A DNA stretch of 64,000 bases from an uncultured Clostridia bacterium (GTDB taxonomy: Bacteria; Bacillota; Clostridia; Oscillospirales; JAAYOS01): contig CANQDU010000002.1 of the NCBI GenBank assembly GCA_947593925.1, positions 1-64,000 on the forward strand, in the 5' to 3' direction. The notes below the pieces were generated by a model, which worked only from the letters and a program-made list of their open reading frames with translations, searched no databases and was not told the origin of the DNA. Each line of letters opens with the position of its first letter. Position 1 is the stretch's first letter. This document shows positions 1 through 64,000 of this stretch, in pieces. The position numbers and the translations under genes are program-made.

Positions 1-140
1 GCTCGGCCTGCGATTGCGTACAAGCTGAGCAAAAAAACATGCCTTCGTATAGGACGGCTTGCAAAAAGGTGTACTTTTTCGCCGGATAATGCAAGTTCTG
101 TTTGCAGAGAAAAATGCTCAAATTATTTGTGCATCAAGTA

Positions 141-169
141 TTGAAAGCCTTTTGGTGGCGTGCTATAAT
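141..169 (+). promoter_or_regulatory. Sigma-A type promoter
   Basis: TTGAAA at 141-146 and TATAAT at 164-169 are separated by 17 bp, a near-consensus housekeeping promoter pointing right. No convincing gene begins between it and the adhesin at 501, so it may drive a long leader or belong to a gene lost from this spot. Confidence 0.55.
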
Positions 170-328
170 ATAGTCAATTTTCAGCATATCTCCATTTGCG
201 GGAAAGTACACATTTTGGCAAAGGGGGGTACAACGTTCTTAGTCGCGAGTTCAAAGTACAATACTCCTTGCACGCTTGTTCTCCTGATTGATTGGGAAAA
301 ATTTTTCAAAATTTTTCGACATTCCCTA

Positions 329-359
329 TTGACTTGTTCACGGGTGAACGTGATATTAT
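329..359 (+). promoter_or_regulatory. MerR-type promoter/operator (19-bp spacer with dyad)
   Basis: TTGACT (329-334) and TATTAT (354-359) are separated by 19 bp. The spacer carries a perfect dyad, GTTCAC-GG-GTGAAC (336-349). A stretched spacer holding a dyad is the hallmark of promoters untwisted by MerR-family activators. No merR gene is visible in the window. The next gene downstream is the adhesin at 501. Confidence 0.55.
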
Positions 360-415
360 AATAAGCGTAAAAAGGTGATTTGTCGAGCGCGCACAAGCGC
401 GCAATGAAAAATAGC

Positions 416-463
416 AGAACCGGGCCGGCCCGGTTCTGTCCGTAGGGAACCTACGGACAGAAC
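416..463 (+). promoter_or_regulatory. Two overlapping, mutually exclusive hairpins in the adhesin leader
   Basis: A perfect 22-bp palindrome (416-437) is followed by a 14-bp stem with a GAA loop (433-463). The right arm of the first shares GTTCT with the left arm of the second, so the RNA can form only one fully. There is no T-run, so this is not an ordinary terminator. It lies between the MerR-type promoter and the ribosome binding site (GGAGG near 486) of the adhesin. A regulatory role is inference. Confidence 0.45.
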
Positions 464-500
464 GAACTCTAACTACCACATTGATGGAGGGAAAATCACA

Positions 501-3500
501 ATGTTCAAGAAACTTTTAGCCCTGATGCTGGCGCTGGTGATGACCGTGTCGCTTTTGCCGACGGCGGCTTTCGCAGAGGAAGCCGGCAGCGGCGTGACCG
601 AGGTTTGGATCTACCACCAATATCTGAGCGGCGGCGATGCGAACTACACAGGGTCTATAGATTCGGACGGCAACGGAAGAGTGACGAACAATAACGATGA
701 CCAAGATTATGTGGACGCCGATGATGGTGTCATCGTTATTGAGCCGAAACCCGTGTTGGATGATGACGGCAACGAGATTGAGTCCTTCTCCGGCTTCTCC
801 GTGGAGAATGGCGACGCGGCGGTCACGATCGATACCAGCGACCCTGATGCCCCCAAGGCCACGATCAGATATGAATCCAGCACGCCCCTGGTGATCCTCC
901 ACGTCTATTACCACTATAATCTCGCCCACTTCGGCGTGAACTTTGCCACTTCCGAGCTTTCGGAGCTCGGTTTGTCTTCCGAACAGGATGTGGTGGAGGT
1001 GACGGAGGACAATATCGCGCTGCTCCAGACGATTGGCGGGCTGGAAAGCGTGTCCATCGGCGACAAGGTCTACAACACGGGCAAGGGTCTGCACACGGAG
1101 GCGTACGCCGAGGTCGCGGACACGACCTCGAAGAATTACAACTCTCTCAACACACCTCTGAACGATGGCCGCACCTTTGACGTGACACTGGAATCCTGGT
1201 TCGCGAAGAACAACCCCACGGACGTGGGGTTCATCCTGGACGCCTCCGGCTCCATGGCCTTCCTTGACGACGATAGCGACAAAGGCGTCGGCGTTTTCAG
1301 CCGGGGCGAGAGAGATAGCGATTACAATTTCGAACCTACATGGATCGAATATGCCGGCGCCGAGGGCGACTACAATAAGGTTTATGAGGAGGTTTATCAA
1401 CAATACGGGGAATTCGTACTCCTGCCCCAGGACGCGGTAGATAAGCTTCTCAACAGATCCTATACGGACAACACATCTCTTGCCTATAACGACTATCAGT
1501 ACTATGTCTACGACAGCCGTGACTCGGTGCGGGAGCTCGTGCCGCTGGGCTACTGGGACGGCAACACGGGCGGGACCGAGAACCCGCTGCTGACCGGTCT
1601 GGTGGGGATGTATCAGTTCGTAAGAACCGGGAGCGGCGATCCCGAGTTTCTGAAAAACGGTGCCTCAGCTGGCGGCGCGGCAACAATCCTACAGGACAGC
1701 AACCACCATCAAACGTCCGCCTCGCCCGATAATGTATCGGGCGCCCTCAAACTGTATGATAAAACCTATGGTCAGTCTACTGTTCTGCTGGACGCGAAAG
1801 TGACTGACCCAGACGCATATACCATCTCCTTTGCCATAAAGACTGAGGACAAAGCAATCACAGGTAACAGTTTTGGCGAAACAAAATTTACCACCCAAAA
1901 CCTGATCACGATCGTCGCCAGTAATGATGTCGGAAAGCTCACAAAAGATCCGAATTCCTATAAAACTGTGCATCACTATAAGATTCTACGCGGAGGAAAC
2001 AGCGCTAATCAGCGACAAGTCAGATTCTATGAGTGGAACGTGGCAGAAAGTAAAAATACTGGCAAGAGCAAAATATATTGCACTACAGATGTCTTGAAGA
2101 ACACCGACAAGGATACGTGGCATGTACTCACATACGTTGTGGACCATGGAACGATCACGATATACTTTGACGGAAAAGTGCAGGCGGATAAAGTCGAGGC
2201 AAAGATAGATTTGGGCGGGGATACTCCTGCTTTCATCCTCGGCGGTCCGGATGTTTTTTCAAGCGGCCCGGAACTGGACATGGACGAGGTATATGTCTAT
2301 GACCGCGCCCTGAGTGAGAGCGAGGTCAAAAACCTGTATAGCGTCTCCACGTCCACGAAAACCGTGTCCGACGAGGTGGACGCGGGCGATTACGCCCACT
2401 TCGACAGCACCGGCGCGGACATGCTCATCAGCGACAGAGAAAACGTTGCGCTTCCCAACCAGAATAAGCTCGCCGGCTGGTACTATGTGAACTCCACCGG
2501 CAACTACGACAATATCATGGCCGCAGGCTCCGCCAAGAGCCTGCATTTCCTCGGCACCGTTGGGGATTCGACAGAAAAGTACCCCACCCCCCCGCAAACC
2601 GTGGACATCCCAAAAGACTCCGATAACAAGATAATAACAGACAGCCGTGGCTATATCGATTGGGATAAAGCCGAAGCTTATGAGACAAAGCTCTATGCCA
2701 GCAAAGAGGATAAGAAGGCAGGGAAAAGCATTTCGGACACGACGATCACGGACATCACCCCCTGCCGGTTCTATTTCGCGCGCATTGCCGACAAAAGTTA
2801 CGACGCCTATCCCTATGGGGAAAAAGGCCGAGTCGTCCTTCGCTGCATCTTCAGTCCGGCCAAGGGCGTGGTGGAGGACGAGCCCGTTATCGTCGAACAG
2901 GTGGGCTATCACATTCAGAACAAGCATAAGATGCTGGATAACGCCCTGAACCAGTTTATCCAGAAGCTGAGGACGGCCGCTCCGGGCAGCCGGCTCTCCG
3001 CCGTGCGGTTCAGCTCAAACAGCTTTGAGGAGCATACGGACCAGCTGGTGATGCAGACCTGGACCGACAGCGAGACCAAAGCCACCGGCCTCATGAGCCT
3101 GAACCGGGGAGAGGGTACGGGAGGCGGCTCCGCCAAAGCGAATTCCTATGATCTCGCGACGGATGATGAAGGCAACCCTATTCTCGATAGTAAAGGTGAG
3201 CAGGTCAAGCTCTACAACTACGTGATGACAGGCGGCACCTACGCCTATACCGGTCTGAAAGCGTTTCAGGAGCAGCTGGCGGACGGTGTCCGGAAGGATT
3301 CAGACCTGTCAAAGTACATCGTCCTGTTCACCGACGGCGCGGACGACGAACTGAAAGAGGAGAACGGCTACACAGGTGATCCAACTCAAACCAAAGCCTA
3401 TGAGTTGGCCGAGGAGCTGAAGAAGGAAAAGTTCACGATCTTTGTCGTCCGGCTGACAAGCGGCACGGTTGTCACGAAGGAGTCGGAGGATTTTTTGAAG

Positions 3501-6500
3501 GCCATCGCAAGCACCGGCGTCGACGGGAAACCCCTGTACTTCAAGGCCGAAGGCACAGAGGGTCTGGCGAGCGTGTTCGAGAATGACGTCATGGACAACA
3601 TGCCCTTCGGCCTGCACGGGTATACCGTGAAGCAGTACATCGACCCGCGCTTTGATTTGGTGGGTTCGTGGAACTATAACGAGAACATCATCCACCTGGG
3701 CAAGGACGGTCATATCTATAGGGGTAACGATACATCTTGGGCCTCAGACCTCTCTACTGTTCCTTTTGTGACGGTAGAGATGGGCGGCCTGTCACCGAGG
3801 CTGTACTATGACAAAGACGCGGGGCTGTACTATCTGCAGTGGGATAATCAGACGATCCCCCGCTGCAACGAGGGCAGCAGCCACATCTATACATGGCAGG
3901 GCACCATGACCCTCCGGGCCAAGGAGGACTTCATAGGCGGCAACGGCCTGTTGGCCGAGGGCCCGGGCGGCGGCCAGAATATGGTGTTCTTCCTCAAAGA
4001 CAGCAACGCCAGTTCCGGCACCGATCGGGCGGGAGCCAGTTTGACTTACCCCTCCAAGGGCTTCCCGCGTGTCCTGCTGAATGTGAAGCCACACGACATG
4101 ACAACCGTCCCGGTGGTGGACGTGCGCTATCTGGGCGAGACCATGGAGCCCGCGGCGGCGCTGAAAGCCCTGTTTGAAAGCGCCGAGGGGGAGATCAAGG
4201 ATCTGGATCATTTCAGGCACAGTGCGTCCGACGAGCGGGATGAACTGGAGCCGGACGGCAGCGGCTACTACTACGAGTATGTCAGGCGGTATCTGAACGC
4301 GGGTCTTGGCACCTACAGCGGGGTCACTTTGGATGAGAAATTCGCCGCGTTCCTGGCCGATCTGCTGGCTGGCAATACGGTCGAACTGCCTTACAGCTTC
4401 CTGCCCGCCGTGCCCACCGATCCCGCGGGCAGCACAACGACCCAGACCGGCGGCACCACCTATGAGGACGACAAGCTCGGCGCCATCACCTACAAGTGGG
4501 ATGTCGAGAGCGGCAGCGGCTTTGACAATGCGCTTGCGGTCGGCACGACCCCGGTATCCATTGACAACACTGCCCCCAAGCGCTATAAGCTGACGGTGAC
4601 CTTCAACGCAGATGCGAGATACAAAACGGCGGTCACGGACAGATACTACACGACCCCCAAGCCCGCCGTGGAAGACCCTGTGGGTTCGCTCCACAACGAC
4701 GCTGTCCACACCACCTATGTGGTCAGCGGCAGACTGGCGCTGAAGGTCGAAGCGCCCACGGAAACGCTGCAACAAATCGCGGACACCGGCGAAACGCTCA
4801 ATGTCGCCGTGACAGGTGGAACAGAGCCGATCACCTTTGAGCTTACAAAAGCTGCCGTGGACAATGCGCGTGAGGTCAACGGCACAAAGACCGTCTACCT
4901 CACCTCGGACAAGGAACTGCCGATGGGCAGCTATACCATGACCCTGGATTCGACGGCGGGCACCTTCACCGGCCTCGAGGCGGCGGACCCGAGCGACTAT
5001 GCCAAGGTGTTCAGCGGCGAAGTAAGCGTCTATGCCGCGGGTGTCGATAGCACGCCGGGCGATAACACCGTCACTTTCACGTTCGGCGATACGAACGAGA
5101 CCTCCCGGGCTGCTGCACGCGCGAATCTGGCCGGCGATTTGGCAACGTGGGTGAGCGGCAAGATAAAGGCCAGGATCGATACTTTGGCGGATGATGAAGC
5201 GAAGAAGGCATTCCGTACAAATCAGACTGCGCTGAATGACTTGAATTTCCTCGACCCCACCTGGGACAGCACGGTCGGCCTGCCTGAATACCTGAACGCC
5301 CGCCTGGGCATGGGCTCGGCGTTCATCGCCGTCAACCCGCCGGTGAAGGTCACTCTGAGCACCGCCAAGACGCTCGAGAACGCCGACCTGAACGATCAGA
5401 TAGTGAGATTTGCGTTCACGCTGACGCCCACCGAGGGCACCGAGACCGCCAAGACCGCCACGGCGACCTACACCCCGAAGGACTCCGAGAATACGAAGAC
5501 GGTCAAGTTTGGCGAGCTTGAATTCGACCGTCCCGGAACCTACACCTATACTCTGGCCGAGACGAAGCAGAAGCTGGAAGGGTTCACCTTTGACGAGGAT
5601 ACGTATGAGGTGAAGATTACCGTTTCCGCCGACGGCAGCATTGCCGTGACGGTGGCCGGTGAGCCCTGCACGCCGACGAGCCTTGCGGATCGCCGGTATA
5701 CCCTCAACATGGCTCCGGCAGCGGCATTCACGAACACGTATACGGTCACACCGCCCCCGACGCCGGTCACGGCGGTCTTTGGCGCCACAAAGACGCTGGA
5801 CGGCGTGGAACCGGGAGACGCGGTTTTCACCTTCCATCTTCAGGGCAGCGGCGGCGTGAACCGGATCGCGAATAATGATGCGGACGGCCTGATCACCTTC
5901 GATGAGATCGAATATACCGAGGCCGGCGAGTATACCTATTCCCTCTATGAGGAGGCCGGTAGCGGAAATTATCTGTATGACACAAGCAGCCATAAAGTCG
6001 TTGTGACGGTAGAAAATGACGGCGGTGAGCTGAAGGTCGCCTCAGTTACGGTGGACGAGACGGACAAGACCGCGTCTCAGTATAACTTGGCCACCTTTGC
6101 CAATACGACCGTCACAGATTCCGGCACCGCATACATCACGGGCACGAAGATGTTCGCCGGCGGCGATAATACCGAGACGTTCACCTTTAAACTGGAAGCC
6201 GATGCCTCCTCATCTACGGTCGCAGATGTTCCTATGCCAACCAACACAGAGGTCACGACGAACGGCAGCGGCACGTTCCGGTTCGGCCCCATCGAATTTA
6301 CGGGGGCAGGAACCTATACCTACACCGTGTCCGAAGAAAACAGCGGTAAGGAAGGCATCTACTACGACGGCACGACATACACGGTCACCTATGAGGTGAC
6401 CGAAGACGGCGGTAATCTAACGGTTAACGCGCCCACAGTCAATGACGTCACGGGCGGCAACATTCTGTTCCTGAACGCCGTCATCAGCAAGACCGGCAAA

Positions 6501-7982
6501 ACGACAGGCGAAGTATTCGAGGGCGATAACCTTCGGTACAATATCAGCTGGGCGAACTTCACCCACAGTGCTGTGCCCGTCACCGTCACCGATCTGTTCG
6601 ACCCCGGTGTGGACTTCAAGACGGCCCGTTTCATCGGCAAATTCCCCAACGGCTTTACTCAGAAGGACAACGAGTACACCTGGGTATATGAGAAGCAGCA
6701 GCCCGGCGACACCGGCGCCATCGAGATCACAGTCCAGGTGAACGAGCACGCGGCGGAGAACTGGGGCTATGATACTTCAAGCGGCGAACTTGAAGCCGGA
6801 ACATCCAGCGAGACGGCGCCCACGGTGTATAACCAAGCCAGCGTGACATGCGGGGGCGAAACGATGCTGACGGAGATCATCTCCAACCCCGTGAAACTCT
6901 CCGCTCCGCCCGCGCCGACGACCGGCACCCTCACCATCCGAAAGGTGGTTACCGGCGACGGCGCGCCTACCACCGACGAAACATACACGTTCGAGGTGAA
7001 CAGCGATCCTGTTCAGACGGTGACCATCGAGGGCAGCGGCATCAAGTCGCTGGAGCTGAAGCCCGGTACCTACACCGTGACTGAGCGTACCACCGGTGAC
7101 TTCACCACCACGGTGGACGGCGTCAAGACCAACACGGCAGAGGTCACCGTGACGGCGGGCGATAATGCCGTGGTCACCTTCACCAACACCTACGAGAGTA
7201 CCGAACCGCCCGAGCCGACAACCGGCACCCTCACCATCCATAAGGTGGTTGACGGCGACGGCGCACCCACCAATGCGACATATGTGTTTGAGGTGAATGG
7301 CGATACAGTTCGGGTTGAGACTACCAATGGTTTCGGTAGCACGGAGTTGAATCTGAGACCTGGCACCTACACCGTCACCGAGACAACTACCGGGGAGAAC
7401 TTTACCACAACGTATCGGGTGGGCGGCGAAGCGACCAACGTCGCAGAGGTCAGGATCGGCGAAAACACGGATATCACCGTCACCAACACCTATAAGGAGT
7501 CCGGGACAACGCCGCCCGGCTCCGGCGGGACAACGCCGCCCGGCCCCGGAGGAACGACGCCGTCGGGTCCCGGTGAGACGCCCGGTCCCGGTGAGACGCC
7601 CGGTCCCGGTGAAACGCCCGGTCCCGGTGAGACGCCCGGTCCCGGTGAAACGCCCGGTCCCGGTGAGACGCCCGGTCCCGGCGAGACGCCCGGTCCCGGC
7701 GAGACGCCCGGTCCCGGTGAGACGCCCGGTCCCGGTGAAACGCCCGGTCCCGGTGAGACGCCCGGTCCCGGCGAGACGCCCGAGCCCGGCTCATCTCCGG
7801 AACCCACACCGCCTGTACCTATATCCCCGCCGGACGATACCCCCAAGACCGGCGACGACAGCCGTCCGGGGCTGTGGATGGCGCTGATGTCCGTCGGTAT
7901 CGCCGGACTCGCTGCGGCGGTCCTGCCTGCGCCGTGGCGGAAGACCTTCGGCGGCAATAAGGGGCGGCACATAAAGGGATAA
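501..7982 (+). CDS. Giant sortase-anchored adhesin (split VWA, pilin-like isopeptide repeats)
   Basis: A 2493-residue surface protein, probably an adhesin or pilus-tip-like protein. A signal peptide (1-26, ending AFA) is followed by a von Willebrand A domain whose MIDAS motif DASGS (247-251) and downstream TDGAD (944-948) lie about 700 residues apart. A LamG/concanavalin-like region (about 360-612, ending DMDEVYVYDRALSE) sits in between. Residues about 1610-1990 hold three FctA/Spy0128-like pilin repeats with the hallmark GTYTYTLAE, GEYTYSLYEE and GTYTYTVSEE strands, which usually form Lys-Asn isopeptide bonds. A DUF11-like domain (1992-2133), two SpaA-like repeats beginning GTLTIRKVV and GTLTIHKVV, and a Pro-Gly-Glu-Thr stalk follow. 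The C-terminus has PKTGD near 2448, a hydrophobic segment and a basic tail, i.e. a sortase sorting signal. GGAGG precedes ATG 501. The sortase gene follows 76 bp later. Its codon use is more mixed than the housekeeping genes, suggesting acquisition. The ligand is unknown. Confidence 0.9.
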   Translation: MFKKLLALMLALVMTVSLLPTAAFAEEAGSGVTEVWIYHQYLSGGDANYTGSIDSDGNGRVTNNNDDQDYVDADDGVIVIEPKPVLDDDGNEIESFSGFSVENGDAAVTIDTSDPDAPKATIRYESSTPLVILHVYYHYNLAHFGVNFATSELSELGLSSEQDVVEVTEDNIALLQTIGGLESVSIGDKVYNTGKGLHTEAYAEVADTTSKNYNSLNTPLNDGRTFDVTLESWFAKNNPTDVGFILDASGSMAFLDDDSDKGVGVFSRGERDSDYNFEPTWIEYAGAEGDYNKVYEEVYQQYGEFVLLPQDAVDKLLNRSYTDNTSLAYNDYQYYVYDSRDSVRELVPLGYWDGNTGGTENPLLTGLVGMYQFVRTGSGDPEFLKNGASAGGAATILQDSNHHQTSASPDNVSGALKLYDKTYGQSTVLLDAKVTDPDAYTISFAIKTEDKAITGNSFGETKFTTQNLITIVASNDVGKLTKDPNSYKTVHHYKILRGGNSANQRQVRFYEWNVAESKNTGKSKIYCTTDVLKNTDKDTWHVLTYVVDHGTITIYFDGKVQADKVEAKIDLGGDTPAFILGGPDVFSSGPELDMDEVYVYDRALSESEVKNLYSVSTSTKTVSDEVDAGDYAHFDSTGADMLISDRENVALPNQNKLAGWYYVNSTGNYDNIMAAGSAKSLHFLGTVGDSTEKYPTPPQTVDIPKDSDNKIITDSRGYIDWDKAEAYETKLYASKEDKKAGKSISDTTITDITPCRFYFARIADKSYDAYPYGEKGRVVLRCIFSPAKGVVEDEPVIVEQVGYHIQNKHKMLDNALNQFIQKLRTAAPGSRLSAVRFSSNSFEEHTDQLVMQTWTDSETKATGLMSLNRGEGTGGGSAKANSYDLATDDEGNPILDSKGEQVKLYNYVMTGGTYAYTGLKAFQEQLADGVRKDSDLSKYIVLFTDGADDELKEENGYTGDPTQTKAYELAEELKKEKFTIFVVRLTSGTVVTKESEDFLKAIASTGVDGKPLYFKAEGTEGLASVFENDVMDNMPFGLHGYTVKQYIDPRFDLVGSWNYNENIIHLGKDGHIYRGNDTSWASDLSTVPFVTVEMGGLSPRLYYDKDAGLYYLQWDNQTIPRCNEGSSHIYTWQGTMTLRAKEDFIGGNGLLAEGPGGGQNMVFFLKDSNASSGTDRAGASLTYPSKGFPRVLLNVKPHDMTTVPVVDVRYLGETMEPAAALKALFESAEGEIKDLDHFRHSASDERDELEPDGSGYYYEYVRRYLNAGLGTYSGVTLDEKFAAFLADLLAGNTVELPYSFLPAVPTDPAGSTTTQTGGTTYEDDKLGAITYKWDVESGSGFDNALAVGTTPVSIDNTAPKRYKLTVTFNADARYKTAVTDRYYTTPKPAVEDPVGSLHNDAVHTTYVVSGRLALKVEAPTETLQQIADTGETLNVAVTGGTEPITFELTKAAVDNAREVNGTKTVYLTSDKELPMGSYTMTLDSTAGTFTGLEAADPSDYAKVFSGEVSVYAAGVDSTPGDNTVTFTFGDTNETSRAAARANLAGDLATWVSGKIKARIDTLADDEAKKAFRTNQTALNDLNFLDPTWDSTVGLPEYLNARLGMGSAFIAVNPPVKVTLSTAKTLENADLNDQIVRFAFTLTPTEGTETAKTATATYTPKDSENTKTVKFGELEFDRPGTYTYTLAETKQKLEGFTFDEDTYEVKITVSADGSIAVTVAGEPCTPTSLADRRYTLNMAPAAAFTNTYTVTPPPTPVTAVFGATKTLDGVEPGDAVFTFHLQGSGGVNRIANNDADGLITFDEIEYTEAGEYTYSLYEEAGSGNYLYDTSSHKVVVTVENDGGELKVASVTVDETDKTASQYNLATFANTTVTDSGTAYITGTKMFAGGDNTETFTFKLEADASSSTVADVPMPTNTEVTTNGSGTFRFGPIEFTGAGTYTYTVSEENSGKEGIYYDGTTYTVTYEVTEDGGNLTVNAPTVNDVTGGNILFLNAVISKTGKTTGEVFEGDNLRYNISWANFTHSAVPVTVTDLFDPGVDFKTARFIGKFPNGFTQKDNEYTWVYEKQQPGDTGAIEITVQVNEHAAENWGYDTSSGELEAGTSSETAPTVYNQASVTCGGETMLTEIISNPVKLSAPPAPTTGTLTIRKVVTGDGAPTTDETYTFEVNSDPVQTVTIEGSGIKSLELKPGTYTVTERTTGDFTTTVDGVKTNTAEVTVTAGDNAVVTFTNTYESTEPPEPTTGTLTIHKVVDGDGAPTNATYVFEVNGDTVRVETTNGFGSTELNLRPGTYTVTETTTGENFTTTYRVGGEATNVAEVRIGENTDITVTNTYKESGTTPPGSGGTTPPGPGGTTPSGPGETPGPGETPGPGETPGPGETPGPGETPGPGETPGPGETPGPGETPGPGETPGPGETPGPGETPGPGETPEPGSSPEPTPPVPISPPDDTPKTGDDSRPGLWMALMSVGIAGLAAAVLPAPWRKTFGGNKGRHIKG
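7566..7781 (+). repeat. 18-bp tandem repeat, 12 copies (PGPGET stalk)
   Basis: Twelve in-frame copies of GGTCCCGGTGAGACGCCC with synonymous changes (GGT/GGC, GAG/GAA). They encode a Pro-Gly-rich cell-wall-spanning stalk just before the sorting signal. Identical adjacent units make copy number prone to slippage. Confidence 0.95.
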
Positions 7983-8058
7983 CGGACGCGGCAAAGGCGG
8001 CGGGTCGGCATACGCCTGTCCGCCGCCCTGCGCGGAAAAGTTCTGAGGAGGCGGCAGG

Positions 8059-8937
8059 ATGTATCGAAAAACAGGGGGCGGGAGACCTCGCCTGCGAGCC
8101 TTCATAGGCGCGTGCTGCCTGCTGCTCGTCTGCGTATCCGCGTATATGCTCGTCTCCCGGCATATCCGTGAAAAGCGGGAGGAGGCCGCGTTTGACGCGC
8201 TGATTCGCAGGATAGAGCAGACGGTTCCGCCGGCTGCCGTCAGCTCCGCTCCTCCGGTACGCGAAAAACAGGAGGCGGAAGCGTCCGACGCGCCGGCCGA
8301 TTGGGCGGAACCGGCGGACGACGAAAGTCCCGCTCCTCAGTCGGAACCGACTCCGTCCGGCTTCCATAAATATGACGCGCTCTATGAGCAGAACTGCGAC
8401 CTGTTCGGCTGGTTAAGCATCGACGGAACGGAGATAAATTACCCCGTGATGCACACGCCGGACGACCCGGAGTATTATCTTCACCGCGCCTTTGACGGGA
8501 CGTACTCCGTAAGCGGCGTCCCTTTTCTGGACGGAGACTGCTATGTCGGCTGCGGCAACTACATAGTCTACGGACACCACATGAAAAGCGGAACGATGTT
8601 CGCCGAACTCACAAATTATGCCGGCGAAGACTTCTGCAAGGAGCACCCCGTCATCTGCTTCGACACGTTGGACGAGGCGGGCGAGTACGAAGTACTGGCG
8701 GCGTTTTACGCAAGGGTGTACAGGGCGGACGAGGAAAACGTGTTCCGCTATTACAACTATACCGATCTGACGGACGAGGCGGTATTTGACGAGTACCTGA
8801 GCCGCGTCCGCGCGGCGGCGCTCTATGACACCGGCGTCGCGGCGGAATACGGCGACCGACTCCTCACGCTTACCACTTGCAGCTATCACACCACGGACGG
8901 CAGATTCGTGGTGGTGGCGCGGCAAAAGCCGGAATGA
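8059..8937 (+). CDS. srtB: Class B sortase
   Basis: A membrane-anchored cysteine transpeptidase that cleaves a sorting signal and joins the protein to peptidoglycan or another pilin. It has an N-terminal membrane anchor (about residues 15-33) and an acidic Pro-rich linker. The catalytic histidine is in YIVYGHHMKSG (His173), the cysteine in TLTTCSY (Cys274), and the arginine in the terminal VVVAR (about 288). The YGHxM and TLxTC sequences are those of class B enzymes. GAGGAGG precedes ATG 8059. It follows the adhesin on the same strand after 76 bp, and that protein's PKTGD signal is the obvious substrate. Its 292 residues are usual for the family. Transcription ends at the terminator at 8953-9000. 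Confidence 0.93.
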   Translation: MYRKTGGGRPRLRAFIGACCLLLVCVSAYMLVSRHIREKREEAAFDALIRRIEQTVPPAAVSSAPPVREKQEAEASDAPADWAEPADDESPAPQSEPTPSGFHKYDALYEQNCDLFGWLSIDGTEINYPVMHTPDDPEYYLHRAFDGTYSVSGVPFLDGDCYVGCGNYIVYGHHMKSGTMFAELTNYAGEDFCKEHPVICFDTLDEAGEYEVLAAFYARVYRADEENVFRYYNYTDLTDEAVFDEYLSRVRAAALYDTGVAAEYGDRLLTLTTCSYHTTDGRFVVVARQKPE

Positions 8938-8952
8938 GGCGAAAATTCAGTA

Positions 8953-9000
8953 TGTATCAAAAAAATACGCAGAGCTCTGCTCTGCGTATTTTTTGATACA
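8953..9000 (+). terminator. Bidirectional-looking rho-independent terminator
   Basis: A long perfect inverted repeat (8953-8974 with 8980-9000) contains an A-run in the left arm and a T-run in the right arm. It can stop the sortase transcript and also transcription from the right. Confidence 0.85.
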
Positions 9001-9025
9001 TTCACTTTACTAAAACTTCCCCCCC

Positions 9026-9195
9026 GCGCGGTGAGGCACAGCCCCGCCGGGGGTGCGGGTAAGCAACCAGCAAAGTCCGGTGAGGTTCTGCCTCACTTAG
9101 GGACGCGGGGTCTCGCCCCGCAAATGCCCACGGGGCGAGACCCGAGAAGCGGCGGCGTGCTTACCCCGCTGATGCGGTAACGAGGCTTTGCCTCA
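9026..9195. repeat. Palindrome-rich intergenic segment
   Basis: Several short hairpins are packed here: GTGAGG-TTCT-GCCTCAC near 9080-9096, a 12-bp stem GGTCTCGCCCCG (9109-9120) with its complement (9131-9142), and GAGGC-TTT-GCCTC near 9182-9195. The GTGAGG/GCCTCAC module recurs about three times. The last one runs into the end of the minus-strand gene at 9161 and encodes part of its C-terminus. This looks like a REP-like intergenic repeat cluster. No gene is seen between 9001 and 9160. Confidence 0.5.
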
Positions 9196-10027
9196 CGTAA
9201 CTTACAATCTGCCCCGGCCAGATGTTGTAGGCCGTGGCGGGCTCGCCGTTGTAGGTGACGGAAACACTGTCGACCACGTTGAAGCGGTCGGCCTCGCCGG
9301 GGAGCCAGACCGTCAGCTCTGTGCCGCCGCAGTCCAGAGTGATGTAATCGTGGCTCTCCGTGTAATGATGCCGGACGCCGTCAAAATGGTCCTCTTTTCG
9401 GCTGTCGACAAATGTCACGGCGCCGGAGGCGGTGTTTACATCCGAAACGGACTCCTTCGGCGGCACGAGGCTCGTGAGCACCGCCGCAAGCTCGTCCGCG
9501 TCGAGCCCTCGGGCGGTGACGGAACAGACCACGCCGTCCCGCACAAACTCGGTATAAACACACTCGACGCCTTCCTCGTCCTCGTATCCGAAAAGCGCCT
9601 GTTCTCTGCCGTTTATTTCGGTAAATGCGATTTTCTCCGGCCCGTTTTTCACTTGCTCCGGGGACGGAAGCATATACCTGAATGTCGTGCGCAAAGTCAG
9701 GGTGACGCTCCCGCCGCCATCCGTGAACACATAGGAATTTGCGTCATAATAGACGCCGCGCTCCTCCGTTCCGTAAACGCCGTGCCCCTGTCCGAAACAT
9801 CCGCCGCCGGTGAGCTCAAAACCGGGGATGGGAACACCGCCGTCCTCCGAAAGCTCGATGCCGAAATATCGGAGGGATTCCTCCGCGCTCATGGCGTGGA
9901 AGTCCTCGCCGGCCGACAATATGTTCAACGCGATCCCTCGGCAAAACGCGCCGTACTTTGCCGCCGTTTCGGAGATTGCCCGTTCGTCGCGCCTGAAATA
10001 CAGCTCGATTATCTCCGAGTCCTCCAT
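9161..10027 (-). CDS. Fusion of ECF sigma factor N-terminus with anti-sigma-like ectodomain
   Basis: Residues 1-37 (MEDSEIIELYFRRDER ... CRGIALNIL) match the start of region 2 of Firmicutes ECF sigma factors. Right after NIL, where such proteins continue into region 2.2-2.4, the sequence switches to an unrelated beta-rich 250-residue part (starting about SAGEDFHAMSAEESL) of the kind found outside the membrane in anti-sigma/DUF4367-like partners. Neither regions 2.2-4 nor a membrane segment is present. The simplest explanation is an in-frame deletion joining a sigma gene to its downstream partner. GAAAGGAGGGG sits ahead of the ATG, so it is probably still translated. Function is unknown and it is unlikely to act as a sigma factor. 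Assignment of the second half is tentative. Confidence 0.7.
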   Translation of the reverse strand: MEDSEIIELYFRRDERAISETAAKYGAFCRGIALNILSAGEDFHAMSAEESLRYFGIELSEDGGVPIPGFELTGGGCFGQGHGVYGTEERGVYYDANSYVFTDGGGSVTLTLRTTFRYMLPSPEQVKNGPEKIAFTEINGREQALFGYEDEEGVECVYTEFVRDGVVCSVTARGLDADELAAVLTSLVPPKESVSDVNTASGAVTFVDSRKEDHFDGVRHHYTESHDYITLDCGGTELTVWLPGEADRFNVVDSVSVTYNGEPATAYNIWPGQIVSYVRQSLVTASAG

Positions 10028-10195
10028 TCCGGCCCCTCCTTTCAGTAAGATTCCTGCTTGAAGGCCTTCACCTCTAAAGACGACGTTGAGGAGAGAATAT
10101 TCCCCGCGATTTTGTAATTTTATAATCTATTGTACCATATCGCCGCCGGAGGCGCGGCAAAAATCGGAATGACGCGGAAAGAAGGACAAAACACA

Positions 10196-10225
10196 GCCGC
10201 CTGTCGCGAGACAGGCGGCTTTTTT
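10196..10225 (+). terminator. Rho-independent terminator
   Basis: A 10-bp GC-rich stem GCCGCCTGTC with its complement, a GCGA loop and a TTTTTT tail. No rightward gene is obvious just upstream, so it may end a small transcript or be left over from a lost gene. Confidence 0.7.
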
Positions 10226-10297
10226 GCGTTACGGAAAACACTCGCAATCAAATTTTGTATTTTGAGCGAAAAAAGCAGGGCGAAGGTCTGCCAAATA

Positions 10298-10440
10298 CTC
10301 TACTTTTTCGCTGACGCGAGCGTTACATCGTTTTGCCTAATTATAGCACTGTCATTCGGAAAATGCTAGTCCTTTTTCATAAAAATTTCGGTAAATTTTA
10401 GGGTCGGAAAAGCCTATCCAAAATTTGCGAAAAAGTAGAG
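10298..10440. repeat. Small inverted-repeat element (MITE-like)
   Basis: The perfect 14-bp sequence CTCTACTTTTTCGC (10298-10311) is repeated inverted at 10427-10440, enclosing about 115 AT-rich bases without coding capacity. A related ACTTTTTCGCC motif lies at 10454 and near 75. Size and ends fit a MITE or insertion-sequence remnant. No target duplication was confirmed. Confidence 0.4.
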
Positions 10441-10507
10441 GTTTTTGCAAAAGGACTTTTTCGCCGCCGGACGGCGTTTGCTCCCTTTTCTCCGCCTAGC
10501 GGGGAGG

Positions 10508-10691
10508 AAAGGGAGGAGACGCTTACCCAACGGGCGTTTCCGTCTCCTTTCAGAGTCTGCTCGGGCAGCGGGAAGGCGGTTGCCGCGCCGATTATCCCGT
10601 TGCTCGGGCGGAAAGTAAAAGCAGACGGACGCTTGCGGGAAAGTTCTCCAAAATCTATTCCAACATAAAAGTTGAAAGGAGTACGAGTAAA
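10508..10691 (+). promoter_or_regulatory. Structured leader of the SLH protein gene
   Basis: Two clear stems precede the gene: AGGAGACG (10514-10521) with CGTCTCCT (10541-10548), and GCAGCGGGA (10565-10573) with TCCCGTTGC (10595-10603). The ribosome binding site GAAAGGAG lies at about 10674. Long structured leaders are common on abundant surface-layer transcripts. No known riboswitch was recognised. The rest of 10028-10691 holds the terminator and inverted-repeat element listed separately. Confidence 0.35.
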
Positions 10692-12254
10692 ATGAGTAAG
10701 AAAGTACTGGCACTTGTGTTGGCACTGGTCATGGTTATCGCCATGCTCCCGACGGTGGCGTTTGCCGCTGACTTTGCCGACACGAAAGGTCACTGGGCCG
10801 AGGCTCAGATCGACCGTTGGACCGACGCGGGCGTCGTCGGAGGCGACGGCACGGGCTTCAACCCGAACGGCAACATGACCCGCGCAGAGGCCGCGAAGAC
10901 CTTCGCAAGCCTGCTCAAGCTGACGAAGAAGGCTCCGCTGACCGCCTACACCGACGTTCCGACCGAGACATGGAAGGTCGATGCGCTGGCTATGGCAGTC
11001 GAGAAGGGCATCATCAACGGTATGTCCGCTACGACTCTCGTCCCGGACGGCACGCTCACCCGTGAGCAGATGTTCGTCATGATCGGCCGCGCGCTCGGCG
11101 TCCAGCCGGTCCAGACCGCGACCAAGACCTTCGCGGACGGCGCTCAGACCTCGCCTTGGGCCGAGGGCTACATCAACGCGCTTGCTAACATGGGCGTCAT
11201 CCACGGCATCGGCGAAAACAAGCTTAACCCCACCGGCGACATCAACCGCGCGAGCGTCATGACCGCTCTTGACAACCTCATCGGCGGTTACGCGAACGAG
11301 GACGGCCAGACCGTCGAGATAGTCGAGGGCAAGATAACCCTCATCGTCGCTGACGACGTCAAGGTCACCGGCACCGCCGACCCGGATGTTCCGATAGTAG
11401 TTGCCGGCGAGGCTAAGACTGTCGACCTCGAGGGCGTCACCGTCACCGGCGACGAGGCTCCCGTGGTTCAGGTCCAGGTTTCCGACGTCAAGGTAGAGAA
11501 CGCGCCCACCGGCACGAGCGTCACCGCGTCTGAGGGCGCCACCGGCGTCACCGCGAACGGCGCGGCTGTCGAGGCCGGCGGCGAGGCCGTCGAGGCTCCC
11601 GCTCCCGAGACCGAGACCCAGACCGGGACTCAGACTCCGGCTCCGGCTCCGGTACCGTCTACGCCTTCGACGACTGAGCCGACTACTAAGACCGTCACGC
11701 GTATTGTTTTTGACGCTACCCACGGTGGTATCGAACTGGCTCCGGCTAAGAGCTGGGATAAAACCTGCTACGGCGGAGAGAACACCTGCTACGGTGGCGA
11801 GAACACCTGCTACGGTGGCGAGAATAATACAACTGGTTATGTAAACTGGCTTAGCATCAACGTAAAGGAAGATGTGAAGAACCCGGATGCGGTTACGCTG
11901 AAAGCCCTTGGTATTAGCCTTGACAAAGAAAAAGGTACCTTTACGGTTAAGGCTCCGAATTCGAAGCATGCTACAGAGAGCGCTTTTGCTAATTACGAAT
12001 TTGCGGGCTGGTGCATCAAGAAAGCAACTGTCAATGGCGAAGGCAAGACGGTAGAAGATTACGTAACAACTTTGACTGAGGACACTGTTCTTAACGAATA
12101 TGTGAACGGTAACGGTCTTGTTGTTATCAGCGCTATGTGGCAGGCGAAGGGTAGTGTTGACAATACCTGCTACGGCGGCGAGAATGATGTCAACGGAACT
12201 TATGGTGCTGGTACTGGAGTTGACCCCAACGTTCCCGGCCCCAGCTCTCGCTAA
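10692..12254 (+). CDS. SLH-domain surface protein with CYGGEN repeats
   Basis: A 520-residue exported protein. Its signal peptide (1-25, ending AFA) is almost the same as that of the adhesin at 501. Three SLH domains (about 25-80, 80-140, 140-205) would bind pyruvylated secondary cell-wall polymer. A beta-rich, Val/Ala/Thr-rich segment with a Pro-Thr linker (to about 335) and a C-terminal domain of unknown fold follow. The C-terminal domain contains three adjacent TCYGGEN heptapeptides at about 358-378 and a fourth near 492-498. The DNA changes at about 11700 from very GC-rich, uniform codons to a more AT-rich mix, so the C-terminal part may have been swapped in. GAAAGGAG precedes ATG 10692. 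It could be an S-layer subunit or a minor wall protein. Confidence 0.85.
   Translation: MSKKVLALVLALVMVIAMLPTVAFAADFADTKGHWAEAQIDRWTDAGVVGGDGTGFNPNGNMTRAEAAKTFASLLKLTKKAPLTAYTDVPTETWKVDALAMAVEKGIINGMSATTLVPDGTLTREQMFVMIGRALGVQPVQTATKTFADGAQTSPWAEGYINALANMGVIHGIGENKLNPTGDINRASVMTALDNLIGGYANEDGQTVEIVEGKITLIVADDVKVTGTADPDVPIVVAGEAKTVDLEGVTVTGDEAPVVQVQVSDVKVENAPTGTSVTASEGATGVTANGAAVEAGGEAVEAPAPETETQTGTQTPAPAPVPSTPSTTEPTTKTVTRIVFDATHGGIELAPAKSWDKTCYGGENTCYGGENTCYGGENNTTGYVNWLSINVKEDVKNPDAVTLKALGISLDKEKGTFTVKAPNSKHATESAFANYEFAGWCIKKATVNGEGKTVEDYVTTLTEDTVLNEYVNGNGLVVISAMWQAKGSVDNTCYGGENDVNGTYGAGTGVDPNVPGPSSR
11763..11825 (+). repeat. Three tandem 21-bp CYGGEN units
   Basis: Three adjacent units of ACCTGCTACGGYGGMGAGAAY (20-21 bp pattern) in frame, each encoding TCYGGEN. 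Third-position differences occur between units. Confidence 0.9.
12165..12185 (+). repeat. Isolated fourth copy of the 21-bp CYGGEN unit
   Basis: The same 21-bp unit as at 11763-11825 sits 340 bp downstream, in the same frame, with AAT on both sides of its core. It interrupts otherwise unrelated sequence, as an inserted unit would. Confidence 0.85.
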
Positions 12255-12293
12255 CTCCGCCCCGCGGAAAACGCGGTAAACTAATATGACCCC

Positions 12294-12336
12294 GGGCGGC
12301 CGGAGGCGGACAGTTCCGGCTCCGGCCGCCATTTTC
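12294..12336 (+). terminator. Hairpin terminator after SLH gene
   Basis: GGCGGCCGGAG (12295-12305) pairs with CTCCGGCCGCC (12320-12330) and is followed by ATTTTC. It separates the two SLH genes. Confidence 0.6.
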
Positions 12337-12368
12337 GCAAAATACTCTCACTGAAAGGAGAACCAACC

Positions 12369-15300
12369 GTGAAGAAGATAGTATCGTTTTTGCTGACGCT
12401 CGTCCTGCTCTTGTCGCTCGTGCCGACACAGCTCGTCACGGTGGTGGAGGCAGCTAACATTACAAACCGCAAACTTACGATACTTAACGATAAAACCTCA
12501 AATATTGCCCCCGGTGTCACACTGAATACCGTAACGGCGCGCAAGCAGTATAACAAGCAGCAGCTCGTTTACTACTCGATGGAGATAGATCTTGACCCGA
12601 AAAATCAGGTTGAGATCTACGCCAACTATTTTAATAACGACATTGAGTCGGTTATGGGCGGAAAGTACGGCCTCCAGGTAGTTAAGGACCAGATGGACGC
12701 CGCCGCCAAGAACCACGAGGATGAGAAAAACTTCAATATCGTCGCCGGTATGAACGGAACGGGTTATGTTATGGCAACAGGCAACCCGCACGCCCACGTC
12801 CTCATCATGGAAGGCAAAGTGATCCAAGGCGCCGAAAATACGACCTACAAGAATTTCTTCGGCATCCGCAAGAACGGCGAGGCCATGATCGGCTGGGACG
12901 TTAACACATATAATCAAGTCATGGCCTCCGATAATCCCCTTGTGGAGGCCGTTGGCGGCTTCTCCGGCGTACTGATTGAGGATGGAAATATCAATCCGGA
13001 CTGCGACTGGAGCAAATCGGAAACGCCCGACTGCAACGCCCGCACGGCAATCGGCGTCTCTCAGGACGGCAAGAAGGTCGTCATGCTGGTGGTGGACGGC
13101 AAGCAGGCTCCTACCTCCGAGGGCTGCGATATGTACGAGCTCGCGGAGATTCTGCAAGATGCCGGGTGCTACAACGCCGTGAATATGGACGGCGGCGGCT
13201 CCACGACCATGGTGGCGCGTCCCGAGGGCAAGGAAAATTATGAAGTTATCAGCAGCCCATGCGACGGCGCACCCCGCGCCGTGGCAAGCTCCTTCTATGT
13301 CGTATCGCGCGTTCCGCCCTCCGATGAGGCCCACCACGCGGCAGTGGAGGCCGACGCGGATTACATCACGCCCAACGGCACCGTGAACATCACGACCTCG
13401 GCTCTGAACTACGCCGGTACGGCGGTGGATATGCCCGAAGACGCCCAGTGGGTCGAGGCCGGCAAAGAACCGCTTGGAACGATAACGGGCAGTGCCGAGG
13501 ACGCGGTCTTTACCTCTAACGGGACCGTAGGAGACACGACCTTAGAGCTGAGATGCGAGAGCGGGCAAAAGCTTCTGGCCACTGTGCCGATTCATGTGGT
13601 TGTCCCCACAGAATTTAAATTCACCCAATCTACCTTTGCGCTCCCCTATGGCAAGACCATCGACATCACTTTCAATGCAACATATAAAGTCGATACCGTA
13701 GAGGGTATCGACATTACAAGAGATGTCAAGCTCCGCAAAGAAGATGTGTCAATGTCGATCTCCAGCGATGAGCTTGGCGAGCTTGTGGATTACACATTTA
13801 CAGCGGCCGGCGAGGGAGCCTCCAACACGACTGAGGGCATCGTCACGGCGAAGCTGATAGAAGAATTAGGCAGTAAAGAAATCACAGCGAAGCTGCTGAT
13901 CGGCAAGGAGACCGAGACAGTCATGGGCTTCGAGGAAGACGCAACGACTTTATCAGAGTTGTTTTATGCTGAGGCAGCTAGTGGCACGGTTCCACTAAAT
14001 GTTCCATTTGAAACTAAGATCGTAAACAGAGAAACAGGCAAGGTCCACGACGGCAATCAGGCGCTTGCCGTTACATTTGATTTCACTCATGTCAACTCCA
14101 GCTTTGAAGGCTCCGGATGGTTCTCAAATTTTGTCAAGTACAACGGTGAGAGACCTACAAGGAGTAATGTCACAGGCTATGGATTTTGGGTTTGGATACC
14201 GGATGAAGCTAAACAGGTGCAATTTAAGCCTGTCCTGAGAGTACCGGATGGAAGAAGCTTCAAAAATGTATTGGCTTCGGGAAACGATCCCTCGTTCGCA
14301 TCGGAATATGATGAAGGACATTGGTGTTATTTCGAAATCGACAAAGCCGTAATTGAACCATATGTCAACGGAGAAGTCAGTGTTCCCGGTTTGGGAGGTA
14401 CACCTTTTTATTTCTATTTCCAGGCTTCGAACGCCGCGATTAAGCCGGCTAACCTCAACAATAAGATAACGTTCTATATCGACACAGTACAGATGGACTA
14501 TTCCCCCATTACCCCGGACAGGGGAATGCCCAACATCATGTCGGTCAATGACGGCGCCACCGGCGGGGAGCTTCTTCGCGGAAACACATATACTTATACT
14601 TCCAACGACCCCGTGAACTTTACGGCTACGGTGGTGGATGACAATGGACTTAACGCCACGGGCATCCGGAAGGTGGAGGCCTTTGTGGACGGCGTGCCTG
14701 TCGATGTAACGTATGACCCCAACACCCATTTGGCGACCACCACGGCGACAAAGTTCGCCCCCGGCGCACATACCTTGAAATTCTACGCCTATGACGGCGC
14801 GGAGGGTACGCCCAACTGCACAAACGCCACAAGGCGGTTTGTGATCCCCGAGGATCAGAGCACCGTCACCGTAAAGATGACGGCAAAGGACGGTCCGGGG
14901 AACGTGGTCGGAGCGGATTCCAGAATTCCCATCGGCAGCATCGTCAATATCGGCTTTGAGACTACGGACATCTCCAAGATCGATGGCGTGTCCATGGATC
15001 TCGACCTCAATAACAACGGCACATGGTATCTTGAGAACGCCACCGTGAACCCGAAGTTCACCATGACGAGTAAGCTTGATCCTGTGGAGAATATCGCCAC
15101 GATCACGCTCACGCGCAACGCGGTGTACGAGGATACCGACAAGGCTATTGAGAATCCCAACGTCCTTGTTTCGATTCCGGTGAGGACATGGGAGATCGAG
15201 TCATCTTTCACCAGCAAATGGGACAGCAGCACACTTACTATTGAGGGGCTTTGGAGCAGTGGGACTTTTTGCCGTGTCCAGGTGGAAGTGGACGTGGATC

Positions 15301-18284
15301 GGGGAGAGATCACCTACGCGCCGGACTATGTTCCCGGCGTTCTGAACACCTTCGGCAGCGCGCACCTCGCAGTGGACACCGAGCTGTTCGGCAAATCGGC
15401 GGATGTTAAGAATGCCTACCCCAATAACACAAGGTGGCACGAGCACACGAATTTGAAAGACGTGCCGACCAGCGAAGCCACCTGCACCACGGACGGATAC
15501 GCGGGGCAGACATACTGCGAAGAGTGCCATTCTGTTGTCAACTGGGGCACAAAGACGCCCGCCACTGGGCACAGCTATGAAGTCAACGCTGAAACCGGCC
15601 TCATGCAGTGCACCGTGTGCGATGATCTGTATACCGGCGAGCTTGGCGGCATTACCTACGTGAACGGCAAAACCGTCGAAGGTTGGCAGGACGACAACAC
15701 CTACTATGTGAACGGCAAGCCGCTCGGCGAGGGTCTGCATGAGACCAACGACACCGTTGACGGCGAGACCGTCACGCGCATGCACAGGTTCGACGCGGAC
15801 GGCAAGTGCATAGACCGAAACATCGCCTACACCGGCTTCTACACCAAGGACGCTGCGGGCAACTGCACGGCGGTGGAGAACTTGCCTACGGACGCCGCGC
15901 AGCTCGATACGACAGCGTACTACTACGTCGAGGGCGGCCTGCCCTATGACGGCTGGCTGTACTTCTGGAAGGACGGCGGCAAGGCCGACCTCAACGAGAC
16001 AAAGCCGACGGAAACTATCCCGGACGGCGAGGAGGAGAAAGATAAGTCGTCCGGCGAAAAGACGGATGCTCCGACCGCCATGGCCGAGACGTCCGGCACG
16101 TCCGGCACGCCCGAGCGCGAGCCCGGCATGCCCGACCCAACGCAGCAGCAGAAGATTCTGGATATCAGGGCATACCATATCCACAAGGAAGACAGGCGCG
16201 TCTATCGCGTGGACATGGTGGACACCCGCAAGTGCGTGGTGAGCGGTTACATCGAGTACACCTGCACGGCGTGCAAGCAGCAAACAAAGAGCGAAAAGCT
16301 CTGGTGGGTCGGCCACGATTGGGACGAAAACCATGTTTGCAGACGTGAGGACTGCAAGCTCGTGGGCCGCGACATCGGCAAGGCGTCGCTGAACATCATG
16401 GGCGAGCGCTTCGACTACACCGGCGGATTGATCCGCGCGGCGGTGTACGTGTACGACAACAACAAGTCGCTCCTCGTCCGCAGCGACAAGAACGGCACGG
16501 ACGGCTACGTGTGGTACGAAAACAACCAAGATATCGGCGTCGCGACCGTCCACATCCGCGGTGAGGGCGACTACTACGGCGAGCTGACCGGCACGTTTGA
16601 GATCGTGCCGAAGAGCGTGAAGGAAGTCAGAAAGAGCGAGACGCATTGCGCCACCGCGGATGAGGTGACCGTCAACCTGGATTGGGACGAGAGCCCCGGC
16701 GCGACCTATTACGACGTGTTCCGCTACGACTACGTCGCAAAACAGTGGATAACCACGAAGGTCACGACGAACCACTTCAGCGAGGAGCTGCCGCTCGGGA
16801 CGGAGTACGGCTACGTTGTCGCCAGCCGCGCCGAGAAGGACGGCAAGACCTACCTCTGCGCGCTCTGGTCCGACTCGGTGTACGGCGTGATCGGGCACAG
16901 ATGGGGCGCGGAGCAGAGCAAAGTGGAGCCCGGCTGCGAGACCGAGGGCAGCTACACGCACGAGTGTACCGAGTGTCACTTTGTGGAGACCGTGACCGTC
17001 CCGGCGACGGGGCACAAGGTCGATAATTGGACGACGACGGTCGCGCCGACATATACGTCCTCCGGCAGCAGAACCGGGACGTGCTCCGTCTGCGGCGAGG
17101 AAGTGACCGAGACGCTGTCGCCGATACCGCCGGTCATCACCGGCACAGGCAACACGACTTCGCCGGACGCAAAGCAGGAGACCGTCGAGAACGAGGACGG
17201 CTCCACGACCACAACGACCACCAAGCCGGACGGCTCCACCACCGAGACCACGACTCAGACCGACGGCACGGTGACCGAGAAGAACACGGACAAGTCGGGC
17301 GTCGTGACCGAAACCACGACGAAGCCGGACAACACCGTGACCGAGAAGGTCACCCAGACCGACGGCAGCGCCACCGAGCGCACGACGACTCCGGACGGCG
17401 TTGTCGGCCAGAAGAGCACCGACTCGGAGGGCAAGGTCACGTCCGCCGAGGTCGTCATTCCTAAGGAAGCGGAGAAGCAGGACGTCGTGACCGCTCCGGT
17501 AGAAGTTCCGGCGGCAAAGACCGCAGAGGAAGCGCCGGAGATCAGCGTCCGCACCGAATCGACCGAGAGCAAGAAGGTCGAAATTCCCGTGACCGAGTTC
17601 GGACCCGGAACGGTCGCGGTCATCGTCCATGAGGACGGCACTGAGGAGGTCGTGCGCGACTGCACCATCGGTGAGAACGGCGTCGTTCTGAACGTCGAGG
17701 GCGACGTCACACTCAAAATAGTGGACAAGGCCGAGACGTTCGAGGACGTCGAGGACGCGAACCACTGGGCGTCGAACGCGGTTGAGTTCGTGGCGGCGCG
17801 TGAGCTGTTCAACGGAACCGCCGAAAATAAGTTCACGCCGAACGGAAGCATGACGCGCGGCATGATGGTGACGGTCCTGTACCGTCTCGCGTATGAGCCG
17901 GACGCGGTCGAGGAAGGCTTCGCGGACGTGAAGTCTGACGCATACTACTCGGATGCGGTAGCATGGGCTGCGGAGAACGGCGTCGTCAACGGCTACGCCG
18001 ACAACACTTTCGCGCCGGACGACAACGTGAGCCGCGAGCAGCTCGTGACGATCCTGCACCGCTACGCGCAGAAGAAGGGTTACGCGACGAACACAAGCGA
18101 AACGCTCGCGAACTTCGCGGACGCAAAGTCGGTGAGCAGCTGGGCGGCGGACGCGATGAGCTGGGCGGTAGAACTCGGGCTCGTGAACGGCACGGACTCG
18201 ACACACATCTCGCCCGCAAAGAGCGCCACCCGCGCCGAGGTCGCGACCATCCTCATGCGCTTCTGCGAGAAGGTCGTAAAGTAA
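12369..18284 (+). CDS. Secreted phosphodiester glycosidase (NAGPA-like) with C-terminal SLH domains
   Basis: A 1971-residue exported protein. GTG 12369 follows GAAAGGAG. A signal peptide (1-28) precedes a phosphodiester glycosidase/DUF2233 domain (about 60-315), recognised by RTAIGVSQDGKKVVMLVVDG and NMDGGGSTT (about 270-278). Related enzymes uncover N-acetylglucosamine 1-phosphodiesters, so a wall or capsule glycan substrate is plausible. Beta-sandwich regions follow, including a carbohydrate-binding-like part (about 520-720) and a cohesin-like part (about 850-970). Next come ribbon-like segments rich in CxxC pairs and ATGH motifs (about 1020-1090, 1300-1340, 1520-1590) and a Thr-rich linker (about 1600-1690). 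Three SLH domains (about 1790-1971) end the protein. Codon use becomes more uniform and GC-rich toward the C-terminus, suggesting domain assembly. The glycosidase call is firm; the substrate is not known. Confidence 0.85.
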   Translation: MKKIVSFLLTLVLLLSLVPTQLVTVVEAANITNRKLTILNDKTSNIAPGVTLNTVTARKQYNKQQLVYYSMEIDLDPKNQVEIYANYFNNDIESVMGGKYGLQVVKDQMDAAAKNHEDEKNFNIVAGMNGTGYVMATGNPHAHVLIMEGKVIQGAENTTYKNFFGIRKNGEAMIGWDVNTYNQVMASDNPLVEAVGGFSGVLIEDGNINPDCDWSKSETPDCNARTAIGVSQDGKKVVMLVVDGKQAPTSEGCDMYELAEILQDAGCYNAVNMDGGGSTTMVARPEGKENYEVISSPCDGAPRAVASSFYVVSRVPPSDEAHHAAVEADADYITPNGTVNITTSALNYAGTAVDMPEDAQWVEAGKEPLGTITGSAEDAVFTSNGTVGDTTLELRCESGQKLLATVPIHVVVPTEFKFTQSTFALPYGKTIDITFNATYKVDTVEGIDITRDVKLRKEDVSMSISSDELGELVDYTFTAAGEGASNTTEGIVTAKLIEELGSKEITAKLLIGKETETVMGFEEDATTLSELFYAEAASGTVPLNVPFETKIVNRETGKVHDGNQALAVTFDFTHVNSSFEGSGWFSNFVKYNGERPTRSNVTGYGFWVWIPDEAKQVQFKPVLRVPDGRSFKNVLASGNDPSFASEYDEGHWCYFEIDKAVIEPYVNGEVSVPGLGGTPFYFYFQASNAAIKPANLNNKITFYIDTVQMDYSPITPDRGMPNIMSVNDGATGGELLRGNTYTYTSNDPVNFTATVVDDNGLNATGIRKVEAFVDGVPVDVTYDPNTHLATTTATKFAPGAHTLKFYAYDGAEGTPNCTNATRRFVIPEDQSTVTVKMTAKDGPGNVVGADSRIPIGSIVNIGFETTDISKIDGVSMDLDLNNNGTWYLENATVNPKFTMTSKLDPVENIATITLTRNAVYEDTDKAIENPNVLVSIPVRTWEIESSFTSKWDSSTLTIEGLWSSGTFCRVQVEVDVDRGEITYAPDYVPGVLNTFGSAHLAVDTELFGKSADVKNAYPNNTRWHEHTNLKDVPTSEATCTTDGYAGQTYCEECHSVVNWGTKTPATGHSYEVNAETGLMQCTVCDDLYTGELGGITYVNGKTVEGWQDDNTYYVNGKPLGEGLHETNDTVDGETVTRMHRFDADGKCIDRNIAYTGFYTKDAAGNCTAVENLPTDAAQLDTTAYYYVEGGLPYDGWLYFWKDGGKADLNETKPTETIPDGEEEKDKSSGEKTDAPTAMAETSGTSGTPEREPGMPDPTQQQKILDIRAYHIHKEDRRVYRVDMVDTRKCVVSGYIEYTCTACKQQTKSEKLWWVGHDWDENHVCRREDCKLVGRDIGKASLNIMGERFDYTGGLIRAAVYVYDNNKSLLVRSDKNGTDGYVWYENNQDIGVATVHIRGEGDYYGELTGTFEIVPKSVKEVRKSETHCATADEVTVNLDWDESPGATYYDVFRYDYVAKQWITTKVTTNHFSEELPLGTEYGYVVASRAEKDGKTYLCALWSDSVYGVIGHRWGAEQSKVEPGCETEGSYTHECTECHFVETVTVPATGHKVDNWTTTVAPTYTSSGSRTGTCSVCGEEVTETLSPIPPVITGTGNTTSPDAKQETVENEDGSTTTTTTKPDGSTTETTTQTDGTVTEKNTDKSGVVTETTTKPDNTVTEKVTQTDGSATERTTTPDGVVGQKSTDSEGKVTSAEVVIPKEAEKQDVVTAPVEVPAAKTAEEAPEISVRTESTESKKVEIPVTEFGPGTVAVIVHEDGTEEVVRDCTIGENGVVLNVEGDVTLKIVDKAETFEDVEDANHWASNAVEFVAARELFNGTAENKFTPNGSMTRGMMVTVLYRLAYEPDAVEEGFADVKSDAYYSDAVAWAAENGVVNGYADNTFAPDDNVSREQLVTILHRYAQKKGYATNTSETLANFADAKSVSSWAADAMSWAVELGLVNGTDSTHISPAKSATRAEVATILMRFCEKVVK

Positions 18285-18322
18285 GCGAGCGGGAGCGCAA
18301 GCGAACAGCGCAAAACAGCACG

Positions 18323-18352
18323 AAAGGGAGGGGCTGACGCCCCTCCCTTTTT
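18323..18352 (+). terminator. Rho-independent terminator
   Basis: AAAGGGAGGGGC (18323-18334), TGAC loop, GCCCCTCCCTTTTT. Ends the SLH/glycosidase transcript just before the CRISPR locus. Confidence 0.85.
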
Positions 18353-18442
18353 GCCGGCCGGAAAAATCGGCAGGGAATAAAAATATATTTTTGAAAGTCC
18401 GTTTTTTGGGACTTATTCCAAGTTCCGGAGGAGGTATTAAAA

Positions 18443-18808
18443 GTGGAACTCAACGAAGAAAGCAGTCATCTTCCTTATGTGTTGGGACGGTTGTTTGCCG
18501 TGCTTGAACGGGTACAATCAGCCGCAAATCCCGGTATCAACGCCACAATAAAGGACAAGTATTTCAACAGTGCGTGCGCTACACCGGCAACGATATTTCC
18601 ACTGCTGACAAAGCTTTCACAGAGTCACCTGAGAAAGCTGGACGGCGGCCTGAAAACCTATTTTGAAAAAATGATTGGCGACCTGGAGGGCCGCATACAT
18701 GTGACTCTGCCCGCCCGCATGTCGCTCGCTGACCAGGGAACTTTCCAGATCGGATATTATCATCAGGTCCAGAAATTCTATGAGAAGAAGGACAAAGGAG
18801 GAAATTAA
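18443..18808 (+). CDS. cas11c: Free-standing Cas11c-like small subunit (C-terminal part of Cas8c/Csd1)
   Basis: 121 residues corresponding to the C-terminus of type I-C Cas8c (Csd1), with the conserved PYVLGRLFAVLERVQ, NPGINATIKDKYFNSACATP, FPLLTKLSQSHL and GYYHQVQKFYEKK. Cas8c proteins are normally 550-650 residues and the rest is missing. In studied I-C systems this C-terminal part is made separately from an internal start as the small subunit Cas11c (about 14 kDa). Here GGAGGAGG (near 18427-18434) precedes GTG 18443 by about 8 bases, so it can be made alone. cas7 begins 1 bp after its stop. Upstream is only the terminator of the SLH gene, with no cas3 or cas5. Either a deletion stopped at the internal start, or selection kept this piece. 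The family match is confident; retained function is inference. Confidence 0.82.
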   Translation: MELNEESSHLPYVLGRLFAVLERVQSAANPGINATIKDKYFNSACATPATIFPLLTKLSQSHLRKLDGGLKTYFEKMIGDLEGRIHVTLPARMSLADQGTFQIGYYHQVQKFYEKKDKGGN

Positions 18809-18809
18809 G

Positions 18810-19730
18810 ATGTCTGAACCTATCAAGAACCGCTATGAATTTGTTGTCCTGTTTGAAGTGGAGAACGGCAACCCGAACGGAGACCCGGACGCGGGCAACA
18901 TGCCCCGCGTCGATCCGGAGACCGGCTGCGGACTTGTCACCGACGTCTGCCTCAAACGGAAGATCCGCAACTTCGTGGAGACAGCCAAGGAGGGCGAGCC
19001 CGGCTATGGGATCTACATCAAGGACGGCACACCCCTGAACACCAGCGACAACGCCGGGTTTTCCTCCGTGGGGATAGACGGAGCCGCGTCTATGAAGCCG
19101 GAGGATCTCAAAAAGGCTGTCAAAAAGAGGGGAGAGGAGGGTGTCGATGTAGACAACCGTGTGAAGGAGTTCATGTGCGGGAGCTTCTTTGACATCCGCA
19201 CCTTCGGCGCGGTGATGACTACGATGGTCAAGGGAAATCTCAACTGCGGCCAGATTCGGGGGCCGGTCCAGCTCGGATTTGCCAGAAGCATCGACCCTAT
19301 CGTGCCCCAGGAAGTCACCATTACCCGCGTCGCCATCACGACCGAGGCGGACGCGGAGAAAAAAGGCACCGAGATGGGCCGCAAGTACATCGTCCCGTAC
19401 GCGCTCTACCGCTGCGAGGGGTATGTCTCCGCGAACCTCGCAAAGAAGGTCACCGGCTTCTCCGAGGAAGACCTTGAGCTTCTGTGGCAGGCGATTCTCA
19501 ACATGTTCGAGCACGACCGCTCCGCCGCGCGCGGGAAGATGGCCGTCCGCGAGCTCATCGTCTTCAAACATGACTCCGAGCTCGGCTGCGCTCCGGCGTG
19601 GAAGCTCTTTGAGACCGTCTCGGTCACGCGGAAGGACGGCGTGATGAGCCCGCGCGCCTACGGCGACTACATCGTTTCCGTGGACGAGGCGGCGCTCCCC
19701 GCCGGCGTCACCTGCACGCGCATGGGGTGA
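18810..19730 (+). CDS. cas7c: Type I-C Cas7 (Csd2) backbone protein
   Basis: 306 residues, the repeated backbone subunit that coats crRNA in type I-C Cascade. Family signatures include FEVENGNPNGDPDAGNMPRVD, DVCLKRKIRNF, the DVDNRVKEFMCGSFFDIRTFGAV stretch and GPVQLGFARSIDP. ATG 18810 (MSEPIKNRYEF) has AAAGGAGG just upstream; an in-frame start at 18780 would overlap cas11c and lacks a site. Length is normal and the frame is intact. It follows cas11c by one base and precedes cas4 by two, so they form one transcript. Without Cas5 and the large subunit it cannot build a complete interference complex by known rules. Confidence 0.95.
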   Translation: MSEPIKNRYEFVVLFEVENGNPNGDPDAGNMPRVDPETGCGLVTDVCLKRKIRNFVETAKEGEPGYGIYIKDGTPLNTSDNAGFSSVGIDGAASMKPEDLKKAVKKRGEEGVDVDNRVKEFMCGSFFDIRTFGAVMTTMVKGNLNCGQIRGPVQLGFARSIDPIVPQEVTITRVAITTEADAEKKGTEMGRKYIVPYALYRCEGYVSANLAKKVTGFSEEDLELLWQAILNMFEHDRSAARGKMAVRELIVFKHDSELGCAPAWKLFETVSVTRKDGVMSPRAYGDYIVSVDEAALPAGVTCTRMG

Positions 19731-19732
19731 CC

Positions 19733-20401
19733 GTGCTTCCCGAGGATGAGTATCTTGCCCTGTCGGGCATACAGCACTTTGCGTTCTGCCGCCGGCAGTG
19801 GGCGCTCATCCACATCGAGCAGCAGTGAGCCGAGAATTTGCGAACGGTGGAAGGGGATCTGCTCCACCGGCGCGCCCACGACGAGACCTTTACCGAAAGC
19901 CGCGGCGATACATTGATCGTCCGCGGCCTTCGGGTGGTCTCTCACCGTTTGAAAATCCAAGGGGTGTGCGACGTGGTGGAGTTTCACAGGGACCCGCACG
20001 GAGTGACGCTTGCGGGCCGGGAAGGGAAGTGGAGCCCGTACCCCGTGGAATATAAGCGGGGCAAGCCCAAGCCGTTTGATGCGGACGAGCTCCAGCTCTG
20101 CGCGCAGGCTCTCTGCCTTGAGGAGATGCTGCTCTGCTCCGTCCCGGAAGGCAGTCTGTTTTACGGCGAACCCCGACGGCGGACAAAAGTGGCGCTGGAT
20201 GCGGCGCTCAGGGAGCGGGTGAAGGATATGCTTTCCGAGATGCACAGCCTCTACGCGAGGGGGCGCACGCCAAAGGTAAGACCCGGCAAAGGCTGCGCCG
20301 CATGCTCGCTAAAGGAGCTGTGTCTTCCCCGATTACAGAAGAACCCGTCTACGGACGCCTATATCCGCGCCCATCTGCCGGGAGAGGATGAGTCGCCGTG
20401 A
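19733..20401 (+). pseudogene. cas4: Cas4 with premature TGA at codon 32
   Basis: Cas4 is a RecB-like nuclease with an Fe-S cluster that trims prespacers. GTG 19733 opens VLPEDEYLALSGIQHF and the first cluster cysteine in FCRRQW. An in-frame TGA at 19826-19828 then replaces what is a tryptophan codon in relatives (IEQQ-W-AENLRTVEGD). The frame continues intact for 190 codons: RecB motifs GVCDVVEF and PVEYKRGKPK, then the last three cysteines in GCAACSLKELC. A single TGG-to-TGA change explains it. TGA is an ordinary stop elsewhere in the window, for example at the end of cas7. A restart at TTG 19838 would lose the first cluster cysteine. A sequencing error should be excluded. It overlaps cas1 by GTGA. 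Confidence 0.88.
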
Positions 20402-21429
20402 GAAAATTTCTGAATACTCTGTTTGTTCTCAGCGAGGACAGTTATCTGGCTCTCGAAGGGGAGACGGTCATAGTGCTCGCGGAGGAAGAAAAGAGGGGGC
20501 AGTTTCCTCTCCACACGTTGGAAAACATCATCTGCTTTTCCTATAAGGGAGCAAGCCCCGCTCTGATGGGGAAATGTGCCCGGGAGGGGATAAACCTCTG
20601 CTTCTTCACACCGAGGGGACGCTTTCTTGCACGAGTGAGCGGTGAAAATAACGGCAATGTTCTGCTGCGCCGAACGCAGTATCGAATGGCGGACGATGAC
20701 GCCCAAAGCTGCCGCGCGGCTAAGAATTTCATCTTCGGCAAGGTTTACAACAGCCGGTGGAGCATTGAGCGCACCAGGCGCGACCATGCTCTGCGGGTGG
20801 ACGACGAAGGACTCGGCCGTGCTTCCGCACTGCTGGCGGAAAGTCTGCCGCACCTGCTTGAAGCGGCTTCGCCGGATGAACTTCGCGGACTTGAAGGGGA
20901 GGCAGCCGCAGTCTACTTTGGGGCTTTTGATTCGCTCATACTGAATCAGAGGGAGACTTTCGGCTTTACCGGACGTTCCCGTCGGCCGCCTATGGATCCG
21001 ACGAATGCGCTGCTGTCATTTGCATATTCCCTGCTTTCCAATGCCTGCGCGGGGGCGCTGGAGGGCGTGGGGCTGGACGCATATGTGGGATTTCTCCACC
21101 GGGACAGGCCGGGGCGTGCCTCTCTCGCGCTGGATCTGATGGAAGAGCTTCGGCCGCTGTTTGCGGACAGGTTCGTGTTGACTCTCATCAATAACCGAAC
21201 GATTCGCTCGGAGCATTTTGAGCGTCAGCCCGGCGGTGCGGTGCTGCTGAACGAAGAAGGCCGAAGGTTGTTTCTCACCTCGTGGCAGAAGCGGTTGGCG
21301 GAACCGATAACCCATCCGTATCTGAAGGAAAAGCTGGCATGGGGTCTGGTGCCCTATGTTCAGGCGCTGCTGCTTGCCCGTTATCTCAGGGGCGACATCG
21401 ACGGCTACCCGCCGTTCTTGTGGAAGTGA
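20398..21429 (+). CDS. cas1c: Type I-C Cas1 integrase
   Basis: 343 residues, the integrase that inserts new spacers together with Cas2. Residues used by the family are present: glutamate in LEGEAAAVYF (about 168), histidine in GFLHRDRPGRASLALDL (about 232), and the acidic residues of LDLMEELRPLF just after. Starts at GTG 20398, overlapping the cas4 stop as GTGA. Length and N-terminus (MRKFLNTLFV) are typical for I-C. The frame is intact, so the adaptation enzyme itself is not broken, unlike the neighbouring cas4. Confidence 0.95.
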   Translation: MRKFLNTLFVLSEDSYLALEGETVIVLAEEEKRGQFPLHTLENIICFSYKGASPALMGKCAREGINLCFFTPRGRFLARVSGENNGNVLLRRTQYRMADDDAQSCRAAKNFIFGKVYNSRWSIERTRRDHALRVDDEGLGRASALLAESLPHLLEAASPDELRGLEGEAAAVYFGAFDSLILNQRETFGFTGRSRRPPMDPTNALLSFAYSLLSNACAGALEGVGLDAYVGFLHRDRPGRASLALDLMEELRPLFADRFVLTLINNRTIRSEHFERQPGGAVLLNEEGRRLFLTSWQKRLAEPITHPYLKEKLAWGLVPYVQALLLARYLRGDIDGYPPFLWK

Positions 21430-21438
21430 GGCGGTTTT

Positions 21439-21729
21439 GTGTTGATACTTATTACATACGATGTCAACACGGAGGACGCCGAGGGGAAAAGACGGCTGCG
21501 CCGGGTGGCAAAGCAGTGCGTCAATTACGGTCAGCGTGTGCAGAACTCGGTGTTTGAATGTCTGGTGGACCCGTCGCAGTACAAGCTGCTTCAGGCAAAG
21601 CTGCTGGAGATCATTGACCCGGAGAAGGACAGTCTGAGGTTCTATCAGCTCGGGAACAAATACCAAAGCAAGATTGAACACTTCGGCGTCAAGGCGTCAT
21701 ACGAGCCGGAGGGAGTCCTTCTCATATAG
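21439..21729 (+). CDS. cas2: Type I-C Cas2
   Basis: 96 residues with the ferredoxin-like Cas2 start (MLILITYDVNTED), RRLRRVAKQCVNYGQRVQNSVFEC and the C-terminal YQLGNKYQSKIEHFG. It is the structural partner of Cas1 in the spacer-integration complex. It starts at GTG 21439, 10 bp after cas1, and is followed by the array leader. Confidence 0.95.
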   Translation: MLILITYDVNTEDAEGKRRLRRVAKQCVNYGQRVQNSVFECLVDPSQYKLLQAKLLEIIDPEKDSLRFYQLGNKYQSKIEHFGVKASYEPEGVLLI

Positions 21730-21901
21730 CGGTGCGAGGAGCAAGCGCACAGAAAACGGCGGGAGGTTCGCACCGCTTCTGCAGAGAGAAAAGCACTTGC
21801 AGAGAAAGAAAAAGAGCACTTTTTTCGGTTTTGGTTCTTAGGTGTGCAAAGTTTTTGCAAACCGAAGGAAATTCCTCCGGGAATTTTTGTACAGGTTTGC
21901 T
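21730..21901 (+). promoter_or_regulatory. CRISPR leader
   Basis: A 172-bp non-coding stretch between cas2 and the first repeat with A/T runs (around 21805-21840 and 21845-21895). Its place next to cas2, with the degenerate repeat at the other end, marks it as leader. No clear promoter was picked out. Confidence 0.55.
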
Positions 21902-22195
21902 GTCGCGCCCCGCACGGGGCGCATGGGTTGAAATCAAACCCATTCGCTCCTCTCTCCGTCTCGTCCAGGTCGCGCCCCGCACGGGGCGCGTGGGTTGAAA
22001 TCGCTTTGCTTCCTCCGATTTTGCCCGCGCTTGCTGTCGCGCCCCGCACGGGGCGCGTGGGTTGAAATTGGGGCATCGTGGAGGACGTCTCCGCGCCGCG
22101 GAGGTCGCGCCCCGCACGGGGCGCGTGGGTTGAAATATCTCGAGTATGCGGCGCGCAAGGTCGGCGGTCTCGGGTCGCGCCCCGCAAGGGGCGCG
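21902..22195 (+). CRISPR. Type I-C CRISPR array, 4 spacers
   Basis: Four 33-bp repeats start at 21902, 21969, 22036 and 22104 and end in GTGGGTTGAAAT. They have the strong CGCCCCGCACGGGGCG stem typical of type I-C. A fifth, degenerate repeat starts at 22174 and loses its 3' third. Spacers are 34, 34, 35 and 37 bp. The first repeat differs by one base (CATGGG for CGTGGG). Spacer targets cannot be told from the sequence alone. Confidence 0.97.
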
Positions 22196-22234
22196 ACACT
22201 CTGCCCGCAATCGAAAAGCTCCCAAGACAGTGAA

Positions 22235-22272
22235 GCACCCCGCCTTTCGGCGGGGCGCTCATTCTTTTCTTT
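22235..22272 (+). terminator. Hairpin between CRISPR array and convergent gene
   Basis: CCCCGCC-TTTC-GGCGGGG (22238-22255) followed by a T-rich stretch (22261-22273). It separates the rightward array from the leftward cysteine desulfurase gene. Confidence 0.5.
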
Positions 22273-23382
22273 TCACACTATCTCCCGCAGCGCCGACGTC
22301 AGCGCATCGACGTCCTCGTCGGTGTTTGTCCACGAGAAGGAGATCCGCACGGCGCTCTTTATCAGCTTCGGGTCGATGTGCATCGCGGTGAGGACGTGGC
22401 TCTCGCGGCCCTTCGCGCAGGCGGAGCCGCCGGAGACGAACACTCCCCGGTTCTCGAGAAGCCGTATCAGCACCTCGGACGGGTAACGCGGAGCTGCCGC
22501 TGTCACAACAGCCTCGCCGGAGGCGAGGACGGTCACGCCGGGCATCTGCCCGAGCGCCGCGAGCGTCTTCTCGCGCAGGGCGGCGATATGCGCCGCGTGC
22601 TCCTCGACCCCTTCCACCGCCTCCTCCGCCGCGACGCCGAAGCCGACTATCGCCGGGACCGGCTCGGTGCCGGAGCGCAGACCGCGCTCCTGCCCGCCGC
22701 CGTATATCAGCGGAGTGAGGTTTATCCCGTCCCTGATATACAGCGCGCCGGCGCCCTTCGGCCCGTGCAGCTTGTGGGCGGTGACGCTCACGAGGTCGGC
22801 GCCGAGGCGCCTCGGCGTGAAGCGCAGCTTCCCGAACGCCTGCACCGCATCGACGTGGACGAGCGCGTTCGGGTTCTTCCGCCGCAGGAGCGCCGCCGCT
22901 TCCTCGACCGGCAGACGCGCGCCGGTCTCGTTGCAGACGAGCATCATCGAGAGTAGGGCGGTGTCGGGACGTATCAGACTTTCAAGCTCGGCAAGTGAAA
23001 TGCCCCCGTCCCGCGTGGGGCGGAGGTAGTTGACCTCCCAGCCGCTCTGCTCGAGCTTTTTCAGACACTCAAGGACGGACGGGTGCTCGAAAGCGGTGGA
23101 GATGATGTGCCGCCCGTACCGGCGCTGTATCTCGGCGCCGCGAAGGAGCGCGAGGTTGTTTGACTCGGTGCCGCCGGAGGTGAAAAGTATCTCGCCGGGC
23201 TCACAGCCCATCAGAGCGGCGACGTGCTCCCGCGCGGTGCGGACCGCCGCCTCCGCCTCTATGCCGAGGCGGTGAACGGACGACGGATTTGCAAACGTCA
23301 CGGTCATGGCGTCCGCCGCAGCGGCCGCCGCCGCGGGGGAGACCCGCGTCGTTGCGGCGTTATCCAGATAGTGAAGCTCCAT
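22273..23382 (-). CDS. nifS: Cysteine desulfurase (NifS/IscS family)
   Basis: 369 residues, a PLP enzyme releasing sulfur from cysteine for Fe-S clusters or tRNA thiolation. The N-terminus MELHYLDNAATTRVSP is classic. HPSVLECL, VDAVQAFGK, the PLP lysine in SVTAHKLHGPKG and the persulfide cysteine in SGGSACAKG are present. ATG at 23382 follows AGAAGGGA; an in-frame upstream extension to 23625 overlaps the MATE gene and reads unlike the family. No iscU follows in the window and it is the last gene of the minus-strand block, so the sulfur acceptor is unknown. A tRNA-thiolation role, as for IscS paired with MnmA or ThiI, is possible. Confidence 0.93.
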   Translation of the reverse strand: MELHYLDNAATTRVSPAAAAAAADAMTVTFANPSSVHRLGIEAEAAVRTAREHVAALMGCEPGEILFTSGGTESNNLALLRGAEIQRRYGRHIISTAFEHPSVLECLKKLEQSGWEVNYLRPTRDGGISLAELESLIRPDTALLSMMLVCNETGARLPVEEAAALLRRKNPNALVHVDAVQAFGKLRFTPRRLGADLVSVTAHKLHGPKGAGALYIRDGINLTPLIYGGGQERGLRSGTEPVPAIVGFGVAAEEAVEGVEEHAAHIAALREKTLAALGQMPGVTVLASGEAVVTAAAPRYPSEVLIRLLENRGVFVSGGSACAKGRESHVLTAMHIDPKLIKSAVRISFSWTNTDEDVDALTSALREIV

Positions 23383-23491
23383 TTCAGTTCCCTTCTTCCG
23401 GGTTGGTATCGCATATGATACAGCCGAACCTACGCAATAGCATACGCCCGAAGCCCGGAAACAATACCGATTTTCTGCCGGTTTTACCGCG

Positions 23492-24898
23492 TTATGCGAC
23501 CGATTCGCGCGTGACGTTCCGTATCCACTTCCGACTCTTGAACCGCCACAGCCCGAGTATGGTCTTGACCGGCTCCTCGCTGAGCACGAACAGGTAGACC
23601 CAGAGGATGTCGAGATGCAGGACAAGGCCGCCTATCGCCGCGAGCGGCAGGGAAATGAGCCACATCGCGCCGACGTCCACGAGCAGCCCGAAGCTCACGT
23701 CTCCGCCGCCGCGCAGTATGCCGACGACGAGCGTGGAGTTGAACGATCGGAAGAACATCGTCGCAAAGCCCTGACACAGGAGCATTATCGTCGCCGCGCG
23801 CATCGCGCCCGGTTCCAGCTTGAATGCGGGGAAGAGGAAGGGCCGCACGACGGTGAACAGAGCCACGATTATCAGCAGTCCGCTGACAAAGCCCACGATG
23901 AAGCTCATCACCGTAAACGTCATGCCGAGCGACTGCACTTCTTCCTTGGAGTCTCCCGCGCCGACGGACTTTCCGACGAGCACCGCCGTCGCGTTCGAGA
24001 CGGCAAACACCGCGATGGTGACTATCTGCTCGACGTTTCGCGAGAGGGAATAAGCCGCCGTGATGTCGCTCGAGGCCGCCATGTGTCCGTATATGACGGC
24101 GTAGAGCGAGGTGCCGAGGCCCCACAGCGTCTCGTTCAGCATGACGGGGGAGGAGTAGCGGAGAAAGTCCTTGAGTATCGTCATGCCCGGGCGGATCATC
24201 TTGGAGGGCATGAGCTTCAATACCTGCTTCGGGCTGTGCTGAGTGACGATGATGTAGCCGAGCACCGTCACAGTCTCGACCATGCGGGCGGCGAGCGTTC
24301 CGAGCGCCGCGCCCTCGACGCCCATGGCGGGCAGGCCGAGCTTGCCGAAGATGAATATGTAGTTGAAGATAACGTTCGAGCCCATGCCGAGCATGACGAC
24401 AACCGTGCCGAGCTTCGGACTCTCACAGCTCCGCCGCGCGCCGATGTAGAGCGAGGTGAAGGCGTTGAGAACGTAGGAGTAGGCGACGACCTTGCCGTAG
24501 CGCGCCGCAACGTCTAAAAGGGCGGGATTGTTTGTCGTGAGACCCATGATGGCGCGGGGAAAGAGGAACACCGCCGTCGCGAATACGAAGCTCAGGCCGA
24601 CGGCGAACATGATGCTGAGACCTATCACGCGGTTTATCGTCGCGACGTCCCGCTTGCCCCAGTACTGGCTCATCAGCACCGCACCGCCGCTCTGAAGCCC
24701 GAACACAAAGAGCATGGCGACAAAGAACGGGGTGTTCGCAAGACTCAGCCCGCCGAGCTCGTTCTGACCGAGCGTGCCCACCATGAAGGTGTCCACAAGG
24801 CCGAGCGACGAGCTTATGAGGTTCTGGAGCATTATCGGAAGTGCCAGCGCAAAGAAGCTCCTGTAAAACTCCTTCGGCCGGCGGAGGCTCTTAAACAT
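23492..24898 (-). CDS. MATE family multidrug efflux transporter
   Basis: 468 residues, about 12 membrane segments. It exports drugs or metabolites using a cation gradient. The family start FALALPIMLQNLISSSLGLVDTFMVG, the ELGGLSLAN stretch and GLQSGGAVLMSQYWGK are clear. GAAAGGAT lies ahead of ATG 24898. It runs toward the cysteine desulfurase with 109 bp between. Its start is 84 bp from the degenerate end of the second CRISPR array. Confidence 0.93.
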   Translation of the reverse strand: MFKSLRRPKEFYRSFFALALPIMLQNLISSSLGLVDTFMVGTLGQNELGGLSLANTPFFVAMLFVFGLQSGGAVLMSQYWGKRDVATINRVIGLSIMFAVGLSFVFATAVFLFPRAIMGLTTNNPALLDVAARYGKVVAYSYVLNAFTSLYIGARRSCESPKLGTVVVMLGMGSNVIFNYIFIFGKLGLPAMGVEGAALGTLAARMVETVTVLGYIIVTQHSPKQVLKLMPSKMIRPGMTILKDFLRYSSPVMLNETLWGLGTSLYAVIYGHMAASSDITAAYSLSRNVEQIVTIAVFAVSNATAVLVGKSVGAGDSKEEVQSLGMTFTVMSFIVGFVSGLLIIVALFTVVRPFLFPAFKLEPGAMRAATIMLLCQGFATMFFRSFNSTLVVGILRGGGDVSFGLLVDVGAMWLISLPLAAIGGLVLHLDILWVYLFVLSEEPVKTILGLWRFKSRKWIRNVTRESVA

Positions 24899-24982
24899 AC
24901 GAAAACATTATCCTTTCAAATCAAGACTGCGCCGCCCCGCGCGCGGAGCGCGCCGCGGGACGGCAGACGTGCGCCTTTACGG

Positions 24983-25136
24983 ATGTTGACCCGCGAGGGC
25001 TCGACAGGGCCGGCAGACCGCAGACGAATATCTTTCCGGATTTCAACCCACGCGCCCGTGAGGGGCGCGATCCCGAGCCGCTCGGTGTCCGATAGGCCGG
25101 TGATATTTCAACCCACGCGCCCGCGCGGGTCGCGGC
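24983..25136 (-). CRISPR. Orphan type I-C-like mini array, 2 spacers, leaderless
   Basis: Read on the minus strand, two 32-bp repeats (25105-25136 and 25040-25071) share GGGCGCGTGGGTTGAAAT with the main array but lack one G in the stem and differ at the 5' end. A third, degenerate repeat (24983-25005) begins GTCGAGCCC and ends GGGTCAACAT. Spacers are 33 bp (25072-25104) and 34 bp (25006-25039), the right size for type I-C. The array begins 4 bp after the stop codon of the gene upstream, leaving no room for a leader. Confidence 0.8.
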
Positions 25137-25140
25137 GGCG

Positions 25141-26055
25141 TCAGTGCCGTTTCAGGTGGTTCATCATTATCCGCGTGGAGTGCAGAGTCTCGCGGAGGAT
25201 GAACGTCTCGGTGTACACCTGCCGCGACTGCTTGTAGACGCCCTCCTGCTCAAGCTCATGGTCTATCTGACGGGAGAGCTCGTCCGGGTCGCCGTAGCGG
25301 GAGGCGAGCAGGTAGTTGAAGTGCAGGCGCGGGAAGATGAACGCGAGCAGCGCGTAGAGGAAGAACAGCGGGAAAAGTATCGAGAATATCACGAGCATGA
25401 TGAGGTCGTTGCCCTCGCTCTCGACCGGGATGTTGCGGAAGTCGAGCATATAGTCCGCGATCTCGGTCCCGGCGGAGTCGGTGAGGCCGAGATCCCAGAA
25501 GACGTAGGCCGGGAGCTTCGTGAACACGGCGCAGTCGGCAAGGCGACCCGCCTCCGGCGTCCAGCCGTAGGGAATGAGCGAAGCGAACCGCTGTCCTCCG
25601 ACGGTGACGACCGCGAGCTGCTGCTCTATCTCGCCCTGACGCTCGAACGCCGCCTCGTCCCCCCGGAAGAAGCGGAGGAGCGAATCACTGTCCGAGACGT
25701 AGTAGCCGATGTCGTAGAGCTCCACCTTCTCTACGGAGACGATGAAGCGGTAGTAGTCGCGGCTGTCACGGTAGACGTTGTCGATAAGCAGCGACTCGGG
25801 AACGGTGTCTCCCGCGCCGTAGATCCAGTGCTCGGTCTGCGGCTCGACGGTCACCGGCTTCACCGCCGCGAGCAGCTCGGCGGTGTCGAGCTCGACGCCG
25901 TTTGTCGTGGTGTTCTTGACATACATCGCAGCCGAGCGGACGTAAAGGACGTATATCACCATGAAAAGCGCCGCCCAGAAGAGCGCGAGCGCCGCATTTT
26001 TCCTTGTCCTGCTTCTGAGGTAGCCCTTTTCGGGCTGCTTGAAAAGTTTCAGCAT
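25141..26055 (-). CDS. Two-pass membrane protein of unknown function
   Basis: 304 residues. A membrane segment (about 22-45, ALALFWAALFMVIYVLYV), an extracellular domain of about 165 residues without recognised motifs (with ERQGEIEQQLAVVTVGGQRFASL), then a second segment (about 220-245, LIMLVIFSILFPLFFLYALLAFIF) and a charged cytoplasmic tail. It lies 9 bp downstream of comM on the same strand, so they are likely co-transcribed. I do not recognise the family. Readthrough from this gene would transcribe the mini CRISPR array in its sense direction. Confidence 0.8.
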   Translation of the reverse strand: MLKLFKQPEKGYLRSRTRKNAALALFWAALFMVIYVLYVRSAAMYVKNTTTNGVELDTAELLAAVKPVTVEPQTEHWIYGAGDTVPESLLIDNVYRDSRDYYRFIVSVEKVELYDIGYYVSDSDSLLRFFRGDEAAFERQGEIEQQLAVVTVGGQRFASLIPYGWTPEAGRLADCAVFTKLPAYVFWDLGLTDSAGTEIADYMLDFRNIPVESEGNDLIMLVIFSILFPLFFLYALLAFIFPRLHFNYLLASRYGDPDELSRQIDHELEQEGVYKQSRQVYTETFILRETLHSTRIMMNHLKRH

Positions 26056-26064
26056 ATCTGCCTC

Positions 26065-27588
26065 CTACTGGACGTTTTCCTCGCCCCGGTAGCGGAGCGC
26101 TTCGGCTATATGTACCGCGCGGACGCCCTCGCTGTGGTCGAGGTCGGCCACCGTGCGGGCGAGGCGCAGTATGCGGTCGTACGACCGCGCCGTGAGCCCG
26201 AGACGGTTGAACGCGCTCTTTATCAGCGCGTCTCCCTCCGCGTCCGGGCGGCAATACTCACCGACGAGCGGCGCGGGTATCTGCGCGTTGCACTCTATGC
26301 CGTGCGCGCGCATACGCTCGCGCGCTATGCCGCGCGCATCCTCGACGCGGGCGCGGATGTCGCTCGAACGCTCGCCGTCGCCCGACCGCGCGGAAAGCTC
26401 GTCGTAGGCGAGGGCGGGGACTTCGATGCGCATATCTATCCTGTCGAGTATCGGCCCGGAGAGGCGCGCCTTGTACTTACGTATCTGCTCCTCGGTGCAT
26501 ACGCACTTCCGCACGGGATGCCCGTACCAACCGCAGCGGCAGGGGTTCATCGCGCAGACGAGCATGAAGCGCGCGGGGTAGGTGACGGTACCCGCGACGC
26601 GCGCTATCGTCACCTTGCCGTCCTCGAGGGGCTGGCGGAGGCTTTCAAGCGCGCGGCGGTCGAACTCGGGGAACTCGTCCATAAAGAGGACGCCGTTGTG
26701 CGCAAGCGAGAACTCGCCCGGCCTCGGAAGCGCGGCGGAATGTCCGCCGCCTATCAGCGCTGCCGCCGAGACCGTGTGGTGCGGCGAGCGGAAGGGACGC
26801 TCGGAGAGTATCGGCCGGTCGTCCGAGAGAAGTCCCGCTACGGAGTGTATCTTCGTAGACTCGAACAGCTCCTCGCGGCTCATCGCGGGGAGAATCGACG
26901 GCAGCCGCCGCGCGAGCATGCTCTTTCCCGAGCCGGGAGGGCCGTTCAGGAGAATGTTGTGCCCTCCGGCGGCGGCGACCTCGAGGGCGCGCTTCGTCGC
27001 GGCCTGTCCCTTGACGTCAGCAAAGTCGAGCGCGTCGTCGCGCACGGCGTACGCCTCGCCGGGCTCCGCGCGGGAGATGTGCCGCACACCGCGCATGTGG
27101 TCGATTATCTCGCTCGCGTGGCGCGCGCCGTAGACGGCGATGCCGTCGGCATAAGCCGCCTCGGAAGCGTTCTCCGAGGGGAGGAATATCGCCTTGAAGC
27201 CGGCGGCTTTTGCCGCGAGCGCCATCGGCAGAGCGCCGTTCATCGGACGGAGCTCGCCCGTGAGCGACAGCTCGCCGACAAACGCCGCGTCCTCCTGAAC
27301 GCGGATGTCCTCGCCCGCCGCGAGCAGGCCGAGGAATATCGGCAGGTCGTATATCGCGCCCTCCTTCTTCGTGTCGGCGGGCGCGAGGTTGACGGTTATC
27401 CGCCCCGACGGGAAGCCGAAGCCGCAGTTCTTCATCGCCGCGCGGACGCGCTCGCGGCTCTCGCGGACCGCCGCGTCCGGCAGACCGACGACGTCGAAGG
27501 AGGGGAGCCCTCCCGATATGAATGTCTCGACCGCGACGGGGTATGCGTCAATGCCGAACAATCCGAGTGAGTTAAGACTTGCGACCAA
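26065..27588 (-). CDS. comM: ComM/YifB Mg-chelatase-like AAA+ ATPase
   Basis: 507 residues, a hexameric helicase-like ATPase that in other bacteria promotes branch migration of incoming DNA during natural transformation. An N-terminal Lon-protease-like domain (SLGLFGIDAYPVAVE, GLPSFDVVGLPDAAVRESRERV) is followed by the AAA+ core with Walker A GPPGSGKSMLARRLP, Walker B GVLFMDEFPEF and the cysteine motif CAMNPCRCGWYGHP. TTG 27588 is chosen because GGAGG lies eight bases ahead and the protein then begins like its relatives. dprA, another transformation gene, is at 56376, so competence-related DNA handling is plausible. Confidence 0.93.
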   Translation of the reverse strand: MVASLNSLGLFGIDAYPVAVETFISGGLPSFDVVGLPDAAVRESRERVRAAMKNCGFGFPSGRITVNLAPADTKKEGAIYDLPIFLGLLAAGEDIRVQEDAAFVGELSLTGELRPMNGALPMALAAKAAGFKAIFLPSENASEAAYADGIAVYGARHASEIIDHMRGVRHISRAEPGEAYAVRDDALDFADVKGQAATKRALEVAAAGGHNILLNGPPGSGKSMLARRLPSILPAMSREELFESTKIHSVAGLLSDDRPILSERPFRSPHHTVSAAALIGGGHSAALPRPGEFSLAHNGVLFMDEFPEFDRRALESLRQPLEDGKVTIARVAGTVTYPARFMLVCAMNPCRCGWYGHPVRKCVCTEEQIRKYKARLSGPILDRIDMRIEVPALAYDELSARSGDGERSSDIRARVEDARGIARERMRAHGIECNAQIPAPLVGEYCRPDAEGDALIKSAFNRLGLTARSYDRILRLARTVADLDHSEGVRAVHIAEALRYRGEENVQ

Positions 27589-27695
27589 GCGCTTCGCCTC
27601 CAGACGGTTGAAAATTTATATACACAACAATTATACCGCGATTCCGCGAGAATGGCAATAGCGCGGAGCGGACGATTTTACTTTACGCGAAGGAC

Positions 27696-27724
27696 AAAAA
27701 AGGAGGGCGGTGGTGCCGCCCTCC
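27696..27724 (-). terminator. Rho-independent terminator (minus strand)
   Basis: On the minus strand GGAGGGCGG, CACCA loop, CCGCCCTCC, then TTTTTT. It ends the transcript of the gene at 27766-28395. Confidence 0.85.
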
Positions 27725-27765
27725 GATGCACGTCGCGCTCCGACCGACAGGGGGAGAGGATTTTG

Positions 27766-28395
27766 TCACTCTATACCGTACATTTGACCGCCGAAGGAAA
27801 AACCGACATGCTCAAAATACCTCGCGTACTTCGCGTCGTCGATGCTCGCGTCGCGGACGCGGTAGAGGCTGCCGGTGTTGGCGTTCCAGACGAGTATGAG
27901 GGTGAAGTCTTCGTTAAATATCATGCTGTTGTGCGTAAAGCCGTTTTTTCCGGCGTCGTAGGCAAGAAGAGAGACTTCCGCGAGCGAATTTTCATTCCAG
28001 CTGCCGCCGTAAACGGAGAAGCTCCGGTCGTCGTTCCCGAACATATAAGCAGAGCGGGAATCGAAGCTGAATCCGCTTCCGGCGGGCGGCGTGAAGTCCG
28101 CCGAGCCGGACAGGACATCGCTCCCGTCCGGGCGGAGAAGGTAGTTCTTGTAACGGAGGTCAAGCGTGAGCGCCGCCGCCTCGTCGGAGACGGGGCGCAG
28201 GTCCTCGCCCACCTCGAACGCCTCAAACGTCCCGGAGATGCGGCGCGGTATGTAGATGTTCCACAGCAGAAGCAGCACGAGCACGGCGGCGACTATCGCC
28301 GCCGCGGCGCGCTTCAGACGCTTGAAGATGCGCTGCTTCCGTTCGACCTTCGCTTTTACCTCGTCCGACATGGGCTCCATAGTGCCGCCTCCCAT
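27766..28395 (-). CDS. Single-pass membrane protein of unknown function
   Basis: 209 residues. A short charged cytoplasmic N-terminus (MGGGTMEPMSDEVKAKVERK), a membrane anchor at about 36-53 (IVAAVLVLLLLWNIYI), and an extracellular beta-rich domain with no recognised motif. The ATG at 28395 is weakly placed; ATG seven codons in (MSDEVKAK) follows a better purine-rich stretch and may be the real start. It lies 28 bp after the aldo/keto reductase and may share its transcript. I do not recognise the family. Confidence 0.7.
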   Translation of the reverse strand: MGGGTMEPMSDEVKAKVERKQRIFKRLKRAAAAIVAAVLVLLLLWNIYIPRRISGTFEAFEVGEDLRPVSDEAAALTLDLRYKNYLLRPDGSDVLSGSADFTPPAGSGFSFDSRSAYMFGNDDRSFSVYGGSWNENSLAEVSLLAYDAGKNGFTHNSMIFNEDFTLILVWNANTGSLYRVRDASIDDAKYARYFEHVGFSFGGQMYGIE

Positions 28396-28423
28396 TTGTA
28401 ATATTTGTTATATAATATCTGCG

Positions 28424-29434
28424 TCAGACCACGTTCCCCGCTCTCTGCTTGCCGTTCTGCGCCATGACGCCGACGAGGGCGTGAGGCACGTACAGCTCCT
28501 CGAGGTAGCTTATCTCGTCCTCGGTGAGCTCCAGATCGACGGCCTTTGCCGCGCCGTCCACATGCGAGAACTTCGTCGCGCCGACGACGGGGGAGGTCAC
28601 CTTCGTGAGCAGCCACGCAAGCGAGATCTCGGTCATCGAGACGCCGCGCCTCTCCGCGAGCTCCGCGACGCGGGCGATTATCTTTCCGTCCGCCTCGGCG
28701 GTGGCGTCATACTTGAACTTTGCGTAGGCGTCCTGCTCGAGGCGTTTGCTGGTCTCGCCGGGATGCTTGGAGAGACGCCCTCCGGCGAGGGCGCTGTACG
28801 GCGTCATGGCGATGTTCTGGTCGCGGCAGAAGGGAGCCATCTCGCGCTCCTCCTCGCGGGCTATGAGGTTGTAGTGGCCCTGTATCGAGACAAACTCCGC
28901 AAGGCCGTGCTCGCGCGCGTAGAAGTTCGCCTTCGCGAGCTGCCACGCAAAGCAGTTGGAGATGCCGATGTAACGAACCTTGCCCGCCTTTACGGCATTG
29001 TTCAACCCCTCCATCACTTCCTCCATCGGCGTGTGATAGTCCCACATGTGATAGATGTAGAGGTCGACGTAGTCCATGCCGAGGTTTTTGAGGCTGCGGT
29101 CGAGGTAGTTTGCGATGTGCTGTTCACCGCTGACACCGGCGTCTATCTCGTCCTGAGTGCGGGGGGTGAACTTGGTGGCGATAACGTAGTCGTCCCGCGT
29201 GGCAAAGTCCCGAAGCGCCCGGCCTACGAACTGCTCGCTCGTGCCGTTCTGATAGGCGATGGCGGTGTCGTAGAAATTGACGCCGAGCTCGAGACCGTGC
29301 TTTATTATCTCGCGCGTCTGCGCCTCGTCCACCGTCCAGCTGTGCTGACCCGTGGCAGCGTTGCCGAAGCCCATGCATCCCATGCAGATGCGGGAGACGT
29401 TCAAATCGGATTTTCCGAGCTTTGTGTACTTCAT
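28424..29434 (-). CDS. Aldo/keto reductase
   Basis: 336 residues, an NAD(P)H-dependent reductase of carbonyl compounds with a TIM barrel. The catalytic set is visible: Asp and Tyr in NFYDTAIAYQNG, Lys in VIATKF, His in DLYIYHMWDYH. The cofactor-binding end reads PVVGATKFSHVDGAAKAVDL. ATG 29434 (MKYTKLGKSDLNVSRICMG) has AGGAGG just ahead; an in-frame GTG 18 codons upstream has none. The substrate is unknown. It closes the minus-strand block and faces nifJ across 480 bp. Confidence 0.92.
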   Translation of the reverse strand: MKYTKLGKSDLNVSRICMGCMGFGNAATGQHSWTVDEAQTREIIKHGLELGVNFYDTAIAYQNGTSEQFVGRALRDFATRDDYVIATKFTPRTQDEIDAGVSGEQHIANYLDRSLKNLGMDYVDLYIYHMWDYHTPMEEVMEGLNNAVKAGKVRYIGISNCFAWQLAKANFYAREHGLAEFVSIQGHYNLIAREEEREMAPFCRDQNIAMTPYSALAGGRLSKHPGETSKRLEQDAYAKFKYDATAEADGKIIARVAELAERRGVSMTEISLAWLLTKVTSPVVGATKFSHVDGAAKAVDLELTEDEISYLEELYVPHALVGVMAQNGKQRAGNVV

Positions 29435-29488
29435 TTTCCTGTCCTCCTGTAAAATGTGATGTGTTATACGCCGTGTGTTCGCTCGCAC

Positions 29489-29826
29489 TGCCGGTTTCTT
29501 ATGTGCTCCATCTATATTAAAAGAGTAGCATATCGGAGGATAATTGTCAAATAAAGTTAAGAGAACAGGAGCGCGGCTCTGCCGAGCTTTTCACGCATGA
29601 TAAACGCTCCTTTGCCGCGGAGCGGCACGGCCGCCGTCCCGCCGCGCTTTCCGTGAGCGTCGGGAACTGCAATTTTGCGGTCATTTTCCACGCCTTGCGG
29701 GAGTAGTATAGGATGCGGTCTCATCCTATCCGAAACACATATGTCCGCACCGCGGCAAAAGAGGACAGCTTTTTCAAAAAATTTTGCGCTTCGGAAGCGG
29801 ATTTCAGCATTTGCAAAAAATCACGC
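29489..29826. other. Intergenic region without recognised gene
   Basis: Divergent promoter region between the aldo/keto reductase and nifJ. A perfect 8-bp stem ATAGGATG/CATCCTAT lies near 29708-29729, with GC-rich dyads nearby. No known riboswitch or coding sequence was recognised. Confidence 0.4.
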
Positions 29827-29855
29827 TTTACATCTCAAAAAATTAGTGGTACAAT
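29827..29855 (+). promoter_or_regulatory. nifJ promoter
   Basis: TTTACA (29827-29832) and TACAAT (29850-29855) are 17 bp apart, 55 bp ahead of the nifJ start. Confidence 0.55.
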
Positions 29856-29910
29856 GATTTTCGGATAAAAGGAGCCACGCGGCTCTTTATGAATGTGAGG
29901 AGGAAGTTAA

Positions 29911-33468
<3,558 letters not shown>

Positions 33469-33512
33469 AAGCGATGCGGCGGAAACGCCGTCACCACAGT
33501 GCAACAGAAAAG

Positions 33513-33545
33513 AGCCGGCGGAAAGAAACTTCCGCCGGCTTTTTG
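33513..33545 (+). terminator. nifJ terminator
   Basis: AGCCGGCGGAA, short loop, TTCCGCCGGCT then TTTTT. Confidence 0.88.
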
Positions 33546-33628
33546 CTTCTCTCCGGAGCGTCATCGGAGAGAAGCACGGTTCTTTCTTGGCGATTTGGCT
33601 ATAATTGCATAAATTCTTAAAATCGCTC

Positions 33629-33657
33629 TTGTATTATTGTGAAAACGGTTATATAAT
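33629..33657 (+). promoter_or_regulatory. Promoter of the cysteine-cluster gene pair
   Basis: TTGTAT (33629-33634), 17 bp, TATAAT (33652-33657), 45 bp ahead of the gene at 33702. Confidence 0.55.
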
Positions 33658-33701
33658 ATATTTAACATAGGGCGAGTCCCGTTATAAGAGGAGGATCTGT
33701 T

Positions 33702-34004
33702 ATGAAGCTTTTCAAAAATCTCGTGGTTTTCGGCGCCGGCGCTGCCGTCGGATATCTTGTCGCGACCAATCATGTGGAGATAAATCTCAATACCGAGCCC
33801 ATTGTCGAGAAGATAAAGAGCAAGATTGAAGAGATTAAGAGCGCCAAGTGCTGCTGCAAGGACGATGAGTGCTGCTGCGGCGACGACTGCTGCTGCGAGG
33901 ACGAGGACGACGAGTGCTGCTGTGAGGAAGGCGAGTGCGGCTGCGACGAGCCGGAGGAGGCCGAGGAGACTCCCGAGACTCCCGACGACGAGGATGAGGA
34001 GTAA
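33702..34004 (+). CDS. Small acidic membrane protein with four CCC clusters
   Basis: 100 residues. An N-terminal membrane segment (LVVFGAGAAVGYLVAT, about 7-22) and a short amphipathic helix (PIVEKIKSKIEEIKSAK) lead to a tail with 14 cysteines, mostly as CCC triplets separated by Asp/Glu (SAKCCCKDDECCCGDDCCC ... ECCCEEGECGC), then a purely acidic end (ETPETPDDEDEE). The cysteine-acid pattern suggests metal binding or an electrostatic tether; this is inference. AAGAGGAGG precedes ATG 33702. It shares a transcript with the next gene, which also couples one membrane segment to an acidic cysteine-containing tail. I do not recognise a family. Confidence 0.82.
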   Translation: MKLFKNLVVFGAGAAVGYLVATNHVEINLNTEPIVEKIKSKIEEIKSAKCCCKDDECCCGDDCCCEDEDDECCCEEGECGCDEPEEAEETPETPDDEDEE

Positions 34005-34017
34005 GGAGGCTCGCGCG

Positions 34018-34302
34018 ATGGCTGTGAACATCGGCAAGGCTCCGAAAAGCCGTAAAAACCTCACCGGTCTGTGGCTGGCTCTGGCGTTCGGCGCAGGGCT
34101 CGCGGTCGGGCTGATATGCAGAGGCGGCTTCGGCTGCAACAACGGCAACACGATAAACCACTATCACTGGACCGAGGACGACTTCCCGATACCGGACGCC
34201 GGCACGGGCGAGCCGGAGAGCTGTGAGTGCTGCCCGGAGGAGAAGACCGACGGGGAGCAGGAGACCGACGGGGAGCAGGAAGAGAATTCTTCCGAGGAAT
34301 GA
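34018..34302 (+). CDS. Small membrane protein with acidic tail
   Basis: 94 residues. A basic N-terminus (MAVNIGKAPKSRKN), a glycine-rich membrane segment (LTGLWLALAFGAGLAVGLIC), then a tail with few cysteines (RGGFGCNN, ESCECCPEEK) and repeated EQETDGEQ units. TAAGGAGG, overlapping the stop of the preceding gene, serves ATG 34018. The pairing and similar design suggest a joint role with the CCC protein. Function unknown. Confidence 0.75.
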   Translation: MAVNIGKAPKSRKNLTGLWLALAFGAGLAVGLICRGGFGCNNGNTINHYHWTEDDFPIPDAGTGEPESCECCPEEKTDGEQETDGEQEENSSEE

Positions 34303-34327
34303 GCGTCCGAATGGCAAATAGGTAAAA

Positions 34328-34354
34328 ACGGAGGGCATACGCCCTCCGTTTTTC
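34328..34354 (+). terminator. Rho-independent terminator
   Basis: ACGGAGGGC, ATAC loop, GCCCTCCGT then TTTT. Ends the two-gene transcript. Confidence 0.88.
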
Positions 34355-34368
34355 TGTATTTATTCTTG

Positions 34369-34397
34369 TTGCGCAAACCGTCGATGTATAGTAAAAT
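34369..34397 (+). promoter_or_regulatory. purL promoter
   Basis: TTGCGC (34369-34374), 17 bp, TAAAAT (34392-34397), 37 bp ahead of the purL start. No purine riboswitch was seen in the short leader. Confidence 0.5.
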
Positions 34398-34433
34398 ATA
34401 GTCACCGATCTAAAAATACTGTGAGGTGCTCTT

Positions 34434-37400
34434 ATGGGAGTGTTCCGGGCATATACCGAGAGACGGGAGGGCTTCGCCCTCGAGGCGGAGGCTCTGCGTC
34501 AGGACCTTCGCGAGGCGCTCGGGGCGGAGATACCGTCCCTGCGCATATTCAACAGGTATGACCTTGAGGGAGTGGAGCTCGAGGTCTACGAGGCGGCGAA
34601 GGCCGGCGTTCTCGCGCGCGCCCAGACCGACGTATGCTATGACGAGGAGCTGCCCGAGATACCGGGCGGCCACACCGTCTTTGCGGTCGAACCGCTGCCC
34701 GGTCAGTACGACCAGCGCGCGGACAGCCTCGCCCAGTGCATACAGATGATGACCCGCGCCGAACGTCCCGCCTGCGCTGCGGCGAAGGTGTACGTCTTCG
34801 GGGCGGAGGTGCCGGAGGCGCTGCTCGGACGGATAAAGGAGTACATCATCAACCCCGTCGAGAGCCGCGAGGCGTCGCTCGAAAAACCCTCGACGCTTGC
34901 GCGGGAGTACGCGCTTCCGACCGAGGTCGAGACGCTCGAGGGCTTCCGCAGTCTCGACGAAGCCGGTCTCGAGGAACTGCTCGAGGCGAAGGGCCTCGCG
35001 ATGGACATAGCCGACCTCAAGTTCTTCCGGAGCTACTTTGCGGAGGAGGGACGCGACCCGACGATAACCGAGCTCCGCGTCGTTGACACCTACTGGTCGG
35101 ACCACTGCCGCCACACGACCTTCGGCACCGAGCTCCGCAACATCGTAATTGACGACGAGCGCGTCCGCGCGGCGTTTGAGCAGTACCTGAAGGAGAGGGC
35201 GGAGGCGCGCGGAGAGGCCGAGGCCGCCGCGCGTCCGATAACCCTCATGGACATCGCCACCGCCGCCGCGAAGGTGCTGAAGAAGCGCGGCGTCCTCAAG
35301 GACCTCGACGAGTCGGAGGAGATAAACGCCTGCTCCGTGAAGATCCGCGCCACCGTTGACGGCGAGGAGCAGGACTGGATACTCATGTTCAAGAACGAGA
35401 CGCACAACCATCCCACCGAGATAGAGCCGTTCGGCGGAGCCGCGACCTGCCTCGGCGGCGCGATACGCGACCCGTTGAGCGGACGGAGCTACGTCTATCA
35501 GGCGATGCGCGTCACCGGCGCGGGCGACCCGACCGTCCCCGCGAGCGAGACTATCCCCGGCAAGCTGCCGCAGAGGAAGCTCACCGTCACGGCGGCGCAG
35601 GGCTACTCGTCCTACGGCAACCAGATAGGTCTCGCCACCGGATTTGTGGACGAGCTCTACCACCCTGGATACGTCGCGAAGCGCCTCGAGATAGGCGCGG
35701 TCGTCGGCGCGGCGCCGGCGGAGAACATCCGTCGCGAGCGTCCCGCCCCGGGCGACCTGATAATCCTGCTCGGCGGACGCACCGGGCGGGACGGCATCGG
35801 CGGCGCGACCGGCTCCTCAAAGTCGCACACGGCAAAGAGTCTCGAGACCTGCGCGGCGGAGGTGCAGAAGGGCAATCCGCCGGAGGAGCGCAAGCTCCAG
35901 CGCCTCTTCCGCTCGAAGGAGGCGGCGGCGATGATAAAGCGCTGCAACGACTTCGGCGCGGGCGGCGTGTCGGTAGCGATAGGCGAGCTTGCGGACGGAC
36001 TTATAATAGAGCTCGACCGCGTCCCGCGCAAGTACGAGGGTCTCGACGGCACCGAGCTCGCGATAAGCGAGTCGCAGGAGCGGATGGCGGTCGTCGTCGC
36101 GCCGGAGGACGCGGAGAAGTTCGCGGCGCTCGCGGCGCGCGAGAACCTCGAGAGCACCGTCGTCGCGACGGTGACGGAGGAGCCGCGCCTCCGCATGAAC
36201 TGGAACGGAAAAACAATAGTGGACATCAGCCGCGCGTTCCTCGACACCAACGGAGCAAAGCGCTCCGCCGAGGTACACGTCCTCCCGGCGGAGAAGCTGC
36301 CGGAGAACGTGCGCGGCCTGAGAGAGCTCACACGCTCGCTCCCCGTCGCCTCGAAGCGCGGACTCGTGGAGCGGTTCGACGGCACGATAGGCGCGGGCTC
36401 GGTGCTCATGCCCTACGGCGGCGCGGCACAGCGCACGCCGGCGCAGAGCATGGCGGCGCTCCTTCCCGCGAAGGGGGAGACCTCCGCCTGCTCGGTGATG
36501 GCCTACGGCTTCGACCCGTACCTCACGAGCGCCGACCCGTTCGAGGGCTCGCAGCGCGCGGTCATAGCGTCGGTGGCAAAGCTCGTCGCGAGCGGGTGCG
36601 ACGCGCGCCGCGCCTACCTCACCTTCCAGGAATATTTCGAGCGCCTGCGCGACGAAGGTTCGCGCTGGGGAAAGCCGTTCGCGGCGCTCCTCGGCGCGTA
36701 CACCGCTCAGATCGGCCTCGGCGCCGCCGCGATAGGCGGCAAGGACTCGATGAGCGGCTCCTTCAACGAGCTCGACGTTCCGCCGACGCTCGTGAGCTTC
36801 GCCATAGCCGCGGCGGACGCCGGGGATATAATCACCCCCGAGTTCAAGAGGGCGGGGGAGAACGTCTACCTCGTCTCGACGGCGGAGACGGCGGACTTCG
36901 CCGCGCACCTCGCCGCGTGGGACGGCGTCCATTCGCTCATGCAGGCGGGAAAGGTCACGGCGGCGTGGGCCTCCGGCACCGGCACCGTCGCGGAGGGCAT
37001 CGTGAAGATGAGCTTCGGCAACCGCGTCGGCTTTGCGGGCGAGACATACTTTGACGGATGGTACGAGCGCTTCCCGGCGGGACTTATCCTCGTCTCGCCC
37101 GAGGAGCTGGAATATACGAAGATAGGCGTCACGACGGGGGACGGAAACGTCTCGCTCGGCGGAGAGACGGTCGCGATAAGCGACCTGCTCCGCGAGTGGG
37201 AAGCGCCGCTCGAGGGCGTGTTCCCGACGCGCGCCGAGGCCGCGGGCGAAGCTCCCGCGGCGGACTGCCGCGAGGGCTCGCCCGTCGTGCGGAGCGGCCG
37301 CGCGGTGCGTCCGAAGGCCGTCATAGCGGCGTTCCCCGGCACGAACTGCGAGGAGGACACCGCGCGCGCCGTCGAGCGCGCGGGCGGCGCGGCGGAGATA

Positions 37401-38108
37401 GTGCTTGTCCGCAACCTCACACCCGCCTACCTCGAGGAGAGCACGGCGGAGCTCGAGCGTGCCATACGCTCGGCGCAGATGCTCATTCTCCCCGGCGGCT
37501 TCTCCGGCGGCGACGAGCCGGACGGCTCTGCGAAGTTCATAGAGGCGCTGTTCCGCAGTCCCGCGATAAGCGACGCCGTCGCGGAGCTTCTTGAGAAGCG
37601 CGACGGACTTATGCTCGGCATCTGCAACGGCTTCCAGGCGCTCGTGGCGCTCGGATTGCTTCCCTACGGAAGAATTACGCCGGAGAGTCCGTCCGCGCCG
37701 ACGCTCACGCACAACCTGATAGGCCGCCACCAGTCCCGCTACGTCCGCACCCGCGTCGGTACGACGAAGAGCCCGTGGCTCTCGAAGATGCGGGTGGGAG
37801 ACGTCCATGCCGTGCCGATAAGCCACGGCGAGGGACGCTTCGTCGCGCCGAAGGACGTGCTCGACTCGCTCCTCCGGAACGGGCAGATAGCCTTCCAGTA
37901 CGCGGACGAGAACGGCGTCCCGACTATGGACGCGGAGTTCAATCCGAACGGCTCGATGTACGCGATAGAGGGCATAGTGAGCCCGGACGGACGGATACTC
38001 GGCAAGATGGGTCACACCGAGAGAAGCGGGAAGTGGCTCGCGCGGAACATTCCGCTCGAGAAAAAACAGCCGGTATTCGAGGGCGGCGTCGCGTACTTCA
38101 AGGACTGA
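34434..38108 (+). CDS. purL: Phosphoribosylformylglycinamidine synthase, single chain
   Basis: 1224 residues, the fourth step of purine synthesis, turning FGAR, glutamine and ATP into FGAM. An N-terminal PurS-like domain, then the two AIRS-type synthetase halves (VVDTYWSDHCRHTTF, FKNETHNHPTEIEPFGGAATC, GGRTGRDGIGGATGSSK, second half GLGAAAIGGKDSMSGSF), and a C-terminal class I glutaminase (AAFPGTNCEEDTARA, GGFSGGDEPDGSAKF, nucleophile Cys in GICNGFQALV, and IPVSHGEGRF-like PISHGEGRF). This is the fused large form rather than the PurS/PurL/PurQ set of Bacillus. GAGGTG lies ahead of ATG 34434. It stands alone between its promoter and terminator, away from other pur genes. Confidence 0.96.
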   Translation: MGVFRAYTERREGFALEAEALRQDLREALGAEIPSLRIFNRYDLEGVELEVYEAAKAGVLARAQTDVCYDEELPEIPGGHTVFAVEPLPGQYDQRADSLAQCIQMMTRAERPACAAAKVYVFGAEVPEALLGRIKEYIINPVESREASLEKPSTLAREYALPTEVETLEGFRSLDEAGLEELLEAKGLAMDIADLKFFRSYFAEEGRDPTITELRVVDTYWSDHCRHTTFGTELRNIVIDDERVRAAFEQYLKERAEARGEAEAAARPITLMDIATAAAKVLKKRGVLKDLDESEEINACSVKIRATVDGEEQDWILMFKNETHNHPTEIEPFGGAATCLGGAIRDPLSGRSYVYQAMRVTGAGDPTVPASETIPGKLPQRKLTVTAAQGYSSYGNQIGLATGFVDELYHPGYVAKRLEIGAVVGAAPAENIRRERPAPGDLIILLGGRTGRDGIGGATGSSKSHTAKSLETCAAEVQKGNPPEERKLQRLFRSKEAAAMIKRCNDFGAGGVSVAIGELADGLIIELDRVPRKYEGLDGTELAISESQERMAVVVAPEDAEKFAALAARENLESTVVATVTEEPRLRMNWNGKTIVDISRAFLDTNGAKRSAEVHVLPAEKLPENVRGLRELTRSLPVASKRGLVERFDGTIGAGSVLMPYGGAAQRTPAQSMAALLPAKGETSACSVMAYGFDPYLTSADPFEGSQRAVIASVAKLVASGCDARRAYLTFQEYFERLRDEGSRWGKPFAALLGAYTAQIGLGAAAIGGKDSMSGSFNELDVPPTLVSFAIAAADAGDIITPEFKRAGENVYLVSTAETADFAAHLAAWDGVHSLMQAGKVTAAWASGTGTVAEGIVKMSFGNRVGFAGETYFDGWYERFPAGLILVSPEELEYTKIGVTTGDGNVSLGGETVAISDLLREWEAPLEGVFPTRAEAAGEAPAADCREGSPVVRSGRAVRPKAVIAAFPGTNCEEDTARAVERAGGAAEIVLVRNLTPAYLEESTAELERAIRSAQMLILPGGFSGGDEPDGSAKFIEALFRSPAISDAVAELLEKRDGLMLGICNGFQALVALGLLPYGRITPESPSAPTLTHNLIGRHQSRYVRTRVGTTKSPWLSKMRVGDVHAVPISHGEGRFVAPKDVLDSLLRNGQIAFQYADENGVPTMDAEFNPNGSMYAIEGIVSPDGRILGKMGHTERSGKWLARNIPLEKKQPVFEGGVAYFKD

Positions 38109-38166
38109 GCCGGGGTTTTCAAGCCCAAAACGGTTCAAATTCAAAATCTTTTGTTTCGATTTTTTG

Positions 38167-38197
38167 CAAAAGGGAGCGATTATCGCTCCCTTTTGCC
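38167..38197 (+). terminator. purL terminator
   Basis: GCAAAAGGGAGCGA, TTA loop, TCGCTCCCTTTTGC; A/T-rich arm ends allow bidirectional use. Confidence 0.8.
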
Positions 38198-38257
38198 TAT
38201 CTTGAAGTTATATCTCATATTTTCAACGCAATTTGCAAAGAATTTGCACAAAAAGAC

Positions 38258-38286
38258 TTGCGCCTACCGCGCCGATATTGTATAAT
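38258..38286 (+). promoter_or_regulatory. Promoter of EF-G paralogue
   Basis: TTGCGC (38258-38263), 17 bp, TATAAT (38281-38286), 69 bp ahead of the start. Confidence 0.55.
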
Positions 38287-38354
38287 AACTACTATCGGAA
38301 CATATCAATGTTCAAAAGTGTGCGACAACTTATATATACTGGGGAGGAAATAGA

Positions 38355-40388
38355 ATGCTCAAAACCGAAAACATACGCAACGTCTGCGTAATGGGACACG
38401 GAGGCGACGGCAAGACCTCGCTTGTGGAGAGCCTGCTGTACGTCACCAAGGGAACAGACCGTCTGGGCAAGGTCACCGACGGGACCACGGTGTGCGACTT
38501 TGACCCGGAGGAGATAAAGCGCCAGATCTCGATTTCTTCCACTCCGGTGCCGGTGGAGTACGGCGGCTGCAAGCTCAATATAATGGACACTCCCGGTTAT
38601 TTCGACTTCGAGGGCGAGGTCCTGCAGTGCCTCCGCGTGGCGGACGCGGGCGTGATAGTGCTCACCGCGAAGGGCGGAGTGCAGGTCGGCACCGAGAAGG
38701 CGTGGAAGCGCCTCAGCGACCGCAAGCTGTCGAAGGTCTTTTACATCTCGAAGATCGACGAGGAGAACGCCGACTACATGAAGGCGTTCGGCGAGCTGCG
38801 CGAGAAGTTCGGCATTTCCGTCTGCCCGGTCCTTATGCCGATAATGAACGGCGACAAGATGACCGGCATAGTGGACATAATCCGCAAGAAGGCCATGCGC
38901 ATGAACGGCCTCACCCGTGAGGAGATACCCATGCCCGCCGGCATAGACGGACAGATAGAGGAGCTCCGCGCGATGCTCTCCGAGAGCGTCGCGGAGACGA
39001 GCGAGGAGTATATGGAGAAGTTCTTCGAGGGCGAGGAGTTCACCGAGGAGGAGTTCGTCGCGGGCATCCGCACCGGCGTCCGCGAGGGTTCGATCTGCCC
39101 GGTGTTCTGCGGCTGCGCCCTCACAGGCATCGGCTCGATGACGCTGCTGCAGGGTCTCGTCGATTACGCTCCGTCGCCGCTCGACGGACACGAGAAGATA
39201 GACCCCGCCGGCAAGCCGTCAGCCCTCGTTTTCAAGACCGTGAGCGACCAGTACGGCAAGTTCTCCTTCTTCAAGGCCATGAGCGGGACGATAACCCCCG
39301 ACCTCACCCTCGAGAACCCGCGCAGCGAACAGCGCGAGAAGCTCGGCCACATCTACTCGGTCAAGGGCAAGAAGAACACCGAAGTAACGGAGGTCGTCTG
39401 CGGCGACATCGGCGCCGTCTCCAAGCTCGTCGCCACCCGCACGGGCGACACGCTCCGCGACCCGGGAAGCGACGTCGTGTATGACGGCATCGAGTTCCCC
39501 GAGCCCTGCTACTCGATGGCAATTCTCCCGATAGCCAAGGGCGGCGAGGAGAAGATAGCCTCCGGCCTCACGAGGCTCGCGGAGGAGGATCCGACCTTCA
39601 CCGTCGTAAATAACGCCGAGACGCATCAGATGGTCCTCAGCGGCATGGGCGACATACACATCGACGTCCTCCGCTCCAAGCTGAAGAGCAAGTTCGGCAC
39701 CGATACGACCCTCGAAGTCCCGCGCGTCGCTTACCGCGAGAAGATCCGCAAAAAGGTCAAGGTCCAGGGCAAGCACAAGAAGCAGTCCGGCGGCCACGGC
39801 CAGTACGGCGACGTCTGGATAGAGTTCGAGCCGCAGGAGGAGAGCGAGGACCTCATCTTCGAGGTCAACATATTCGGCGGCTCGGTCCCGAAGAACTTCC
39901 ATCCCGCGGTCGAGAAGGGCCTGCGCGAGTGCATAACGAAGGGCGTCCTCGCCGGATACCCGGTCGTCGGCCTGAAGGCCACGCTCGTTGACGGAAGCTA
40001 TCACGAGGTCGATTCGAGCGAAATGGCGTTCAAGACCGCCGCTTCGCTTGCGTACAAGGCCGGCCTCGCACAGGCGAACCCGGTCATCATGGAGCCGATA
40101 GGCTCGCTCAAGGTCTATATCCCGGACTCCAACCTCGGCGACATCATCGGCGACATGAACAAGCGCCGCGGCCGCGTCCTCGGCATGACCCCGATAGAGG
40201 GCGGAATGCAGCAGGTCGATGCGGAGGTCCCGATGGCCGAAATGACCACCTACTCGATAGACCTCCGTTCGATGACGCAGGGCAGGGGCAGCTTCTCGCT
40301 CAAGTTCGAGCGCTATGAGGAGGCTCCCGCGAACGTCCAGGAGAAGATAGTCGAGGAGGCCAAGCTGTCGGACGAGGGCGACAACTGA
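38355..40388 (+). CDS. fusA2: Elongation factor G-like GTPase (EF-G2 type)
   Basis: 677 residues with the EF-G layout: GTPase domain, domain II, and domains III-V (QMVLSGMGDIHIDVLRSKL, GQYGDVWIEFEPQ, AFKTAASLAYKAG, MNKRRGRVLGM). The P-loop GHGGDGKTSL and DTPGYFDF are EF-G2-like. The switch I region reads EEIKRQISIS rather than RGIT, and the nucleotide-specificity motif is SKID rather than NKxD. Canonical EF-G sits with rpsL/rpsG/tuf, and none of those is nearby, so this is a paralogue whose exact task (recycling, stress translation) is unknown. GGGGAGGAAATAG precedes ATG 38355. Confidence 0.9.
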   Translation: MLKTENIRNVCVMGHGGDGKTSLVESLLYVTKGTDRLGKVTDGTTVCDFDPEEIKRQISISSTPVPVEYGGCKLNIMDTPGYFDFEGEVLQCLRVADAGVIVLTAKGGVQVGTEKAWKRLSDRKLSKVFYISKIDEENADYMKAFGELREKFGISVCPVLMPIMNGDKMTGIVDIIRKKAMRMNGLTREEIPMPAGIDGQIEELRAMLSESVAETSEEYMEKFFEGEEFTEEEFVAGIRTGVREGSICPVFCGCALTGIGSMTLLQGLVDYAPSPLDGHEKIDPAGKPSALVFKTVSDQYGKFSFFKAMSGTITPDLTLENPRSEQREKLGHIYSVKGKKNTEVTEVVCGDIGAVSKLVATRTGDTLRDPGSDVVYDGIEFPEPCYSMAILPIAKGGEEKIASGLTRLAEEDPTFTVVNNAETHQMVLSGMGDIHIDVLRSKLKSKFGTDTTLEVPRVAYREKIRKKVKVQGKHKKQSGGHGQYGDVWIEFEPQEESEDLIFEVNIFGGSVPKNFHPAVEKGLRECITKGVLAGYPVVGLKATLVDGSYHEVDSSEMAFKTAASLAYKAGLAQANPVIMEPIGSLKVYIPDSNLGDIIGDMNKRRGRVLGMTPIEGGMQQVDAEVPMAEMTTYSIDLRSMTQGRGSFSLKFERYEEAPANVQEKIVEEAKLSDEGDN

Positions 40389-40430
40389 GCATTTCATACC
40401 GGATTTTATCCTAACAGAAAATATACAACA

Positions 40431-40474
40431 AATCGGGTGAACGAAATGAACCCATTGAGTTCACCCGATTTTAG
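40431..40474 (+). terminator. Terminator after EF-G paralogue
   Basis: AATCGGGTGAAC (40431-40442) pairs with GTTCACCCGATT (40459-40470), followed by TTAG. Confidence 0.75.
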
Positions 40475-40587
40475 TCAGATTATATAAAAGTTCCATGTAA
40501 CATTTGGATATACTGAGTATATACTTTCACCAACGAATATGTTAAAATTAAATAAACTCGAGAGAGTTAAAAATTGGAGGTATGAAA

Positions 40588-41700
40588 ATGTCTAGTGTCA
40601 CTCTTAAAAACGTCTACAAGCGTTACTCCGGCGGCGTCACTGCGGTCACCGACTTTAACCTCGAGATCGAGGACAAGGAGTTTATAATCCTCGTCGGACC
40701 CTCCGGATGCGGCAAGTCCACCACCCTCCGTATGATAGCCGGCCTTGAGGAGATCACCGAAGGCGAGCTGTACATCGACGGAAAGCTCTGCAACGACGTT
40801 CCGCCGAAGGAGCGCGACATAGCGATGGTTTTCCAGAACTACGCTCTGTATCCGCACATGACCGTTTTCGCCAACATGGCGTTCGGCCTGAAGCTCCGTC
40901 ACCTGCCCAAGGACGAGATCAAGCGCCGCGTCGATGAGGCCGCGCGCATCCTCGAGATAGAGCACCTGCTCGACCGTAAGCCGGCGGCTCTCTCCGGCGG
41001 CCAGCGTCAGCGTGTCGCCCTCGGCCGCGCAATAGTCCGCAGCCCGAAGGTCTTCCTGCTCGACGAGCCGCTCTCCAACCTGGACGCTAAGCTCCGTGCT
41101 TCGATGCGTACCGAGCTCACCAAGCTCCATCAGAAGCTCGCCACCACCTTCATCTACGTCACCCATGACCAGACCGAGGCTATGACGATGGGTACCCGCA
41201 TAGTCGTTATGAAGGACGGATTTATTCAGCAGATCTCCGCTCCTCAGAACCTCTATGACAACCCGGTCAACCTGTTCGTCGCGACCTTCGTCGGCACTCC
41301 GCAGATGAACACCATCGTCGGCACCGTCGTCGATGAGGGCGGCGTCACCTACATAGAGTTCGGCGAGAGCCGCATAGCCCTCCCGGACAGCAAGGGCCGC
41401 AAGCCCGAGGTCCTCGCCTATGTCGGCAAGGAAGTCATCCTCGGCGTTCGTCCCGAGAACATCCACGACGAGGAGATGTACCTCAGCCAGTATCCGGACG
41501 CGATAGTTGACGCTTCCGTCGAGGTCGTCGAGCCGATGGGCAACGAGAACTATCTGTACCTCGTATGCGAAGGCCGCAACTTCACCGCCCGCGTCTCCAA
41601 CCGTTCGACCGCCCGCAACGGCGACAAGATCAAGGTCGCGTTCGAGACCTCGAGGGTTCACCTGTTCGACAAGGACACCGAGCGTACCATCACCAACTGA
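40588..41700 (+). CDS. ugpC: Carbohydrate ABC transporter ATPase (UgpC/MsmX type)
   Basis: 370 residues, the ATP-binding subunit that powers sugar importers. Walker A GPSGCGKST, Q-loop MVFQNYALYPHM, signature LSGGQRQRVALGRA, Walker B VFLLDEPLSNLDA and H-loop VTHDQ are complete, followed by a MalK-like OB-fold regulatory domain (about 240-370, GVRPENIHDEE). ATG 40588 is preferred over ATG 40582 because GGAGG then stands seven bases away. No permease or binding protein is nearby, which fits a shared ATPase serving several importers, as MsmX does in Bacillus. Confidence 0.94.
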   Translation: MSSVTLKNVYKRYSGGVTAVTDFNLEIEDKEFIILVGPSGCGKSTTLRMIAGLEEITEGELYIDGKLCNDVPPKERDIAMVFQNYALYPHMTVFANMAFGLKLRHLPKDEIKRRVDEAARILEIEHLLDRKPAALSGGQRQRVALGRAIVRSPKVFLLDEPLSNLDAKLRASMRTELTKLHQKLATTFIYVTHDQTEAMTMGTRIVVMKDGFIQQISAPQNLYDNPVNLFVATFVGTPQMNTIVGTVVDEGGVTYIEFGESRIALPDSKGRKPEVLAYVGKEVILGVRPENIHDEEMYLSQYPDAIVDASVEVVEPMGNENYLYLVCEGRNFTARVSNRSTARNGDKIKVAFETSRVHLFDKDTERTITN

Positions 41701-41752
41701 CATATATAAAAGTAGACACAGATATACAGCCTGCGGTTTATAAGTTGGTTTC

Positions 41753-41785
41753 GCACCCCGTTCCCATACGGAACGGGGTGCGTTT
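41753..41785 (+). terminator. Terminator after sugar ATPase gene
   Basis: GCACCCCGTTCC, CATAC loop, GGAACGGGGTGC then GTTTT. Confidence 0.85.
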
Positions 41786-41864
41786 TGCTTCCGTGCCGCC
41801 GGTGAGGCGGGGGAGAAATCCCTCAGAAAAGTTCCGCTTTTTGGCGGAGCTTCCGAAACGGAGG

Positions 41865-41892
41865 TTGACATAATTCGGAGACGTGATATAAT
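41865..41892 (+). promoter_or_regulatory. Consensus promoter upstream of PucR-type regulator
   Basis: TTGACA (41865-41870), 16 bp, TATAAT (41887-41892): both hexamers perfect. Just downstream are a GCGGCG/CGCCGC stem (41902-41926) and a T-run (41935-41940), before a second promoter. Confidence 0.65.
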
Positions 41893-41961
41893 TGTGTTAT
41901 TGCGGCGCAACGGTTTCAGCCGCCGCTGACTATCTTTTTTGGTTATTTTGCTATATAGGGC

Positions 41962-41990
41962 TTGAAAAAAAGCTCGAAGTGCGATATGAT
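41962..41990 (+). promoter_or_regulatory. Second promoter of PucR-type regulator
   Basis: TTGAAA (41962-41967), 17 bp, TATGAT (41985-41990), 46 bp ahead of the gene start. Confidence 0.6.
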
Positions 41991-42035
41991 ATACATTAGT
42001 TAGAAAACGTTTATAAAACGTCAGGAGGGAGAACT

Positions 42036-43127
42036 ATGTCGAGCCGCATATTCCAGTCCATCATGCTTCAGATAAAGGAAGCGTCCGACCGCACTATCGG
42101 CGTTATAGACGAGACGGGGACCGTGATAAGCTGCACGGACCTCAGCATAATCGGCAAGCGCCGCAACCTCAGTGAGGAGCAGCTCGAGGACATTGCCGAC
42201 GGCATCGTCCGTGCCGACGGCGCCGTGTTCAAGCCGCTTGCAACCTTCGGCAACAGCTTCGACTTCGCCGCCTTCGTCGAGGGCGACGATGACTTCGCGG
42301 TATCCATCTGCCAGATAGCGAGCATCGCGCTGAACGGCGCGAAGCAGTCCCATGACGAGAAGCACGACAAGGCGACCTTCATAAAGAACATCATCCTTGA
42401 CAACATTCTTCCGGGCGACATCTATGTGCGCTCGCGCGAGCTGCACTTCGACATCGACGTGCCCTACGCCGTTTTCCTCATCCGGCTTGAGGGACGCAAC
42501 GACCTCGCCGCCGTCGATATGCTCCAGAACATGTTCCCGGACAGGCAGCGCGACTTCGTGATAAGCGTGAGTGAGACAGATATAGCGCTCGTCAAGGAGG
42601 TCACAAGCGATACCGACTCCAAGGAGCTCATGGCGATAGCAAAGCAGATAGAGGAGACTATCGGAAGCGAGCTCTACATGCGCGCGATGATAGGCATCGG
42701 CACCGTGACCGAGCATCTCCGCGAGCTTGCCGGCTCCTTCAAGGCGGCGCAGGTCGCAATAGAGGTCGGCAAGGTGTTTGACAGCGAGAAGGTCATAATC
42801 GCCTACGAGAGCCTCGGCATCGGCCGCCTCATCTACCAGCTCCCGACGACGCTGTGCGAGATGTTCCTCAGCGAGGTCTTCAAGAAGAACACGATAGACA
42901 GCCTCGACGCAGAGACGATATTCACCATCAACAAGTTTTTTGAGAACAATCTGAACGTCTCGGAGACGAGCCGCAAGCTCTTCGTCCACCGCAACACGCT
43001 CGTCTACCGCCTCGAAAAGATAAAGAAGCTCACCGGGCTCGACCTGCGTGAGTTCGACCATGCCATAATTTTCAAGGTGGCGCTTATGGTCCGCAAATAC
43101 CTCGCAAGCAGGGAGCCTAAGTATTGA
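42036..43127 (+). CDS. PucR/CdaR-type transcriptional regulator
   Basis: 363 residues. The C-terminus (about 300-355) is the PucR-type helix-turn-helix: FFENNLNVSETSRKLFVHRNTLVYRLEKIKKLTGLDLREF. A central GGDEF-like sensory region of the CdaR kind (about 120-270) and an N-terminal segment (IFQSIMLQIKEASDRTIGVIDETG) precede it. Relatives respond to small metabolites. GTCAGGAGGGAG precedes ATG 42036. The stop lies 1 bp before ftsE, so it is co-transcribed with cell-division genes. Two promoters lie upstream. The target genes are not known; the ftsEX operon itself is a candidate. Confidence 0.88.
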   Translation: MSSRIFQSIMLQIKEASDRTIGVIDETGTVISCTDLSIIGKRRNLSEEQLEDIADGIVRADGAVFKPLATFGNSFDFAAFVEGDDDFAVSICQIASIALNGAKQSHDEKHDKATFIKNIILDNILPGDIYVRSRELHFDIDVPYAVFLIRLEGRNDLAAVDMLQNMFPDRQRDFVISVSETDIALVKEVTSDTDSKELMAIAKQIEETIGSELYMRAMIGIGTVTEHLRELAGSFKAAQVAIEVGKVFDSEKVIIAYESLGIGRLIYQLPTTLCEMFLSEVFKKNTIDSLDAETIFTINKFFENNLNVSETSRKLFVHRNTLVYRLEKIKKLTGLDLREFDHAIIFKVALMVRKYLASREPKY

Positions 43128-43128
43128 T

Positions 43129-43809
43129 ATGGTCGTATTCAACAACGTATCCAAGACCTACGCAAACGGTACGAAAGCACTGAAGGGGATAGACCTCCGC
43201 GTTGAGGACGGGGAGTTCGTGTTCTTCGTCGGGCCGAGCGGCTCGGGCAAGAGCACGGTCGTCAAGCTGATAACGGCGGAGGTCGATCCCACGGAAGGCG
43301 AAATGCTCGTCAACGGCTTCGACCTGTCTAAGCTCCGCCGGCGGCAGATACCCGCGCTTCGGAGGACTATCGGGGTGGTGTATCAGGACTTTCGCCTTAT
43401 AGAAAATATGACGGTTTATGAGAATGTTGCGTTCGCCATGCGCGTCATCGGCGAGGGTTCGCGCAACATCAGCAAGCGTGTGCCGATAATGCTCGACCTC
43501 GTGGGCCTCGCCCACAAGAGCCGCCGCTATCCGCGCGAGCTCTCCGGCGGCGAGCAGCAGCGCGTCTCGATAGCGCGCGCTCTCGTGAACAACCCGCAGG
43601 TCATCATAGCGGACGAGCCGACAGGCAACCTCGACCCCGCGCGCTCGGGCGAGATAATGGATCTGCTCCGCAAGATAAACGACCTCGGAACGACGGTCAT
43701 AGCGGTGACGCACGAAAAGGACATAGTAAACAGCTTCGGTAAGCGCGTTGTCGCTTTCGACGGGGGAAGGATAGTCAGCGACGCGCGCGACGGGTATTAT
43801 CAGGTATGA
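43129..43809 (+). CDS. ftsE: Cell division ATP-binding protein FtsE
   Basis: 226 residues, the ATPase of the FtsEX complex that switches on a peptidoglycan hydrolase during division. It starts [18 protein letters not shown]; Walker [16 protein letters not shown]-loop [20 protein letters not shown], signature [19 protein letters not shown] and Walker [13 protein letters not shown] are all intact. It follows the PucR-type gene by one base and overlaps ftsX by ATGA, so translation is coupled. The M23 hydrolase two genes on is the likely target of the complex. Confidence 0.96.
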
Positions 43810-44705
43810 ACGGACGCAACTTTATCTACTTCATCAAAGAGGGCATCAAGGGCATCTTCGTACACGGATTTATGAGCTTTGCCGCGGTGAGCGTCATCGT
43901 GGCGTGTCTCATCATCACCGGTACGTTTTCGCTCGTCGTGATGAACGTGAACGTGCTCATTGACAGGGTGGAGGACGAGAACGAGATCCTCGCCTTTGTG
44001 GACGACAGCCTTGACGACACCGAGGCGCTCGCGCTCGTCACCGAGATAGCGGCGGTGCCGAACGTCGCCTCCGCGACGTTCGTGACGCGGGACGAGGCGC
44101 TTGACGAGTGGGCGGCGACCCTGCCGGAGGACTATCGGGACATGATGCTCACCGGCATCACCTCCGCCGACCTCCGCCACAGGTACGTCATAAAGACCGA
44201 GGACCTGAGCCGCGCGGAGGAGACGGCGGCCGAGATAGCCGAGATAGACGGCGTCGAGGTACAGTTTGACCCGCGCCTCAGCGACGCGACGCTTTCCATG
44301 CAGAACGTCATCCGAATAGTCAGCTACATACTCGCGGTGATACTTTTCATCGTCTCGATGTTCATGATAGCCAACACCGTGAAGCTCGCGACCTTTGACC
44401 GGCGCGAGGAGATAGGCATAATGAAGATCGTCGGCGCGACGAATTCGTTCATTCGCTGGCCGTTTGTCATTCAGGGCGCGCTGCTCGGCCTTGTCGGCGG
44501 CGCTATAGCGTTCTTTGTACAGTGGGGGATATACAACTACGCCTGCAATCTCATGCTGAACTACGTCGGCCTCGAAATGCTCGGCGACGAACTTATCTCG
44601 TTCGGCTCGATAGCGATAAGGATGCTTCTGATATTCATCGGCGTCGGATTTACCGTGGGCGTGCTCGGCGGCTCGCTCACCATCCGCAAGTTCATGCGGG
44701 TGTAA
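43806..44705 (+). CDS. ftsX: Cell division protein FtsX
   Basis: 299 residues with four membrane segments, one near residues 23-45 and three in the C-terminal half (VSYILAVILFIVSMFMIANTV, FVIQGALLGLVGGAIAFFVQ, MLLIFIGVGFTVGVLGG). The first extracellular loop (about 50-165) should contact the hydrolase. The RREEIGIMKIVGATNSFIRWPF motif is the FtsX/MacB coupling stretch. Overlaps ftsE by 4 bp. It carries the signal from FtsE to the coiled-coil M23 protein encoded next. Confidence 0.95.
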   Translation: MNGRNFIYFIKEGIKGIFVHGFMSFAAVSVIVACLIITGTFSLVVMNVNVLIDRVEDENEILAFVDDSLDDTEALALVTEIAAVPNVASATFVTRDEALDEWAATLPEDYRDMMLTGITSADLRHRYVIKTEDLSRAEETAAEIAEIDGVEVQFDPRLSDATLSMQNVIRIVSYILAVILFIVSMFMIANTVKLATFDRREEIGIMKIVGATNSFIRWPFVIQGALLGLVGGAIAFFVQWGIYNYACNLMLNYVGLEMLGDELISFGSIAIRMLLIFIGVGFTVGVLGGSLTIRKFMRV

Positions 44706-44747
44706 GGCGCAGGGGTTCGTATTTTACAGGCCGGAGGTGTGACAGGG

Positions 44748-45941
44748 TTGTTTTTCGTAAAGCATAAAAAGCAGATAGTGATGGCGCTCGCGGCGTTCCT
44801 CGCGCTGCTGATGGTGCTTTCCATCGTCGTGATGGCGATGCCGGCAAAGGCGGCGGACGTAAGCGAAAGCTCGCTCAACAACCTCAAGAGCAAGCAAAAT
44901 CAGCTTGCAAAGGATAAGAAGGCGCTCCAGAACGAGCTTGCCGGCCTGCAAAGCCAGGAGCGAAGCGCCATAGCGGAGAAGTCCAACCTCGAAAATCAGC
45001 TCTCCGTCCTTGACGAGCAGATAACGAACGCCGAGACGCTTATCGCGGCGCTCGACGAGGAGATAGCAAACAAGGAGCAGGAGATAGCCCTTGCCATCGA
45101 GGACGAGGATGAAGAGTACGATCTCTTCAAGAGGCGCGTCCGCGCCATGGAGGAGTCGAGCCACGTATCGCCGTGGGCGGTCCTGCTCGGCGCGACGTCG
45201 TTTTCCGACTTCCTTGCCCGCTCCGAGGTCGTGCGCGACGTCATTGACTACGACAACAGCATCATGGACGACCTGCGGGACGTCCGTGAGAGCATCGAGG
45301 ATCTTAAAGCAGGTCTCGAGGACGACAGGGCGTTCAACGAGAGCGTCAAGGAGGAGCTCGAGGCCGCGCGCGACGAGGCGACGGCGAAGGCCGCCGAGGT
45401 CGAGAGCCTTATAAAGGGACTCCAGGAGGAGCAGACCTACACCTCGAGCGAGATAGAGAAGCTCACTAAGGAGATAAACGACTGCAGCAAGGAGATAGAC
45501 CGCGTCGCAAAGGAGCTCGCAAAGCGCAAGACCTACGTCGGCGGCGACTATCTCTGGCCGCTCCCGTACCCTTACTACAGCAACTACATCACCCAGGGCT
45601 TCAAGTACCGCAAGCATCAGATAACCGGCGTATACGGCCTGCACAACGGTATAGACATCGGCGCGCCGAACGGCACCACCATCTTCGCCGCAAACTCCGG
45701 AACGGTCATACAGAGCGGCACGAACACGGCTTGGGGCGAGTACATCATGATAGACCACGGCGGCGGAAACGTCACCCTCTACGCGCACATGTCCAAGCGC
45801 CTCGCGAAGGTCAATCAGGAAGTCAAGCAGGGCGAGACGATAGGATACGTCGGCCTCACGGGATATACCACGGGGTACCATCTCCACTTCACGATATACG
45901 TGAACGGAACGGCGGTAGACCCGATGAAGTATTTCAAGTGA
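44748..45941 (+). CDS. Coiled-coil M23 peptidoglycan endopeptidase (EnvC-like)
   Basis: 397 residues. Signal/anchor (about 8-36, ending AKAAD), a long coiled coil (about 40-260) with the linker SHVSPWAVLLGATSFSDFLARSEV that in such hydrolases meets FtsX, and a C-terminal LytM/M23 domain. The zinc ligands are present: His and Asp in LHNGIDIGAP, His in LYAHMS, and HLHF. It should therefore be an active D,L-endopeptidase, unlike the degenerate LytM of E. coli EnvC. TTG 44748 is preferred because GGAGG ends ten bases before it; GTG 44739 is only one base from that site. It follows ftsX by 42 bp. Confidence 0.92.
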   Translation: MFFVKHKKQIVMALAAFLALLMVLSIVVMAMPAKAADVSESSLNNLKSKQNQLAKDKKALQNELAGLQSQERSAIAEKSNLENQLSVLDEQITNAETLIAALDEEIANKEQEIALAIEDEDEEYDLFKRRVRAMEESSHVSPWAVLLGATSFSDFLARSEVVRDVIDYDNSIMDDLRDVRESIEDLKAGLEDDRAFNESVKEELEAARDEATAKAAEVESLIKGLQEEQTYTSSEIEKLTKEINDCSKEIDRVAKELAKRKTYVGGDYLWPLPYPYYSNYITQGFKYRKHQITGVYGLHNGIDIGAPNGTTIFAANSGTVIQSGTNTAWGEYIMIDHGGGNVTLYAHMSKRLAKVNQEVKQGETIGYVGLTGYTTGYHLHFTIYVNGTAVDPMKYFK

Positions 45942-45972
45942 CCGACGGGGATAAATGTTCACAATTTATAGC

Positions 45973-46000
45973 TTGATTTTTCCCCGCCGATGCGTATAAT
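45973..46000 (+). promoter_or_regulatory. Promoter of S41 protease gene
   Basis: TTGATT (45973-45978), 16 bp, TATAAT (45995-46000), 60 bp ahead of the start at 46060. Confidence 0.55.
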
Positions 46001-46011
46001 AGCGGATAAGA

Positions 46012-46046
46012 AGGCGCCCCGGAAGGCTCTTCCGGGGCGCTTCGTT
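46012..46046 (+). terminator. Hairpin: terminator of hydrolase transcript in protease leader
   Basis: GGCGCCCCGGAAG pairs with CTTCCGGGGCGCTT, followed by CGTTT. It lies after the promoter of the next gene, so it could both end the ftsEX transcript and reduce expression of the protease. Confidence 0.6.
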
Positions 46047-46059
46047 TGGAGGTAGCAAG

Positions 46060-47274
46060 ATGAAAAAGAGGTTCAATTTGGCGACCGTGATAGGCTTCGT
46101 GCTGCTCGCGGCGGCGCTGTCCTTCATGTTCACGTACTTTGCCGTGGAGAGACAGTTCGAGAACATCCTTCAGGTCGAGCAGAACGAGCAGCGTCAGCTG
46201 AAGAAGCTGACGCGGATGCTTGACATAATCGACGAGGAGTTCGTCGGCGATTACGACAAGGACACGCTCCTCGACGGCGCGGCGGCCGGGATAATCGCCG
46301 CCACCGGCGACAGATGGTCCTTCTACATGACGGCGGAGGACTATGCGGAGTACCAGCAGTCGGTGCTGAACTCATACGTCGGAATAGGCACTACGGTCGT
46401 GTTCGACACGGAGCGGAACGGCATACTCATTGCCAAGATACATGACGGCTCTCCGGCGGCGGCAAGCGACCTCAAGGAGCGCGACCTCATCGTGTCGGTG
46501 GACGGAAAGCGCGTCGAGGACGTGGGCTACGAGGAAGCGGTCGAGCTCGTGCGCGGCGAGGAGGGGACTTCCGTGACCCTCGGCGTCGTGTCCGCGGGAG
46601 AGACGGCGGAGCACAACGTCACGGTGGAGCGCGCAAGCTACATCTACAACCCGGTGAGCTCCGAGATAATCAACGGCGATATCGGATATGTGAAGATAGA
46701 CAACTTCGACGAGCACGCCTCCGACTACTTCGAGGAGGCGATACAGCGCCTTGTCGCGGCGGACGTGAAGGGACTGATCTTCGACGTCCGCAACAACGGC
46801 GGCGGCATGAAGAACGAGATGGTGAAGATGCTCGACCTGCTTTGCCCGGAGGGAAAGCTGTTTATAATGAGGGACAAGCAGGGCAACGAGTCTGTAGACT
46901 ACTCGGACGCGGAGCACGAGGTGAACTTGCCGATGGTCGTCATAGTCAACGAGAACACCTACTCGGCGGCGGAGTTCTTCGGCGCGGCGCTCCGCGAGTA
47001 CGGCAAGGCGATGATAGTCGGCGTCGAGACGAGCGGCAAGGGCTACGCCCAGCAGACCCGCACCCTCGGAGACGGCAGCGCCATGAACATCTCTATAAGC
47101 GAATACTTCACGCCGTCCGGCGTGAGCCTCATCGGCACCGGCGTACCGCTCGACCTCGAGGTGGAGCAGGAGGACGACACGAACCTCTACCTCATAGACC
47201 GCGAGGATGACACGCAGTTCACGGCGGCGCTCGACCTGATGAACGACGCGATAGCCGTTGACGCGGGAGCGTAA
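46060..47274 (+). CDS. ctpA: S41 carboxyl-terminal processing protease
   Basis: 404 residues. An N-terminal membrane anchor (TVIGFVLLAAALSFMFTYFAV) places the protein outside the membrane. A PDZ domain (about 105-190, GIGTTVVFDTERNGILIAKI) precedes the protease core. The nucleophile serine is in NENTYSAAEFFGAAL and the lysine in ETSGKGYAQQTRTL, the Ser-Lys dyad of the family. FDVRNNGGGM is conserved. Relatives cleave wall hydrolases or signalling proteins; next to FtsEX and the M23 enzyme, control of wall hydrolysis is plausible. GGAGG precedes ATG 46060. Confidence 0.94.
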   Translation: MKKRFNLATVIGFVLLAAALSFMFTYFAVERQFENILQVEQNEQRQLKKLTRMLDIIDEEFVGDYDKDTLLDGAAAGIIAATGDRWSFYMTAEDYAEYQQSVLNSYVGIGTTVVFDTERNGILIAKIHDGSPAAASDLKERDLIVSVDGKRVEDVGYEEAVELVRGEEGTSVTLGVVSAGETAEHNVTVERASYIYNPVSSEIINGDIGYVKIDNFDEHASDYFEEAIQRLVAADVKGLIFDVRNNGGGMKNEMVKMLDLLCPEGKLFIMRDKQGNESVDYSDAEHEVNLPMVVIVNENTYSAAEFFGAALREYGKAMIVGVETSGKGYAQQTRTLGDGSAMNISISEYFTPSGVSLIGTGVPLDLEVEQEDDTNLYLIDREDDTQFTAALDLMNDAIAVDAGA

Positions 47275-47316
47275 GAGTCCCGGCATACTTTTCTCCCGCG
47301 CCGCATAGTATGGCGT

Positions 47317-48195
47317 ATGCTTACGCTTATTCTTGAACACGCGGCGCGGCCGGAGCGCCGGAGGATATTTCGCAGAATGAGAGCGCCCGAGCTCCGATGG
47401 GACGCGGCAGTGCGTTTCGGAGTGCGGGCGCTCGAGCTGTCCGTGCCGGTGTGCGGCGACGCCGCGCGGGACGCAGAAGCGCTCGACTCGGCGGCGGAAA
47501 TGCTTTGCGGGCGCGGCGTCCGCGAGGCGGTGTCCGCCTCGCCGCGCCTCGAGCGGGAAATGGCGGCGCGGGGCGTCATGCCGCCGCGGAGACGGCCTCT
47601 CGAGCAGGCGATGCTGCTTCGGACGGCGCTCGAGGTCGCGCGCCTTCGCGGCGCGGAGAGCGCCGCCGTGGTCGCGCGCCGCCGCTCGCGGGAGCTTGAC
47701 GCGGCGGTGAAGAGCCTTGCCGCGCGTGCGAGAAACGTCGCGGTACTGCTTCCCGTCGGGGCGGAGGACTACGCACGCGAGCTCAGGTGGTCGCTCGGAC
47801 TGTCGGTGCGGACGGACGCGGCGGCGCTCGCGTCGGCGGAGGTGAAGCTGCTCATGGCGGAGCCGTGGACGCCGCTCGGAAGGGGAGCGGCGGTCGGATA
47901 CGTCCCGCACGCGGAAATAGGGCTGGAGGTCGTGCGGAGCCTGAGATACACCTTCCCGCCGGCGGTGAGCGGGAGCGTCTACCCGCCGGAGCGCGTGGCG
48001 TCCGCGCTGCTGAAGGCGGGCGCGATGCGGCCGGAGGAGGTCGGGATAAAAGACGTCCGCCTCGCAAACGCTATTGACAATTTGCCGTTTTCTCATTATA
48101 ATGCAATTTGGAACGCTGAAATCCGGGAAGCGGAAAACTTCTCTGCGGCGGCGGAAGTCCGCCGCCCGAGTAATCGAAAGGCGGGGTCAATATGA
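47317..48195 (+). CDS. Hypothetical protein between ctpA and greA
   Basis: 292 codons open with no recognised domain. The sequence is rich in Arg, Ala and Glu (PELRWDAAVRFGVRALELSVPV, VAVLLPVGAEDYARELRWSL, GAAVGYVPHAEIGLEVV), and hydrophobic and charged segments alternate like a soluble folded protein. It fills an otherwise empty 920-bp gap in the right orientation. No clear ribosome binding site stands before ATG 47317, and the last 40 codons run over a perfect promoter for greA. A real gene is likely, but its start, and possibly its end, are uncertain. Confidence 0.55.
   Translation: MLTLILEHAARPERRRIFRRMRAPELRWDAAVRFGVRALELSVPVCGDAARDAEALDSAAEMLCGRGVREAVSASPRLEREMAARGVMPPRRRPLEQAMLLRTALEVARLRGAESAAVVARRRSRELDAAVKSLAARARNVAVLLPVGAEDYARELRWSLGLSVRTDAAALASAEVKLLMAEPWTPLGRGAAVGYVPHAEIGLEVVRSLRYTFPPAVSGSVYPPERVASALLKAGAMRPEEVGIKDVRLANAIDNLPFSHYNAIWNAEIREAENFSAAAEVRRPSNRKAGSI
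48074..48102 (+). promoter_or_regulatory. Perfect consensus promoter of greA-lysS
   Basis: TTGACA (48074-48079), 17 bp, TATAAT (48097-48102), 90 bp ahead of greA and inside the 3' end of the preceding open frame. Confidence 0.75.
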
Positions 48196-48671
48196 ATCAG
48201 CAGAGCCAGAAAATCCACAAGCTTACAAGCGACAGGTACCACGAGTACGAAGAAGAGTTGAAGTATCTCAAGACGGTGCGCGAGAAGGAAGTCGCGGACG
48301 CGATAGCGACCGCGCGCGCCTTCGGCGACCTCAGCGAGAACAGCGAATATGACGAGGCGAAGAACGAGCAGGGCAAGCTGTACAGCCGCATAGCGGAGAT
48401 AGAGGACATCCTTGCCCACGCCGTCTTTATCGACGAGGACGGCGGCAGCGAGCGCGTGGACGTCGGCTGCGAGGTAGTCATCACGATAAACGGGCGCGAG
48501 TTCACCTACCGCATCGTCGGCTCGAATGACGCGGACCCCAGACAGGGCAAGATCTCCGACGAGAGCCCGCTCGGCCACGCGCTGATAGGCGCCGCCGCGG
48601 GCGACGAGATAAGCTATGAGACTCCGAGCGGGAAGCTTGCAACGGCAGAGATAGTGAGCATCACCCGCTGA
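48192..48671 (+). CDS. greA: Transcription elongation factor GreA
   Basis: 159 residues. Rescues stalled RNA polymerase by stimulating transcript cleavage. An N-terminal coiled coil carries the acidic tip (DLSENSEYDEAKNEQG). The C-terminal FKBP-like domain contains YRIVGSNDADPRQGKISDESPLGHALIG, the family signature. GGCGGGGTC precedes ATG 48192. lysS follows after 19 bp on the same transcript, a pairing common in Firmicutes. Confidence 0.96.
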   Translation: MNQQSQKIHKLTSDRYHEYEEELKYLKTVREKEVADAIATARAFGDLSENSEYDEAKNEQGKLYSRIAEIEDILAHAVFIDEDGGSERVDVGCEVVITINGREFTYRIVGSNDADPRQGKISDESPLGHALIGAAAGDEISYETPSGKLATAEIVSITR

Positions 48672-48690
48672 AAACGAAAGGATAAAGAGT

Positions 48691-50157
48691 ATGGACAGGA
48701 ATACGGCGATAAGCGAGCAGCAGCAGATACGCATGGACAAGCTCTCCGCTCTTGTGGAGGAGGGCTGCGACCCGTTTGCGATAAAGACCTACGACCAGAA
48801 CGCGCACTCCGTCGAGATAAAGGAGAACTTCGAGAAGCTCGAGGGCACGACCGTCCGCATAGCGGGGCGCATCATGAGCAAGCGCGGAATGGGTAAGGCC
48901 GCGTTCTGCCACCTCTCCGACCGCTACGGCGACATTCAGATATACGTACGTCAGGACATGGTGGGCGAGGAGAACTATGCCCGCTTCAAGAAGACGGATA
49001 TTGCCGACATCGTGGGCGTCGAGGGCGAGGTGTTCCGCACGAACGCGGGCGAGATAACCGTCCGCGCGACGAACGTCACGCTGCTTGCGAAGTCGCTCCA
49101 TCCTCTGCCCGAGAAGTTCCACGGGCTGAAGGATCCCGACCTTCGCTACCGTATGCGCTACCTTGACCTCATAATGAACCAAGACGTGCGCGACACGTTC
49201 GTCAAGCGCGCGAAGATAATCGGCATACTCCGCCGCGTCCTCGAGGAGCGCGGGTTCATGGAGGTCGATACGCCCGTCCTTCAGAACAAGCCCACGAACG
49301 CCGCCGCGCGTCCCTTCCATACCCACCACAACGCGCTCGACATCGACATGGTGCTCCGCGTCGAGCAGGAGCTTCACTTGAAGCAGCTCATCATCGGCGG
49401 ATTTGAGAGAGTGTACGAGATGGGCCGCGTCTTCCGCAACGAGGGCATGGACCAGCGCCACAACCCGGAGTACACCGGCTTTGAGATGTATCAGGCCTAC
49501 ACCGACTACCACGGAATGATGGAGCTCTGTGAGACGATGTTCCGCACCGTCGGTGCGGAGCTCTGCCCGGACGGGAAGCTTGTCTATCAGGGCAAGGAGA
49601 TAGACATAGCGAGCCCGTTCAAGCGCATCACCATGATTGACGCCGTGAAGGAATACTCCGGCGTGGACTTCAACACTATCCAGACCGACGAGGAGGCGAA
49701 GCGCGCCGCCGACGAGCATGAGCTCCACTACGAGAAGGAGCACAAGCGCGGCGACATCATCAACCTCTTCTTCGAGGAGTACGTCGAAAAAAACCTCATT
49801 CAGCCGACCTTCGTGTGCGACTACCCGGTAGAGATAAGCCCGCTCGCGAAGCGGACGAGCTATGACCCGAGGCTCGTCGAGCGCTTCGAGGTGTTCATAA
49901 ACGGCTGGGAGTTCGGCAACGCCTTCACCGAGCTCAACGACCCGATAGACCAGCGCGGACGCTTCATAGAGCAGGCGAAGAAGAAGGCCGTCGAGGGCGA
50001 GTTCGAGATAGACGAGGACTTCGTCACCGCGATGGAGTACGGCATGCCGCCGACGGGCGGCATGGGCATTGGCCTCGACCGCTTCGTGATGCTCTTTACC
50101 GACAGCGCGTCGATAAGGGACGTACTGTGCTTCCCCACGATGAAGCCGCTCGAGTGA
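48691..50157 (+). CDS. lysS: Lysyl-tRNA synthetase, class II
   Basis: 488 residues. Charges tRNA-Lys. An N-terminal OB-fold anticodon domain (GTTVRIAGRIMSKRGMGKAAF) is followed by the class II core: motif 1 near RGFMEVDTPVL, motif 2 FERVYEMGRVFRNEGMDQRHNPEYT, motif 3 GGMGIGLDRFVMLFT. THHNALDIDM and the lysine-specific FEVFINGWEFGNAFTELNDP are present. Length is normal. AAAGGAT precedes ATG 48691. It is the last intact gene of the greA transcript. Confidence 0.96.
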   Translation: MDRNTAISEQQQIRMDKLSALVEEGCDPFAIKTYDQNAHSVEIKENFEKLEGTTVRIAGRIMSKRGMGKAAFCHLSDRYGDIQIYVRQDMVGEENYARFKKTDIADIVGVEGEVFRTNAGEITVRATNVTLLAKSLHPLPEKFHGLKDPDLRYRMRYLDLIMNQDVRDTFVKRAKIIGILRRVLEERGFMEVDTPVLQNKPTNAAARPFHTHHNALDIDMVLRVEQELHLKQLIIGGFERVYEMGRVFRNEGMDQRHNPEYTGFEMYQAYTDYHGMMELCETMFRTVGAELCPDGKLVYQGKEIDIASPFKRITMIDAVKEYSGVDFNTIQTDEEAKRAADEHELHYEKEHKRGDIINLFFEEYVEKNLIQPTFVCDYPVEISPLAKRTSYDPRLVERFEVFINGWEFGNAFTELNDPIDQRGRFIEQAKKKAVEGEFEIDEDFVTAMEYGMPPTGGMGIGLDRFVMLFTDSASIRDVLCFPTMKPLE

Positions 50158-50425
50158 AGCTGGCGTTTCCAAGGAACAATATACCCTGTGGAAGCTTATG
50201 ATAGATAAAGAGCACCAGAACCGGGGGTACGGCCGGGAGGCGCTGCGGCTGGGCATACGGTCCCTCGCGGACAGGTTCGGCGCAAAGGAGATATACACGG
50301 CGTATGAGTCGTCAAGCTCGGTGGCGAGAGACCTGTATCGCTCCTTTGGCTTCCGTGAAACCGGCGAGGCCGCGGGAAACGACGTTGAAATGAGACCGGC
50401 GCTCGACGGCGCGCGCAAATCATAG
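50158..50425 (+). pseudogene. GNAT acetyltransferase remnant
   Basis: Only the C-terminal half of a GNAT fold remains: TLWKLMIDKEHQNRGYGREALR (the acetyl-CoA-binding motif A) and AYESSSSVARDLYRSFGFRETGE. The frame runs back through EQYTLWKL into the end of lysS without a start or the N-terminal strands. The first ATG inside it (50198) falls in the middle of a beta strand. Truncation by recombination at the lysS end is the simplest reading. Confidence 0.75.
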
Positions 50426-50597
50426 ATTTGCATCAATGTCTGAAGCCGCTCGCGCGGCCGAAAATGAACAATAACGGATATTGCAAAGCTGCAAACGGTG
50501 CTGATTTCCGCGTTTTAAGGCCGCGGGATTTCCGGCGCCGTTTTGTTCGCCTCGCGTTAGTGACATACGCGAAATTTCATGTGGGAGGCCTCGAAAA

Positions 50598-51533
50598 ATG
50601 TATTATAACAATATCCTTGAAGCCGTGGGGAACACTCCGCTCGTAAAGCTCAATCGAATGACCGGGCCGGAGGACGCCAATATATTTGTGAAGTTCGAGG
50701 CCGTGGGCATCGGCGGCTCGGTAAAGACAAGGACCGCGCTCAATATGATAGAGGCGGCGGAGCGGGAGGGAAAGCTGAACCGCGACTCGGTCATCTGCGA
50801 GCCCACGAGCGGCAATCAGGGCATCGGCCTCGCCCTCGTCGGCGCGGTGAAGGGGTACAAGGTGAAGATAGTCATGCCGGACTCCGTCAGCAAGGAGCGC
50901 CGCATGCTGATAAAGCAGTACGGCGCCGAGGTCATCCTTATACATGATGAAGGAGACATCGGCAAGGCTGTCCGAGACTGTATGAAATATGTTGAAGATA
51001 TGGCGGCAAGCGACCCGAAGGTCTATGTGCCGCAGCAATTTGAAAATCCCTATAATCCGGCCGTTCATTTTGAAAAAACCGGCGAGGAGATAATCCGGCA
51101 GATGGAGGGACTGTCCGTCGACGGCTTCTGCTCCGGCTACGGCAGCGGCGGGACGATAACGGGCGTCGGCCGCGCGCTGCGTAAGGTCAATCCAAACGTC
51201 CGTATCGCCGTTCTGGAGGTGCAGAACGCCCCGGCGCTTCTGGGCGGCCCCATCGGCAGCCACTTCCAGCAGGGGATAGGCGACGGCTTTGTACCGAAGA
51301 ACTTTGACACCGGCATCTACGACGAGGTGATGATAGTAAGCGACGACGACGCCATCGAAACGGCGCGACGCCTTGCCCGCGAGGAGGGACTTCTGACGGG
51401 TATCTCCGCCGGTACAAACGTCTGGGGAGCGATGCAAATGGCAAAGAAGCTCGGCCGTGGGAAGAACGTCGTCTGCCTTGCGCCGGACACCGGCGAGCGT
51501 TACTGCTCTACGATACTTTTCGACGAAGAATAG
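50598..51533 (+). CDS. cysK: Cysteine synthase family PLP enzyme
   Basis: 311 residues. Makes cysteine from O-acetylserine and sulfide, or acts as a relative. PLP lysine in GGSVKTRTALNMIE (about Lys45), phosphate-binding PTSGNQGIGLALVG, cofactor loop GYGSGGTITGVG and C-terminal LAPDTGERYCSTILF. Three motifs differ from classical CysK (SVKDR, SGNTG, GTGGT), so the substrate may differ, as in O-phosphoserine or cystathionine-type relatives. GTGGGAGG precedes ATG 50598. 170 bp without a gene separate it from the upstream remnant. No serine acetyltransferase gene is next to it. Confidence 0.88.
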   Translation: MYYNNILEAVGNTPLVKLNRMTGPEDANIFVKFEAVGIGGSVKTRTALNMIEAAEREGKLNRDSVICEPTSGNQGIGLALVGAVKGYKVKIVMPDSVSKERRMLIKQYGAEVILIHDEGDIGKAVRDCMKYVEDMAASDPKVYVPQQFENPYNPAVHFEKTGEEIIRQMEGLSVDGFCSGYGSGGTITGVGRALRKVNPNVRIAVLEVQNAPALLGGPIGSHFQQGIGDGFVPKNFDTGIYDEVMIVSDDDAIETARRLAREEGLLTGISAGTNVWGAMQMAKKLGRGKNVVCLAPDTGERYCSTILFDEE

Positions 51534-51580
51534 AGTGAACATAAAGAGAATTTCGGGATTTTGTGAAAGGATGTGTTCCG

Positions 51581-51973
51581 ATGGAGCAAATTTGGAAAGA
51601 GATGTTTGAAGCTGCAAAGGCGGTACAAAACGGCAGGAAAATATCAGACTTCGTGGAAGCGGGAGGGGTCGCGGCGGCGGTACTGTCCTCCTCGGGGAGG
51701 ATATACACCGGCGTCTGCGTGGACACCTGCTGCACGCTGGGGATATGCGCCGAGAGAAACGCCATCTTCAACATGATAACAAACGGCGAGCAGGAGATAG
51801 AGAAGGTGCTCGCGATAATGTCGGACGGTAAGGCCGGCCCTCCGTGCGGCGCGTGCCGTGAGCTGATGGTCCAGCTCATGCCGGAAAGCTATCGGGATAT
51901 CGAAGTGATGCTGGACTACGAGACGGGGGAGGTAGCCACTCTCGGTGAGCTTACCCCGAGGTGGTGGATATAA
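51581..51973 (+). CDS. cdd: Cytidine deaminase-like protein
   Basis: 130 residues. A zinc deaminase of the small tetrameric class: CAERNAIF supplies the Cys ligand and catalytic Glu, PCGACRE the other two Cys ligands. TGVCVDTCCTLGICAERN resembles cytidine and blasticidin-S deaminases. ATG 51581 is preferred because AAAGGA lies nine bases ahead; an in-frame GTG at 51563 precedes that site. Two nucleotides separate it from the following acetyltransferase. It may salvage pyrimidines or detoxify a nucleoside. Confidence 0.85.
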   Translation: MEQIWKEMFEAAKAVQNGRKISDFVEAGGVAAAVLSSSGRIYTGVCVDTCCTLGICAERNAIFNMITNGEQEIEKVLAIMSDGKAGPPCGACRELMVQLMPESYRDIEVMLDYETGEVATLGELTPRWWI

Positions 51974-51974
51974 A

Positions 51975-52460
51975 ATGACGGATTTTCAGCTTGAAGAATT
52001 GACTCACGACAACCTCCCGCAGGTGAGGACGCTTGACAGGGGCGATATTCCCGAAGCGTATGTCGGTTCCGTCGATGAGATAATGGAGATCACCGACTAC
52101 GGCGTGGAGCATCACTGCATCGGTCACGCCTTTGCCGTGAAAGCGGACGGGAAATACATTGGCCTGCTGCTCCTTGGCGAGGCGCTTGAGTGGGATACCG
52201 ACCCGCCCGAGATGCGGGAGACGCCGTTTTACCGCTTAATGGGTTTTGTAATAGACAGAAATTATCGAAATACGGGGATAGGCGGCAAGGTGCTCGAAAA
52301 GGCAATAGAAATAGTGTACCGGGATTTCGGCATAAGACCGATAGCTCTGGGCTGCCATAAGGACAATCGTTCCGCCGAGCGGTTTTATCTCAGGCACGGC
52401 TTCCGCAAAACGGAGTACCGCGAGGGAGAGGATTTCTACTTTATCCGATACCCGCAGTGA
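51975..52460 (+). CDS. GNAT family N-acetyltransferase
   Basis: 161 residues. The acetyl-CoA-binding core is complete: LMGFVIDRNYRNTGIGGKVLEKAIE, then CHKDNRSAERFYLRHGFRKTEY. The N-terminal part carries GHAFAVKADGKYIGLLLLGEA. ATG 51975 follows GAGGTGG and starts one base after the deaminase stop codon, so the two are translated together. The substrate is unknown; pairing with a deaminase hints at a detoxification cassette, but that is inference. Confidence 0.88.
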   Translation: MTDFQLEELTHDNLPQVRTLDRGDIPEAYVGSVDEIMEITDYGVEHHCIGHAFAVKADGKYIGLLLLGEALEWDTDPPEMRETPFYRLMGFVIDRNYRNTGIGGKVLEKAIEIVYRDFGIRPIALGCHKDNRSAERFYLRHGFRKTEYREGEDFYFIRYPQ

Positions 52461-52530
52461 TAAATGCCGGTCTGCCCGGCAGAAAGCGCCAAACGGTGAA
52501 GCAACAGAGGCGTAAATGCAATTGCGCAAA

Positions 52531-52566
52531 CTCCCCTGAGAAAACCGCTTTCTCGGGGGATTTTTG
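52531..52566 (+). terminator. Terminator after acetyltransferase
   Basis: CCCCTGAGAAA, ACCG loop, TTTCTCGGGGG then ATTTTT. Confidence 0.82.
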
Positions 52567-52701
52567 CGCTTCGGCGGCCGCTCGCAGGCTTTGCCGCCGG
52601 GGTGATGACCGAGCATGACGCGGAGGGGACTCTTGCGTGAAAATGCCGCGGGCGATCTGCGGGATTTGGTTTTATTCAATGACTTGGCGCGGGAAAGGTA
52701 C

Positions 52702-52730
52702 TTGCAAAAGCAAAAAAACTGCTGTATAAT
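52702..52730 (+). promoter_or_regulatory. Promoter upstream of membrane protein and Ktr genes
   Basis: TTGCAA (52702-52707), 17 bp, TATAAT (52725-52730), 99 bp ahead of the gene at 52829. The rest of 52461-52828 holds only the terminator. Confidence 0.55.
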
Positions 52731-52828
52731 AAGAGCCGTATATTTGAAAGGCGCTTCCGCCGCAGGAAATTTCCGGTGGCGGGAGCCGCCGAACTGCCTG
52801 CGGACGCGGGCGCGAAGGGAGCGGCAGC

Positions 52829-53509
52829 ATGGCAAAGAAGAACAGCGAGCGCGAGCGTCTGCTCGCGGATATGCGGGAGGCGGGCAATCAGCCCACCGGC
52901 TTCAAGGGCTGGTTCAAAAACGTATTCGTCTACCACTACCTGAAGTTTGTGCTGATAGGCATAGCGGCGCTCATCATCGTCGGCATCTTCATTCACGACA
53001 TGACAAAGGACACCTCTCCCGACTTCACGCTCACCGCCGTCTCTCTGAACTTTGCAAACGAGGCGGGCAAGGAGGCCGTGCAGAGCAAGCTCACGTCGGA
53101 GCTCGGCGACCTGAACGGCAACGGCGAGACGAGAGTGGACATTCAGGACTACGCCGTCATGAGCGCGGAGGGCACGAGCGACCTCGCGTACATGGTACAG
53201 ACGCTCCAGACGAGCTTCGTCGCCGACCCGTCCTCGGTGCTCTACGTCATCCACGAGGACATGAAAAACTACTTTGACCCGGACGCTAGCTACTTCCCGG
53301 TCTCCGACTTCGGCATTGAGTCGGACGAGACCTACTTTGTCTCGGCGGCGGGGTGCGAGGCGATAGAGCAGATGTTCCCGGAGGAGGGAGCGTCGAAGTA
53401 TTACTTCGCCTTCAAAGCCTGCCAGGAGTCAAAGCGGAACGAGCCGGAGTACGCCGCCTACTATGACGCTGCCGTGGCGGCGTACAACGTCCTCACGTCC
53501 GGCAGCTGA
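52829..53509 (+). CDS. Single-pass membrane protein of unknown function
   Basis: 226 residues. A charged cytoplasmic N-terminus (MAKKNSERERLLADMREAG), a membrane segment at about 40-57 (FVLIGIAALIIVGIFIHDM), and an extracellular domain beginning PDFTLTAVSLNFANEAGKEAVQSKL that resembles a periplasmic-binding-like fold in its alternation of strands and helices but has no certain family. GAGCGGCAGC before ATG 52829 is a weak binding site. It lies just upstream of the Ktr genes. Function unknown. Confidence 0.75.
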   Translation: MAKKNSERERLLADMREAGNQPTGFKGWFKNVFVYHYLKFVLIGIAALIIVGIFIHDMTKDTSPDFTLTAVSLNFANEAGKEAVQSKLTSELGDLNGNGETRVDIQDYAVMSAEGTSDLAYMVQTLQTSFVADPSSVLYVIHEDMKNYFDPDASYFPVSDFGIESDETYFVSAAGCEAIEQMFPEEGASKYYFAFKACQESKRNEPEYAAYYDAAVAAYNVLTSGS

Positions 53510-53519
53510 CACGACCGCG

Positions 53520-53547
53520 CCGCGCCGGATAGTCCGGCGCGGACTTT
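53520..53547 (+). terminator. Strong hairpin, weak terminator
   Basis: CCGCGCCGGA, TAG loop, TCCGGCGCGG, a perfect 10-bp stem, followed only by ACTTTC. It may attenuate rather than end transcription. Confidence 0.5.
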
Positions 53548-53577
53548 CGGTATTTTCGGGAAGGAGTTGAGCGCGCC

Positions 53578-54933
53578 TTGCATAAGTTCCTCCGCAGGCT
53601 CCTGTCGGTCTCGCCGACAAGGATAGTCGCGCTCGGCTTTCTCGCGATAATACTCATCGGGACGGCTCTGCTCGCGCTCCCGTTCGCGACGCGCGCGGAG
53701 GGCTCCTGCGGCTTTGTACCCGCGCTCTTTACTGCCACGAGCGCGACATGCGTCACCGGCCTCGTCGTCGCGGACACGTGGACGATGTGGACGGCGTTCG
53801 GGCAGGTGGTGATAATCCTGCTCATACAGACGGGCGGGCTGGGTTTTATGACGGTGTTCGCGGTGTTCAGCTTCCTCCTGCACCGCAGGATAGGGCTGAA
53901 GGAACGCCTCGTCATGGTGCAGAGCTTCAACTTAAACGACATCAGCGGTGTCGTGCGGCTCGTGCGCCACGTCCTCTTCGGAACGCTTGCGATAGAGGGC
54001 GCGGGCGCGGTGGTGCTGACAATCTGCTTTGCGCGCCGCTTCGGCTTCTGGGGCGGACTTGCGAGGGGAATTTTCCACTCGATATCCGCGTTCTGCAACG
54101 CGGGCTTTGACCTCATGGGCAGCGCTAGCCCCGGCTCCTCGCTTGCGCTCTACGCCGCGGACCCCGTGGTGAACATCGTCATAATACTTCTTATCGTGCT
54201 CGGCGGACTGGGCTTTTTCGTGTGGGAGGATCTCGCGTCCGCGCGGTCGTGGAAGCGCCTCGGCGTCCACTCGCGGATAGTCCTCACGATGACCGCCGCG
54301 CTCCTCCTCGGAGGCTGGGCGCTCTACGCCGCCTTCGAGTGGACGAACCCCGCGACCCTAGGCGGCATGAGCACCGGCGGAAAGCTCCTCGCGTCGCTTT
54401 TCCAGTCCGCCACGACGAGGACGGCGGGATTTGCGACGGTCCCGCAGGAGAACCTCACCGGCGCGGGAAAGCTTGTCACGCTGATACTTATGTTCATCGG
54501 CGGAAGCCCCGGCTCCACCGCCGGCGGCGTCAAGACGGTGACGATAGCGGTCACGCTCGTGAGCCTCCACGGAGTGCTTCGCGGGAAGGAGGACGTGAAC
54601 CTGTTCGGCCGCAGGATAAGCGCGGCGCAGGTGCGCGACTGCACGGCGCTCGTGAGTATGGTGGCGCTTCTAGACGTGCTCGGGACGCTGCTCCTCATCG
54701 CCTTCGACGGAGCGCCGGTCTCGGCGGCGGCGTTCGAGGTCGTGAGCGCGCTCGGGACGGTCGGCCTCTCCATGTCGCTTACGCCGACGCTCGGGACGGC
54801 GTCGCTCCTGCTGCTCACGGCGCTTATGTACGTCGGCAGAGTGGGCATAATGACCATCGGACTTGCGACGATGATCACCTCGCGCCGGAGCGGGAAGCTC
54901 CGCTACACGGAACAGCGTATAATGATAGGATAG
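53578..54933 (+). CDS. ktrB: Potassium uptake channel KtrB/TrkH
   Basis: 451 residues, with about 8-10 membrane segments arranged as four membrane-pore-membrane units. Filter-like sequences carry the needed glycines: TSATCVTGLVV, HSISAFCNAGFDL, TTRTAGFATV and VSALGTVGLSM. KFIGGSPGSTAGGVKT-like FIGGSPGSTAGGVKTVT is the third-unit gating signature. It starts at TTG 53578, with GGAAGGAG 12 bases ahead. The RCK regulatory subunit is encoded 58 bp downstream. Together they take up potassium, probably driven by sodium. Confidence 0.94.
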   Translation: MHKFLRRLLSVSPTRIVALGFLAIILIGTALLALPFATRAEGSCGFVPALFTATSATCVTGLVVADTWTMWTAFGQVVIILLIQTGGLGFMTVFAVFSFLLHRRIGLKERLVMVQSFNLNDISGVVRLVRHVLFGTLAIEGAGAVVLTICFARRFGFWGGLARGIFHSISAFCNAGFDLMGSASPGSSLALYAADPVVNIVIILLIVLGGLGFFVWEDLASARSWKRLGVHSRIVLTMTAALLLGGWALYAAFEWTNPATLGGMSTGGKLLASLFQSATTRTAGFATVPQENLTGAGKLVTLILMFIGGSPGSTAGGVKTVTIAVTLVSLHGVLRGKEDVNLFGRRISAAQVRDCTALVSMVALLDVLGTLLLIAFDGAPVSAAAFEVVSALGTVGLSMSLTPTLGTASLLLLTALMYVGRVGIMTIGLATMITSRRSGKLRYTEQRIMIG

Positions 54934-54991
54934 ACTGCTTTGCCGGACGAAGCGTCCGGCGGTTCGGATTTGATTTGAGGGAGGCGGTACG

Positions 54992-55645
54992 GTGAAGTCT
55001 TACGTCGTTATCGGGCTCGGGCGCTTCGGAAGCGCCGTCGCGCAGGAGCTCATGCGGATAGGGAGCGAGGTGCTCGCCATTGACAGCGACGAGGAGCGGG
55101 TGAACGGAGTAGCGCCGTTTGTCACCCATGCGCTGATAGGAGACGCGACGGACGAGGCGGTGCTCCGTTCGATAGGCGTGCAGGACTTCGACTGCGTCAT
55201 CGTCGCCATAGGCGAAAACCTCGAGCACAGCGTACTCATAACGCTCGCCCTGAAGGACCTCGGGGCAAGGAAGATAGTCTGCAAGGCGCGGGACGACACA
55301 TACAAGCGCGTGCTTGAGAAGGTCGGCGCGGACCGCGTCGTCGTCCCGGAGAGGGACATGGGACGCCGCCTCGCGCAGACGCTGAACAATTCCAACGTAC
55401 TCGACTACATCGAGCTCTCGAACACCTTCGGACTCGTGGAGATGACCGCCCCGCGCGTGTGGGTGGGGCAAAGCCTGCTTGAATCGCACATCCGCGAGAG
55501 GTTCGGCATAACCGTCCTCGCGGCGCACGACCAGGACGGCTCGAACTTCGTCATTTCGCCGCCCGCCGGCTACGTCGTAAAGGAGAACGACGTGCTTATA
55601 GTCGTCGGACGGAGCGAGGACTTCGAGAAGGTGCAGAAGCTGTGA
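54992..55645 (+). CDS. ktrA: Potassium channel regulatory subunit KtrA/TrkA
   Basis: 217 residues, one RCK unit: an N-terminal Rossmann domain (YVVIGLGRFGSAVAQEL, VLAIDSDEERV, ALIGDATDEAVL) binding ATP/ADP or NAD, and a C-terminal RCK-C domain (about 135-215, ending IVVGRSEDFEKVQKL). Single-unit length is that of KtrA rather than the doubled TrkA. GAGGGAGGCGG precedes GTG 54992. It overlaps the next gene by 4 bp (GTGA). Confidence 0.95.
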   Translation: MKSYVVIGLGRFGSAVAQELMRIGSEVLAIDSDEERVNGVAPFVTHALIGDATDEAVLRSIGVQDFDCVIVAIGENLEHSVLITLALKDLGARKIVCKARDDTYKRVLEKVGADRVVVPERDMGRRLAQTLNNSNVLDYIELSNTFGLVEMTAPRVWVGQSLLESHIRERFGITVLAAHDQDGSNFVISPPAGYVVKENDVLIVVGRSEDFEKVQKL

Positions 55646-56379
55646 ACGTCATAACAAGCAGACAGAACCCGCTCGTGCAGCACGTCTCGCGGCTCCTCGC
55701 ACAGGCGAAGTACCGCCGGGAGACCGGGGAGTTCGCGGCGGAGGGGACAAAGCTCCTGCTCGACGCGGCGGAGGCCGGCGTAGAGATAACCTCGGTAATA
55801 GCGCCGGAGTCCTCGGCGGCGGAGCTGCCGGACACGCTTCCGGTGACCGTCGTGAGCGATCGGCTCTTCGAGGCTCTCTCCACGCAGAGAACGCCGCAGG
55901 GCGCGATATTCTCGGCAAGGATACCGCGCATATCGGCCGGCGGCGGAGGGAAGATCGCCCTCGACGGCGTGCAGGACGCGGGAAACGTCGGAACGGTGAT
56001 ACGCACGGCGGCGGCGCTCGGATTGGGCGAGGTCCTGCTCGTAGGAGGATGCGCCGACCCGTTCGGCTACAAGGCGGTGCGGGCGTCGATGGGCGGAGTG
56101 TTCCGCGTGTCGGTGCGGCGCTGCACGCCGGAGGAGCTGAGAGACGCGGCGGGGGGACTTCCGCTCCTCGCGGCGGAGCCCCGCACGGACGCGAGAGACA
56201 TAAGGACGATAGAGGGCGGCTTCCTGCCGGTGATAGGCAGCGAGGGACAGGGTATATCAAAGAGCGTCGCGGATAAGACGGACGGCGCGTTTACGATACC
56301 GATGAGCGGCACCACCGAGTCACTGAACGCGGCGGCCGCCGCGGCAATAGTTATCTGGGAGATATCAAGGCGGAGGTGA
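55642..56379 (+). CDS. SpoU/TrmH family RNA 2'-O-methyltransferase
   Basis: 245 residues. Methylates a ribose in rRNA or tRNA. An N-terminal substrate-binding domain (VITSRQNPLVQHVSRLL, GEFAAEGTKLL) and the C-terminal SPOUT knot: IALDGVQDAGNVGTVIRTAAALG, LPVIGSEGQGIS and IPMSGTTESLNAAAAAAIVIWE, holding the SAM site and the catalytic arginine in VIRTA. Starts at GTG 55642 inside the ktrA stop. Resembles RlmB and TsnR; the exact target base is not known. Confidence 0.92.
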   Translation: MNVITSRQNPLVQHVSRLLAQAKYRRETGEFAAEGTKLLLDAAEAGVEITSVIAPESSAAELPDTLPVTVVSDRLFEALSTQRTPQGAIFSARIPRISAGGGGKIALDGVQDAGNVGTVIRTAAALGLGEVLLVGGCADPFGYKAVRASMGGVFRVSVRRCTPEELRDAAGGLPLLAAEPRTDARDIRTIEGGFLPVIGSEGQGISKSVADKTDGAFTIPMSGTTESLNAAAAAAIVIWEISRRR

Positions 56380-57620
56380 ACAGGTTGGCAAAGGCGGAAC
56401 AGTGGGTCTGGCTTTCACTCATGGATAAGCTCGGAGCGGCGCTCCGGGCCGAGCTGCTGCGGCGTTTCCGCTCGATGGACGCGCTCTACCGCGCGGAGCG
56501 CGGCGAGCTCGAACGTCTCGGCATACTCTCCGAGGAGAAGATACGTCAGCTCCTTGACAAGGATTTGGACAAGAGCAAGCGCGTGCTCGAGAAGTGCGAC
56601 GCGGAGAATATACGCATAGTCACGCTTCAGGACGCGGAATACCCGGAAATACTGCGCAACATCCCCGACCCTCCGGGAATACTCTACTACAAGGGGCGTC
56701 CGCCCGCCCGCAAGGACGAGCTCGCGATAGCCATGGTCGGGACGCGCCGCCCCTCCGCCTACGGCATGGCCGCGGCGGAACGGATAGCGCGCGGCATCGC
56801 GCGCGGAGGCGGCGAGATAATCAGCGGCATGGCGCGCGGACTCGACAGCGCCGCGCATCGCGGCGCGCTCTTCGAGCGTATGCCGACGACGGCGGTGCTC
56901 GGCGGCGGGGTGGACGTGGTCTATCCGTCGGAGAACCAGCAGCTCTATGAGGACATAGTGGCACAGGGCACCGTCCTCAGCGAGTACGCGCCGGGCACGA
57001 AGCCGGAGGGACAGCACTTCCCGGAGCGGAACCGCATAATCAGCGGACTTGCGCAAGGCGTCGTCGTAGTCGAGGCGGGCGAGCACAGCGGCGCGCTGAT
57101 AACCGCGCGCCGCGCCGACGAGCAGGGGCGCGACGTCTTTGCCGTCCCCGGCCCGATAGACTCGCAGCTGAGCGAGGGGACGAATATGCTCATACGCGAC
57201 AAGTACGCAAAGCTCATCACCTGCGCGGAGGACGTGCTTGTGGAGTACGAGTTCCTGTTCCCGGTGAAGATACGCCGCGAGGAGAGGCACGGCGAGCGGC
57301 GGCAGAACAGCCGCGCAAGCGGAGGACAGTCCTCCGCGCCGGAGAAGAAAAAGCCGCAGGAGAAGCCAGCGGCAAAGGAACCGCAGGAGAGCGCCGGCAC
57401 GAAGAAGTTTAACGAAAAGGCGCTTGAGGGACTGAGCGAGGACAGGCGGAACATACTGCTCCGCCTCGCGGATGGCCCGAAGTATATCGACGACATAGTG
57501 GACGCCACAGGCCTCAAGGCAAACGTCGTCATAGCGGAGCTCACGATGATGACGATAGAGGGCCTTGCGGCGGAGCTTGCGGGCGGGCGTTACGCGCCCG
57601 GTGCGGCACTTCTTGAATAA
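56376..57620 (+). CDS. dprA: DNA processing protein DprA
   Basis: 414 residues. Loads RecA onto incoming single-stranded DNA during transformation. An N-terminal helical domain, then the Rossmann-like core with AMVGTRRPSAYG, ISGMARGLDSAAHRGAL, TAVLGGGVDVVYPSEN and FPERNRIISGLAQGVVVVEA, the family signatures. A Lys/Pro-rich linker (about 305-345) joins a C-terminal winged-helix domain (LRLADGPKYIDDIVDATGL). Starts at GTG 56376 overlapping the methyltransferase stop, with GGCGGAG ahead. topA follows after 28 bp, a usual Firmicutes order. With comM it hints at competence, though no uptake genes are in view. Confidence 0.95.
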   Translation: MNRLAKAEQWVWLSLMDKLGAALRAELLRRFRSMDALYRAERGELERLGILSEEKIRQLLDKDLDKSKRVLEKCDAENIRIVTLQDAEYPEILRNIPDPPGILYYKGRPPARKDELAIAMVGTRRPSAYGMAAAERIARGIARGGGEIISGMARGLDSAAHRGALFERMPTTAVLGGGVDVVYPSENQQLYEDIVAQGTVLSEYAPGTKPEGQHFPERNRIISGLAQGVVVVEAGEHSGALITARRADEQGRDVFAVPGPIDSQLSEGTNMLIRDKYAKLITCAEDVLVEYEFLFPVKIRREERHGERRQNSRASGGQSSAPEKKKPQEKPAAKEPQESAGTKKFNEKALEGLSEDRRNILLRLADGPKYIDDIVDATGLKANVVIAELTMMTIEGLAAELAGGRYAPGAALLE

Positions 57621-57648
57621 CCATAATCGAAACGAACGGGAGAGAGCA

Positions 57649-59916
57649 ATGTCGGATCTTGTTATTGTGGAGTCGCTTGCCAAGGCAAAGACCATCGAAA
57701 AGTACCTCGGCAAGGGATACAAAGTAAAGGCGTCCATGGGACACCTGCGCGACCTGCCGAAGTCGAAGATGAGCATCGACTTCGAGCACGGCTTTGAACC
57801 GGACTACCAGCCCATAAAGGGCAAGGAGAATATCATAAACGACCTCAGGAGCGAGGCAAAGAAGGCGGATAACATCTACCTCGCGACCGACCCGGACCGC
57901 GAGGGAGAGGCTATCTCGTGGCACCTCAAGGAGCTGCTCGGGATACCGGAGGACCGCGTGCTCCGCGTCACTTTCAACGAGATATCGAAGAAGGTCGTCA
58001 CCGAGGGCATAGCGCACCCGCGCGCGATAGACCAGAACCTCGTCGATGCACAGCAGACGCGCCGGTTGCTCGACAGGATAGTCGGCTACCGCCTCTCGCC
58101 GCTGCTCTGGCGGAAGATACGCCGGGGACTTTCGGCGGGGCGCGTGCAGTCGGTCGTCACGCGCATGGTCGTGGATCGCGAGGAGGAGCGGCGCGCGTTC
58201 GTGCCGGAGGAGTACTGGAGCATCGACGCGCTCCTGCGCCTCGACAAGGCGCACAGCTTCACCGCGCGCTTCGTCGGCGACGCGGACGGAAAGATAGACC
58301 TCACCTGCGCGGATGACGTGGATACCGTCCTCCGCGCGGTGGAGAACGCCGCTTGGAAGGTCGCGGCGATAAAGGACGGCACGAAGCACCGCAGTCCCGC
58401 GCCGCCGTTCAACACCTCGACGCTCCAGCAGGAGGCGAACCGAAAACTCAACATGCAGGCGCGCCGGACGATGGCCGTCGCGCAGCAGCTCTACGAGGGC
58501 GTCGAGATAGCGGGTCAGGGCTCGGTCGGCCTCATCACCTATATGCGTACCGACTCGCTCCGCCTGTCGGACGACGCGGTGGCTGCGGCGCGCGGCCTCA
58601 TAGCCTCGCGCTACGGGCGCGAGTACGTCCCGTCCGCGCCGAAGGTCTACCGCACCCGCTCCGGCGCGCAGGACGCGCACGAGGCCATACGCCCGACCGA
58701 CGTGAACCTCACCCCCGAGGCGGTTCACCGGTCGCTCACAAGCGACCAGTACCGCCTGTACAAGATGATATGGAGCCGCTTCCTCGCCTGCCAGATGGAA
58801 AACGCCGTCTACGATACGCAGGCGGTGGACGTCGAGGCGGCGGGATATATCTTCCGCGCGAACAGCCAGCGCGTCCGTTTCGCGGGCTTTACCGCGGTCT
58901 ACGAGGAGGGGCGGGACGACCCCGAGGAGGAGCAGGCGGCGCGCCTCCCCGCAATGAAGCCCGCGCAGCCGCTCGAGCTCGGCGAGCTGAAGCCGGAGCA
59001 GCATTTCACCCAGCCGCCGGCGCGCTACACCGAAGCCTCGCTCATTAAGGCGATGGAGGAGCGCGGGGTGGGACGTCCGTCCACCTACGCGCCGTCGGTC
59101 TCCACGATAATCGACCGCGACTATGTCATAAAGGAGAACAGGAACCTGCGCCCGACCCCGCTCGGCGAGACGATAACGAACATGATGAAGGAACACTTCA
59201 CCGACATCATCGACGTCGAGTTCACGGCGAACATGGAGCGCACCCTCGACGGCATCGAGGAGGGCAAGAGCGCCTGGCGCGACGTCCTCTCGGACTTCTA
59301 CGACGGGTTCGAGAAGGAGCTTGCCGACGCGGAAAAGGCGCTCGAAAACGAGCGCATCCGCGTGCCGGACGAGGAGAGCGACGAAATTTGCGAGCTCTGC
59401 GGACGGAGGATGGTCATAAAGAGCGGACGCTTCGGACGTTTCCTCGCCTGCCCCGGCTACCCCGAGTGCAAGAATACAAAGCCGATAACCGAGCCGACGC
59501 CGGGCGTCTGCCCGAAGTGCGGCGGCAGGATACTCAAGAAGAAGTCGAGAAACAAGTACACCTACTACGGCTGCGAGCACTTCCCGGAGTGCGACTTCAT
59601 GACGTGGGACGTACCCACCGAGGAGACATGTCCCAGCTGCGGCGGGACGCTCTTCAAGCTCAGCGGGCGCGGACAGAAGAAGACGTTCTGCATAAACGAG
59701 AAGTGCGCCGAGTTCGTGCCGGAGGACAAGCGCGGCTACCGCCGCCGCGCGCCGGCCGAGGGAGCGGCGGAGCCGGCGGGGGGCGCGGAGACCGCAAAGA
59801 GTGCCAAGGCGGCGCCGAAAAATGGCGCAAAGACCGCGGCGAAGAGGTCGGGAACGTCCGGCGCAAAGCGGACGGCGTCCGCGCGGCGCGGAGCGGGCAG
59901 CGGCAATGAAGGTTAA
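57649..59916 (+). CDS. topA: DNA topoisomerase I
   Basis: 755 residues. Relaxes negative supercoils. TOPRIM domain (LVIVESLAKAKTIEKYLG, TDPDREGEAISWHL), gate domains with the catalytic tyrosine in GLITYMRTDSLRLS (about Tyr305), HEAIRPTDV and GRPSTYAPSVSTI. Three C-terminal zinc ribbons follow (CELCGRRM, CPKCGGRIL, CPSCGGTLF). The protein ends in a Lys/Ala-rich tail that may bind DNA. ATG 57649 follows GGGAGAGAG; a longer frame from 57565 overlaps dprA. The last 11 bp overlap trmFO. Confidence 0.96.
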   Translation: MSDLVIVESLAKAKTIEKYLGKGYKVKASMGHLRDLPKSKMSIDFEHGFEPDYQPIKGKENIINDLRSEAKKADNIYLATDPDREGEAISWHLKELLGIPEDRVLRVTFNEISKKVVTEGIAHPRAIDQNLVDAQQTRRLLDRIVGYRLSPLLWRKIRRGLSAGRVQSVVTRMVVDREEERRAFVPEEYWSIDALLRLDKAHSFTARFVGDADGKIDLTCADDVDTVLRAVENAAWKVAAIKDGTKHRSPAPPFNTSTLQQEANRKLNMQARRTMAVAQQLYEGVEIAGQGSVGLITYMRTDSLRLSDDAVAAARGLIASRYGREYVPSAPKVYRTRSGAQDAHEAIRPTDVNLTPEAVHRSLTSDQYRLYKMIWSRFLACQMENAVYDTQAVDVEAAGYIFRANSQRVRFAGFTAVYEEGRDDPEEEQAARLPAMKPAQPLELGELKPEQHFTQPPARYTEASLIKAMEERGVGRPSTYAPSVSTIIDRDYVIKENRNLRPTPLGETITNMMKEHFTDIIDVEFTANMERTLDGIEEGKSAWRDVLSDFYDGFEKELADAEKALENERIRVPDEESDEICELCGRRMVIKSGRFGRFLACPGYPECKNTKPITEPTPGVCPKCGGRILKKKSRNKYTYYGCEHFPECDFMTWDVPTEETCPSCGGTLFKLSGRGQKKTFCINEKCAEFVPEDKRGYRRRAPAEGAAEPAGGAETAKSAKAAPKNGAKTAAKRSGTSGAKRTASARRGAGSGNEG

Positions 59917-61237
59917 GGTCGTCGGAGCCGGCCTCGCGGGAAGCGAGGCGGCGTGGCAGCTCGCGCGGCAGGGCATAGATGTCGAGCTCATAGAGATGAA
60001 GCCGAAGAAGCGCACACCCGCGCACTCGAGCGACCTCTTCGGGGAGCTCGTCTGCTCGAACAGTCTGCGCGGAGCGGGGCTTGAGAACGCTCCGGGACTC
60101 CTCAAGCAGGAGTTGAGGATGTTCGGCTCGCTCATAATGACGTCGGCGGACGAGAACCGCGTCGAGGCGGGCGGAGCGCTCGCGGTAGACCGCGAGGGCT
60201 TCGCGCAGGGGATAACCCGGCGTATCCGGAGCCACCCGAGGATAACCGTAGTCGAGGACGAGGTGACGGAGATACCGGAGGGCGACGTTATCATCGCCAC
60301 CGGCCCGCTCACGAGTGACCCGCTCGCGGACGCCATAGGACGGTTCTTCGGCGAGGGAAGCGCGCTCAGCTTCTACGACGCCGCCGCGCCGATAGTCACC
60401 TTCGAGAGCGTGGACATGTCGCGGGCGTTCTTTGCATCGCGCTATGACAAGGGCGGCGCGGATTACATCAACTGCCCGATGGATAAGGAGACCTACACGG
60501 CCTTCCGCGCGGAGCTTGCGTCGGCGCGGGAAGCGGAGGTACACGGCTTTGAGGACGGGAAGGTCTTCGAGGGCTGTATGCCGGTGGAGGTCATGGCGCG
60601 CCGGGGAGAGGACACGCTCCGATTCGGACCGCTCAAGCCGAGGGGTATCTTCGACCCGGAGACCCGGAAAAGTCCCTACGCCGTCGTACAGCTCCGCCGC
60701 GACAACCGCGAGGGGACGCTTTACAACATCGTGGGATTTCAGACCCACCTCGCCCACCCCGAGCAGAAGCGGGTGTTTTCGATGATACCCGCGCTCGAGC
60801 ACGCGAACTTCGTGCGGTACGGCGTGATGCACCGCAACACCTATCTCGATTCGCCGAGGCTGCTCGACCGCTTCTACCGCGCGCGGAAGGAGCCGCGCGT
60901 CGTGTTCGCGGGACAGATGACCGGCGTCGAGGGATACATAGAGAGCTGCGCCTCCGGGCTCTACGCCGCGATAAACCTCGGACTGCGGCTGCGCGGACGC
61001 GCGCCGCTCGAGCTCGGCAGCTTCAGCGCCGTCGGGGCGCTCGCGGAGTACATAAGCGGCGGCGCGGAGAGCGACAGTTTCCAGCCGATGAACATAAACT
61101 TCGGCATAATGCAGCCGTGGGACGGCGGGAAAATGAGAAAGCGTGACCGTTACCGCGCAATAAGCGAACGGTCGCTTGAAAAACTTTCGGAAATACTGAA
61201 GGAACGGAAGGGGGATCTCGATGAAGATAATCATTGA
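59906..61237 (+). CDS. trmFO: tRNA U54 methyltransferase TrmFO (folate-dependent)
   Basis: 443 residues. Makes ribothymidine at tRNA position 54 from methylene-THF and FADH2. The FAD-binding start KVVGAGLAGSEAAWQLARQGIDVELIEM is unmistakable. DLFGELVCSNSLRGAGLENAPGLLK, FFASRYDKGGADYINCPMDKETY (with a catalytic cysteine), and MTGVEGYIESCASGLYAA follow. ATG 59906 lies inside the end of topA (11-bp overlap). The last 17 bp overlap plsX, so the three genes are tightly coupled. Confidence 0.96.
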   Translation: MKVKVVGAGLAGSEAAWQLARQGIDVELIEMKPKKRTPAHSSDLFGELVCSNSLRGAGLENAPGLLKQELRMFGSLIMTSADENRVEAGGALAVDREGFAQGITRRIRSHPRITVVEDEVTEIPEGDVIIATGPLTSDPLADAIGRFFGEGSALSFYDAAAPIVTFESVDMSRAFFASRYDKGGADYINCPMDKETYTAFRAELASAREAEVHGFEDGKVFEGCMPVEVMARRGEDTLRFGPLKPRGIFDPETRKSPYAVVQLRRDNREGTLYNIVGFQTHLAHPEQKRVFSMIPALEHANFVRYGVMHRNTYLDSPRLLDRFYRARKEPRVVFAGQMTGVEGYIESCASGLYAAINLGLRLRGRAPLELGSFSAVGALAEYISGGAESDSFQPMNINFGIMQPWDGGKMRKRDRYRAISERSLEKLSEILKERKGDLDEDNH

Positions 61238-62252
61238 CGCCATGGGCGGCGACAACGCGCCGCAGGCTCCGGTACTGGGGGCGCTGAAGGCGAGGGAGCA
61301 GTTCGGCGTGGACGTCTGCCTCGTCGGACGGATAACCGACATGCTCGGAGTGCTCAAGGAGGCGGGCATAGGCGACCTGCCGCAGGGCGTGGAGCTGCGG
61401 GACGCGCCGGAGGTCGTGGAGATGTGCGACGATCCGGCCAAGGTCGTCCGCACGAAGAAGGAGTCCTCGATGGTCGTGGGGCTCAATATGCTCACGGAGG
61501 GGTACGGAGATGCGTTCGCGTCCGCCGGCTCGACCGGCGCGCTCCTCACCGCCGCGACGCTTGTGGCAAAGCGGGTGCGCGGCATCCGCCGCGCCGCGCT
61601 CGGCTCGCTCGTGCCGACGGCGAAGGGAAAGGCTCTGCTCATCGACTGCGGCGCAAACCTCGAGTGTACGCCGGAATATCTGCTCCAGTTCGCGTATATG
61701 GGAAGCTACTACATGGACAGAATGATGGGCGTGAAGGACCCGACGGTCGGCATACTCAACATCGGCACGGAGCCTACGAAGGGCCGCGACCTACAGGTCG
61801 AGACCTACAAGGTCCTCGAGGCGGAGAAGGCCGCGGGACGGCTCAATTTCGTCGGAAACGTCGAGAGCCGCGAGGTCATGTCGGGCGACTGCGACATAAT
61901 CGTCTGCGACGGATACTCCGGAAATATCCTCCTCAAGGGAATAGAGGGCGTGGGCGTGTTCTTCAAGAACGCGCTGAAGGACATCTTCTACAAGAGCCTC
62001 CGCACGAAGCTCGGCGCGCTCATGGTAAAGGACGGAATAGACGACCTCAAGAACATGATGGACTACAACTCCGTCGGCGGAGCGCCGCTGCTCGGCATAT
62101 CGCGCCCGGTGTACAAGATACACGGCTCTGCGGGCGAGCAGGCGGTCACGAGCGCGATAGGCGGCGTGAAGAAGTACGTCGAGAGCGGCATCATAGAGGA
62201 GATAGCGAAAAACATCGAATATATGCGTCTTGAGCCTGCCCCCGGAAAATAG
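61221..62252 (+). CDS. plsX: Acyl-ACP:phosphate acyltransferase PlsX
   Basis: 343 residues. Makes acyl-phosphate from acyl-ACP, feeding PlsY in phospholipid synthesis. Family sequences: MKIIIDAMGGDNAPQAPVLG, AFASAGSTGALLTAAT, LIDCGANLECTPEYLLQFA, GILNIGTEPTKGRDL and ICDGYSGNILLKGIEG-like VCDGYSGNILLKG. GAAGGGGG precedes ATG 61221, within the trmFO end. acpP follows, giving enzyme and carrier side by side. Confidence 0.96.
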   Translation: MKIIIDAMGGDNAPQAPVLGALKAREQFGVDVCLVGRITDMLGVLKEAGIGDLPQGVELRDAPEVVEMCDDPAKVVRTKKESSMVVGLNMLTEGYGDAFASAGSTGALLTAATLVAKRVRGIRRAALGSLVPTAKGKALLIDCGANLECTPEYLLQFAYMGSYYMDRMMGVKDPTVGILNIGTEPTKGRDLQVETYKVLEAEKAAGRLNFVGNVESREVMSGDCDIIVCDGYSGNILLKGIEGVGVFFKNALKDIFYKSLRTKLGALMVKDGIDDLKNMMDYNSVGGAPLLGISRPVYKIHGSAGEQAVTSAIGGVKKYVESGIIEEIAKNIEYMRLEPAPGK

Positions 62253-62263
62253 TTAAAAAGGGG

Positions 62264-62292
62264 TTGACAATCGGGCAAAATATGAATATCAT
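62264..62292 (+). promoter_or_regulatory. acpP promoter
   Basis: TTGACA (62264-62269), 17 bp, TATCAT (62287-62292), 55 bp ahead of acpP. Confidence 0.6.
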
Positions 62293-62346
62293 CATTTTAG
62301 AGGAATGCGTTATGCCTTCCGAGAACGACCGGAGGAGGTGAACAGC

Positions 62347-62586
62347 ATGGACATGGAGATATTTGAAAAGATAAGAGGGATAGTGGCGGAGCAGTTCGGC
62401 GTAGACCCGGATGAGATCACCCCGGCCACCAGCTTTGAGGATAACTTGAGTGCCGACTCGCTTGACGTGGTAGAGCTCACAATGTCGCTTGAGGAGGAAT
62501 TCGACCTCGGCGAGCTTGAGGACGAGGCACTGGAAAACCTTCGCACGGTCGGAGACGTCGTAAATCTGATCGCATCGAAGCAGTAA
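62347..62586 (+). CDS. acpP: Acyl carrier protein
   Basis: 79 residues. Carries growing fatty acids on a phosphopantetheine arm attached to the serine in [37 protein letters not shown] is typical; the following helix reads [19 protein letters not shown], slightly unlike the usual EIPDEDA form but still acidic. GGAGGAGGTG precedes ATG 62347; a frame from 62305 has no site. It has its own promoter and is followed by a weak hairpin at 62593-62617, then rnc. Confidence 0.95.
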
Positions 62587-62670
62587 GCAAAACTGCCCTC
62601 GCCAGCGGCGGGGGCAGCTTCATATTTGCGGAGACTGACTTTTAAGGCTGCATACGTGAAAGGGATCGCT

Positions 62671-63354
62671 TTGAACGGAAGTATTGAAAGCTACGAAAAG
62701 ATAATAGGCTACGAATTTAAGGACAAGTCGCTCATAGAGACCGCGCTTACGCACAGCTCGTACACGAACGAGCACCACGGAGGCGGCGAGGACTATGAGC
62801 GCCTTGAGTTCCTCGGGGACAGCATACTCGGCTTCTTTACGGCGGAGTATCTCTTCGGCGAGTGCCGCGACGCGGAGGGCGAGCTCACGCGCATGCGCGC
62901 GGCGCTCGTCTGCGAGGAGAGCCTTGCTTCGGTGGCCGAGGAGCTTCGCATCGGGGAGCACCTGCGCATCGGCAGGGGCGAGGAGGCAAGCGGCGGAAGA
63001 CAGCGCCGCTCCGTCCGCGCCGACGTGGTGGAGGCGACTCTGTGCGCCATCTACCTCGACGGCGGCGAGGAGCCGGCGCGCGAATTCGTGCGCCGCTTTA
63101 TCCTGACGCCCGAGCGGGTGGCGGCGTCCTCGCGGACCGAGGACTACAAGACCGTGCTCCAGGAATACGTTCAGCGCGACCGCGCCTCGGTGCTCTGCTA
63201 CCGGCTCGTGGGAGAGTCCGGCCCGGATCACCGCAAGCGCTTCGAGTCGGAGGCGATAGTCAACGGCGAGGTCATGGGGCGCGGCGTCGGAAGCTCCAAG
63301 AAGAAGGCGGAGCAGGCGGCGGCGCAGGATGCGTGCAGGCGGCTGGGCATATGA
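62671..63354 (+). CDS. rnc: Ribonuclease III
   Basis: 227 residues. Cuts double-stranded RNA in rRNA processing and mRNA control. The RNase III signature YERLEFLGDSILGFF holds catalytic acids, with the other in DVVEATLCAIYLDGG. A C-terminal dsRNA-binding domain (DYKTVLQEYVQRD, GSSKKKAEQAAAQDA) follows. TTG 62671 is preferred because GAAAGGG lies just ahead; frames from 62626 and GTG 62656 are less well placed. It overlaps the next gene by ATGA. Confidence 0.94.
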   Translation: MNGSIESYEKIIGYEFKDKSLIETALTHSSYTNEHHGGGEDYERLEFLGDSILGFFTAEYLFGECRDAEGELTRMRAALVCEESLASVAEELRIGEHLRIGRGEEASGGRQRRSVRADVVEATLCAIYLDGGEEPAREFVRRFILTPERVAASSRTEDYKTVLQEYVQRDRASVLCYRLVGESGPDHRKRFESEAIVNGEVMGRGVGSSKKKAEQAAAQDACRRLGI

Positions 63355-64000
63355 GAGCGAGAAGGAGCATCATACCGGTGTTCGTGCCGCACCTCGGCTG
63401 CCCGAGGAACTGCGTCTTCTGTAACCAGCGCTCGATAGCGTCCCCGCACGAGCCGTCGGCGGAGGAAGTCGCGCGCGAGATAGAGTCCGCGCTCGGGCGC
63501 TCCGGGGACGGAGCGGAGCTCGCGTTCTACGGCGGAAGCTTTACCGCAATAGAGCGCGAGAAGCGGCTCGCGTACCTCGAGGCGGCGCGGCCGTTCCTTC
63601 GGGACGGGCGCCTCTCGTCGATTCGCGTGTCCACGCGCCCGGACGCGATAGACGCTGAAATCATGGACGAGCTGCACCGATACGGCGTGGAGACTGTCGA
63701 GCTCGGCGCACAGTCCACCGACGACCGCGTGCTCGAGCTCTCGGAGAGAGGGCACACCCGCGAGGACATCGCGCGCGCAAGCGAGTTGCTGAAGCGCGAG
63801 GGCTTCACGCTCGGCCTTCAGATGATGATAGGACTTCCCGGCGAGAAGCCGGACGGACATATCACGACCGCGCGCGACCTCGTGCGCTTCGGCGCGGACT
63901 TCGTGCGCGTCTACCCGACGGTCGTAGTAAAGAACACGGCGCTCGAGGACATGTGGCGCGCGGGACTGTATACCGCGCTCACGCCGGAACGGGCGGCGGA
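63351..64000 (+). CDS. Elp3-like radical SAM protein (truncated by window end)
   Basis: 216 codons before the window ends. The cluster motif CPRNCVFC (CxxxCxxC) near residue 17 binds the 4Fe-4S of radical SAM enzymes. ELAFYGGSFTAIERE, IRVSTRPDAID, VETVELGAQSTDDRVLELSERGHT and GLQMMIGLPGE follow, as in Elp3/YhcC-type proteins. Firmicutes commonly carry this gene after rnc and before smc, so smc may lie just outside. ATG 63351 overlaps the rnc stop. Confidence 0.9.
   Translation, partial: MRARRSIIPVFVPHLGCPRNCVFCNQRSIASPHEPSAEEVAREIESALGRSGDGAELAFYGGSFTAIEREKRLAYLEAARPFLRDGRLSSIRVSTRPDAIDAEIMDELHRYGVETVELGAQSTDDRVLELSERGHTREDIARASELLKREGFTLGLQMMIGLPGEKPDGHITTARDLVRFGADFVRVYPTVVVKNTALEDMWRAGLYTALTPERAA

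Follow-up and report, generated by a model that had tools for sequence, protein, structure and literature searches.

An old, leaderless type I-C mini-array within an operon of four related gut bacteria, with a conserved terminal spacer that matches a gene of conjugative elements

In the stretch of 64,000 nt analysed here (the window, from an uncultured Clostridia bacterium), a short cluster of repeats lies on the minus strand, separated from the plus-strand main type I-C array by a nifS-like gene and a MATE transporter gene (Table 1). An earlier note on this DNA had read here three I-C-like repeats enclosing spacers of 33 and 34 bp. Alignment to the main repeat, for which a perfect score is 66, recovered two full units, R1 and R2, with scores of 45 and 52, and no other sequence of the window, the main array apart, scored 32 or more; of the third unit, R3, only the 5' half is kept (local score 14), which is the usual appearance of the trailer end of an array. 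The spacer lengths were as described (33 and about 34 nt), with a repeat register of 65 and 66 nt, and the repeats have the hairpin, GTGGGTTGAAAT-type 3' handle and 65-70 nt spacing of type I-C. The 1.87-Mb genome as a whole contains five copies of a 13-nt handle, CGTGGGTTGAAAT, of which three belong to the main array and two to the mini-array; its reversed control is absent, and chance repeats are ruled out by these handle counts together with the alignment scores. Folded as RNA, the whole intergenic region is not more stable than its shuffles (z -0.65).

Table 1. Features of the CRISPR-cas locus and the neighbouring operon (window positions)
Feature	Position	Strand	Remarks
cas8c, 3' remnant	18416-18790	+	adjoins deletion
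cas7	18780-19730	+	
cas4	19838-20401	+	
cas1	20398-21429	+	
cas2	21439-21729	+	
Main type I-C array	21903-22195	+	5 repeats (last truncated), 4 spacers; after cas1-cas2
Class-V aminotransferase gene (cysteine desulfurase, NifS-like)	22273-23625	-	last gene of inferred operon
MATE transporter gene	23492-24898	-	downstream of mini-array
Degenerate terminal repeat R3	24981-25005 (25005 start approximate)	-	only 5' half recognisable
Terminal spacer	25006-25039 (25006 end approximate)	-	about 34 nt; nt 1-28 (25039-25012) conserved in four species
Repeat R2	25040-25071	-	32 nt, ATCGCGCCCCTCACGGGCGCGTGGGTTGAAAT; stem 7/7 pairs
Spacer 1	25072-25104	-	33 nt
Repeat R1	25105-25136	-	32 nt, GCCGCGACCCGCGCGGGCGCGTGGGTTGAAAT
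Membrane-protein gene (mem)	25141-26055	-	upstream of mini-array; 94-99% identical in three array-bearing sisters
comM-like gene (Mg_chelatase/ChlI)	26065-27588	-	first gene of inferred operon
Sigma-70-like promoter, TTGCCA-17-TATAAT	27630-27658	-	upstream of comM; 11/12 consensus

The note had further held that these repeats are one base shorter in the stem than those of the main array and differ from them in the same way as each other, pointing to a separate origin rather than a recent copy. The missing stem base is indeed common to R1 and R2, but beyond it their substitutions relative to the main repeat differ between the two. Among relatives, a sister species (G001) has a 32-nt repeat of the same kind (GTCGCGCCCCGCGCGGGCGCGTGGGTTGAAAT) in its main array, at the trailer end, so the short stem is no sign of foreign origin; the mini-array repeats are, to judge from the likeness of main-array trailer-end repeats, decayed versions of the local I-C repeat, and neither a separate origin nor a foreign second I-C system is supported. 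The other half of the claim stood, in that, of the four other genus genomes compared, three (G001, G003 and G004) have an array at the same place as the window's genome (G000), which rules out a recent copy of the main array; comparison of the sequences establishes vertical inheritance of the array from the common ancestor of the four species.

The carriers are four related gut bacteria belonging to four species, and a more distant genome of the same genus (G002) is without the array; all compared genomes are draft assemblies, apparently metagenome-assembled. There are four full repeats in G001, three in G003 and two in G004, each followed by a degenerate last repeat. The leader-side spacers differ in every one of the four species, and spacer 1 of the window array is not common to the three sisters. 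Across the four species the terminal spacer, CCGGAAAGATATTCGTCTGCGGTCTGCC, is unchanged at all but one of its first 28 positions (27/28), in the shared form CCGGAAAGATATTCGTCTGC[G/T]GTCTGCC, the window's own copy being one site off the four-species consensus.

The comM, membrane-protein, MATE and nifS genes share one direction, the membrane protein having no match in Pfam or NCBIfam. In the array-free G002 the gap between mem and MATE is 36 nt, and the same mem-MATE gene order is found in G006 and G007, so the array lies inside an apparently older operon. An AT-rich leader with a promoter is absent, as had been noted: coding sequence extends to 4 nt before R1, which starts 4 nt past the TGA (25143-25141) of the membrane-protein gene, and there is no promoter-like site. 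On the operon strand between 24850 and 27700, no promoter-like site was found besides the one upstream of comM, which is kept in G001 and G003. The suggestion that crRNA would come from readthrough of comM/membrane-protein transcription is accordingly the most plausible route and a likely one, because the only consensus-like promoter is upstream of comM and is conserved.

Searches for the source of the spacers gave a clear result for the terminal one. Among 84,980 genomes, 16 records contain an exact copy of its first 20 nt, where about 0.5 would be expected by chance. Three of these records are the sister species' own arrays, and a fourth, L063, has the sequence in a spacer of an unrelated array with 17 copies, from Ca. 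Mediterraneibacter colneyensis. Another ten records match antisense to very large ORFs that read ADEYLSG and then NVR, DVR or NIR, and two fall in other proteins with the same heptapeptide. The L063 array (L063:3852-3920) is I-C-like and independent, and its spacer falls on the ADEYLSG site with an offset of 12 nt. The consensus of the four species agrees with L059 at 33/33 positions, as befits a spacer derived from a mobile element, and with L119 and L121 at 31/33, all three reading GWQTADEYLSGNVR. The large target ORF of L055 contains Eco57I adenine-methylase and SNF2 domains, and related genes in G042 and G102 neighbour ArdC-N, YodL, LPD16, TraG and topoisomerase genes, a type of neighbourhood described for the DarB-like polyvalent proteins of Tn1549-like elements (PMC5512222). 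By its large methylase and SNF2 ATPase protein encoded beside conjugation genes, the sequence matched by the terminal spacer is identified as a DarB-like methylase-helicase ('polyvalent protein') gene of conjugative elements. Near matches lie in Tn1549-like conjugative elements, and weaker ones on rhizobial and Roseomonas plasmids, within helicase/methylase genes, as well as in one phage gene that carries the name DarB-like. The spacer could have been ordinary intergenic sequence conserved between species, but it is conserved as a match to conjugative elements. No DarB-like domain was found in ten genomes of the family, and neither the terminal spacer nor its TTC-PAM form has an exact match among viral contigs.

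TTC is the canonical, common I-C PAM, and at the corresponding position of the terminal-spacer matches it is present in one clear DarB-like target only, which has more mismatches; the exact target has TTT there and most near targets have TTG. TTT and TTN PAMs have been catalogued for some I-C systems (PMC8482600). The main arrays of G001 (L045:7230-7270) and G004 (L048, about 10200) carry, close to their trailer ends, a second spacer against the DarB-like gene (motif NAYKIIE), compatible with either one inherited spacer or two captures; several of its targets have TTC where the PAM would lie. Among viral contigs, the sole match to part of this spacer, in L174, is without the 5' part. For spacer 1, the search proposed in the note yielded only weak 18-mer matches to 17 viral contigs, most of them in one portal family. 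One frame of spacer 1 (25072-25104) reads ITGLSD, a motif known from phage portal proteins; as a candidate portal spacer it matches poorly beyond the 18-mers, with 7-11 mismatches in total, and the bases in the PAM position are GAG-like, which does not fit. At the thresholds used, targets on phages or plasmids were not found for the other mini-array and main-array spacers, and those tried against viral contigs gave no exact match.

The machinery that would use such spacers is unevenly retained. In the window's genome a clean deletion of about 4.6 kb (window 18281-18790) has taken out cas3, cas5c and the 5' portion of cas8c, the deleted stretch being equivalent to G004 C56 1311-5877 with a jump in the alignment at about window 18415, and what remains is cas7-cas4-cas1-cas2 and the five-repeat array. 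Neither cas3 nor cas5c was found anywhere in this genome (95% complete), in which cas7 is the only intact member of the I-C effector set. Just upstream of the cas remnant, a 1999-aa open frame (window 12285-18281) has weak similarity to NEAT/leucine-rich-repeat surface proteins. Because cas3, cas5c and most of cas8c are deleted, the mini-array of the window's genome is probably a relic, silent as immunity, and mature I-C crRNA is unlikely there. G004 is the sole carrier with an intact set (cas3, cas5c, cas8c, cas7, cas4, cas1 and cas2). In G001, cas3 has a frameshift, possibly an assembly error, located at L184 near 4130 (G001:C5, about 20130) despite an array of about 80 spacers. From G003, cas3, cas5c and cas7 are absent, and the place of the cas locus beside nifS (L046:1-1100) appears, from translation by eye, to hold a type I restriction-modification-like sequence. 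It is possible that defence systems were exchanged at that one site in G003 while the mini-array 2.5 kb away was kept.

The explanation that best fits this locus, and that is considered probable, is that of an old, leaderless and vertically inherited I-C memory against conjugative elements, carried by an operon. The mini-array would have entered the mem-MATE gap of the comM-mem-MATE-nifS operon in the common ancestor of the four species and been inherited vertically since then; its transcript would arise by readthrough starting at the comM promoter and be cleaved by Cas5c at the repeat hairpins, and the resulting crRNA would bear an 11-nt GTTGAAAT-type handle. The terminal crRNA would then guide I-C Cascade to the codon-constrained ADEYLSG motif in the DarB-like gene of Tn1549-like elements. 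The remaining spacers would have been turned over or lost differently in each species, and the terminal spacer, through selection for immunity, would have persisted thanks to a widespread target that changes slowly. The second spacer on the same gene in the main arrays of G001 and G004 and the independent spacer on the same site in L063 favour this explanation; against it, two of the four carriers (G000 and G003) are without I-C effector genes, the cas3 of G001 is frameshifted, and the bases in the PAM position of the exact and most near targets depart from the canonical TTC.

The main rival, which appears rather unlikely, is that the array is a neutral fossil, functionless since its formation, and that the terminal spacer is a shared ancestral sequence little changed by chance. 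The missing leader, the deletion or absence of effector genes in G000 and G003, the decaying repeats of G003 (each of its leader-side repeats has one broken stem pair) and the restriction of the comparison to four genomes with divergence mostly on one branch are all consistent with this. The distribution of changes argues against it, however. In the four-species alignment, 11 of the 32 ungapped columns of the last full repeat and 14 of the 27 columns of the degenerate terminal repeat are variable, as are three of the last five ungapped spacer columns, compared with one of spacer positions 1-28. For this 28-nt spacer segment, whose boundary was picked after viewing the alignment, 1/28 variable columns against 25/59 in the flanking repeats gives a Fisher p of 1e-4, and a single change or none in 28 has a binomial p of 2e-4 given the 33% of four-fold degenerate sites of mem and comM that vary (140/428). 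As 75 of these 140 variable sites are private to G001, and because most divergence lies on the G001 branch and the short branches say little, the conservation signal is mainly about the G001 lineage; the unchanged spacers of G000 and G003 do not contradict past selection, because both genomes are on short branches. The stem of the repeat that precedes the terminal spacer and would form its 5' handle also speaks against a fossil, since its 7/7 pairs are preserved in all four species, with paired changes from G-C to A-U in G001 and from C-G to U-A in G004, and with two G-U pairs in G003.

It is improbable that the conserved stretch instead controls the MATE gene as a DNA or RNA element (an operator, promoter or processing site), its conjugative-element match reflecting origin only: it does sit upstream of MATE, the 5' region of which is itself conserved, but conservation ends sharply at a repeat-spacer boundary and is not seen again until close to the start of MATE, and no promoter-like site is present there. 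A CreTA-type regulatory crRNA, with the conserved spacer guiding Cascade to a host promoter by partial pairing, is very improbable, since although one conserved spacer in degenerate repeats beside host genes is the pattern expected of it, the 28-mer has no further match, with as many as three mismatches allowed, in the five genus genomes (on which ground self-targeting of these genomes is also rejected), and a full-length foreign target exists; the PAM-and-seed matches listed in the host are candidate sites of partial pairing.

For the preferred explanation of an inherited memory, a more far-reaching version can be entertained tentatively, in which purifying selection has kept the spacer while at least four species diverged, in an array transcribed together with host genes, because conjugative elements could not readily alter the motif it targets, and in which the hairpins may cut the operon mRNA and thereby couple immunity to MATE expression. 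CRISPR memories are usually held to be short-lived because targets mutate to escape, whereas in the present case the repeats have drifted around one spacer that has hardly changed, and its target is a stretch, conserved at the codon level, of a gene that occurs in some phages as well as on the conjugative elements of several phyla. If the explanation is true, some memories would last as long as the target cannot change, the DarB-like gene would be a recurrent weak spot, with spacers against it in three separate arrays or array types, and the locus would offer a naturally repeated case for tracking spacer decay after the loss of cas genes.

Compared with known type I-C CRISPR-Cas systems (Cas7/Csd2, Cas5c, Cas8c), the locus is alike in repeat sequence, spacer length (33-36) and the Cas7/Csd2 match, but the mini-array has no leader and the effector genes are deleted in the window's genome. 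Arrays without cas genes are known within species, such as the orphan CRISPR2 of Enterococcus faecalis (PMC4580645) and the 'anti-CRISPR' CRISPR3 of E. coli (PMC2886076), and the present array resembles both in its fixed chromosomal place without adjacent cas genes, in the occasional absence of cas genes and in its conserved terminal spacer, and resembles CRISPR2 in its degenerate terminal repeat. Those arrays differ in being of type II or Ypest (I-F) and are not reported as embedded in an operon, and the spacers of CRISPR3 target cas genes whereas the present one targets a gene of conjugative elements. In the open-access literature no report was found of an operon-embedded spacer that several species have kept in common, though this does not prove that there is none. 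The retention of trailer-end spacers while leader-end ones turn over has been explained by persistent targets (PMC3330103, Weinberger et al. 2012; PMC2886076, Touchon and Rocha 2010), and the present array is similar in that the oldest spacer is kept and the leader end turns over. However, those observations were made within populations or strains of one species, whereas here the conservation extends across four species, in an array set apart from the main one and with repeats that diverge around the spacer.
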